Assembly: GCA_009694125.1 (NCBI GenBank)
Contig: SHVT01000004.1
Coordinates: 1 to 44,822, forward strand
Length of the DNA stretch: 44,822 nt
Direction of reading: 5' to 3'
Origin: Rhodospirillaceae bacterium
GTDB lineage: Bacteria; Pseudomonadota; Alphaproteobacteria; CACIAM-22H2
Part shown: positions 1 to 44,822 of the stretch, one piece after another
Numbering within the stretch: the first letter of the stretch is position 1
Layout of the letters: each line of letters opens with the position of its first letter
Notes under the pieces: model-generated
Told to the model about the DNA's origin: nothing
The model's input: only the letters and a program-made list of their open reading frames with translations
Databases searched by the model: none
Program-made: the position numbers and the translations under genes

Positions 1-2
1 CG

Positions 3-143
3 ATCGTCGACCTCCAGGCTGCCATCAACCGCTTCCTCGCCGAAACCAACGCCGCGCCCAGGCCCTTCACTTGGACCGCCGATCCGGACAAAATCATCGC
101 CGCCGTCAGACGCGGGCACCAAGTGTTAGATTCGATCCACTAG
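3..143 (+). mobile_element. C-terminal end of an IS630-family transposase (continues off the left edge)
   Basis: Frame 3 translates to IVDLQAAINRFLAETNAAPRPFTWTADPDKIIAAVRRGHQVLDSIH* (TAG at 141-143), a typical IS630 transposase C-terminus. Confidence 0.85.
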
Positions 144-580
144 CGTATTACGAAAGCGACCGGCTGGATCGCGCCGTCGCGGAATTTCGCGCGGTCGTGG
201 CGTTGCAGCCGGAAAACGCCTACGCGGCCTTGCTCCTGCACATGGCGATGGCGCGGGCGGGGGAAGCCGCCGACGCCGAATTGGCGGCCAATGCCGGGCG
301 CCTCGATCTCCGCAAATGGCCGGGCGCGATCGTCCACTTCGCTCTGGGTAGAACCCGCGAAAGCGAGGTGCTGGAGGCGGCGCAGGGCGCACGATCCACG
401 ACGCGGCGCGAGCAGGAATGCGAGGCGTTTTATTACCTTGGCATGGAGCGCCTCGAGCGCGGCGATATAACCGGCGCGGTCGCCATGTTTCGCGGCGCGA
501 TCGACACCGGCGTGCGGCATTTTGTCGAATACCACCAGGCCGAGTTCGAGCTGGAGAGGTTGAATGCGCGCGGCAAATAA
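144..580 (+). pseudogene. TPR-repeat protein lacking its N-terminus, abutting the transposase end
   Basis: Translation YYESDRLDRAVAEFRAVVALQPENAYAALLLHMAMARAGE...AFYYLGMERLERGDITGAVAMFRGAI is TPR-like; no native start, the frame runs back into the transposase end (ORF 71..580). Confidence 0.6.
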
Positions 581-1208
581 GCGCCTTGGTGTGGCGATGC
601 GCGCCGCGCTGACGCTCGGCGGCTGCGGCCTCCAGTTGGAAAGCGACGTGACCGCCTTCCACGCACTATCGCCCGGCGACCGCGGCCGCCTCATCGCGGT
701 GGCGCCGATGGATGCGCGCAAGCAGGGTTCGCTTGAATTCCTGTCTTATGCCGCGCAAGTCGAGGACCGGCTGCGCCGCGCCGGCTTCCGCACCGCCGCC
801 ACCAACGACCGCCCGGAGCTGTTCGCCTTGTTCGACTATCAGACCGACGAGGAGATCGTCCAGACGCCCTATGTGGAGCCAATAACCGAAACCCGCACGA
901 CCACGACGCGGGATTCCTATGGCGTTGAACGCCGGCAGACCAACGAGGTCATCACCGGCTACAATTCCGGCGTGTCCACCGAAAACCGCTTCACCCGCCG
1001 GCTGCGCCTGGACATCGTGGAATTTTCCGTCAACCGCCAGCAGCGCAAGCTCTATGAAGGCCAGCTTCGCAACGTCAGCGATTGCAAAAAGCTGACGGTC
1101 ATCATGGATGCCTTGCTCGAAGGCATGTTCGCGGATTTTCCCGGTGCGTCGGGCCGGGCGCGTTCGATCAAGGTGAGACGGGGAAACCTGAAGCACGCGG
1201 ATTGCTGA
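564..1208 (+). CDS. putative lipoprotein, DUF4136-like
   Basis: 214-aa ORF with lipobox-like LGGC near the N-terminus and the pattern SDVTAFHALSPGDRGRLIAVAPMD; overlaps the TPR ORF stop. Confidence 0.5.
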   Translation: MRAANKRLGVAMRAALTLGGCGLQLESDVTAFHALSPGDRGRLIAVAPMDARKQGSLEFLSYAAQVEDRLRRAGFRTAATNDRPELFALFDYQTDEEIVQTPYVEPITETRTTTTRDSYGVERRQTNEVITGYNSGVSTENRFTRRLRLDIVEFSVNRQQRKLYEGQLRNVSDCKKLTVIMDALLEGMFADFPGASGRARSIKVRRGNLKHADC

Positions 1209-1234
1209 CCCGGCTCACAGCCATTTGAGCCATT

Positions 1235-2237
1235 TCAAGCCCCCCAGATCGCCAGCGTCACGCCGCCGATCAGAAGGCAGAACCAAAGGAAGGCGTAGGG
1301 ATCCTCGGCGCCCGGAATGCCGGTGACGTTGACGCCCAACATGGCGGCGAAGAGGCTAGGTGGCAGGACAAGCGACGCGAGCGCGGTCAACCGGTTCGAT
1401 GCCCGCAGCGCCCCTTCCGTGAGTAGGTTGGTGAAATCCTCGTTGAGGATGGTGGCGCGCGAACGCAGCTCGTCGATGTCCTCGATATGGCGGACTAGAC
1501 GCTCGCTGACGTCGCGCAAGCGGTGGCGGGCGTCGGCGTCGAGCCAACTGGCGTCGTCGTGCTGGAGCCGGTACAGCGCGTCGCGTTGCGGCGATAGATA
1601 GCGGCGAAGCTGCACGATGCCACGCCGGGCCGACGAAATTTCCATGCGCAGGGCGGGATCGCCCCGGTTGTCGCACACCTTGTCCTCGATGTCGGCGACC
1701 GCAGCCTCCAATTCGTCGGTCATCTCGCCGAGATGGTCCACGAGCTTCTCCGCGATCAGGGCGAGCGGCGCGCCGATGGTGCGCGGTCCCTTGCCCAGCA
1801 GAAGCGAGCGCCGGATGTCGCGGAGCGCGTCGAGCGAATGGGCCGTGTCGCGCAGCGAGATGCACCGCGCCGCCTCGGCCCAGATGTGGACCGGGACGAG
1901 TTGCGTTCGCGAGCGGCCGTCCACGCCGGTTGCCGCCGGGGATCGGTTGACGCCGCGCAGAACGATCAGCATGTCGTCGTCGAAATCCTGAACCCGCGGG
2001 CGCGACTCCTCGGCCAGAAGCGAACCGGCGGCTTGGGGATCAATCCCCGATTTTTCGAGTATCCAGGCTTGAGCTGCGGGGTCGTCGCGCTCCAGGTGTA
2101 GCCACAGGGAACCGTCGGCCGGCTGCCATTGGGCGGCCAGCCCAGGTCAGGTCGCGGACCTTCCCGTCCGCGCCCAAAACCACGGCAAAACGCAAGCCGG
2201 ACTCCTCGCCCGCCGTGAGCGTGTTGTCGGTAACCAT
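1235..2237 (-). pseudogene. CorA/ZntB-like divalent cation transporter, frameshifted
   Basis: N-terminus MVTDNTLTAGEESGLRFAVVLGADGKVRDLTW is in one frame; QWQPADGSLWLHLERDDPAAQAWILEKSGIDPQAAGSLLAEESRPRVQDFDDDMLIVLRGVNRS...GVNVTGIPGAEDPYAFLWF is in another; frame change near 2131-2140. Confidence 0.75.
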
Positions 2238-2279
2238 TACGGCCCCCCCTTGAGACAGGGGATCGTTAAATGTTTTCGG

Positions 2280-2519
2280 TCAGGCGGCGAGGGGGACGGA
2301 TTCTTCCCGGGTGGTCGTTACCAACACGCGGACTTCACCGGGGCCGCGCACGCCGAGATTGGATTCGAGAAGCTGCGGCACCTGTTGCTTGATTTCCCTC
2401 AGCAGCGAGTCGTAACTCTCGGCCTCGACCTTGAAGCCGGGGATTTCGCTGCTCCTCGCCACCCAACGCCGGGCCGCTTCGTTCCACTCCGCCTCGATGG
2501 CATAGGCTTGCTCGCACAT
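2280..2519 (-). CDS. DUF1902 / HicB-like small protein
   Basis: 79 aa MCEQAYAIEAEWNEAARRWVARSSEIPGFKVEAESYDSLLREIKQQVPQLLESN...; internal start within the longer ORF track entry. Confidence 0.7.
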   Translation of the reverse strand: MCEQAYAIEAEWNEAARRWVARSSEIPGFKVEAESYDSLLREIKQQVPQLLESNLGVRGPGEVRVLVTTTREESVPLAA

Positions 2520-2608
2520 GGCTGGCTCCTTCGCGTCTACCTGCCGCCCAGAATAGGCCACCGGCGCCGTCCAGGCAAATGTTCCGGCGCAAAGCGCCCG
2601 GCTTCGGC

Positions 2609-3874
2609 CTAATCCCTTCGTTCCTCCGGCATCCTGGCGCCGCTCAGGTCGGCGTCTTGGAGATCGGCGCCATCGAGCCCGGCGCCGGTCAGATCGGCCC
2701 CGGCGAGCCTGGCGCCGCGCAGCTTGGCCCCGGCGAGCCTGGCGAGCGTCAGATCGGCGCCGGTGAGATTGGCCGGCCAGAAGCGGCCGGTTGGCGAGCC
2801 GTCGGGCCTGCGGAGCTCCGTGGGCAGTAGACTGGCCCCGGCGAAATTGGCCTGGGTCAGCTTCGCCTTGGAGAAATCGGCGCCGCTGCAATCGCTGTCC
2901 GACAGATCGGCCCCGGCGAGATCGGCGCCCGCGAAATTGGTCAGCACGAACAGGCATTGGCTGAGCTTCGCGCCCGCCAGCGCGCAGCCGGCGAGATCGG
3001 CACCGCTGAGATCGGCGCCCGAAAGGTCGGCGCCGGCCAGATCGCGCCCGGCAAGCATGGCCCGGCCGCCCTCGCGCCCGCCGGTGGCGATCCAGCGGTC
3101 GTGCCGCTTGATGGCGTCTCTCAAATCGGTGGGAACGCGTTCCAGGTTCCGCATCATGATCGCGCCGCTTAACCGCACGCCGCTGAGATCCACCCCGTCG
3201 AGAATCGCGCCGCGCATCACGGTGTCGCGAAGATCGGCGCCTCTGACGATAGCGCCCGTCAGGTTGACCCCTGTGAGGTTGGCGCCCTTCAACCGGGCCG
3301 AGGCCAGATTGCAATCGGACAGGTCGGCGCCGGTCAGGTTGGCGCTGGTCATGTCGGCGCCGCCGAAATTGGTGCCCGGCGCGCTTGCCTCCCGCAGGCT
3401 CGATCGCGACAGATCGGCATGTGTCAGATTCGCGTTGCTGAGCTTGGCGCGGTCCATCTGCGCGCCGCTGAGGTTGGGCTGCGACCCCGCGCCCGGTGTC
3501 TCGCCTGATTTACCGTACTGAAGCACGCCGGGGCGAAGATCGACTTCGCGCAGGTCGCAACTCGTCAGTTTGGTCCCCTTGAGTTGGCTGCCGCGCATGT
3601 CCGCCTTGTAGAGATTGGCGCCGGTTAGATCGGCGAGCTCCAGATTGACGCCGAACATGTCGGCATGGCTGAGATCGGCCTGGATCAGGATGGTCTTGTA
3701 CAGAGTGGCGCCGGACAACACCGCCTGGCCGAGCTGTGCCAAGGTGAAGTCGCGGCCGGACAAGTCGGCACCCTTGAAATTGGCGCGCTCCCCATCCTTC
3801 CGGCCGGCAAGGAAACGTGCATGCCGAGTCAAAATTTCGGGGAGGTCGCGTTCGAAACGGTCTCGTCCCAGCAT
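2609..3874 (-). CDS. pentapeptide repeat protein
   Basis: Long runs of A(D/N)LxG pentapeptides, e.g. LAGADLSGADLSGADLAGCALAGAKL. Confidence 0.93.
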   Translation of the reverse strand: MLGRDRFERDLPEILTRHARFLAGRKDGERANFKGADLSGRDFTLAQLGQAVLSGATLYKTILIQADLSHADMFGVNLELADLTGANLYKADMRGSQLKGTKLTSCDLREVDLRPGVLQYGKSGETPGAGSQPNLSGAQMDRAKLSNANLTHADLSRSSLREASAPGTNFGGADMTSANLTGADLSDCNLASARLKGANLTGVNLTGAIVRGADLRDTVMRGAILDGVDLSGVRLSGAIMMRNLERVPTDLRDAIKRHDRWIATGGREGGRAMLAGRDLAGADLSGADLSGADLAGCALAGAKLSQCLFVLTNFAGADLAGADLSDSDCSGADFSKAKLTQANFAGASLLPTELRRPDGSPTGRFWPANLTGADLTLARLAGAKLRGARLAGADLTGAGLDGADLQDADLSGARMPEERRD

Positions 3875-3910
3875 GGCCTCGATTTCTCGATTTCAGCGAT
3901 TCCGGGGAGT

Positions 3911-4813
3911 CTAGACATCGCCGGGGGTTCTGTCCCCTAGACCTTCGACTGAATTGGGTTGGCTTGTAGATTCCTTCACCACCCACGCGACCGTCGCCGC
4001 CCCGCGGTCGCGCTGGCGCAGAACCGAATGCAGCCAGGGCACCAATTCAGCGAGCTCGGTGTCGAACCGCCAGGGCGGGTTGACGATCACCATGCCGCAA
4101 CCGTTGAGGTGCGTAGCATCGTCGTCGGGATGGAGCAACAATTCCGTGACCAGAACCTTTTTCATGCCGGATGCGGCGAGGGTCTTATGAAATTGGGCGA
4201 CCGGCTCGCGGTCCTTGATCGGATACCACAACGCGTAGATTCCGGTCGGCCAACGGCGCAGCGCGTGCCTCAGCCCGCGCTCCATTCGTGCCAACTCTTC
4301 AGGCTTCTCGAAGGCCGGATCAATCAGCACAAGCCCGCGGCGCTCCGGGGGCGGCAGGAACGCCTTCAGCGCAGAGAAGCCGTCGAGATGCCGCACCGTC
4401 ACCTGGCGGTCGCCCGAATAATCGGCCGCGAGGCGGGCTTGGTCCTCGGGATGAAGCTCGGTCAGCACGAGCCGGTCAGCCGGCCGCGCGAGTTCGCGGA
4501 CGATGCGCGACGACCCGGGATACCAACGCCGCGCGCCGCCTTCGCCCTTGGCCGTCGCCGCCAACGCCGCGAGATAAGGCGCAAGGGTAGCTGGCGAACG
4601 CGGCGCGTCGAGCAGGCGCAAGATGCCGTGGCGGAATTCGCCGCCGCGCCGCGCCTCGTCCGAAAACAGGTCATAACGGGCCAGTCCGGCATGAGTGTCG
4701 AGATAGAAGAACGGCTTGTCCTTCGCCTTCAGAGACTCGACCAGCAACGCCAGGATCGCATGTTTGAAAACATCGCTGAACGATCCGGCATGAAAGGCGT
4801 GGCGATAATTCAA
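3911..4813 (-). CDS. rlmJ: 23S rRNA (adenine(2030)-N(6))-methyltransferase RlmJ
   Basis: MNYRHAFHAGSFSDVFKHAILALLVESLKAKDKPFFYLDTHAGLARYDL; conserved RlmJ N-terminus. Confidence 0.95.
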   Translation of the reverse strand: MNYRHAFHAGSFSDVFKHAILALLVESLKAKDKPFFYLDTHAGLARYDLFSDEARRGGEFRHGILRLLDAPRSPATLAPYLAALAATAKGEGGARRWYPGSSRIVRELARPADRLVLTELHPEDQARLAADYSGDRQVTVRHLDGFSALKAFLPPPERRGLVLIDPAFEKPEELARMERGLRHALRRWPTGIYALWYPIKDREPVAQFHKTLAASGMKKVLVTELLLHPDDDATHLNGCGMVIVNPPWRFDTELAELVPWLHSVLRQRDRGAATVAWVVKESTSQPNSVEGLGDRTPGDV

Positions 4814-4825
4814 GGCGCTTCGATC

Positions 4826-5884
4826 TCATGCCGGGGATCGATAGAGATGGTGACCGCCCTTGGCGTCCTCGACCACATAAGCATCGGTTTCGTCCTCGGC
4901 GCGGCGAAGATGGACCGGGCCGATCGGCACCTTGCCGTGTCCGCCCGGTATGTCGAGGACGTAATTCGGCTGGCACAGACCGGAGACGCGGGCGCGCAGA
5001 CCGCGCACGATGTCCTGCCCGTGGGCGATGGTCGTGCGGAAATGGCCGGTACCGGGCGCGGCGTCGAGGTGATGCAGGTAATAGGGCTTCACCCGAGCCG
5101 CGACCAAAGCCCGGAAGAGGGCATCGAGCGTCGCCGGATCGTCATTGACGCCCTTGAGCAGCACTGTCTGGCTCAACAGCGGGATGCCGGCATCGGACAG
5201 GCGACGCAGCGCCGCGCGCGCCCGCGGCGTCACCTCGCGCGGATGGTTGCAATGGATGACGACGTAGACCGCTTTTTCGGCGGCGAGCGAGCGGGTGAGC
5301 GCGGGCCCCACGCTGTCCGGTGCCGCGACCGGTAGGCGCGTGTGGATACGGATGGCGCCGAGGTGGGCAATCGCGTCAAGGGCCGCGACCAGGCGGCGCA
5401 GGCGGCGGGTGGACAGGATCAGCGGGTCGCCCCCGGTGAGAATCACCTCCCAGATGGCGGGGCGTTGGCGCACATAATCGAGCGCCGCCTCCAGCTCCGC
5501 CGGGGTCAGCGCCTCGCCGCCCGGTCCCACGCGCTCGCGCCGAAAACAGAAACGGCAATAGACGGCGCAGGCATGGACGGGCTTGAGCAACACCCGGTCG
5601 GGATAACGATGCACGATGCCTTTGACCGGCGTGAAGCGGTCGTCGCCGGTGGGATCGGCGTTTTGGTCGTGGCTCGTTCGCAGCTCCGCCGCGTCGGGCA
5701 GGAATTGTCGGCGGATCGGATCGGCCGCGTCGGCGCCCATCAGGTCGGCCATGTCCGGCGAAACGCCAACGGCATAACGCGCGGCCACCGCCTTCAGGCC
5801 GTCGCGCGCACCCGCTTCGACCAGGCCAGCGCCGACTAGGTCGTCGATGTCTCGCAGCGTTCGCCGGCTAGGGGAATCGGTCAT
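4826..5884 (-). CDS. epmB: lysine 2,3-aminomutase family, EF-P beta-lysylation protein EpmB-like
   Basis: Radical-SAM motif CAVYCRFC; VILTGGDPL; KamA-family fold; start MTDSPSRRTL overlaps the epmA stop. Confidence 0.88.
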   Translation of the reverse strand: MTDSPSRRTLRDIDDLVGAGLVEAGARDGLKAVAARYAVGVSPDMADLMGADAADPIRRQFLPDAAELRTSHDQNADPTGDDRFTPVKGIVHRYPDRVLLKPVHACAVYCRFCFRRERVGPGGEALTPAELEAALDYVRQRPAIWEVILTGGDPLILSTRRLRRLVAALDAIAHLGAIRIHTRLPVAAPDSVGPALTRSLAAEKAVYVVIHCNHPREVTPRARAALRRLSDAGIPLLSQTVLLKGVNDDPATLDALFRALVAARVKPYYLHHLDAAPGTGHFRTTIAHGQDIVRGLRARVSGLCQPNYVLDIPGGHGKVPIGPVHLRRAEDETDAYVVEDAKGGHHLYRSPA

Positions 5885-6936
5885 GGCTCGCCACCTTGGG
5901 ATTCGGTCACTGGCGACCACAATATATCCTCGATCCGCGCCGCGCCCGTGGCGAGCATGACCAGCCGATCGACGCCGAGCGCTATGCCCGCGGATTCGGG
6001 CATCCCGTTCGCCAGAGCGGCCAGGAAGTCCTCGTCGATCGGATAGCAGAATCCATAACGCGCCTGTTTCTTCGCGCGGTCGGAATCGAAACGCCGCCGC
6101 TGCTCCACCGCATCGGTCAGCTCGCCGAAGGCATTGGCCAGTTCGAGTCCGGCGACATACAGCTCGAAACGTTCGGCCACGCGCGGATCGCCCGGCTTGG
6201 TCCGGGCCAGCGCAGCCATCGACGCGGGATAGTCGTAAAGAATCGTCGGCGCGCCCACGCCCAGATGCGGCTCGATGCGGTCGAGAAAGATGCGGAAGAA
6301 CAAATCCTCCCAGCTGTCGCCGATGCCCGGCTCGATGCCGATCCCGCGGGCGGCGGCGGCGAGGCGGCCAACATCGGGAGCCAGTGGATCGGGGGCGGTG
6401 GCCAGCACATCGATCCCGGCATGGCGCGCGAACGCCTCAGCCACGCTGAGGCGGGTCCACTCGCCGAAGGGGTCGCTGGCCTTGGCGCCGTGGGCGAAGC
6501 GCCATCCGTCCGCCGCCGCGATGCAGGCGCGGAGCAATCCCTCGCAATCGTCCATCAGCGACCAATAGCCGGCGCCGGCGCGATACCATTCGAGCATGGT
6601 GAATTCGGGATGGTGGATGGCCGAGCGCTCGGCGTTGCGGAAAACACGGGCGATCTGGAATATCCGCTCCATCCCGCCGGCGACCAGCTTCTTCATCGCA
6701 AATTCGGGCGAGGTGTGCAGGTAAAGCACTGTCGACGCTCCGCCCCAGGGGCTGTGCAGCGCCGTGGCGAAGGCGGTCAGATGCGGCTCCAGCCCCGGCG
6801 AAACTTGCAGGGCCGGTGTCTCGACCTCGGTGAAGCCGCGTTCGGCGAAGAATCCGCGGATGGCGGCGAGGATGCGCCCGCGCGCCTCCAGGAACGGCCG
6901 CCGCGCGGCGAGGGCTTCTTGTGTCCACCAGGGCAT
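5881..6936 (-). CDS. epmA: EF-P lysine--lysyltransferase EpmA (class II LysRS-like)
   Basis: FTEVETPALQVSPGLEPHLTAF, RIFQIARVFRNAERSAIHHPEFTMLEWYRA, ALGVDRLVML motifs; no anticodon-binding domain. Confidence 0.93.
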   Translation of the reverse strand: MPWWTQEALAARRPFLEARGRILAAIRGFFAERGFTEVETPALQVSPGLEPHLTAFATALHSPWGGASTVLYLHTSPEFAMKKLVAGGMERIFQIARVFRNAERSAIHHPEFTMLEWYRAGAGYWSLMDDCEGLLRACIAAADGWRFAHGAKASDPFGEWTRLSVAEAFARHAGIDVLATAPDPLAPDVGRLAAAARGIGIEPGIGDSWEDLFFRIFLDRIEPHLGVGAPTILYDYPASMAALARTKPGDPRVAERFELYVAGLELANAFGELTDAVEQRRRFDSDRAKKQARYGFCYPIDEDFLAALANGMPESAGIALGVDRLVMLATGAARIEDILWSPVTESQGGEP

Positions 6937-7007
6937 GGCGGGTTGTATAACGCGGAGACCGTCGCGCGGGAGATTTTGTATCGGGTCGATGCCGCGGTCG
7001 CCCTATC

Positions 7008-7041
7008 CCAATCTTCCCCCGTCCGGGGGGGGGAGGATTGG
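7008..7041. terminator. imperfect inverted repeat/hairpin between dac and epmA (terminator or dispersed palindrome)
   Basis: CCAATCTTCCCCC-GTCCGGGG-GGGGGAGGATTGG: 13-nt arms with one mismatch. Confidence 0.5.
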
Positions 7042-7043
7042 AC

Positions 7044-8285
7044 TTAGGTCGGCGGGATCAGAAGGCAGCCGGCGTTGTCTTTTTTCCCGAGAAGCTGCTG
7101 ACAGGCCTTGCGAGCCTCGGCTTCCGCGAGTCCGGTCAGCCGGGCGCGGTACAGCGTGCCCTTTTTGTTGCTGACCGGCAGGATGGCGATGCTGGTGCCG
7201 GCGATCACCAGGCCGAGTTTGTCGGTCACGGTTTCGGCCGCGCGCTGGGCCTGTTGAAACCGGGCAAAGGCGCCGACCTGGATGCTCCAGCCGGAATCGT
7301 CGCCGTCGTCGGCGGCCGGGGGCGGCGGAGTGGGGGCGGGAGAGCCGGGTTTGGCGGCCTTGGCGGTGGTCTTGTTGGGTGAGGCCGGTGCCTTGGCGGC
7401 GGCTGGTGGCCTAGCCGGCGCGGCGGCCTGGGCCACGGTGGTGGAGCCACCGGCCGCGTGGAAACCCTTGTCCAAAAGCTGCGCCATCAGGCGGTCGCGG
7501 GCGACCTGCGAGGTGCCGCCGAGGACGACGCCGACCAGCCTGCGGCCGTCGCGCATCGCCGACGCGGCGAGGTTGAAGCCCGAATCGCGGATATAGCCGG
7601 TCTTGATCCCGTCCATCCCGGAATAGCGGTTCAACAAGCGGTTATGCGTGGGAATAGTCGCGCCCTCGTAATTGAAGGCGGCGGTGGCGAACAAAGGATA
7701 AAACTTCGGGAAATCGCGGACCAACGCGTGGGCGAGAGTCGCCATGTCGCGGGCGGTCGTGGTCTGATCGGGGTCGGGCAGCCCGGAAGCGTTGCGGAAG
7801 GTCGTGCGGCTCATTCCGATTTCACGCGCCCGCGCGGTCATCATCGCGGCGAAACGCTCCTCGCTGCCGCCGAGCGATTCGCCAACGACGACCGCCACGT
7901 CATTGGCCGATTTGACAATCAAGGCGAGCACAGCGTCGCGGACGGTGAGGGTGTCCCCGACCTCGAGGCCAAGTTTGGTCGGTTCCTGGCTCGCGGCATG
8001 GGACGATACCGCCAAGCGCTGGTCCAGACGCAGGCGGCCGGCCTCCAGCGCCTCGAATGTGAGGTAAAGCGTCATCATCTTGGTCAACGACGCCGGGTAA
8101 TGGCGCGCATCGGCATTGGCGGCGTGCAGGACGTTGCCGGTGTCGGCATCGATGACGACTGTGGCTTGCTGGGGCCTGGCGACGGGTTGGGCGGCATTGG
8201 CCGGCGTGGCCGCCCAAATGAGAGCGCCGGCGAGGGAGGCGACGACCCGCGTTGTCATGCCGGTAATGCCTATAGGTTGTTGCAA
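7044..8285 (-). CDS. D-alanyl-D-alanine carboxypeptidase (PBP5/6 family) with C-terminal SPOR domain
   Basis: HYPASLTKMMTLYLTFE (SxxK), SANDVAVVVGESLGGS (SxN), DGIKTGYIRDSGFNLAASA (KTG); C-terminal WSIQVGAFARFQQAQRAAE is SPOR-like. Confidence 0.94.
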   Translation of the reverse strand: MQQPIGITGMTTRVVASLAGALIWAATPANAAQPVARPQQATVVIDADTGNVLHAANADARHYPASLTKMMTLYLTFEALEAGRLRLDQRLAVSSHAASQEPTKLGLEVGDTLTVRDAVLALIVKSANDVAVVVGESLGGSEERFAAMMTARAREIGMSRTTFRNASGLPDPDQTTTARDMATLAHALVRDFPKFYPLFATAAFNYEGATIPTHNRLLNRYSGMDGIKTGYIRDSGFNLAASAMRDGRRLVGVVLGGTSQVARDRLMAQLLDKGFHAAGGSTTVAQAAAPARPPAAAKAPASPNKTTAKAAKPGSPAPTPPPPAADDGDDSGWSIQVGAFARFQQAQRAAETVTDKLGLVIAGTSIAILPVSNKKGTLYRARLTGLAEAEARKACQQLLGKKDNAGCLLIPPT

Positions 8286-8440
8286 GGTGCATCGCCTCCT
8301 ATATCTTGAGACGTGTTCGTTAACGATTTGCCCGACCCGCCGTCACAATCACCTGCCACAATTTCGCCCAGATTATGAATCAGCACCGAGCCTGTCCAGA
8401 AATAATTTTGAGATTCCATGCGGTTGGCAGGGAGCGGCGG

Positions 8441-9133
8441 ATGCTGCGGGTGTTTCTTTCGCCCGCGCTCTTCATCATGGTCCTGCTGATTTCGGCTTGT
8501 TCGTATACCGGCGGCATCGACAATCCCGTTGCGCGTAAACTTACTTGGTTCAGCTATCTCGGGGGCGATGACATAAGGCGCCTCTGCACAAAGGGCGCCG
8601 ATCGCTATCGCTTTGTCTACAACGCCGATTACGAAGAACAGGTCCGTGCCTACGACCTGCGGCCCAGCGCGACCGGCACCGGCGCGGTGCTTTGGGGCCA
8701 GATCATCGGCGCGCCGAATTTGGGGGGGGCGGCGGGTTTCGCGGCGAACGATCTGTTCGCGCCCTGGCGCGGCACCTCGACCCGCAAGGATTTGTCGGAA
8801 GCCGATTACCGCGCGCTTCTGAAGTCCGTGGACGACGGCGCCTTTGCCGAGCCGCCGCCGGCTGGGCTGCAACTGAATTCCTGGGGTTTCTACTGGGTGG
8901 CCAGCGCTTGCGTCGATGGGCGCTTTCTCTTCAACGCCGCCGCTCATCGGTCGCCGCGTTTTTCCGCGCTGCGCTTCCCGGAGGTATTGGCGCGCCACGA
9001 TTTGAGCGGGATACCCTGGAATCCGCCGCGAGACGTCGCACCGGAAGTCGGTGGGCAGCCGGCCGGGCGCCAGGAGGATTTGAGCCGCCAGTACTTTCTG
9101 CTACGCGCCGGCCCCAGGGGGCTGAACGGGTAG
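8441..9133 (+). CDS. hypothetical lipoprotein
   Basis: MLRVFLSPALFIMVLLISACSYTGG, signal peptide plus lipobox; 230 aa. Confidence 0.65.
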   Translation: MLRVFLSPALFIMVLLISACSYTGGIDNPVARKLTWFSYLGGDDIRRLCTKGADRYRFVYNADYEEQVRAYDLRPSATGTGAVLWGQIIGAPNLGGAAGFAANDLFAPWRGTSTRKDLSEADYRALLKSVDDGAFAEPPPAGLQLNSWGFYWVASACVDGRFLFNAAAHRSPRFSALRFPEVLARHDLSGIPWNPPRDVAPEVGGQPAGRQEDLSRQYFLLRAGPRGLNG

Positions 9134-9292
9134 TTGACGCTCTTTTGATCGACCGGGAGCGCCGGCCACTCATTAGCGCATCCGAAACCCTTTTCGGCTT
9201 ACCCTCGAACCCATATCATTGAGGATGGCCACTAGCGCGATGCCCAACCAGATCCGCGCCCGCGCGATACTTCCGGTCCCGACGGACGACAC

Positions 9293-9619
9293 ATGAGCGA
9301 CGACGACAAAAACAACGATGACGTCCCCAACACCGGGGTCGTGCTACGCACGCGCACCAAGACCAAAAAGCCGGCCATGTACAAGGTCTTGATGCTCAAC
9401 GACGACTACACGCCGATGGAGTTTGTCGTCCACATTCTCGAACGGTTCTTCAACAAGGGTCGGGAAGAAGCGACCCAGATCATGCTGAACGTCCACCGGC
9501 GCGGGGTCGGGATTTGCGGCGTCTACACCTTCGAGGTCGCCGAGACCAAGGTAACGCAAGTCATGGATTTCGCCCGCCGCCATCAACATCCTTTGCGGTG
9601 TATCCTCGAGAAGGAATAG
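9293..9619 (+). CDS. clpS: ATP-dependent Clp protease adaptor ClpS
   Basis: [62 protein letters not shown]. Confidence 0.98.
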
Positions 9620-9628
9620 GATCGACGC

Positions 9629-11932
9629 ATGTTGTCGCGCAATCTCGAACAAAGCCTTCATCGCGCCCTGGCCCTCGCCAACGAGCGCCGGCACGAATAC
9701 GTCACGCTCGAACATCTCCTGATGGCTCTCACCGAGGACCAGGACGCGATCGCGGTTCTCAAGGCCTGCGGAGTCGATGTCGATCGGTTGCGGCGCGACG
9801 TCACGCGTTACCTCGACACCGAATTGGTGAGCCTGGTTTCGCCGCAGCCGGGCGAGGCCAAGCCGACCGCCGGCTTCCAGCGTGTGCTCCAACGCGCGGC
9901 CATCCATGTCCAATCCTCGGGCCGCGAGGAGGTGACCGGCGCCAATGTCCTGGTCGCGCTGTTCTCCGAACGCGAATCCCACGCCGTGTATTTCCTGCAG
10001 GAACAGGACGTGTCGCGGCTCGACGCCGTGAATTTCATCTCGTACGGCATCGCCAAGGTCGCTGGCCGGGGCGAAGGGCGGCGCGTGCGCGGCGCCGAGG
10101 AAGAAACCGCCGCGGGCGAAAAACCGGGGGCTAAACGCGGCCAGGACGCGCTCGCCGCTTATTGCGTCAATCTTAACAAGAAGGCGATCGGCGGCCGCAT
10201 CGATCCCTTGATCGGGCGCGAGGCCGAGGTCGAGCGCACGATCCAAATCCTGTGCCGGCGATTCAAGAACAATCCGCTTTATGTCGGCGACGCCGGGGTC
10301 GGCAAGACCGCCATCGCCGAAGGGCTGGCCCGCAAAATCGTCAAGGCCGAGGTACCCGAAGTCCTCCGCAACGCCACGATCTTCGCCCTCGACATGGGCT
10401 CCCTGCTGGCCGGCACGCGTTATCGCGGCGATTTCGAGGAGCGGTTGAAGGCTGTGCTCAACGAATTGGAGGCGCATGAAGGCGCCATCCTGTTCATCGA
10501 CGAGATACACACCGTGATCGGCGCCGGCGCCACCAGCGGCGGCTCGATGGACGCGTCCAATCTGTTGAAGCCGGCGCTGGCCAGCGGCACGCTCCGCTGC
10601 ATCGGATCGACGACCTATAAGGAATACCGGATCTATTTCGAAAAGGACCGCGCGCTCGTCCGCCGCTTCCAAAAGATCGACGTGAACGAGCCGAGCATCG
10701 AGGATTCGGTGAAAATCCTGCGCGGCATCAAGCCCTATTACGAGGCCCATCACAAGGTGCGCTACACCGCCGAGGCGATTCGCTCCGCCGTCGAGCTGGC
10801 GTCGCGATACATCAACGACCGCAAGCTGCCCGATAAGGCCATCGACGTGATCGACGAGGTCGGCGCGGCCCAGATGCTGCTGCCGCCCAGCCGGCGCAAA
10901 CGAACGATCACGGTTAAGGATGTCGAAGCCGTGGTCGCCAAGATGGCCCGCATCCCGCCGAAAAGCGTCTCACGCGACGACCGCGCCGTGCTCCAGAACC
11001 TGGATCGCGACCTTAAGACCATGGTGTTCGGCCAGGACAAGGCGATCGAGGCGCTCGCCGCCTCGATCAAACTCGCCCGCGCCGGTTTGCGCGAGCCGGA
11101 AAAGCCCATCGGCGCGTATCTGTTCTCCGGCCCCACCGGCGTCGGCAAGACCGAAGTCGCGCGCCAGCTTGCCCGCAGCATGGGCATCGAGCTGATCCGC
11201 TTCGACATGTCCGAATACATGGAGCGGCACAGCGTGTCGCGGCTGATCGGCGCTCCGCCCGGTTACGTCGGCTTCGATCAGGGCGGGCTGCTCACCGACG
11301 GCGTTGACCAGCATCCGCATTGCGTGCTGCTGCTCGACGAAATCGAAAAGGCCCATCCCGACCTGTTCAACATCCTTTTGCAGGTCATGGACCACGGCAA
11401 GCTGACCGACCATAACGGCAAGGGCGTCGATTTCCGCAACGTCATCCTGATCATGACCACCAATGCCGGCGCCTCCGACATGGCCAAGGCCGCCATCGGT
11501 TTCGAACGCGAGGAACGCGTGGGCGAGGATTTGGAGGCCATCACCCGCATGTTCACGCCGGAATTCCGCAACCGGCTGGACGCCATCATTGCCTTCGCCA
11601 GCTTGCCGCCGGAAGTCATCTCGCGCGTCGTGGACAAATTCGTCATGCAGCTCGAAGCGCAGCTGACCGATCGCGGCGTCACCGTCGAATTGACCGACGC
11701 CGCCCGCAAATGGCTGGCGGAAAAAGGTTACGACCGCCTGTTCGGCGCCCGCCCGCTCGCCCGCGTCATCCAGGAACACATCAAGAAGCCGTTGGCCGAC
11801 GAATTGCTGTTCGGAAAGCTGGCGAAGGGCGGTGTGGTTCGCATCGAAATGCGCGACGGCAAGCTGGTGCTCGACTATCCCGTGCCGGCCCTGCCGCCAC
11901 CCCCGCCGATGCTGCCGGCCTTGGCGGAGTAG
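9629..11932 (+). CDS. clpA: ATP-dependent Clp protease ATP-binding subunit ClpA
   Basis: Two AAA+ modules ([30 protein letters not shown]), N-terminal Clp_N repeats; follows clpS. Confidence 0.98.
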
Positions 11933-11962
11933 GGGCGGGGAATGGTGATAACGGAGATTGGG

Positions 11963-12430
11963 CTAGACTAAGTTCAATCCCTCTCTCTGATGAGTGAAGT
12001 TGATTGATTCATACCCAGCATGTTGAGCGGCTAAACATAGACCAAGGTCGTCAGACAGAATAGCAATGTTCTGATTTCCAACTTCCAGAAGAGAACAGTC
12101 TGACAAGCCAATACGAAGAAATTCTTTCCGAGATGATGCGTCAGTGTTCTGAACATAAATTTCTGTTATATTTTCAGTCCACTTACGAAAGGCCATGGCA
12201 ATGTGAGTTTTTTCCGGGTCCTTAATTTGGCTGGACAGATTGGACGCTTCAGATAGTACATTTGGCGTCACGATTACACCGGCGGAAACCGAAATCAGAT
12301 TCCGCAATAGCGTAAAGTCCTCCATGCCATATTTGCGCAGTCTTTTGTGCGCTCTGACATAGTCTGGGTTGGCAAGCCCAACCACGAGCAGAATCAAGAG
12401 ATTGGCGTCCAATGCGATGGTTTTGGGCAT
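11963..12430 (-). CDS. PIN-domain protein (putative ribonuclease/toxin-like)
   Basis: IALDANLLILLVVGL ... TPNVLSEASNL ... GLSDCSLLE ... AILSDDLGL: spaced acidic residues of a PIN fold; locally lower GC; starts directly after the stop of the upstream partner ORF. Confidence 0.72.
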   Translation of the reverse strand: MPKTIALDANLLILLVVGLANPDYVRAHKRLRKYGMEDFTLLRNLISVSAGVIVTPNVLSEASNLSSQIKDPEKTHIAMAFRKWTENITEIYVQNTDASSRKEFLRIGLSDCSLLEVGNQNIAILSDDLGLCLAAQHAGYESINFTHQREGLNLV

Positions 12431-12709
12431 TCACGCATCTTCTCGCCGACGTTTCATGGAAACGACTCGTCCATCGGAGTCTCGCACGGCCACCACCCTA
12501 TAAGCCCTCCTTGCGACCGATTCGCCGCTTATTGCAGTAAAAGCATCTTTGACACTGTTCTACGGCCGCGAAAAACCAAGAGTAATGACCCATTCGCCAC
12601 GTTCAGGGTCAAATTCTACCTCTTCCAAGCCCACGTTTGTTGGGATTTCCTCCCTCAGAACGTCATTGAGCCAATTCTTGGCTACTCGAACCGCATCTTT
12701 TACTTCCAA
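12431..12709 (-). pseudogene. small partner protein of the PIN gene, interrupted by an in-frame TAG
   Basis: TTG start with GGAG upstream: (L)EVKDAVRVAKNWLNDVLREEIPTNVGLEEVEFDPERGEWVITLGFSRP*NSVKDAFTAISGESVARRAYRVVAVRDSDGRVVSMKRRREDA*; TAG at complement(12560..12562); final TGA abuts the PIN ATG. Confidence 0.65.
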
Positions 12710-12752
12710 GATCTTTCTCCATTCGCTGAGGGCTGCGCCCCAAACAAACCAA

Positions 12753-13940
12753 CTACCCGCCCGCGCCCTCGGCTCCGGGAGCGTCGTCGCGGCGATAGGG
12801 GGATTGCGCGGATAGCTCCGCGATCTGAGCGGCGATCGCCGCGCGTTCCTTGTTCAGGAAATCGGCGAGCGCGTCGTGGAAACGGCTGTCGCGGAACCAA
12901 TGCACGCTATAAGTCGGAGTCGGCAGGTAGCCGCGTTGAATCTTGTGTTCGCCCTGGGCCCCGGCCTCGACGCGCTTCAGACCGTGGGCGATCGCGAAAT
13001 CGATGGCGCGGTAATAACACGCCTCGAAGTGCAGGAATTTGTAATCGCCGAGGCTGCCCCAGTTGCGCCCGTACAGCGTCTCGGTCCCGAGCAGATTGAG
13101 TGCGCCGGCGACAAACCGGTCCCGATTCTTGGCCATCACCAGCACGACCTTCTCCGGCATTGTCGTGCCGAGAAGCTGAAAGAATTCGCTGGTCAGATAG
13201 GGATGTCCCCATTTGCCCTCGGACGTCTTCAGATAGAAACGGTGAAAGGCCTCCCAATGGCGGGGTTCGAGCTGCTCGCCGGTGAGGGTCTGAATCTCGA
13301 TGTCCTGAACCTCGACCTCGCGCCGCTCCTTCCGCACTGACTTACGTTTGCGCGATGCCAGCGACGCCAGGAAATCCTCGAAGTCGACGTACCCCTGGTT
13401 GTGCCAGTGGAATTGATAGCCGGTTCGCAACAGCCAGCCGGAGGCGGCCAGGCGCCGGGCCTGGGCCTCGGCCGCGAAGGTGACGTGCAGCGACGACACA
13501 CCAAGCCGGCTGGCGACCGAGATCATGGTTTCGAGCAGCGCATCCTCGATGGCGGCGGCGCGTGGTCCCTGCTGCACCAGCAATCGCGGCCCGGTGACCG
13601 GGGTGAAGGGCACGGCGATTTGAAGCTTGGGGTAATAACTCCCGCCGGCGCGTTCATAAGCCGCGGCCCAGCTGTGGTCGAAGACGTATTCGCCATAGGA
13701 ATGGCTCTTCAGATACATTGGGACGGCGCCCACCAGCCGACCTTCGGAATCCTCGGCGACCAAATGCTGGGGTAGCCAGCCGGTTTCGGCCGTCGCGGAG
13801 CCGCTGGCTTCCAGCGCGTGCAGGAAAGCGTGATTGGCGAAGGGCGAGTCCGAATCGACCAATGAATCCCAGGCCGCCGCCGGAACGTCAGCGATTTTGT
13901 CGACGACTTTGACGGTCAGCGGTTTGCGTCCGTCCGGCAC
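12753..13940 (-). CDS. GNAT/FemAB-like N-acyltransferase (peptidogalycan biosynthesis/recognition family, DUF482)
   Basis: SPFANHAFLHALEASGSATAETGWLPQHLVAED...MYLKSHSYGEYVFDHSWAAAYERAGGSYYPKLQIAVPFTPVTGPRLL is characteristic. Confidence 0.88.
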   Translation of the reverse strand: MPDGRKPLTVKVVDKIADVPAAAWDSLVDSDSPFANHAFLHALEASGSATAETGWLPQHLVAEDSEGRLVGAVPMYLKSHSYGEYVFDHSWAAAYERAGGSYYPKLQIAVPFTPVTGPRLLVQQGPRAAAIEDALLETMISVASRLGVSSLHVTFAAEAQARRLAASGWLLRTGYQFHWHNQGYVDFEDFLASLASRKRKSVRKERREVEVQDIEIQTLTGEQLEPRHWEAFHRFYLKTSEGKWGHPYLTSEFFQLLGTTMPEKVVLVMAKNRDRFVAGALNLLGTETLYGRNWGSLGDYKFLHFEACYYRAIDFAIAHGLKRVEAGAQGEHKIQRGYLPTPTYSVHWFRDSRFHDALADFLNKERAAIAAQIAELSAQSPYRRDDAPGAEGAGG

Positions 13941-14146
13941 GGTTTAGGCCCCTCGATTCCGAGGCCGGGGTCGCTTAAATGTCACGTCGACGACGTTGCT
14001 CGCGATCGGACCATCGGAAGCCGACAAGCTTAGGCCGTTGCGCGCAAAAGCGGGCGGGGAATTATCGCGGTCGCGGAATATCCGTCGCCGCAACCGCCCG
14101 GCACTCCCGATCCGGTTTCTTCAGGCCCGCTGCGCGCGTTCGTGTC

Positions 14147-14758
14147 CTAACGCAACTCGAAGAGCGCCTCGACCTCCACCGCCACACCCCAGGGCAGCGT
14201 GTTGACGCCCACGGCGGTGCGGGCATGTTTACCGTCGTCGCCGAAGACCTCGACGAGCAGGTCGGAGGCGCCATTCATCACCTTGGGCTGATCGACGAAA
14301 TCCGCCATGGAATTGACGAAGCCGCCGATCCGCACGCAGCGCTTGACCTTGTCGAGATTGCCGCCACAGGCTGCCTTCAACTGGGCGACGACATTCAGCG
14401 CGCATACCCGCGCTGCCCGCTGCCCGTCTTCGATGGTGTATTCCCGGCCAAGCTTACCGAGAAACTGGGGAACGCCGTTCTCCAGCGTGATCTGCCCGGA
14501 GATGAAAACCAGCTTCCCGGTTCTGACGAAGGGAATGTAGTTGGCAACCGGCGGCGCGACGGCGGGCAAGACGATGCCGATTTCGTGCATGCGCTTTTCG
14601 ATCTGTGATCCCGACCGCGTGCTCGCGGGGCGAGCCGAAGCGCTTTTGCCGGCGGCCTTCGCCGGCGCCGCCTTTTTTACCGCGACGCTGGCGGAACGTT
14701 TGGGCGCCGCTTTCGGAGCCGGCTTCTTCTTGGCAACTCGCGCAGTCTTGGCCGCCAT
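14147..14758 (-). CDS. RidA/YjgF family protein with Lys/Ala/Pro-rich N-terminal tail
   Basis: [15 protein letters not shown]...[10 protein letters not shown] is RidA-like; N-terminal ~50 aa [42 protein letters not shown]. Confidence 0.85.
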
Positions 14759-14791
14759 CGTGTTCCCCTTTGTTGGACGCGGTGCCGTCGA

Positions 14792-17700
14792 TCAGCTGCA
14801 CCCGTTGGTGGAGCCGCAGGTGACGCATTTGAGGCAGGTACCGTTGCGAACCAGCGTGAAATTGCCGCATTCGCCGCAGGCATCGCCCTCATAACCCCGG
14901 AATTTTGCCTCGCGGATGCGGGTCATACGCTCGCTCACATCGTCGCGCACCGCGATGGCGATCTCGGCGGTCCCGGTCGTCGTGGCGGTCGCGGTTCCGC
15001 CGCCGACCGCCGCGAGTGTCTGGGTCGCCACGCCGCGGCCATGGAAGACATAGAGATTGCCGCGCACGAAGCCGTTGCTGGCGGCGCGGGCGACGCTCGA
15101 GAAATCGGGCGTGGTCTGCCGTTCGAGCGAGCTTTCGCCTTCGCCACGGCCGATGCTGTCGTGGCGGGTTTCGGCCGGATCGGCGTGGGAGAGGTCGTTG
15201 CGGCCAAGATAGGAGACGGCAAGTTCGCGGAAGATGTAGTCCAGCACGGACGTCGCCATTTTGATGGCGTCGTTGCCCTCGACGATGCCGGACGGCTCGA
15301 AGCGGGTGAAGGTGAAGGCCTCGACGAATTCCTCCAGCGGCACGCCGTATTGCAGGCCGATCGAGATGGCGATGGCGTAGTTGTTCATCAAGCTGCGGAA
15401 GGCGGCGCCTTCCTTGTGCATGTCGATGAAGATTTCGCCGAGTTTGCCGTCGTCGTATTCGCCCGTTCGGAGATAGACCTTGTGGCCGCCAACGATGGCC
15501 TTTTGGGTGTAACCCTTGCGGCGCTGCGGCAGCCTTGCCCGCTCGAGCTTGTTGACCACGCGATCGATCACACGTTCGACGATACGCTCGGCCAGGATTT
15601 CGGCGCGAGCCGCCTGCGGCTGCGCCGTCAGAGTCTCGACCAGGGTCTCGGCGTCTTCGTCATCGGCGATCACGGTCGACAGCGGCTGCGACAGCTTCGA
15701 GCCGTCGCGGTACAGCGCGGTCGACTTCAGCCCCAGCCGCCAGGACAGGAGATAGGCGTCCTTGCAGGCCGCGACGGTGGCGGCGTTGGGCATGTTGATC
15801 GTCTTGGAGATGGCGCCCGAGATGAAGGGCTGTGCCGCCGCCATCATCCGAATGTGGCTCTCGACCGACAAGGACCGGGTTCCGGTGCGACCGCACGGCG
15901 TCGCGCAATCGAAGACCGGAAGATGTTCGGCCTTGAGGTGCGGAGCGCCCTCGACCGTCATCGCCCCGCAGCAATAGATATTGGCGGCGTCGATGTCGCG
16001 CTTGGAGAAGCCCAGCGCGGCCAACATGTCGACGCCGACTTCATCCAATCTTTCGATGGAGAGGCCGAGGGCGGTGGTGCAGAATTCCTCGCCCAGCGTC
16101 CATTTGTTGAAGACGTATTTGATGTCGAACGCGCTGCCCAGCGCGGCCTCTACGGCGGCCAGCGCGGCATCGTTGAAGCCTTTTGCCCGCAGCCGCTCGT
16201 GGTCGATGCCGGAGGCGTTCTTAAGCGTACCGTGGCCGATGGCATAGGCGACGATCTCGGCGATCTCTGCCTCGTCATAGCCGAGGGTACGCAGCGCCTC
16301 CGGCACCGTTCGGTTGATGATCTTGAAATAGCCGCCGCCAGCGAGCTTCTTGGATTTGACCAGGGCGAAATCCGGCTCGATGCCCGTCGTGTCGCAGTCC
16401 ATCACCAGGCCGATCGTGCCGGTCGGCGCGACGACGGTCGTCTGGGCATTGCGATAGCCATGCGCCTCGCCCTGGGCGAGCGCCCGGTCCCAAGCCCGGC
16501 GCGCGGCCGTCGCCAGGGCCGGTTCTGGGCACGCCGCCGCGTTGAGCGGGACCGGGGCGATCGAAAGGCCCTCATACCCGTCCGTCGCGCCGTGGGCGGC
16601 GCGGCGGTGATTGCGGATGACACGCAGCATCGCCTCGCCATCGTGTTCGAAGCCCGGAAAGGGTCCAAGCTCCTCGGCCATCTCGGCCGATGTGGCATAA
16701 GCGACGCCGGTCATGGTCGAGGTGATGGCGGCGCACAGGGCGCGGCCAGCATCGCTGTCATAGGGCAGGCCCGCGGCCATGAGCAGCGCGCCAATATTGG
16801 CGTAGCCAAGGCCGAGCGTGCGGTAGCGATAGGACAGCTCGGCGATGCGCCGCGCCGGGAATTGCGCCATCAGCACCGAAATCTCGAGAACGACGGTCCA
16901 CAGGCGCACGGCGTGTTCAAAGCCCTCGACGTCGAAACTTCCATCCGCCCTGCGGAAGGTCATCAGATTGAGCGAGGCGAGGTTGCACGCGGTGTCGTCC
17001 AGGAACATGTATTCCGAGCACGGGTTGGACGCATTGATGCGACCGCCCCCTGGGCAGGTGTGCCATTCATTGATCGTGGTATCGAATTGGACGCCGGGGT
17101 CGGCACAGGCCCAGGCGGCGAACCCGATCTTTTCCCACAGGTCGCGTGCCGGCAGCGTCGCGTGGACGCGGCCATCGGTCCGCCGGATCAGATTCCACGG
17201 CCGGTCGGAAAGAACCGCATCAATGAAATCGTTGTTCAGGCGCACGGAATTGTTGGAGTTTTGTCCGGAGACGGTGAAATAGCCGTCGCTGTCCCAATCG
17301 GTGTCGTAGACCGGCACGTCGATGGCGGTGTAGCCCTGACGCGCGAATTGGATGGCGCGGCGAATGGAATTCTCCGGGATCATCGCCTTGCGGGAGGCGG
17401 CCAAGACCGGCTTGACCCGTGGGTGATTGAGCATCCCGGCGTCGCTGCCTTCGCCCATCACGTCCACCGGAACCCCGGCGCAGGCCTTGACGATCGCGTT
17501 CAGATGTTTGTGGGCCAGCTTCGATCCGGCGACCAGCGCGGCGACTTTCTGCTCCTCGACGACCTTCCAGTCGATGAAGGTCTCGATGTCGGGGTGGTCG
17601 ATGTCGACGGTGACCATCTTGGCCGCCCGCCGAGTCGTGCCGCCGGATTTGATGGCGCCCGCGGCACGGTCGCCGATCTTAAGAAAGCTCATCAGGCCGG

Positions 17701-18454
17701 ACGAGCGCCCGCCGCCGGAGAGCGACTCGCCTTCGCCCCGCAGCCGCGAGAAATTGCTGCCCGTTCCGGATCCGTATTTGAACAAACGGGCCTCGCGCAC
17801 CCACAAATCCATGATGCCGCCTTCATTCACCAGATCGTCGGCGACGCTTTGAATGAAACAGGCATGGGGCTGCGGGTGTTCATAGGCCGATTCCGAAGCC
17901 ACGACTTCGCCCTTGAGCGGATCGACGTAATAATGACCCTGGGCTGGGCCGTCGATGCCATAGGCCCAGTGCAGCCCGGTGTTGAACCATTGCGGCGAAT
18001 TCGGTGCCGCCATCTGCCGGCACAACATGAATCGCAATTCGTCGAAGAAGGCGAGGGCGTCGGTTTCGCCGTCGAAATAGCCGCCTTTCCAGCCCCAATA
18101 GGTCCAGGTCCCGGCCAGGCGGTCGAAGACCTCGCGGGCGCTGGTCTCGCCCCGGCTGCGCTGGTCGGCGGGAAGTTTCTCAAGGGAGCGTTCGTCGGGC
18201 ACCCGGCGCCATAGCCAAGACGGAACGCTGGTTTCTTCGACCGATTTCAGCGCCGCGGGCACGCCCCGTTTACGAAAATATTTCTGGGCCAGGACATCGC
18301 TGGCGACCTGGGACCAATCCGACGGTACATCGATGCCTTCCTGGCGGAAGACGACCGACCCATCGGGATTGCGGATTTCGCTGGCAATCCGATGAAAATC
18401 AATCCCGGCATAGGCGTCGGTGCCCGCGCGCGTGAAGCGTCGCTTGATACGCAT
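14792..18454 (-). CDS. nrdJ: vitamin B12-dependent (class II) ribonucleoside-diphosphate reductase NrdJ
   Basis: [20 protein letters not shown] start; [23 protein letters not shown]-terminal [28 protein letters not shown] zinc ribbon. Confidence 0.96.
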
Positions 18455-18513
18455 GAAATCCCCCAAAGCCCCCGGCTGTGCTGCTGTGTCTGTTGTGCCA
18501 TCGCGCCGAAGGC

Positions 18514-18560
18514 GCCCTAGATATTGTGGCAACGCCAACGGAACACGCAATCTGTAGCAC
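18514..18560 (-). promoter_or_regulatory. tandem NrdR-like boxes upstream of nrdJ
   Basis: Box A 18514-18529 GCCCTAGATATTGTGG and box B 18545-18560 ACGCAATCTGTAGCAC; both contain CWA-N4-TWG; starts 31 nt apart. Confidence 0.6.
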
Positions 18561-19101
18561 AAGTAGGTAGGGCTGGCAAGTAAAAATCGGATGGGAGTGA
18601 ATTCGTGAAGGCCGGTAGGAATAAAAAAGCCCACGATGTCTTGGCGCGCCAGGGAACGCCATTCGTTTTATTTGCGGAGCCGAAATTTTATTACTGCGCG
18701 CTCTTTAAGAGCGGTCAACAACAATAATGTAATACTTGAACAATGCGAGCTTACAAACCGCACGAGACGATTACGAGCCGGGGATTGTAGTGGGGGGCCG
18801 CAGGCAATTTCAACCATATTTTGTTGATGTGATTGGTTGTGCCCACTATATGTAGACAAAGTCATGACAATCCAATGACATGGCCCAAGGGCTTGGCGAT
18901 CAGGCTGAAATCTGACCGGGTTCGAGAATAATTTTTCGTGTAATAACAGTGCTGTATTCCAATATCCTCGATTATGTTGGCAACAAAGGCATGGTTGCTC
19001 CTTGGGCGAAGGAAGCCTGGACATGCGTTGGGCTGGATGGAAGTGCCGGCCGGTGTATAGTCCGCTCAAGCGGCCCTTCTTGAGGGGGATTTCGGAAGAT
19101 C

Positions 19102-19455
19102 ATGACGATTGGTACGCGGCTTCTTACCTGGTTCGAGGGCGAACTTGTCGGCTCGGACAGCCTCGGCAATATCTATTATCGCTCGCGGCGGAGCCGTCGC
19201 AACGGGCGGGAAAAACGCTGGGTCATCTACAAGGGCCAGGCCGAAGCCTCGATGGTGCCGCCGGAGTGGAATGGCTGGCTTCGCCACACATTCGCCGAAC
19301 CGCCCCTTGGCGATCGCCTGGTTCATGCCTGGCAGAAGCCGCATCAGCCGAACCTGACCGGCACGCCGCAGGCCTATCGACCGCCCGGTCACCTGTTGGC
19401 GGGTGGCCAGCGGCAGAAGGCGACCGGCGACTACGAACCCTGGCGGCCGGTTTGA
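19102..19455 (+). CDS. NADH:ubiquinone oxidoreductase NDUFA12/B17.2 family subunit
   Basis: LVGSDSLGNIYYRSRR...RWVIYKGQAEASMVPPEWNGWLRHTFAEPP...KPHQPNLTGTPQAYRPPGHLL. Confidence 0.93.
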   Translation: MTIGTRLLTWFEGELVGSDSLGNIYYRSRRSRRNGREKRWVIYKGQAEASMVPPEWNGWLRHTFAEPPLGDRLVHAWQKPHQPNLTGTPQAYRPPGHLLAGGQRQKATGDYEPWRPV

Positions 19456-19574
19456 AATCTCGCCGTTCGCGTCGTTGGTTGAAGCCGGCTTATTTCAATA
19501 CATGATACTCATTGGCCAGTTCCCGACCGCCCGGCGCCGTGTTGGCGCGGCCGGTGCGGCAGCGGAGTGATCGA

Positions 19575-20075
19575 ATGGAAAAAAATCTCGTCGAAACCCT
19601 GCTCGGCGCCGTGGTCCTGGTTGTGGCTGGGCTGTTTTTGTCCTTCGCCTACACCAGCACGAGCTTAACCGCGAGCGGCGGCTATGATGTCCTCGCCCGG
19701 TTCGAGCGCATCGACGGCATCAATGTCGGGAGCGACGTGAAACTCAGCGGCATCAAGGTCGGCACCGTCGTCGAGCAAAAGCTGGATCACGACACCTTCA
19801 TGGCCGTCATCCGCATGAACATCGATCCCGCCGTTAAGCTGCCCACGGACACTGTCGCCCAGATCACTTCCGAAGGGTTGTTGGGCGGCCAGTATCTGGC
19901 GCTGGTTCCGGGTGGCGACGATCGCAACATCGGGCCCGGGGGCGAGATCAAATACACGCAAGCGCCGATCAATCTGATGTCGCTGCTCGGCAAGTTTATC
20001 TTCAGCGCCGCTGAGAACTCTGGCACCAAGCCAAGCGAGGGCGCCAAGCCGGGGGGCAAGGGGCCGGCCAATTAA
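19575..20075 (+). CDS. mlaD: MlaD-like phospholipid transport substrate-binding protein (MCE domain)
   Basis: MEKNLVETLLGAVVLVVAGLFL...GYDVLARFERIDGINVGSDVKLSGIKVGTV...EGLLGGQYLALVPGGD. Confidence 0.93.
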   Translation: MEKNLVETLLGAVVLVVAGLFLSFAYTSTSLTASGGYDVLARFERIDGINVGSDVKLSGIKVGTVVEQKLDHDTFMAVIRMNIDPAVKLPTDTVAQITSEGLLGGQYLALVPGGDDRNIGPGGEIKYTQAPINLMSLLGKFIFSAAENSGTKPSEGAKPGGKGPAN

Positions 20076-20850
20076 CGCCGCCGCACCCGCCAGTGGACAG
20101 GACTGGGATCCGGAACGATACGCCCGCAATGCCCGCTTCGTCAGCACACTCGGCGAGGACCTGCTTGCGCTTCTCGATCCGCGGCCGGGCGAACGCATCC
20201 TCGATCTCGGCTGCGGGGATGGCGCGCTGACGGCCAAAATCGCGACCGCCGGCGCCGATGTCCTTGGCATCGACGCCAGTGCCGCCCAGATCGCCGCGGC
20301 CCGGCGCCTGGGCGTGAAGGCACGGACCGCGGACGCGCAAGCCTTGTCCTTCGATCCCGAATTCGACGCGGTGTTCTCGAACGCGGCCCTGCATTGGATG
20401 AAACAGCCCGACGCGGTTATTGCCGGTATTCGACGGGCGTTGCGGCCGGGCGGCCGCTTCGTCGCCGAGATGGGCGGGCATGGCAATGTCGGGGCGGTCA
20501 GAACGGCGCTGGGCACCGCGCTCGCGCGCCGCGGCATCGACGCGGGGCTGCACGATCCTTGGTATTTCCCCACCGTCGAGGATTATCGAACCCGCCTCCA
20601 GAGAGGTGGGTTCCTGGTCGAGACGATGTCGCATTTCGCGCGGCCGACGGTGCTTCCCGGCACGATGGTCGACTGGTTGGAAACCTTCGCCGGGGCTTTT
20701 CTCGCGGCGGTTGGTCCCAGCGAAAGGCGGGCGGTCCTCGCCGAAACCGCGGCCGAACTGGAACCCCACCAGAAGAACGCCGACGGGGCATGGTGGGTCG
20801 ATTATGTGCGGTTGCGCTTTCGCGCGGTCAAACCGGCCGGTGGTTCGTGA
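20071..20850 (+). CDS. class I SAM-dependent methyltransferase (start uncertain, possibly ATT)
   Basis: GQDWDPERYARNARFVSTLGEDLLALLDPRPGERILDLGCGDGALTAKIA...VFSNAALHWM; in-frame coding precedes the first canonical start codon. Confidence 0.82.
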   Translation: MNAAAPASGQDWDPERYARNARFVSTLGEDLLALLDPRPGERILDLGCGDGALTAKIATAGADVLGIDASAAQIAAARRLGVKARTADAQALSFDPEFDAVFSNAALHWMKQPDAVIAGIRRALRPGGRFVAEMGGHGNVGAVRTALGTALARRGIDAGLHDPWYFPTVEDYRTRLQRGGFLVETMSHFARPTVLPGTMVDWLETFAGAFLAAVGPSERRAVLAETAAELEPHQKNADGAWWVDYVRLRFRAVKPAGGS

Positions 20851-21236
20851 TGCGCCTCGCCGCGGTTCTGGCCCTTCTCACCGCAATCCCGGCAATGGCG
20901 CAAACGCCGGCGCCGCGTGACATCGCCGTGTTGCGCGGACTGGACAAGATCACCGGCGCGATCTCGACCTTCGAGGCTCCGCTCGAACGTTCGGTGCGTT
21001 TCGGCACCATCGAAATCGTGGTCCGGGCTTGCCGGAAGCGCCCTCCGGAAGAGCCGCCGGAAAGCGCGGCTTTCGTCGAAATCCGTGACGTCCGGCCCAG
21101 CGTGCAATCGCGCACGCTGTTCGCGGGCTGGATGTTCGCGTCAAGTCCGGCCTTGTCGGCGCTGGAACATGCCGTTTACGACGTGTGGGTCATCGACTGC
21201 AAGATCGCCACGCCGGCCCTGCCCAACCGGGGATAG
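20850..21236 (+). CDS. DUF2155 domain-containing protein (putative periplasmic)
   Basis: [18 protein letters not shown] signal; [52 protein letters not shown]. Confidence 0.9.
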
Positions 21237-21829
21237 AAACGCGCCTTTACCTTCAACGCCGCAGCCAGCCTCTCTCGATATTCCGCGCGCTGAATCTCAA
21301 AGGCGCCGAAGCCGCGCAGATGATCTGTCACGAATTGGGTATCGAGTAGCGTGTAACGGCCGACCCGCAAGCGGGCGACCAGATGGACGAGCGCGACTTT
21401 GCTGGCGTCGCGCACGCGACTGAACATGCTCTCGCCGAAAAACGCCCCGCCAAGTGAAACGCCGTAGAGCCCGCCGACCAGGCGATCGTTCTGCCAGCAC
21501 TCGACGCTGTGGGCGTGGCCGTCGCGGCTGAGCGCGACGTAGAGTTCCCGGATGCGGCCGCTGATCCAGGTCGCTCCCCGGCGCGGCGTGGCCTCGGCGC
21601 AGCCATCGATCACGCCTTCAAAATCGGTATCGCAGCGGATATCGAATACGTTCTGGCGGACGGTGCGGTCTAATCGTCGAGGCGCGTGAAATCCCTCCAG
21701 CGGGATGACGCCGCGTTGTTCGGGATCGACCCAAAAAATCTCGCGGTCGTTGGCGCTCTCGGCCATCGGGAAGAGGCCCATGGCGTAGGCGCGCAAGACC
21801 AATTCGGGCGTGACGTCGATGGTCGTCAT
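21176..21829 (-). CDS. aat: leucyl/phenylalanyl-tRNA--protein transferase
   Basis: [75 protein letters not shown]. Confidence 0.97.
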
Positions 21830-21838
21830 CGCGGGCGA

Positions 21839-23182
21839 TCAGGGTTTGAGGCCGACGAAGCGCTCCAGCCAGTGAATATCGTAGTTGCCGTTGATGAAAT
21901 CCGGGGCGCCGGTCAATTTGCGATGCAAGGGGATCGTCGTTTCGATGCCGCCGATGACATATTCCTCGAGCGCGCGCCGCAGCCGCATCAGACATTCGTT
22001 GCGTGTGGCGCCGTGAACGATGAGCTTGCTCACCAGGCTGTCGTAATAATGCGGCACCCTATAGCCGGAATACAGAGCCGAATCGACGCGAACACCGATG
22101 CCGCCCGGCGGGTGGTAATCGGTGATCAGACCGGGCGCCGGCCGGAAGGTTTCCGGGTTCTCGGCGTTGATGCGGCATTCGATTGCGCAGCCATTGACGA
22201 CGATGTTCTCTTGGCGCAGCAGCAGCGGCGCGCCGGCGGCGATGCGGATCTGCTCACGCACGATGTCGAGGCCGTAGGTCATCTCGGTGACGGGATGTTC
22301 GACCTGAAGCCGCGTGTTCATCTCGATGAAGTAGAACTCGCCGTCCTGAAACAGGAACTCGACGGTTCCGGCGTTTACATAGCCGAGCTTGCGGAGGGCC
22401 GTGCAAACCGTCTCGCCCATGGTCTTTCGCTGTTCGGCGTTTAGGGCCGGCGACGGCGACTCTTCCAGGACTTTTTGGTGGGAACGCTGTAGCGAGCAGT
22501 CGCGTTCGCCGAGATGCACGACATTGCCGTGGTTGTCGCCCAGAACCTGAAATTCGATATGCCGCGGATGGCCGAGATATTTTTCGACATAAACCTGGTC
22601 CGATCCGAAATTGGCTTTGGCCTCGGCGCGGGCGAGATGGAAGGCCTCGGGCAGAGCGGCTTTGGTTGCGGCCACGCGCATGCCTTTTCCGCCGCCGCCC
22701 GCCGCCGCCTTGATCAGCACCGGATAGCCGCAGCTATCGGCGACCGCGGAGGCGGCGGCCACGTCGCCGATCGGACCGTCGGAGCCGGGCACAACCGGGA
22801 TACCCAGTTCCTTGGCCATCTTCTTGGCCACGATCTTGTCGCCCATCAGGCGCAGATGTTCCGGCGTCGGCCCGATGAAGGTGAAGCCGTGTTCAACGAC
22901 CATGGCCGCGAAATCGGCGTTTTCGGACAGGAAGCCGTAGCCGGGATGGATGGCATCGGCGTTGGTGATCGTCGCAGCCGACAGAATCGCCGGCACGTTC
23001 AGATAACTGCCGCTCGCCGGGGGCGGACCGATACAAACTGATTCATCAGCCAGCCGAACATGCATGGCGTCGGAATCGGCGGTGGAATGAACCGCGACGG
23101 TCTGGATGCCCAATTCGCGGCACGCGCGGTGGATGCGGAGCGCGATTTCCCCGCGATTGGCAATCAGAACCTTTTCGAACAT
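21839..23182 (-). CDS. accC: acetyl-CoA carboxylase biotin carboxylase subunit
   Basis: MFEKVLIANRGEIALRIHRACRELGI...ATP-grasp; 447 aa. Confidence 0.98.
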   Translation of the reverse strand: MFEKVLIANRGEIALRIHRACRELGIQTVAVHSTADSDAMHVRLADESVCIGPPPASGSYLNVPAILSAATITNADAIHPGYGFLSENADFAAMVVEHGFTFIGPTPEHLRLMGDKIVAKKMAKELGIPVVPGSDGPIGDVAAASAVADSCGYPVLIKAAAGGGGKGMRVAATKAALPEAFHLARAEAKANFGSDQVYVEKYLGHPRHIEFQVLGDNHGNVVHLGERDCSLQRSHQKVLEESPSPALNAEQRKTMGETVCTALRKLGYVNAGTVEFLFQDGEFYFIEMNTRLQVEHPVTEMTYGLDIVREQIRIAAGAPLLLRQENIVVNGCAIECRINAENPETFRPAPGLITDYHPPGGIGVRVDSALYSGYRVPHYYDSLVSKLIVHGATRNECLMRLRRALEEYVIGGIETTIPLHRKLTGAPDFINGNYDIHWLERFVGLKP

Positions 23183-23201
23183 CGTGGTGCTGTCGCGGTG
23201 C

Positions 23202-23630
23202 CTATTCGACGATCAGCAGCGGTTCGCCGTATTCCACCGGGGCGCCGTTGCCGACCAGGATGCGCGACACGGTTCCCGCTCGCGTCGCACGAATTGGGTT
23301 CATGACCTTCATCGCCTCGATGATCAACAAGGTCTGATCGACCTTGACTTTGTCGCCCACCGAAATGAAGGGCGGGGCTCCCGGTTCGGACGAGAAATAG
23401 ACCGTACCGACCATCGGAGAAACGACGGTCCCGGTATGCGCGGCAACATCCGCCACGGGGACGTCGATGGGAACGCTCACGGGAAAGGCCGAAGGGGCCG
23501 GAGGCGCCACAAATCGCGCCAAACGAAGGCGGCGGGTGCCTTCGGCGAATTCGATCTCGGCGAGTTCGGTTTCGCGCAGGAGTTCGGCGAGGCGACGTAT
23601 GAGGTCGGGATCGATGTCGAAATTCTTCAC
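23202..23630 (-). CDS. accB: acetyl-CoA carboxylase biotin carboxyl carrier protein
   Basis: GTG start (V)KNFDIDPDLIRRLAELL; biotinyl motif LLIIEAMKVMNPI; 4-nt overlap with aroQ stop. Confidence 0.96.
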   Translation of the reverse strand: MKNFDIDPDLIRRLAELLRETELAEIEFAEGTRRLRLARFVAPPAPSAFPVSVPIDVPVADVAAHTGTVVSPMVGTVYFSSEPGAPPFISVGDKVKVDQTLLIIEAMKVMNPIRATRAGTVSRILVGNGAPVEYGEPLLIVE

Positions 23631-24088
23631 GGCTGCCTGTCGTCGGTTGAGAGGATTCTGGCCATGGCGTCCAGCGCTAGCAGATAGCCCTGTCCGCCGA
23701 AACCGCAAATGACGCCCCTGGCCGCTTCGCTGATCATCGAGTGCCGGCGAAATCTCTCGCGCCGGAAAATGTTGGACAGATGCACTTCCACGACCGGGAG
23801 TTCCGCCGTCAAGACAGCGTCAAGGATGGCGATGGAGGTATGGGTGTAGGCCCCGGCGTTGATAATGAGTCCGTCGGCGGTGCCGCGCGCCTCCTGAATC
23901 CAGGTCACGATCTCGCCTTCGCCGTTGCTTTGTCGGAAATCGACGTCCAGCGAAAGCGCTGCCGCGCGCTCGCGGCATGCGGCCTCGATGTCGCCAAGCG
24001 TCTCCCAGCCATACAGCTCCGGTTGACGGACACCGAGCATGTTTAGGTTGGGACCGTTCAGGATAAGAATGGCAGCACGCGTCGGCAC
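23627..24088 (-). CDS. aroQ: type II 3-dehydroquinate dehydratase
   Basis: ILILNGPNLNMLGVRQPELYG; GLIINAGAYTHTSIAILDAV; VVEVHLSNIFRRERFRRHS. Confidence 0.97.
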   Translation of the reverse strand: MPTRAAILILNGPNLNMLGVRQPELYGWETLGDIEAACRERAAALSLDVDFRQSNGEGEIVTWIQEARGTADGLIINAGAYTHTSIAILDAVLTAELPVVEVHLSNIFRRERFRRHSMISEAARGVICGFGGQGYLLALDAMARILSTDDRQP

Positions 24089-24192
24089 GATGCCCCTCGT
24101 GGCGGGGTGAAAATTGCTCGCGGCTCGGATGAAGAGCGGGCAACGGCGGTTATATCACGGTCCCATAAAAATTGCGGGCGCCGAAATTTTTC

Positions 24193-24220
24193 TTGGCAAC
24201 CGGAAAAATCATTCTATATA
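24193..24220 (+). promoter_or_regulatory. candidate sigma70-type promoter for the decarboxylase leader
   Basis: TTGGCA (24193-24198) - 16 nt - TATATA (24215-24220). Confidence 0.45.
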
Positions 24221-24331
24221 TCGCGTTAGACGCATCCGCACGTGCCCCCGGCCCCTGTGGTTAAGCAACGACGTTAGGCGTCCTTCCCTTGCCGGCCCGT
24301 CGATGAGACGGCCGCTTCGCAGGAGGTAGGC

Positions 24332-24418
24332 ATGCTAGTTGTTTTCGCGGGCGCGGTTGGCGCCACGCCGTTTCAGATTGCTTCGCTTCTCCAATCCGGT
24401 TCCGGGCGATGGCTCTGA
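24332..24418 (+). CDS. candidate 28-aa leader peptide upstream of the decarboxylase
   Basis: Perfect SD AGGAGG (24321-24326), 5 nt, ATG; MLVVFAGAVGATPFQIASLLQSGSGRWL*; not in the ORF track because of size. Confidence 0.55.
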   Translation: MLVVFAGAVGATPFQIASLLQSGSGRWL

Positions 24419-24476
24419 CCACTCTTAGGTCGAGCCCGAACGCCGCGCGCCACCCTTCATTGGAAACATCGAAGCC

Positions 24477-25607
24477 ATGACCCCGAAGATTTCCCGATTT
24501 CTCAGCGAAAAGCGCCCGCCGTCTCCTTGCCTTGTCGTCGATTTGGACGTGATCGCCGAGAACTACCGCCAGCTCCGCAAGGCGCTGCCGCTGGTCCACA
24601 TTTACTATGCGGTGAAGGCCAATCCGGCGCCGGAGATCCTGACCGTGCTGCGCGGCCTCGACTCCAATTTCGACTCGGCCTCTATCTACGAAATCGAGGA
24701 GTGCTTGAAGCTCGGCATTGCGCCGTCGCGGATATCGTTTGGCTCCACGATCAAGAAGCGTGACCACATCGCCCACGCCTTTGGCCATGGAATCGATCTG
24801 TTCGCCTTCGACTGCATCGGTGAACTTGAGAAACTGGCGATCGCGGCACCGGGCGCCCGAGTTTTCTGCCGCATCCTGATGAGCGGCGAGGGCGCCGATT
24901 GGCCGCTGTCACGCAAATTCGGCTGCGAAATCGATATGGCCCGCGACCTCATCCTCAAGGCGCGCGACCTAGGACTCGATCCCCATGGCGTGTCATTTCA
25001 TGTCGGCTCGCAACAGCGCGACCTGAGCCAATGGGACATCGCGCTCGGCAAGACCAAAATGCTGTTCACCGCGCTCAACGACGCCGGGATCGAGCTGCGC
25101 ATGATCAATCTCGGCGGCGGATTTCCGGCGCATTACCGCTCGGCCATCCCCGCGATCGACGCTTACGCCGATGCCATCATGGCGGCGATGACCAAACATT
25201 TCGGCAATGACCTGCCGACCATGCTCGTCGAGCCTGGCCGCGGCATCGCCGGCGATGCCGGAACGATCGAGGCCGAGGTTGTGTTGATCTCGAAGAAGGG
25301 TTATGGCGACGACCGCCGTTGGGTCTATCTCGACATCGGCAAATTCGGCGGCCTGCCCGAAACCATGGGCGAGGCGATCCAGTATCGAATCAAGACGCCG
25401 CGCGATGGCGGGCCGACCGGCCCGGTGATCCTCGCCGGGCCGACCTGCGACGAGGTCGATGTGCTGTACGAGAAGTCCGATTACCGCCTCCCGCTTGACC
25501 TGCAGATCGGCGACCGCGTGCAGATCTTCGCGACCGGCGCTTACACGACGACCTATTCGTCCGTCGGGTTCAACGGGTTTCCACCGCTGCCGGCCTATTA
25601 CATCTGA
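24477..25607 (+). CDS. ornithine/lysine decarboxylase, fold type III PLP (alanine racemase-like)
   Basis: CLVVDLDVIAENYRQLRKALPLVHIYYAVKANPAPEIL; VEPGRGIAGDAGTIEAEV; AGPTCDEVDVLYE; TGAYTTTYSSVGFNGFPPLPAYYI. Confidence 0.95.
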   Translation: MTPKISRFLSEKRPPSPCLVVDLDVIAENYRQLRKALPLVHIYYAVKANPAPEILTVLRGLDSNFDSASIYEIEECLKLGIAPSRISFGSTIKKRDHIAHAFGHGIDLFAFDCIGELEKLAIAAPGARVFCRILMSGEGADWPLSRKFGCEIDMARDLILKARDLGLDPHGVSFHVGSQQRDLSQWDIALGKTKMLFTALNDAGIELRMINLGGGFPAHYRSAIPAIDAYADAIMAAMTKHFGNDLPTMLVEPGRGIAGDAGTIEAEVVLISKKGYGDDRRWVYLDIGKFGGLPETMGEAIQYRIKTPRDGGPTGPVILAGPTCDEVDVLYEKSDYRLPLDLQIGDRVQIFATGAYTTTYSSVGFNGFPPLPAYYI

Positions 25608-25711
25608 CGGTCGGCGGGCGCCGGGCATCAGGCCGCGCCGCCCGACTTTCAGTGCCCCGCGCCATTGGCTACACTTGTAACCGAGGCCGCATCATCAGGC
25701 CGCGGCCCTAA

Positions 25712-26195
25712 CTACTTCCACGCGATGTCCGCGGGTTTCACGCCCGGCAGCATCCAGATCACCTCGAGCACCGAGGGACAATCGCCATCGCGCATGACAT
25801 TGACGTGTTTGACGATCGAAATGCCGGATTTCGTGCGCTTGAGCACCGAGACTCCGGGCTGCGGGTCGCCGGCCTCGCCTTCAAACCCCATATCTTTGAT
25901 GAAGCTCGTTCCCTTCGCCGAAACGAAACGGGAGGACCAACCGCGCTTCTTGGCGTAGATCGCCTGCGCCTTGGGCTCGTCCGGTCCGACGATGCAGAAC
26001 GATGCTGCCTTCTCCAGGGATTTCCTCATCCCGTTGAACTCATCCCCCCCAAAGCGTACAGTTGGGGCAGGACGTTCCCATGTTGTGGAGGACGACCAGC
26101 AGGTCGCTCTCGCCGAAAAGACCGGAGAGCGGAACCGGCCCCGCAGGTTCACGAAACGTGTAGTCACCGACAATCGTTGAAGTCTTTTTCGGCAT
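25712..26195 (-). pseudogene. DUF899-like (thioredoxin-like) protein, frameshifted in a G7 tract
   Basis: ATG at 26195: MPKKTSTIVGDYTFREPAGPVPLSGLFGESDLLVVLHNMGTSCPNCTLWG, then frame change at homopolymer 26044-26050 to GDEFNGMRKSLEKAASFCIVGPDEPKAQAIYAKKRGWSSRFVSAKGTSFIKDMGFEGEAGDPQPGVSVLKR... Confidence 0.75.
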
Positions 26196-26207
26196 TGTAG
26201 CCCTCCG

Positions 26208-26229
26208 TATTTAACCGTGTGGTTAAATA
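26208..26229. promoter_or_regulatory. ArsR-type operator palindrome upstream of the DUF899-like gene
   Basis: TATTTAACC-GTGT-GGTTAAATA, perfect 9-bp arms, ends 12 nt upstream of the ATG at 26195. Confidence 0.7.
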
Positions 26230-26292
26230 TGAATGGTCGCGCTCAGGAGGTCAACTTCCTTATCATCGCGGGGTCGCCGCGGCCTTCGGCCA

Positions 26293-27057
26293 TTATTTCT
26301 TGGCAGCGCGCACTTCGGTAATCAGCGCCTTCAGATCGCTCATCTCGATGCCGCCGACGATCACCTTTTCGCCGATGATGAAGGCCGGCGTGCCATTCAC
26401 GCGAAGATCGGTCGCTAGTTTGATATTACGCTCGAAAAGTGAACCGATCGCCGGTGCCGTCATGTCCCGCTTGAGCGCAACAACGTCCAGGCCGACTTCC
26501 TTGGCGGCGCCGAACACGGAATCTTCGTTCAACTGCCGAAGACCGAGCAGCGCCTTGTGGAGGGGCAGGTATTTGTCCTTGTCTTGCCTAAGGGCAGCAA
26601 CGGCAACCTGGGCCGCAACCCCGGATTCCTGGCTCAACACCGGGAATTCCTTGTACACGACGCGCAGATCCTTGTCCTCTTCGAGCAATTTGGCGATGCC
26701 GGGCGCCATTGCCTTGCAATAGGGGCAGCGATAGTCGAAGAACTCGACGAGCGTGACCGAACCCTTTGGGTTCCCGGCGGCGAATGACTCGGTATCGTTG
26801 AAGATTTCGTCCTTGCGGGCGGCGAGGATCTGCTTGAGTTCTTCTGCCTCGTTGGCCTTGCCTTTGGCTTCCATGCCCTGGATCGCTTCGATCAACAGCT
26901 CGGGATTTTTCATGAGGTAGTCGCGAACGACCTGTTCGATTGCTTTGATTTGGCCGGGGCTCAGAGGTGCGGCGTCCTGGGCCCGGACAGGGTTGCCCAT
27001 GCCAAGCCCGGCGAGACACATACCGAACAAAGCCGCGCGCAGACCGAATTTCATCAT
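26293..27057 (-). CDS. DsbA-family thioredoxin-like protein (Com1/ScsC-like), periplasmic
   Basis: MMKFGLRAALFGMCLAGLGMGNPVRAQ signal; VTLVEFFDYRCPYCKAMAPGIAKLL; VNGTPAFIIGEKVIVGGI. Confidence 0.94.
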   Translation of the reverse strand: MMKFGLRAALFGMCLAGLGMGNPVRAQDAAPLSPGQIKAIEQVVRDYLMKNPELLIEAIQGMEAKGKANEAEELKQILAARKDEIFNDTESFAAGNPKGSVTLVEFFDYRCPYCKAMAPGIAKLLEEDKDLRVVYKEFPVLSQESGVAAQVAVAALRQDKDKYLPLHKALLGLRQLNEDSVFGAAKEVGLDVVALKRDMTAPAIGSLFERNIKLATDLRVNGTPAFIIGEKVIVGGIEMSDLKALITEVRAAKK

Positions 27058-27191
27058 CGAATAGTCTCCTTCGGCACTCAGGCCAATTTCCCAGGCATCA
27101 TGCGGGAACGTCGTCCGGCCGGACAAGACGGTTGAGCAAACGCGGGTGGGCGTCTCACGCAAAGGTGAAGCGGCCGGCATTGCCGATCGCG

Positions 27192-27929
27192 CTATTTCGA
27201 CAAAATCAGCTCCGCAATGTGAGCGATGTCGCCCGCACGGTCCCCACCGACGACCCCGACATACACAATCTTGGCGGCACCCACTTCGTCCGCCGGCCAG
27301 GTGCGGCGGTAGAGCTCCGACAAGTCGGCGGTCTCGACCCACCATCGCCCCGCGGCGGCAGGGCCGCCGCGCAGAACGAAGCGCGGACGCCCATCCTTCG
27401 CGGTGACGACGGTGCCGGGCGGATTTCCCCACGCGATTTCAAAGGCGCGGTCATGAGCCGGCAATTCGGCATCGAACCAGGCGCCGATGCTGTCCCCCAG
27501 CCGCGCTGAGCCGGCTCTGCCGCCGCGAAAAGCTATGACAAGGCGCAATGGCGTGTTGCCAGTACTGGCGGGATCGACCAGCCAGCCCCAATGCAAATAG
27601 GGCGTCGCCAGCAAAGGCGTCGATATGCGCAGGCCAAATGCCGGTTCGTCGCGGCCACCGGCAAGGCGCAGGGCCGGCACGCCGTCTCTCGCGTCCAGCG
27701 CGGTCCCGCCGCGCCTGCCCGCATTATTCATCGTCCAGGGCTCGGGAGGAAATTCCGGGGCAAAGCCGATGCCAGGCTCAAAAATCGACAGTCTGCCATC
27801 AAGGCCGATTGACGCCGGGGGCGAGGCGCAGCCGCCGGCCGCCACCAGGATCAGAACCGACACCGCCCGAGTCGCTCGCAGAATTTCGCTCCCGACTCTC
27901 GAGGGATCGGATTCCGCCGGTGCGATCAA
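27192..27929 (-). CDS. DUF3047-like lipoprotein
   Basis: Lipobox LVAAGGCASPP; PYLHWGWLVDPASTGNTPLRLVIAFRGG; GDIAHIAELILSK. Confidence 0.65.
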   Translation of the reverse strand: MIAPAESDPSRVGSEILRATRAVSVLILVAAGGCASPPASIGLDGRLSIFEPGIGFAPEFPPEPWTMNNAGRRGGTALDARDGVPALRLAGGRDEPAFGLRISTPLLATPYLHWGWLVDPASTGNTPLRLVIAFRGGRAGSARLGDSIGAWFDAELPAHDRAFEIAWGNPPGTVVTAKDGRPRFVLRGGPAAAGRWWVETADLSELYRRTWPADEVGAAKIVYVGVVGGDRAGDIAHIAELILSK

Positions 27930-29290
27930 TCCTTTTTCTCGGATTCGACCTTAATGTCCTGTGCGCGCAGCCACCCGGGTGAGCCCTGCGGCAGGAGGCG
28001 CTCGGCACGGTCGGCTTGTTGCCGTGCTTCGCTCTTGTTGCCTTGAAGCTGGGCGCGTTCGGCGAGCGCGAGCGCCAGCATCCCGGTCTGCCCCTCGCGG
28101 CCATGGGCCACCGCCAGCAACTGCCAGGTCAGACCGTTGCGCCGATCGACCGCCACCGCGCGGTTGAGATTGTCGAGCGCGGGCTTGATCAGGGCGGGGT
28201 TGTTCATTTCGAGTTGGACCTGCGCCAAGGACGTTCGCAGCAAAGGCTGGTCGGGGAGCAGGGCGACCGCCCGTTCATACGATCCCAGCGCCTCCGCGGT
28301 GCGACCGTTCTCGAAAAGAATCTGACCTTTTAGTTCGTGGAAATAGGGATCGTTCGGGCTACTCGCGATGAGGCCGTCGACGAGGGGCAGCGCACGCGCC
28401 AAATCGGGTTTCTTGTATAGGGCGATGGCTCGCGCATAACGTGCTTCCACGCTGATGTCGGACTCCTTGAATTCAATTAGGGCGCGATCGGGATCCATGA
28501 AACCGATGAGTTTGGCCCGCATCCGCCGGTGCATCGTCTCGAATTCGGGCGAAATCCGGGTCTGGGCGAACCGCGAGCGGGCGAGCGCCGCCCGCGCCGA
28601 ACTGACGCGCTCCGAGGTGATGGGGTGCGTGCGGACATAAGGGTCTTGGCGCCCCACGTTCAGCAATTCCTGGTCCTGCAACACGCCGAGGAATTCCAAG
28701 AGGCCAAGCGGTGACTGGCTGGTGTTTTCCAGGAAGGCGATGCCGGCCTGGTCGGCGGCGGATTCCTGTTCGCGGCTATATTGGAGGATCGAACGCTGGC
28801 CCACCTGCGCGCCGCCGGTGATAATCGCCGCGCCGACATCACCGCGCCCGCTGACGATTCCGGCGGCGACGCCAAGAACCACGGCCAAGATCGATTCGGT
28901 CGTCGCGTTGCGTAAGGCTTCCTGGGTGCGCGACAGATGACCGCCGGAAATGTGCCCGGTTTCGTGGGCAATGACGCCGATGACCTGCCCGGCATGTTCG
29001 CTGCGGATGAGCAAACCGGTATTGATAAAAAGGTTCAATCCGCCGGCGACGAAGGCGTTGAGCGACTTGTCGTTGACCAAGTGAACGCCGATGACGGCGG
29101 GATCGAGCCCGGCCGCGCGGAAAAGTGGCGCGGCAAAGGCGCGAATGGTATTTTCAATTTCCGCGTCGCGGATGAAGGACAGGCGCTGAGCTGCAGCCTC
29201 GCCGGGAATCAACCCGATCGCGGCGATCATACCGGCGACAAGGACGTGAATGGGTCTTCGCAAGCTCCAGTCTCCCGATCGTTGCATCAT
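27926..29290 (-). CDS. M48 family metalloprotease with TPR repeats (BepA-like)
   Basis: VIGVIAHETGHISGGHLSR (HExxH); C-terminal TPRs; secretion signal. Confidence 0.94.
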   Translation of the reverse strand: MMQRSGDWSLRRPIHVLVAGMIAAIGLIPGEAAAQRLSFIRDAEIENTIRAFAAPLFRAAGLDPAVIGVHLVNDKSLNAFVAGGLNLFINTGLLIRSEHAGQVIGVIAHETGHISGGHLSRTQEALRNATTESILAVVLGVAAGIVSGRGDVGAAIITGGAQVGQRSILQYSREQESAADQAGIAFLENTSQSPLGLLEFLGVLQDQELLNVGRQDPYVRTHPITSERVSSARAALARSRFAQTRISPEFETMHRRMRAKLIGFMDPDRALIEFKESDISVEARYARAIALYKKPDLARALPLVDGLIASSPNDPYFHELKGQILFENGRTAEALGSYERAVALLPDQPLLRTSLAQVQLEMNNPALIKPALDNLNRAVAVDRRNGLTWQLLAVAHGREGQTGMLALALAERAQLQGNKSEARQQADRAERLLPQGSPGWLRAQDIKVESEKKD

Positions 29291-29324
29291 AACACCTAAG
29301 CTCTCCCGGCGCGCGCTTCAATGC

Positions 29325-30917
29325 GTGGCTGGAGTAGTGGCCTTGTTGGCGGCCGCTTGCGGCGGCGGTTCGCGCGAACCGGGGCGGGGTCTGGGTACGC
29401 CGGGCTTCGTGCGCGGCTTCGCCGGCAGCGTCGTGGCCGACGAGCCGAGGGCGGTGCTCGCCGCCCGCGACATCCTTTCCAGCGGAGGCAGCGCGGCGGA
29501 CGCCGCGGTGGCGCTCTATTTCACCCTCGCGGTCACGTTGCCCTCGACCGCCGGGCTGGGCGGGGGCGGCATGTGCGTGGTGTGGGACGCCGCCAGCAAC
29601 CGGGCCGAAGCGCTGGATTTCGTGGCGCGTGCTCCCGTCCGGCCAAGCGCGCCGGCCGACCGGCCGGCGGCGGTTGCCGGCAATCCGCGCGGCATGTTCG
29701 CGCTTCATGCCCGATACGGCAGGCTGCGTTGGGAACAACTCGTGGCTCCGGCGGAAGCCCTGGCGCGGTTCGGCGTGCCGGTGTCGCGGGCGCTCGCCGC
29801 CGATTTGGCGCGGGTCGGATCGGCGCTGATCCAGGATGCCGAGAGCCGGCGATTATTCGCCCGCGCCGACGGCACACTCCTGGCAGAGGGCGACTCCCTG
29901 GTGCAAATCGACCTCGCCGCCGTTCTAAGCTCGATCCGCGCGCGAACACCCGCCGATTTCTACGCCGGGGCGCTTGCCGCCAAAGTCAGCGCGGCCATCG
30001 AGGCGGCGGGTGGCGGCGTCGGCGCCGGCGATCTCCGCGATTCCGTTCCGGCCTGGCGCGACACCGTCAAGGTCCGCTTCGGCGATTCCACGGCCCATTT
30101 CGCGCCGCTGCCGGCCGTGGCTTCGGTCGTGACGGCGCAGATGTGGGCGGCGGCGGTTCTCGGCGGCCGCTATGCCCGGGCGCCGGCGGAGGAACGCGAC
30201 CACTTGATCGCAGAAATCGCTATGCGCAGTGCAACCGACCGCGAGCGCTGGCTCGCGCGGGACCTGACTGCGGCAGTGCCCATCGAGGACATCGTCGGCG
30301 ACGCCCGCATCGCCTCCCTGATGGCGGATTACAGGTCCGATCGTCATTCCCCGCAGCAGACGCCGGTCGCAGCCGAGAATCCCTTCGCGGCGGCATTCGT
30401 GGTCGTCGACAACCAGGGCTCCGCCGTGAGCTGCGGCGTGACCAACAACAACCTTTTCGGTACTGGCCGGGTCGCCGCCGGCACCGGCATCGTGATCGCC
30501 GCGGCGCCTGATGCGGCCGGGCGCGGACCGCAATCGCTGGCGGCGATGATCGCCGTGAGACCCACGGCCGGGGCGTTCCATTTCGCTGGCGCCGCCGCGG
30601 GTGGAGTGGTCGCGCCGAGTGCGTTGGTGGGAACTGGACTCAGGGCTTACGTCGATCGTCGGCCCATCGAGGAGGCGCTCGCAGCCTTACGTGTTCACAA
30701 CGGTGGCTTGTCGGAGGGCACATTAGTGGAGTCGGGCATGCCCGATCCTCGCCTAGCCCCGCTGCGCCTACGCGGCCATCGCCTGCGCGAGGGAGTCGAC
30801 GCCATGGGGCGTGTCAACGCCGTGTCGTGTCGAGACGGCCTGCCGACAAAGGCCGAAAATACCTGCCAGGCGCGGGCCGACCGCCGCGGACTTGGTTTCG
30901 CCATCCAAGCGGAATGA
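29325..30917 (+). CDS. gamma-glutamyltransferase-like protein (lipoprotein; start uncertain, ORF open from 29250)
   Basis: AARDILSSGGSAADAAVALYFTLAVTLPSTAGLGGGGMCVVWDA...; AENPFAAAFVVVDNQGSAVSCGVTNNNLFGTGRVAAGTGI. Confidence 0.85.
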   Translation: MAGVVALLAAACGGGSREPGRGLGTPGFVRGFAGSVVADEPRAVLAARDILSSGGSAADAAVALYFTLAVTLPSTAGLGGGGMCVVWDAASNRAEALDFVARAPVRPSAPADRPAAVAGNPRGMFALHARYGRLRWEQLVAPAEALARFGVPVSRALAADLARVGSALIQDAESRRLFARADGTLLAEGDSLVQIDLAAVLSSIRARTPADFYAGALAAKVSAAIEAAGGGVGAGDLRDSVPAWRDTVKVRFGDSTAHFAPLPAVASVVTAQMWAAAVLGGRYARAPAEERDHLIAEIAMRSATDRERWLARDLTAAVPIEDIVGDARIASLMADYRSDRHSPQQTPVAAENPFAAAFVVVDNQGSAVSCGVTNNNLFGTGRVAAGTGIVIAAAPDAAGRGPQSLAAMIAVRPTAGAFHFAGAAAGGVVAPSALVGTGLRAYVDRRPIEEALAALRVHNGGLSEGTLVESGMPDPRLAPLRLRGHRLREGVDAMGRVNAVSCRDGLPTKAENTCQARADRRGLGFAIQAE

Positions 30918-30924
30918 GGTCGCC

Positions 30925-32076
30925 TTGGCCGCGCTGAAGACGGCGAAGCGCGGGCGGATCCCGCCATTTATCGCAATGGAGGTCTTGCGCGAAGCCAACG
31001 CCCGTGCCGCTGCGGGAAACGAGGTCGTTCATCTCGAAGTCGGGCAGCCCTCCAGCGCGGCGCCGCAGGGCGTGCTGGCCGCGGCCCAGACCGCCCTCCG
31101 TGTCGAGACTCTGGGCTACACCGAGGCCTTGGGTATCCCGCAACTCCGGGGGCGCATCGCCCGCCACTATCGCGAGACCTATGGCATCGAGGTTTCCCCT
31201 GACCGCATTGTAGTGACCACGGGTTCGTCGGGCGCCTTTCTTCTCGCCTTCTTGGCGGCGTTCGAGGCAGGGGATTGTGTCGCGTTGGCCGAACCCGGTT
31301 ATCCCGCCTATCGCAACATTCTCCAATCTCTGGGCAATGAGGCGGTCGGGTTACCCGTGGGCACCGGCAGCCGTTTCCAGCCGAACGCCGCGATGTTGGA
31401 ATCGCTCACGCAGGCGCCGGCCGGGCTGATCGTGGCGAGTCCGGCCAACCCCACCGGTACGATGCTGCTGGGGGACGAACTGGCGGCGCTCGCCCGATAT
31501 TGCGACCGCCGCGGCATCCGTCTGGTCTCCGACGAGATCTATCACGGCATCACCTATGGCGAGGCGGCGGCCAGCGTTCTTTCGTTCAGCGAAAGCGCCA
31601 TCGTGGTCAACAGTTTCTCGAAATATTATTCGATGACCGGCTGGCGGATCGGCTGGATGGTGGTGCCGCGGGAATTGCAGCGGTCGATCGAATGCCTGGC
31701 GCAAAATCTGTTCATTTCGCCACCGACCTTGGCGCAACACGCTGCGGTCGCGGCCTTCGACTGTCGTGATGAATTGGACGCCAATGTGCGCCGCTATCGG
31801 ATCAACCGGGACTTGTTATTGGCGGAGCTGCCAAAGGCGGGGTTCGATCGGCTGGCGCCGTCGGATGGAGCATTCTACATCTATGCCGATGTCGCGACGC
31901 TGACCAACGACAGCCAGGATTTCTGCCGACGGATGCTGGCCGAAGCCGGAGTCGCGGCGACGCCGGGCGTGGATTTCGATCCATCGCGCGGCCACGCCTT
32001 CGTGCGGTTCAGCTTCGCCGGCTCGACCCCCGATATCGAGGCCGCCACACGGCGGCTGCGGGCGTGGCGCCGTTAG
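30925..32076 (+). CDS. pyridoxal phosphate-dependent class I/II aminotransferase (TTG start proposed)
   Basis: VVHLEVGQPSSAAP, IVASPANPTGTML, LVSDEIYHGITYG, IVVNSFSKYYSMTGWRIGWMV. Confidence 0.93.
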   Translation: MAALKTAKRGRIPPFIAMEVLREANARAAAGNEVVHLEVGQPSSAAPQGVLAAAQTALRVETLGYTEALGIPQLRGRIARHYRETYGIEVSPDRIVVTTGSSGAFLLAFLAAFEAGDCVALAEPGYPAYRNILQSLGNEAVGLPVGTGSRFQPNAAMLESLTQAPAGLIVASPANPTGTMLLGDELAALARYCDRRGIRLVSDEIYHGITYGEAAASVLSFSESAIVVNSFSKYYSMTGWRIGWMVVPRELQRSIECLAQNLFISPPTLAQHAAVAAFDCRDELDANVRRYRINRDLLLAELPKAGFDRLAPSDGAFYIYADVATLTNDSQDFCRRMLAEAGVAATPGVDFDPSRGHAFVRFSFAGSTPDIEAATRRLRAWRR

Positions 32077-32136
32077 AGACGCCCTTTTCGCGTTCGTGAA
32101 TCGCCCGCGGCGACCCACGAAGCGCGAATTCGATAC

Positions 32137-34944
32137 TTAAGCGTCACCTCGGCGCCACCAGCCGCGCCGCGCCGGCTGTTTTGGCCGTTCCTCGGGCGGC
32201 GGCACGGGTAGGTCGGCGAGAGCGCCGTTGCCGGGCGCCGGGTTGTGAATTGGCTCCGGCGGGGTCATTTCAAATACAGTGCTTTCGATCCGCGGCGCGC
32301 GCTCCGCTCGTTCCTGCGGCGCAAATCGATACGTCGCCGGGCCGGGATCGAATTCGGGCCGCTCCGGCGCGGTGGCGTGGTCGCCGGCCGGTCGCATCGC
32401 TGCCAGGTCGTCGTCCGCCGGTGTTGATGGCGGCGTCGGCTCTTCCCCGGCGGCATGTATGTGCGCCTGCGGCGACTCGTCGAGTGATGGAGCGTCGTGC
32501 GGCCGAGACTCCTCCGGCGTCAACACGTTGACTCCATCCTCGCGGTGCTGCCGGCGCCTTCCGCCGCGACGGCCACGACGCCGGCGGCGTCGGCTCGCGG
32601 CGTCGCCCTCCGCCGTGGCCCCGGGGGCTGGCGAGCCGGCCTCTTGGCTTTCTTCGTTATTCTCCGCCGCGGGACCGGGTTCTGCCTCGACTGCCTCGGC
32701 GAAGGCAGCGGCGGGACGCGGCTCACCGACGCCGCCTGCCGCCATCGGCGATGTGCGTTCTTCGTCGCCACGGCGCCCACGCCGGCGGCGCCGACGGCGT
32801 CGCGGCCCACCTTCTTCGCTGCGCGGGGCGCCTCGATCTTCAGCGGGCGAGGGTGGGGGCTGACGTTCTTCGGCGAAGGCTTCGCTCGGTTCCTCGGCGA
32901 TATCCGGCTCGGCCGTTTCGTGCTCGATCCGCATAACATTGGTGCCTTCACCCATCTGCGGCACGAACGCCAGCTCTTCGCGGGACGCGATGCGCGGCTT
33001 TGTGCGCTCGATCGAGAGGGCGGGCGGGATGAGGTTGTCGTCGCGCGCGAGGATGACATGGAGCTGATAGCGGGCCTCGATTTCGGCAAGCGCCGCGCGT
33101 TTCTGATTGAGCACATACATCGCTACGTTCGTGGAGACGCTGACCACGATCTCGCTGGCGCGCTGCCGCAGGCCCTCTTCCTCGATCGCGCGCAAGAGGT
33201 GGAGCGCTGTCGATGCGGTGGAGCGGACAAGGCCGGTACCGGCGCAGGTCGGACAACGCTCCGACGACACTTCGAGCAAACTTGGGCGCAATCGCTGACG
33301 CGACAATTCGAGCAGCCCGAAGGCGCTGATGCAGCCGATCTGGATGCGGGCGCGGTCGGATTTCATCGCCTCCTTGAGGCGCCGCTCGACCGAATGCTGG
33401 TTGCGCGAATCCTCCATGTCGATGAAGTCGATGACGATTAGACCGGCGAGATCGCGCAAGCGAAGTTGGCGGGCGATTTCGTCGGCCGCTTCCAGGTTAG
33501 TGCGAGTCGCCGTCTCTTCGATATGGCGTTCGCGCGTGGCGCGACCGGAATTCACGTCGATGGCAACAAGCGCCTCGGTCTGGCTGATGACGATGGATCC
33601 GCCGGCCGGCAGGCGGATCGTCGGATTGTGAATCTCGTCGAGCTGATTTTCGATCTGATTGTGGTGAAAGAGGGGGGTGGGGTCGCGATAGAGCTTCACG
33701 CGAGCGGCGTGGCTCGGCATCAGCATCTTCATGAATGCCTTTGCCGTGCGATAACCCTCTTCGCCCTCGACCACAACCTCGTCGATGTCGCGGCTGTAAA
33801 GGTCGCGGATCGCGCGCTTGATCAGCGAGCCTTCTTCATAGGTCAGCGTCGGCGCGGTCGAGCGCAAGGTGAGTTCGCGCACCTCGTCCCATAGGCGCAG
33901 CAAATATTCGAAATCGCGCTTGATCTCGACCTTGCTGCGCTCCATTCCGGCCGTTCGCAGGATAACGGCCATGCCCTCGGGAAGGTCGAGGTCTTCGATG
34001 ATCGACTTGAGCCGCTTGCGGTCGGTGGCATTGGTGATGCGCCGCGAAATTCCGCCGCCGCGGCCGGTATTGGGCATCAGCACGCAATATCGTCCGGCCA
34101 GGGACAGATAGGTCGTGAGCGCCGCCCCCTTGGTGCCGCGCTCTTCCTTCACGACTTGGACCAACAACACCTGGCGCCGTTTGATGACCTCTTGAATCTT
34201 GTAGCTGCGGATCGGGCGCCCGCGCCGGCGGCGCATTTCATCCGCTTCGTCGCCGCCCAAGGATTCGACCGATCCATCGGGGCCGCGCTGGGCTGTTTGC
34301 GTGTCGCTGGAATCCGCCTGTTCCCCGGTATGCGTCGGTGCCGGTTGTGCCGCGTTCGATTTGTCTAGGCTTGGGTTTGAATCGTCCGGCGATGACGCCG
34401 ACGCTTCGTCCGTAGGCGGACTTGAGGGGGGCGCAGAATCGCCGCCGAAGGGCGGTATCGCGACGTCGAAATCGGCCGGGCCGTCGGCGTTTGGCCATTC
34501 CGGGAATCCGGATTCGGGCGCGGCGCCGTTGCCCGCGTTTTCCTTGGCTGATTCCCGCGTCTCGCCATCGCTCGGACCGGCGTGAGGCGGCTCGTCATGG
34601 TTCGGCCTCTGGGAATCGGAGTCGCGCGGCGATGGGTGGTCGACATCGTCGCCGATTTCTGCCGCTTGTTGTGCGATCAATCGCTGCCGGTCGGCGACCG
34701 GCAGACGATAATAATCCGGGTGGATTTCGTTGAAGGCGAGGAAGCCGTGACGCCCGCCCCCATATTCGATGAAACAAGCCTGCAGCGAAGGCTCGACCCG
34801 GGTAACCTTCGCTAGATAGATGTTGCCTTTAAGCTGCTTCTTTCGCGATGATTCGAAATCGAATTCGTCGAGCCGATCACCGTCGACGACGACGACCCGG
34901 GTCTCCTCCGGGTGCGTCGCGTCGATCAACATTCTCTTTGCCAT
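32137..34944 (-). CDS. rne: ribonuclease E/G with S1-domain insertion and Arg/Pro-rich C-terminal scaffold
   Basis: MAKRMLIDATHPEETRVVVVDGDRLDEFDFES; EALVAIDVNSGRATRERHIEETATRTNLEAADEIARQLRLRDLAGLIVIDFIDM; Zn-link CPTCAG. Confidence 0.97.
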   Translation of the reverse strand: MAKRMLIDATHPEETRVVVVDGDRLDEFDFESSRKKQLKGNIYLAKVTRVEPSLQACFIEYGGGRHGFLAFNEIHPDYYRLPVADRQRLIAQQAAEIGDDVDHPSPRDSDSQRPNHDEPPHAGPSDGETRESAKENAGNGAAPESGFPEWPNADGPADFDVAIPPFGGDSAPPSSPPTDEASASSPDDSNPSLDKSNAAQPAPTHTGEQADSSDTQTAQRGPDGSVESLGGDEADEMRRRRGRPIRSYKIQEVIKRRQVLLVQVVKEERGTKGAALTTYLSLAGRYCVLMPNTGRGGGISRRITNATDRKRLKSIIEDLDLPEGMAVILRTAGMERSKVEIKRDFEYLLRLWDEVRELTLRSTAPTLTYEEGSLIKRAIRDLYSRDIDEVVVEGEEGYRTAKAFMKMLMPSHAARVKLYRDPTPLFHHNQIENQLDEIHNPTIRLPAGGSIVISQTEALVAIDVNSGRATRERHIEETATRTNLEAADEIARQLRLRDLAGLIVIDFIDMEDSRNQHSVERRLKEAMKSDRARIQIGCISAFGLLELSRQRLRPSLLEVSSERCPTCAGTGLVRSTASTALHLLRAIEEEGLRQRASEIVVSVSTNVAMYVLNQKRAALAEIEARYQLHVILARDDNLIPPALSIERTKPRIASREELAFVPQMGEGTNVMRIEHETAEPDIAEEPSEAFAEERQPPPSPAEDRGAPRSEEGGPRRRRRRRRGRRGDEERTSPMAAGGVGEPRPAAAFAEAVEAEPGPAAENNEESQEAGSPAPGATAEGDAASRRRRRRGRRGGRRRQHREDGVNVLTPEESRPHDAPSLDESPQAHIHAAGEEPTPPSTPADDDLAAMRPAGDHATAPERPEFDPGPATYRFAPQERAERAPRIESTVFEMTPPEPIHNPAPGNGALADLPVPPPEERPKQPARRGWWRRGDA

Positions 34945-35385
34945 TAAAGTCGTTCTCCAAAGGGGTCGCGACGGCGAGGCGCCAAGCGCGCGCAACGTCG
35001 CGATCGAGTTCAAGACGGGTGGAGGCAAGGGCTGTCGATCGATTCGTCAGACCTACTCTCTCATCCGCCAAAATGATTGTCGGGCCGCGGACAAAGTCCA
35101 GCTCAAGGCGGAATGCGCACCGCGTGCCCGTGTCGTTCACATTGTCTGTTAGGATGTTCGCCTCAGGCATAGCCGTGCTGCTGCCAATGCCGCGGAGGAC
35201 GCGGAGGACGCGGCTCCCCGTTTCGATCGGGGCAACGGTCAGAACGTCGAAGGTATCGTGACGGGCTACAAAACTAGGACTCATACAGCAATTAGAATAG
35301 CGGTCGCGCCTCATAGCGACAACGAATAAAGTACGGTCCGCCGGACGTTCACCCGCAACCGTTTGTTTTTTCATCATCATTCTTT

Positions 35386-35391
35386 ATTATA
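35386..35391 (-). promoter_or_regulatory. candidate -10 element (TATAAT) of a long-leader rne transcript
   Basis: Minus strand GACACTAGATATAATAAAGAATG; perfect TATAAT in a locally AT-rich stretch; no strong -35 seen. Confidence 0.3.
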
Positions 35392-35448
35392 TCTAGTGTC
35401 GGTTTGTCATCGCCACCCTAGATATGGGGTGATGGAAAGGCTGTTTCG

Positions 35449-36636
35449 ATGGGGGCGGTGCTCGCCCGATTCATAGTCGCCACCGCGATTGTGCTGATAT
35501 CGAGTGCCGGCGTTGACGCACAGCCGCGCATCACCGGGATCAATTTCAGCAAGGTCGGGGATCTGACGCGTATCGGCGTCGATCTGTCCCAGCGGCTGGG
35601 CTATCGAATCTTTGTGCTGAACGATCCGGCGCGCGTGGTCATCGACCTGCCCGTCGCAAAGTGGGGAGCGCCGACCTCGGTCGAAGATCGGGGCGGTCTG
35701 GTCGCCGGCTATCGCTTCGGTCTATTCGATCCCAAGACCTTTCGGCTGGTCTTCGACCTCAATCGACCGGTTGTCGTGAAACTGAGCGCTTTCGATGGTG
35801 CGGGCGAGAGAGCGCCACTTCGATTGAACGTCGATCTGGAGCCGGTCGGCGAGGCCAAGCCGGCGGCGAACGCCAAGCCGCCGCCGGTCGGCCAGGTTGC
35901 CGCCGGCGCCGCGCCGCGACCGCCGGTGACCCCCCACAAATCGGACACAAGACGGGTTATCGTCGTCGATCCCGGCCATGGCGGCGTCGACCCGGGGGCG
36001 ATTGGGACCGGGGGTTCCTACGAAAAGGACGTCACCTTGGCCTACGCCAAGGAGTTTCGTCGAGCCCTGGAGGCGACCGGGCGTTATCGCGTCGTTCTGA
36101 CCCGCGAGACCGATGTTTTCCTTCGGCTCCGCGATCGTATCGCCAAGGCGCGGGAGGTGGAGGCCGAATTGTTCGTGTCGATTCACGCCGATTCCATTGG
36201 CCAGACCCAAACCAATGGCGCCAGCGTCTACACCTTGTCCGAAAACGCCTCGGACGCGGAAGCGGCGGCGCTGGCGGCGAAAGAGAACAAGGCCGATCTC
36301 ATCGCGGGCATCGATCTCTCACAAGAGACTCCCCAGGTGGCGACGATCCTGATCGACCTGGCACAACGCGAGACGATGAATCTTTCAGCCGTGTTTGCCG
36401 CCGCCCTGGTCGGAGAAATGGGCAAGGACGTCAAACTTTTGCCCAAGCCCCACCGTTTCGCCGGCTTTGCCGTGCTGAAGGCGCCCGACGTGCCGTCGGT
36501 GTTGCTTGAAATCGGTTACCTCTCCAACCGCAGCGACGAAAGGCAATTACAGCAGCGCACCCATCGCGTCGATGTCGCCGCGGCCATGTTGCGCGCGATC
36601 GATCGCTACTTTGCGTCGCGCGGCGTACTTCGTTGA
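35449..36636 (+). CDS. amiC: N-acetylmuramoyl-L-alanine amidase with N-terminal AMIN domain
   Basis: RVIVVDPGHGGVDPGAIGTGGSYEKDVTLAYAKEFRRAL; VSIHADS; SVLLEIGYLSNRSDE. Confidence 0.95.
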   Translation: MGAVLARFIVATAIVLISSAGVDAQPRITGINFSKVGDLTRIGVDLSQRLGYRIFVLNDPARVVIDLPVAKWGAPTSVEDRGGLVAGYRFGLFDPKTFRLVFDLNRPVVVKLSAFDGAGERAPLRLNVDLEPVGEAKPAANAKPPPVGQVAAGAAPRPPVTPHKSDTRRVIVVDPGHGGVDPGAIGTGGSYEKDVTLAYAKEFRRALEATGRYRVVLTRETDVFLRLRDRIAKAREVEAELFVSIHADSIGQTQTNGASVYTLSENASDAEAAALAAKENKADLIAGIDLSQETPQVATILIDLAQRETMNLSAVFAAALVGEMGKDVKLLPKPHRFAGFAVLKAPDVPSVLLEIGYLSNRSDERQLQQRTHRVDVAAAMLRAIDRYFASRGVLR

Positions 36637-36735
36637 GTTCGGCCACGAACCCGCCACAATTGGCGGTCAAACTGCTTGCCTGATCGCGGGAATTCGCCTA
36701 CGCCGTGTCGGCGGCGGCATTTTAGAAAGTTCGCA

Positions 36736-39153
36736 ATGCTCAGGGCTCTCGGCTGGACCTCGGTCGGATTGATACTGTGGAGCATGGCTGGCGTTGGCGC
36801 GCTGTTCGGCGGCCTTTACTATTTCGGCCGCGGGCTACCCGATTATCAGCAGCTCGCGACCTATCAGCCGCCGACGATGACCCGCGTTCATGCCGGCGAT
36901 GGGCGAGTTCTTGCCGAATACGCCAGCGAACGGCGCCTCTTCGTGCCGGTCGGCGAGATGCCGAAATTGGTGGTCAACGCCTTCCTGGCCGCGGAAGACA
37001 AGAATTTCTACAGCCACCCGGGCGTGGACTTCATGGGATTCCTGCGCGCGGTCGTCACCAATGTGACGTCGTTCGGACAAAATCGCCGCCCCGTCGGGGG
37101 ATCGACGATCACCCAACAGGTCGCGAAGAATTTTCTGCTCACCAACGAAGTTTCGATCGAGCGGAAGATCCGCGAGGCGATTCTGGCGTTCCGCATCGAG
37201 CGCGCGATCTCAAAGGATCGAATTCTGGAACTCTATATGAACGAGATTTATCTCGGCCAGGGTTCCTATGGCGTGGCCGCCGCCGCGCTCAACTATTTCG
37301 CCAAGCCGCTCGACCAGCTGACTCTGGCGGAGGCTGCCTATCTGGCGGCGCTGCCCAAGGCACCCAACAATTACCATCCGGTGCGCCACGCGGAAGCCGC
37401 GCGTGGGCGCCGCGACTGGGTTATCGGTCGCATGCTCGATGATGGCATCATCGGCGATGACGCCGCCGCCTTGGCGACCTCGCTTCCGATCATCGTACAG
37501 ACTCGCGACACGGCAGAGACCATTCAGGCCGACTACTTCAGCGAGGAGGTCCGGCGCCAACTGCTCGCCCGTTACGGCGAGGCCGGGCTCTATCGCGGCG
37601 GGTTATCCGTTCGCACGACGCTGGACACGAGGTTGCAATCGATCGCCGACCGCGTCTTGCGCGAGGGACTTGTCGCTTACGACCGCCGCCATGGTTGGCG
37701 CGGTGCGATCACCACCATCGCCGTCGATGTCCCGGAATGGACTCAGCTCCTCGCGCGGGTGACGCCGCCGCCGGGGCTTGGGCTGTGGAGGCTGGCCGCG
37801 GTTCGCGGTTTCCAGGACGGCGGCGCCGACATTGGTTTCGCCGACGGCAGTGTCGGACATATCCCGGCGGCTGAACTGCAATGGGCGCGGGCTTACCGCG
37901 ACGGTCAGAGGATCGGTCCGGCCGTGCGCCAGGCCACCGACGTGCTCGGGCTTGGCGATGTCGTGGCCGCGGAACCGGTTGAGACAAAGCCGGCCGCCGA
38001 CGGCAGACCAAGGCCGCGGGCTTATGGTCTGCGTCAAATCCCCGAAATCGCCGGCGCGGCTGTTGCGCTCGACCCACATACCGGCCGTGTGCTGGCGATG
38101 AGCGGCGGATACAGCTACGAGATCAGCCAGTTCAATCGCGCGACCCAGGCGAAACGCCAACCGGGGTCTTCGTTCAAGCCATTCGTGTACATGGCCGCGC
38201 TCGATTCGGGTTTTACGCCATCCAGTCTTGTCCTCGACGCTCCCGTCGTCATCGATCAGGGCCCCGGGCTCGGCAAATGGAAGCCAGCCAACATAAACAA
38301 CAATTTCCTGGGCGCGGTGCCCATGCGTATGGGTATCGAGCAATCGCGCAACCTGATGACGATTCGACTCGCCCAGAACATCGGCATCGAAAAGGTCGCC
38401 GATTACGCGGTTCGTTTCGGCGTCGTCGACAAGATGCCGACCTATTTATCGGCGTCGTTGGGCGCGGTTGAGACGACCCTCCTGGACCTGAGTAGCGCCT
38501 ACGCGATGATCGTCAATGGCGGCATGAGAATTACGCCCAGCCTGATCGACCGCGTGCAGGACCGCAACGGCAAGACCATTTTCCGGCATGACGGTCGGCC
38601 CTGTATCGGCTGTCGCGTCGAATGGTGGAGCGACGATCAGCCGCCGCTCGTTCCCGATTTTCGAGAGCGTGTTGTCAACCCGGCCACCGCCTACCAGATG
38701 GTTTCGATGCTTCAGGGCGTAGTCGAGCGCGGCACGGGCCGGCGCATCGCGGATCTTCATCGGCCGCTCGCCGGCAAGACCGGTACGACCAACGACTACC
38801 AGGACGCTTGGTTCGTGGGCTTTTCGCCCGACCTCGTTTTCGGCGTCTTCGTCGGGTTCGACACGCCGCAGCCGATGGGCAACACCGAAACCGGTTCGAG
38901 CGTGTCCGTGCCGATCTTCCGCGCCTTCATGGCCGAGGCGCTCAAGGATAAGCCCGCCATTCCATTCCGCATTCCGCCCGGCATCCGCATGACACGTGTC
39001 AACGCCGCCACCGGTCTCGTCGCCCGGCCGGGCGACACCAACATCATCCTCGAGGCATTCAAGCCGGGGACGGAGCCGACGGTCCCGGGCGTCGTTCTCG
39101 ACGGCCCGTCGTCGATTGCCATTCCTGGTGCCGGGATTGGCGGTCTATACTGA
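36736..39153 (+). CDS. mrcA: penicillin-binding protein 1A
   Basis: AFLAAEDKNFYSHPGVDFMGFLRA; GGSTITQQVAKNFLL; QPGSSFKPFVYMAALD; AGKTGTTNDYQDAWFVGFSPD. Confidence 0.97.
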   Translation: MLRALGWTSVGLILWSMAGVGALFGGLYYFGRGLPDYQQLATYQPPTMTRVHAGDGRVLAEYASERRLFVPVGEMPKLVVNAFLAAEDKNFYSHPGVDFMGFLRAVVTNVTSFGQNRRPVGGSTITQQVAKNFLLTNEVSIERKIREAILAFRIERAISKDRILELYMNEIYLGQGSYGVAAAALNYFAKPLDQLTLAEAAYLAALPKAPNNYHPVRHAEAARGRRDWVIGRMLDDGIIGDDAAALATSLPIIVQTRDTAETIQADYFSEEVRRQLLARYGEAGLYRGGLSVRTTLDTRLQSIADRVLREGLVAYDRRHGWRGAITTIAVDVPEWTQLLARVTPPPGLGLWRLAAVRGFQDGGADIGFADGSVGHIPAAELQWARAYRDGQRIGPAVRQATDVLGLGDVVAAEPVETKPAADGRPRPRAYGLRQIPEIAGAAVALDPHTGRVLAMSGGYSYEISQFNRATQAKRQPGSSFKPFVYMAALDSGFTPSSLVLDAPVVIDQGPGLGKWKPANINNNFLGAVPMRMGIEQSRNLMTIRLAQNIGIEKVADYAVRFGVVDKMPTYLSASLGAVETTLLDLSSAYAMIVNGGMRITPSLIDRVQDRNGKTIFRHDGRPCIGCRVEWWSDDQPPLVPDFRERVVNPATAYQMVSMLQGVVERGTGRRIADLHRPLAGKTGTTNDYQDAWFVGFSPDLVFGVFVGFDTPQPMGNTETGSSVSVPIFRAFMAEALKDKPAIPFRIPPGIRMTRVNAATGLVARPGDTNIILEAFKPGTEPTVPGVVLDGPSSIAIPGAGIGGLY

Positions 39154-39190
39154 GTCCGACGTCGTTCTCGGCTTCGTCGGAGTAGGTTGA

Positions 39191-40337
39191 ATGCGCGCCG
39201 AACTCAACGCCGCGGTCGCCGACATCAAGCAGTCATTGGGACTGCTGAGGAGGCATCTTTGACTTGGACAGCACCCTTCGGCGGCTTGAGGAACTGAACG
39301 CCAACGCCAACGACCCCGCCCTGTGGTCGGACAGCGCCCGGGCTCAGAAACTGCTGCGCGAACGCAGCCAGCTTGAAAAGGCGGTCAACGGATATCGCGG
39401 ACTGCAGCAGGAACTCGACGACACGCTGGGACTCATCGAACTCGGCGAGGCCGAGGGCGATGCAGCGATCGTGGCCGAGGCTGAAGCCAATTTGCTCGCG
39501 CTCCGCGACCGCGCGGAAAAGCGCGGCCTCGAAAGCCTACTTTCGGGCGAGGCCGACGCCAACGACGCCTTTCTCGAGGTCCATGCCGGCGCCGGTGGAA
39601 CCGAATCCCAGGACTGGGCGCAGATGCTCCTGCGCATGTATGTGCGTTGGGCCGAACGCGGTGGGCGCGAAGTCGAATGGCTCGAAGAGAGTCCGGGAGA
39701 AGAAGCCGGCATCAAATCGGCCACACTTCGGGTCAGCGGCGAAAACGCCTATGGCTGGCTAAAGACCGAAAGCGGCGTTCATCGGCTGGTCCGCATTTCG
39801 CCATTCGATTCCAATGCGCGGCGGCACACGAGTTTTGCCTCGGTGTGGGTATACCCGGTGATCGACGACGCCATCGACATCGAAGTCAATGATTCCGATC
39901 TACGCATCGATACCTATCGTTCGTCCGGCGCCGGCGGGCAGCACGTCAACAAGACGGAAAGCGCCGTCCGCATCACCCACGTCCCTAGCGGCATCGTTGT
40001 TCAGTGTCAGAGCGGCCGGTCGCAGCATCGCAATCGCGCCGAAGCGATGGTGATGCTGCGCGCGCGGCTCTACGAGCAGGAATTGCAGCGTCGCGAAGCC
40101 GTGGCCCAAGCCCAACACGACCAGAAGACCGATATTGGCTGGGGCCATCAGATCAGGTCCTATGTCCTTCAGCCCTATCAAATGGTGAAGGACGTTCGCA
40201 CCGACATCGAAACCAGCGACACGCAAGGCGTGCTCGATGGCAAGATCGATCGGTTCCTCGAAGCGGCGTTGTCCCAGCGGCTCAAGGGCGGCGTGGCATC
40301 ATCGGATGACGGCAAGAAAAGAGGAGAAGTCGCATGA
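39191..40337 (+). CDS. prfB: peptide chain release factor 2, programmed +1 frameshift: join(39191..39259,39261..40337)
   Basis: ATG at 39191 ... CTG CTG AGG AGG CAT CTT TGA C; in-frame TGA at 39260-39262, then GAC TTG GAC AGC; GGQ in [25 protein letters not shown]. Confidence 0.97.
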
Positions 40338-40633
40338 AATACGTATTGCTCGGAAAGCTGAGCGCCGATTGGGCGGTGAAGCAGGAAAAGCGGGTCACCA
40401 CCGCGCGGTCCAAGCTCAAGGAGCTCGGCATGAAGGTCGGGTCGGTCTACTACACGCAAGGGGAATACGACTTCGTCGATGTCGTCGAGGCGCCGACTGC
40501 CGAGGCGATGTTGGCCTTTTCGGTTTGGTATGCTGAGCAGGGTTATGGCCGCATCCGCTCCATGCCGGCCTTCGACGAAAGACAGATGGTGGCGGCCCTG
40601 AAACGCGCCGGCGGACGCCGCAAGAAAGACTGA
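40334..40633 (+). CDS. GYD domain-containing protein
   Basis: [66 protein letters not shown] overlap with prfB stop. Confidence 0.88.
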
Positions 40634-40678
40634 TCGCGTTCCTCTTTGGCGCGGCGCGGAGACCCCTCGCCGCGAAGA

Positions 40679-41155
40679 CTACAATGCCTCGACCGCCGCC
40701 AGGACTTCCTCGGCGTGGCCGGGAACCCTGACCTTACGCCAGACGCGGCGAACGACGCCGCCGCCGATCAAGAACGTAGCGCGCTCGATGCCCATATATT
40801 TGCGGCCATACATGCTTTTTTCGACCCAAACGCCATAGGCCTGACAGATCGCTCCGTCTTCGTCGGCGACGAGGCGGAAGGGGAGGGCGTATTTGGTTTT
40901 GAATTTGTCGTGGCTGGCGGCGGAGTCGCGCGAGACTCCGATGATGTCGGCCTTTACCTTGGCGAAATCGGGATGGGCATCGCGGAAGCCGCAAGCCTCT
41001 TTAGTGCAGCCCGGCGTGTCGTCTCTGGGATAAAAATAAAGCACGACCTTTCGGCCTTTGAGCGCCGACAGTTTTACGGTGGCGCCACCGTCACCGGGAG
41101 CGTTGAAATCGGGGGCTGAATCGCCGGCTGCGAGTTCTTTCGACGTCGGTTTCAT
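40679..41155 (-). CDS. bcp: peroxiredoxin, BCP/PrxQ family
   Basis: GRKVVLYFYPRDDTPGCTKEACGFRD. Confidence 0.96.
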   Translation of the reverse strand: MKPTSKELAAGDSAPDFNAPGDGGATVKLSALKGRKVVLYFYPRDDTPGCTKEACGFRDAHPDFAKVKADIIGVSRDSAASHDKFKTKYALPFRLVADEDGAICQAYGVWVEKSMYGRKYMGIERATFLIGGGVVRRVWRKVRVPGHAEEVLAAVEAL

Positions 41156-41157
41156 TA

Positions 41158-44124
41158 TCAAGTCTCCGTTGGCTTCCCCGGCGCCTGTCGGGCCGGGCCT
41201 TCGATGATGTCCGCGAAATGCCGCCGGACGTGGCCAGCCGCCGTTTCCATCTGCCTCTTCAATGCGGCGATATCGGCGGCGCCGGCACCTCGCGCCAGCG
41301 CACGTAACAATCCCTTGCCGGCCGTCGCCTCGTCGAGATCGTCGCCAATCGTGAGCCGCATCAATCCATGAACGGCGTGCCACAACCGCAGCGCGGCGTC
41401 CAGATTCGTCGCGGCCGTGCGAGCGATCAGTCCGGCTTCCGCCGCGTGCTCGATGGCGCTCGCGGCACTCTGCGCCAGAATTTCCGGATGGGCGGCGGCA
41501 TGGCGAAGCTGAAGATATTGAGCGATAAACTCCACGTCGATCAAACCGCCGGCCCGGTACTTGATGTCCCAGAACGAATGCCCGGGGTGTTCGCGCGCTA
41601 TGCGTTGACGCATGTCGGCGACGTCAACCGCCAACCGATCGGGATCGCGCGGCCGCACCAACACCTTGCGGATGGCCTCATCGGCGCGGTGGCGAAGTCC
41701 CAGTGGCCCGGCGATTGTCCGCGCCCGCGTGAGGGCCATGTGCTCCCAGGTCCAGGCCGAGTCGCGATGGTACAATTCAAAGGCATCGAGGCTGACCGCG
41801 ATCGGCCCTTTGGTTCCCGATGGCCGCAACCTCATGTCGACGGTGTAGAGCTGCCCTTCGCCGGTCAGCGCGGTCAGGGCGTTGATCAGGCGTTGGCTGA
41901 GTCTTGCGTAATAGGCGGTCAAGGGCAGGCTTCTCGGCCCGTCGGAGGATTCGATGCCCGGCGCTCCGCGATAGAGAAAAATCAAATCGAGATCCGACGT
42001 GACCGTCATTTCGCGCCCGCCCAATTTGCCGAGCGCGACGACGACCAGGCTGTCGCCTTCGACCCGTCCATGGCCGCGGGCGAAGTCGGTTTCGACGATG
42101 GGCAACAACACGCCGATCGCCGCCTCGGCTATGCCGGAAAGGGCGCGGCCGATTTCCTCCGCGCTCCGAAGCCCGCGCAGCAATTGGACGCCGGCCTGGA
42201 ATTTGCGCTCGTTGGCCCAACGCCGGGTAAGGTCGAGGACATCCTGATAGTCGCGGGCCTGTTCGAGAACGCCGGAAAGCTCCGCCGCCAAGGCTTCTCG
42301 GCCGGGCAACGCATCAAGGAAGCCGGAAGCCAGCACGCTGTCGAGCAGATTGGAATGCCGCGCGAGACGTTCGGCGAGCAGAGGGGCATCACCCATGACC
42401 TCCGCGACCAAATCGAGGAGCCCCGGATTGGCGTGAAACAACGAAAAGATTTGCACGCCCGCGGGCAGGCGCGACAAGAATTCGTCGAAATTGACTAGCG
42501 CAGTGTCCGGCTGGGCGCTTTTTGCTAGGGCCGCCAACAGGGCTGGCGTCAGTTCCGTCAGCAATTCGCGTGCCCGCGCGCTGCGCATTGCACGGTAACG
42601 CCCATGATGCCATTCGCGTATGCGACTGGCCACGCTGCGCGGATCGGAAAATCCCATCCCGGCCAGAGTCGCCATCGTTTCGGGGTCGTCTTCGATGCCG
42701 GTGAAGACCAGGTTACCGGGACCGCTCAGCGTGGGCGCGGCCTCGAACAACATCGCATAGTGCCGCTCCACGATGCGCAAAGTGGACAGCATGGCCGCCT
42801 CGAGTTCGCCGCGGGAAGCGTGGCCGAGGAAGGAAGCCAGCGCGGCGAGTCCGGCGTCATCGGGGGGCAGGCTATGGGTCTGACGATCTTCGACCATTTG
42901 CACCCGATGTTCGGCCCGTCGCAGGTATCGATAGGCTTCGGTCAACTCCCGCGCCGTATCGGCGGCGATGCGGCCGGAGGCGGCGAGGGCGGCCAGCGCT
43001 TCGCAGGTGGCTTGGCTGCGCAGGCTGGGATCGCGACCTCCCCAGATCAGCTGCTGCGTCTGCGCGAAGAACTCGATCTCGCGAATGCCGCCGCGGCCGA
43101 GCTTAAGATTGTGGCCGGCGAGGGCGATCGTGCCGCCGCCGCCATGGGCGTCGATCTGGCGCTTGATCGAATGAATGTCCTGGATCGCGGCGAAATCGAG
43201 ATGTTTGCGCCAAATATAGGGACGCAGCCGCGCCAGGAAAACACGGCCGGCCTCGCGGTCGCCGGCGATCGGCCGTGCCTTGATCATCGCGGCGCGTTCC
43301 CAATTCTGGCCCATGCCCTCGTAATATGTCTCGGCGGCGAGCGTGGACATCGCGACCGGAGTCGCGCCGGGATCGGGACGAAGCCTGAGATCGGTGCGGA
43401 AGACGTAACCTTCCGACGTGCGTTCGTCGAGGATGCGCAGCAGAGATTGAGTCAAACGGACCGCCGTCCGTTGCGGGCCGTCGCGGTCGCGAACCGCAAA
43501 GCGTTCTTCGTCATAGAGGACGATCAGGTCGATATCGCTTGAATAATTCAACTCGCGGCCGCCGAGTTTGCCCATGCCCAGGATTATGAGACCCGATTCA
43601 TTGCAAATGTCGGCCTCGTCCCTCGGCAGGAAAGCGCCGGAAATGGCCGCGAGACGAAGAACATGGGCAAGCGCGAGATCGACCGCGCGATCGGCGAAGT
43701 CGCTCAAGGCGCGAGTGACGTCGTCCAGGTTCCACACATCGGCGATGTCGGCCAGTGCGACGATAAGCGCCGCGCGCCGCTTCGCCAGGCGCAGCCCGGC
43801 CATGAACTCCGGGGTTGCCGACGGCAAGGCGGTCGGCGTCAGCCCGGCCACAAGCGCGGAGAAGGCCTCGCCTGGAGTCGTCGCCAAAGCCGCGCAGGCG
43901 AAATCGATGTCCAGGAGCAGGCTTTGGGTCAAATAGGGGCTGTTGCCGAAAGCCGCCGCCAGCAATGCCCGACCGGCTTTGTCCTTGGCGAGGCGTGTGG
44001 CGAAACCTTGGGCCGACTGGCCACTCGCCATCCGCAGCCAATCCTCAATACCGGCGGCGGCGCGCGCGGAATCGGCCGGGGCGGGCAGTGCCGAGGGGTT
44101 GCGGATAAAGCGTAAATCCTTCAT
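41158..44124 (-). CDS. glnE: bifunctional glutamine-synthetase adenylyltransferase/deadenylyltransferase
   Basis: Two nucleotidyltransferase domains: GMGKLGGRELNYSSDIDLIVLYDE and ALGKLGGREMTVTSDLDLIFLYR; 988 aa. Confidence 0.97.
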   Translation of the reverse strand: MKDLRFIRNPSALPAPADSARAAAGIEDWLRMASGQSAQGFATRLAKDKAGRALLAAAFGNSPYLTQSLLLDIDFACAALATTPGEAFSALVAGLTPTALPSATPEFMAGLRLAKRRAALIVALADIADVWNLDDVTRALSDFADRAVDLALAHVLRLAAISGAFLPRDEADICNESGLIILGMGKLGGRELNYSSDIDLIVLYDEERFAVRDRDGPQRTAVRLTQSLLRILDERTSEGYVFRTDLRLRPDPGATPVAMSTLAAETYYEGMGQNWERAAMIKARPIAGDREAGRVFLARLRPYIWRKHLDFAAIQDIHSIKRQIDAHGGGGTIALAGHNLKLGRGGIREIEFFAQTQQLIWGGRDPSLRSQATCEALAALAASGRIAADTARELTEAYRYLRRAEHRVQMVEDRQTHSLPPDDAGLAALASFLGHASRGELEAAMLSTLRIVERHYAMLFEAAPTLSGPGNLVFTGIEDDPETMATLAGMGFSDPRSVASRIREWHHGRYRAMRSARARELLTELTPALLAALAKSAQPDTALVNFDEFLSRLPAGVQIFSLFHANPGLLDLVAEVMGDAPLLAERLARHSNLLDSVLASGFLDALPGREALAAELSGVLEQARDYQDVLDLTRRWANERKFQAGVQLLRGLRSAEEIGRALSGIAEAAIGVLLPIVETDFARGHGRVEGDSLVVVALGKLGGREMTVTSDLDLIFLYRGAPGIESSDGPRSLPLTAYYARLSQRLINALTALTGEGQLYTVDMRLRPSGTKGPIAVSLDAFELYHRDSAWTWEHMALTRARTIAGPLGLRHRADEAIRKVLVRPRDPDRLAVDVADMRQRIAREHPGHSFWDIKYRAGGLIDVEFIAQYLQLRHAAAHPEILAQSAASAIEHAAEAGLIARTAATNLDAALRLWHAVHGLMRLTIGDDLDEATAGKGLLRALARGAGAADIAALKRQMETAAGHVRRHFADIIEGPARQAPGKPTET

Positions 44125-44272
44125 TTCCTGCCGGCCGAATTTGCCTCACACTGCGTTGGACCGTCGTATGGGTCAAGCCGGTGCGGATCGCACGCTGGCG
44201 GTGCCTTGGGCGTGGAAGGGTGCGATTGTGGAGACATGACATGAGCAGGGCGTGGCGGTGATAAGGCGCACG

Positions 44273-44822
44273 ATGATCAGGACACTGGAAGGACTTGCCG
44301 CCGCGGCGGGCGCGATTGCGTTGCTTGCCGTTGTCATCGTGTGGCGGTTGGCAATGGGGCCGGTGTCCCTTGATTTCCTCAAGCCGGAAATCGCACGCGC
44401 CCTCAGCGCGCGCGATGGCGCCTATCTTGTCGACATCGACAGCGCCGAGTTGACCTGGGCCGGTTGGCGCGCATCGCTCGATCTGCGTGTTCGCGGCGCA
44501 CGGGCGGTTGCCCGGGACGGTCGCTTCATCGGTCAGATCCCGGAAATGTCGGTCAATCTGGTGCTCCCCGCGCTGGTCCGCGGTGTCATTGCCCCGACGG
44601 CGGTGGAAGTGATCGGTCCGCGGCTGCGCCTTCTCCGCACGGCCGAGGGGTCGATCCGGTGGAATGAGGCGGACTCAGCCGCGCTCATCGACCAAAAGGA
44701 CACTTCCGCCGATTTTCTCGCCCAAATGCTCGCGGAATTGACGGCGCCGGAATCGGCGGACCGACCGCTGGGCCTGCTGGCGAGCGTGCGCTTGAGCGGC
44801 GCCGACATCGTGCTGGACGACC
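44273..44822 (+). CDS. YhdP/AsmA-like (DUF3971) envelope protein, N-terminal part, runs off the right edge
   Basis: MIRTLEGLAAAAGAIALLAVVIVWRLAMGPVSLDFLKPEIARALSARDGAYLVDIDSAELTWAGWRASLDLRVRGARAV. Confidence 0.75.
   Translation, partial: MIRTLEGLAAAAGAIALLAVVIVWRLAMGPVSLDFLKPEIARALSARDGAYLVDIDSAELTWAGWRASLDLRVRGARAVARDGRFIGQIPEMSVNLVLPALVRGVIAPTAVEVIGPRLRLLRTAEGSIRWNEADSAALIDQKDTSADFLAQMLAELTAPESADRPLGLLASVRLSGADIVLDD

Follow-up and report, generated by a model that had tools for sequence, protein, structure and literature searches.

Results

The window, that is, the whole 44,822-nt stretch analyzed here (contig SHVT01000004.1 of assembly GCA_009694125.1), comes from a Rhodospirillaceae bacterium whose genome is 75% complete. 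The gene of interest, located at 24477..25607 on the + strand with its ATG at 24477, codes for an ornithine decarboxylase (ODC)-type PLP enzyme. Its product has both domains of the ornithine/diaminopimelate/arginine decarboxylase family (PF02784/PF00278) and its nearest solved structures are lysine/ornithine decarboxylases, in agreement with the identity proposed in a preliminary description of this DNA. Direct reading confirmed the other elements listed in that description, all of them on the + strand: a promoter (TTGGCA, 24193-24198, N16, TATATA, 24215-24220), a Shine-Dalgarno (SD) sequence AGGAGG (24321..24326) 5 nt before an ATG, the 28-codon upstream open reading frame (uORF) that starts there (24332..24418, ATG 24332, TGA 24416-24418) and two small hairpins (24297-24311 and 24350-24364), the second of which was found only within the window's genus. 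The uORF stop and the ODC start are separated by 58 nt. The genes divergent from ODC (21839-24088, - strand) are aroQ (class II dehydroquinase), a biotinyl-domain protein gene and a biotin carboxylase gene; aroQ also adjoins the ODC leader in L002, L003, L008, L011 and L013.

The most conserved part of the leader is absent from the preliminary description. A leader search of 96 genomes, including other genera and families, identified a conserved block within window positions 24229-24343, with GACGCAYCCGCACGUGCCYCUGGCCCC...GUGGUUAAGCAACGACGUUAGGCGUCC at its heart. An aptamer-like RNA core of 57 nt (24229..24285, + strand) was matched with 80.9 bits by R1, a covariance model of the 58-position core. 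Its parts are arranged in the order P0 stem, CGCACGUGCC, P1, GCAACGACG. The P0 stem is formed by GACGC (24229..24233) and GCGTC (24278..24282), and the latter has an alternative partner in the uORF start region. The words CGCACGTGCC (24237..24246) and GCAACGACG (24265..24273) are near-invariant. Another stretch of the core, AGCAAC (24264-24269), is complementary to GTTGTT (24338-24343) inside the uORF, and the core is followed by a hairpin that masks the SD (CTTCCCTTG ... CAGGAGG, 24283..24326); these elements are also on the + strand. The predicted transcription start (about 24227-24229) falls at the 5' end of the core. Among the related leaders listed (n=178), a T-rich -35 and an AT-rich -10 region stand at constant spacing to the core. 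The fold stability of 24229-24350 was not unusual (z = -0.71), and since this score is not significant, stability was dropped as evidence.

R1 matched 77 places in 59 of 386 genomes of the class, while a DNA pattern of the core, which favors close matches, recovered at least 118 loci, including Azospirillum, Nitrospirillum, Magnetospirillum, Reyranella, Parvibaculum, Zavarzinia, Kiloniella and many Acetobacteraceae. The merged set comprises at least 183 non-redundant RNAs. Because the bases of the inner core hardly vary, covariation within it is thin, and the pairing in our RNAalifold model and that in Rfam ar45, which differ, are not separable. Two near-identical loci, L004 (G078:C9) and L005 (G003:C419), belong to genomes assigned to different families and are probably on mis-binned contigs.

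The genes that follow the core in the 183 listed loci were verified by NCBIfam/Pfam and solved structures. They code for ODC in 134 cases, a second PLP decarboxylase in 25, homospermidine synthase (hss) in 6 and speD-speE in 1; the remainder have other genes downstream (3) or are too short to tell (14). The ODC products are more than 48% identical to that of the window, and those of the second decarboxylase about 30%. In a genome of the window's own family, G005, the core precedes odc (L013/L245) and again hss (L240), and in genus g7 of the same family it precedes hss in three genomes and the second decarboxylase in a fourth. The unusual speD and speE target (AdoMet decarboxylase and spermidine synthase) is found at L083 (G342:C105:30615-30671). 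At L006 (G093:C253), the gene that shares the frame of the leader ATG is not ODC but one for a class I glutamine amidotransferase, which may be linked to polyamine metabolism. An artefact of an ODC-derived model was considered as the source of the polyamine context and rejected: no search was restricted to ODC, and almost every hit still stands before a polyamine gene, hss and speD among them. The recurrence of the core and the polyamine genes downstream of it uphold the earlier view that the region is a conserved leader regulating a polyamine gene in cis. The two more complete genomes of the window's genus, G001 and G002, carry speD and speE, while hss was not found in this genus in searches that had G005 and G342 as positive controls. 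As judged from its genes, the genus appears to make spermidine.

Scanning the window and its window-type relatives against Rfam gave no relevant family at the leader, in the case of the window even at E<=10. The speF covariance model (RF00518) at its gathering score matched neither the window nor its genus, and the ar45 model (RF02347) matched neither the window nor its class of leaders. Nonetheless, most RF00518 loci inspected carry CGCACGUGCC...GCAACGACG immediately 5' of the RF00518 match, and this upstream part is Rfam ar45. The ar45 model scored above cut-off in 12 of 386 genomes, each time with an RF00518 match 7-9 nt downstream of it. The alphaproteobacterial RF00518 leaders and the window share a COG0019-type ornithine decarboxylase target, the core words, the position of P0, the pyrimidine/purine hairpin that follows and conservation starting near the transcription start. 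However, RF00518 models only the region downstream of the core, and the window type has an SD and ATG with a uORF where RF00518 has a long structured region. The ar45 core is, like that of the window, CGCACGUGCC...GCAACGACG closed by the P0 stem; the letters of P0 differ (GCCC/GGGC in ar45/speF loci, GACGC/GCGUC in the window) while its pairing and place are the same. In contrast to the window, ar45 has a U-run after P0, usually a larger P1 insertion and an annotation as sRNA. One genome, G247, harbors both types, a window-type core in one place and an ar45+speF pair of Rfam in another (C51 and C74).

The shared core words, the stem layout and the ar45-speF adjacency point to the window's leader as a divergent speF/ar45 member. 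Since R1 scores only 17.9-18.8 bits on the ar45/speF loci of Rfam, this homology rests on 19 shared core bases, their order, P0 and the gene context. With the same core, the same order of parts and a polyamine gene downstream, the leader can be assigned to the speF/ar45 class in the wide sense. The kinship with the catalogued speF RNA that had been suggested holds at the level of the class, while the Rfam speF scan that had been proposed to detect it was negative for the window.

In 122 of the 183 listed loci (118 distinct), an SD and ATG are found 40-90 nt after the core, clustered near 58, so that the window's layout, a hairpin-masked SD with an ATG after the core, is common to about two thirds of the members. 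The hairpin pairs a pyrimidine run, UCCUUUUUGG (window CUUCCCUUG), with the SD strand, CCGAGAGGGA (window CAGGAGG). Its duplex energy was -13.2, compared with -12.4 (sd 0.2) when partners were swapped between sequences. Two-sided changes were present in 10 of 12 pairs, and the percentage paired exceeded that of all 500 shuffles, counts that kinship inflates. When the partners were slid, the number of two-sided cells was similar and pairing was much lower. The hairpin thus covaries, the outcome of a check advised in the preliminary description. Mean SD accessibility in 78 leaders was 0.07, as opposed to 0.35 when the letters 5' of the SD were shuffled, and it was below the shuffle mean in 76 of them; the window's own values (0.17 and 0.27) are less extreme. 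In addition, the core word GCAACG pairs through at least 5 bases with uORF codons 2-5 in 42 of 118 leaders, where 8 were expected. A third platform, found in Acetobacteraceae (L096, L100, L101, L121, L147 and others), has the core before odc, no nearby uORF and a conserved GUUCUGGCAA ... UGGUCGCUGGUCCGUUNGACCGUUUCGCAAC block, which is present in L062 too.

The start of the uORF is conserved and its peptide is not. Two relatives from the window's genus, L002 and L003, lack one base of the window's uORF, so that their codons after about the ninth are read in another frame, and the substitutions between L002 and L003 are mostly non-synonymous. Neither the residues nor the frame are therefore conserved within the genus, as they would be in a speFL-type leader peptide. 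Separate uORFs mostly span 8-77 codons. In 24 of the listed loci the leader ATG opens a frame that runs into ODC; the ODC's own start codon is ATG in 2 of these and not ATG in 22, and several have no alternative start nearby. At L004 and L011 the uORF end overlaps the ODC start in ATGA, and L241, L242 and L244 have a uORF stop and an hss start that overlap as ATGTCTGA. The frameshift, the spread of lengths, the ODC fusions and the stop/start overlaps indicate that the conserved element is the initiation site rather than the peptide. Some other lineages share uORF residues, namely GRKNPLSS with third-position changes and MVAYRAGRVPRYY in Reyranella-type leaders. A second conserved block, CNAGU, lies close to the end of the uORF in L019, L027, L028, L033, L035, L053, L087 and others, where it is read as SS[IM]; it is absent from the window's uORF. 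A role of the SS[IM] tail as a possible arrest peptide was considered but abandoned, since 39 of 43 tails use AGU for the second Ser.

In the unconstrained fold of the window, the SD and AUG are buried (AUG unpaired 0.01-0.03) and GCGUC and GCAAC are paired onward, whereas with the core forced the AUG is unpaired at 0.6-1.0. Forcing the core in 78 diverse leaders opened the SD in 51 and closed it in 1, and opened the AUG in 44 and closed it in 15. From these foldings, the core and full masking of the start look mutually exclusive. By nearest-neighbor energies, the forced core costs on average about 12 kcal/mol relative to the extended hairpin, so something must stabilize it.

Discussion

We propose, with a probability of roughly two in three, that the leader RNA belongs to the speF/ar45 class and acts in cis, with a core that competes with a start-masking fold and thereby sets initiation at a uORF coupled to ODC. 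The proposal builds on what can be read in the sequences, namely the core, the hairpin, the position of the SD and ATG, the regulon and the fusions. Transcription would begin at the core, which would fold as a compact stem (P0, CGCACGUGCC/GCAACGACG, P1); alternatively, its 3' part (GCAAC, GCGUC) would pair onward with the uORF start region and lengthen the hairpin over the SD and AUG. The two folds would exclude each other, so that folding would set translation of the uORF, and this in turn would be coupled to translation of ODC, the two being fused in other lineages. With the uORF stopping 58 nt before ODC, coupling in the window's genome is an assumption. A polyamine-related signal, whose sensing we infer, would probably bias the core. 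The folding models suggest that the start is activated by a signal that stabilizes the core. For other members, the opposite polarity, with the core repressing, is suggested by feedback logic and by the P0-plus-U-run of ar45, which resembles a terminator. In the window the U-run after P0 is gone (longest run 2) and the complementarity to the SD is kept, which makes translational control the better guess there.

A leader with a uORF before an ornithine decarboxylase gene also recalls speFL/speF of E. coli and Salmonella, where the peptide and leader structures act in attenuation. The speFL/speF leader is the subject of PMC6386406. No sequence similarity was seen between this leader and the window, and the window's peptide is not conserved. 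That the nascent peptide of the uORF acts in the ribosome as a sensor of ornithine or polyamines, as in enterobacterial speFL, the parallel drawn in the preliminary description, could draw on the perfect SD and ATG before ODC and on the residues common to some other lineages; it is nevertheless highly improbable, given a frame lost within the genus by codon 10 or so, mostly non-synonymous changes, uORFs of such unequal length, an ATG that elsewhere begins ODC itself and a recurrent Ser codon that speaks of constraint on nucleotides. What survives of the expected uORF conservation is the SD, within its conserved hairpin, and the ATG.

The other alternatives concern the core. PMC7717549 treats ar45 and speF as separate RNAs in Bartonella and describes ar45 as separately expressed and possibly trans-acting. 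An independent trans-acting sRNA that stands before odc by chance has, however, a very small likelihood when the core keeps a near-constant place and the same orientation before polyamine genes in many families, with an SD and ATG at a fixed distance after it in about two thirds of the loci and the speF leader directly after ar45 in each of the 12 genomes. A core bound by a protein or by an Hfq-assisted trans RNA, rather than by a metabolite, is unlikely too, though less so. In-line probing of the A. tumefaciens speF leader (PMC1273637) detected no binding of ornithine, lysine, diaminopimelate, putrescine, cadaverine or spermidine, and S. meliloti ar45 is reported, in a study cited in PMC7717549, to co-precipitate with Hfq. 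On the other hand, no candidate protein was identified, and one core on several downstream platforms is typical of aptamers.

The leader of the window is best described, on the grounds of its core and context, as a divergent variant, undetected by Rfam, of a known orphan RNA class. Corbino et al. 2005 (PMC1273637) described a speF element that opens, close to the transcription start, with a stem bearing a large insertion; a long stem-loop with bulges comes next. As this description already suggests, ar45 and speF would be two halves of one leader. According to a citation in PMC7266159, the speF motif was revised by Greenlee et al. 2018, a revision that may already include part of the present findings. 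A wider interpretation, which we put at a little short of an even chance, is that the core serves as the true aptamer of a polyamine riboswitch (odc, hss, speD-speE) widespread in alphaproteobacteria. Rfam would have split one form of it into an ar45 'sRNA' and a speF 'leader' and left undetected the larger group, where it switches a uORF start fused or coupled to the gene. Homospermidine, outside the 2005 ligand list, is an obvious ligand candidate; as the window's genus appears to make spermidine and hss was not found in it, the ligand may instead be a shared compound, whether putrescine, a triamine in general or some other. From 2005 on, speF has stood as an orphan riboswitch candidate, and the larger set supplies a minimal core to test, together with grounds for taking ar45 to be the 5' half of the leader and not a trans-acting sRNA. 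It also extends the regulon beyond odc into homospermidine and spermidine synthesis and offers natural variants with different outputs.
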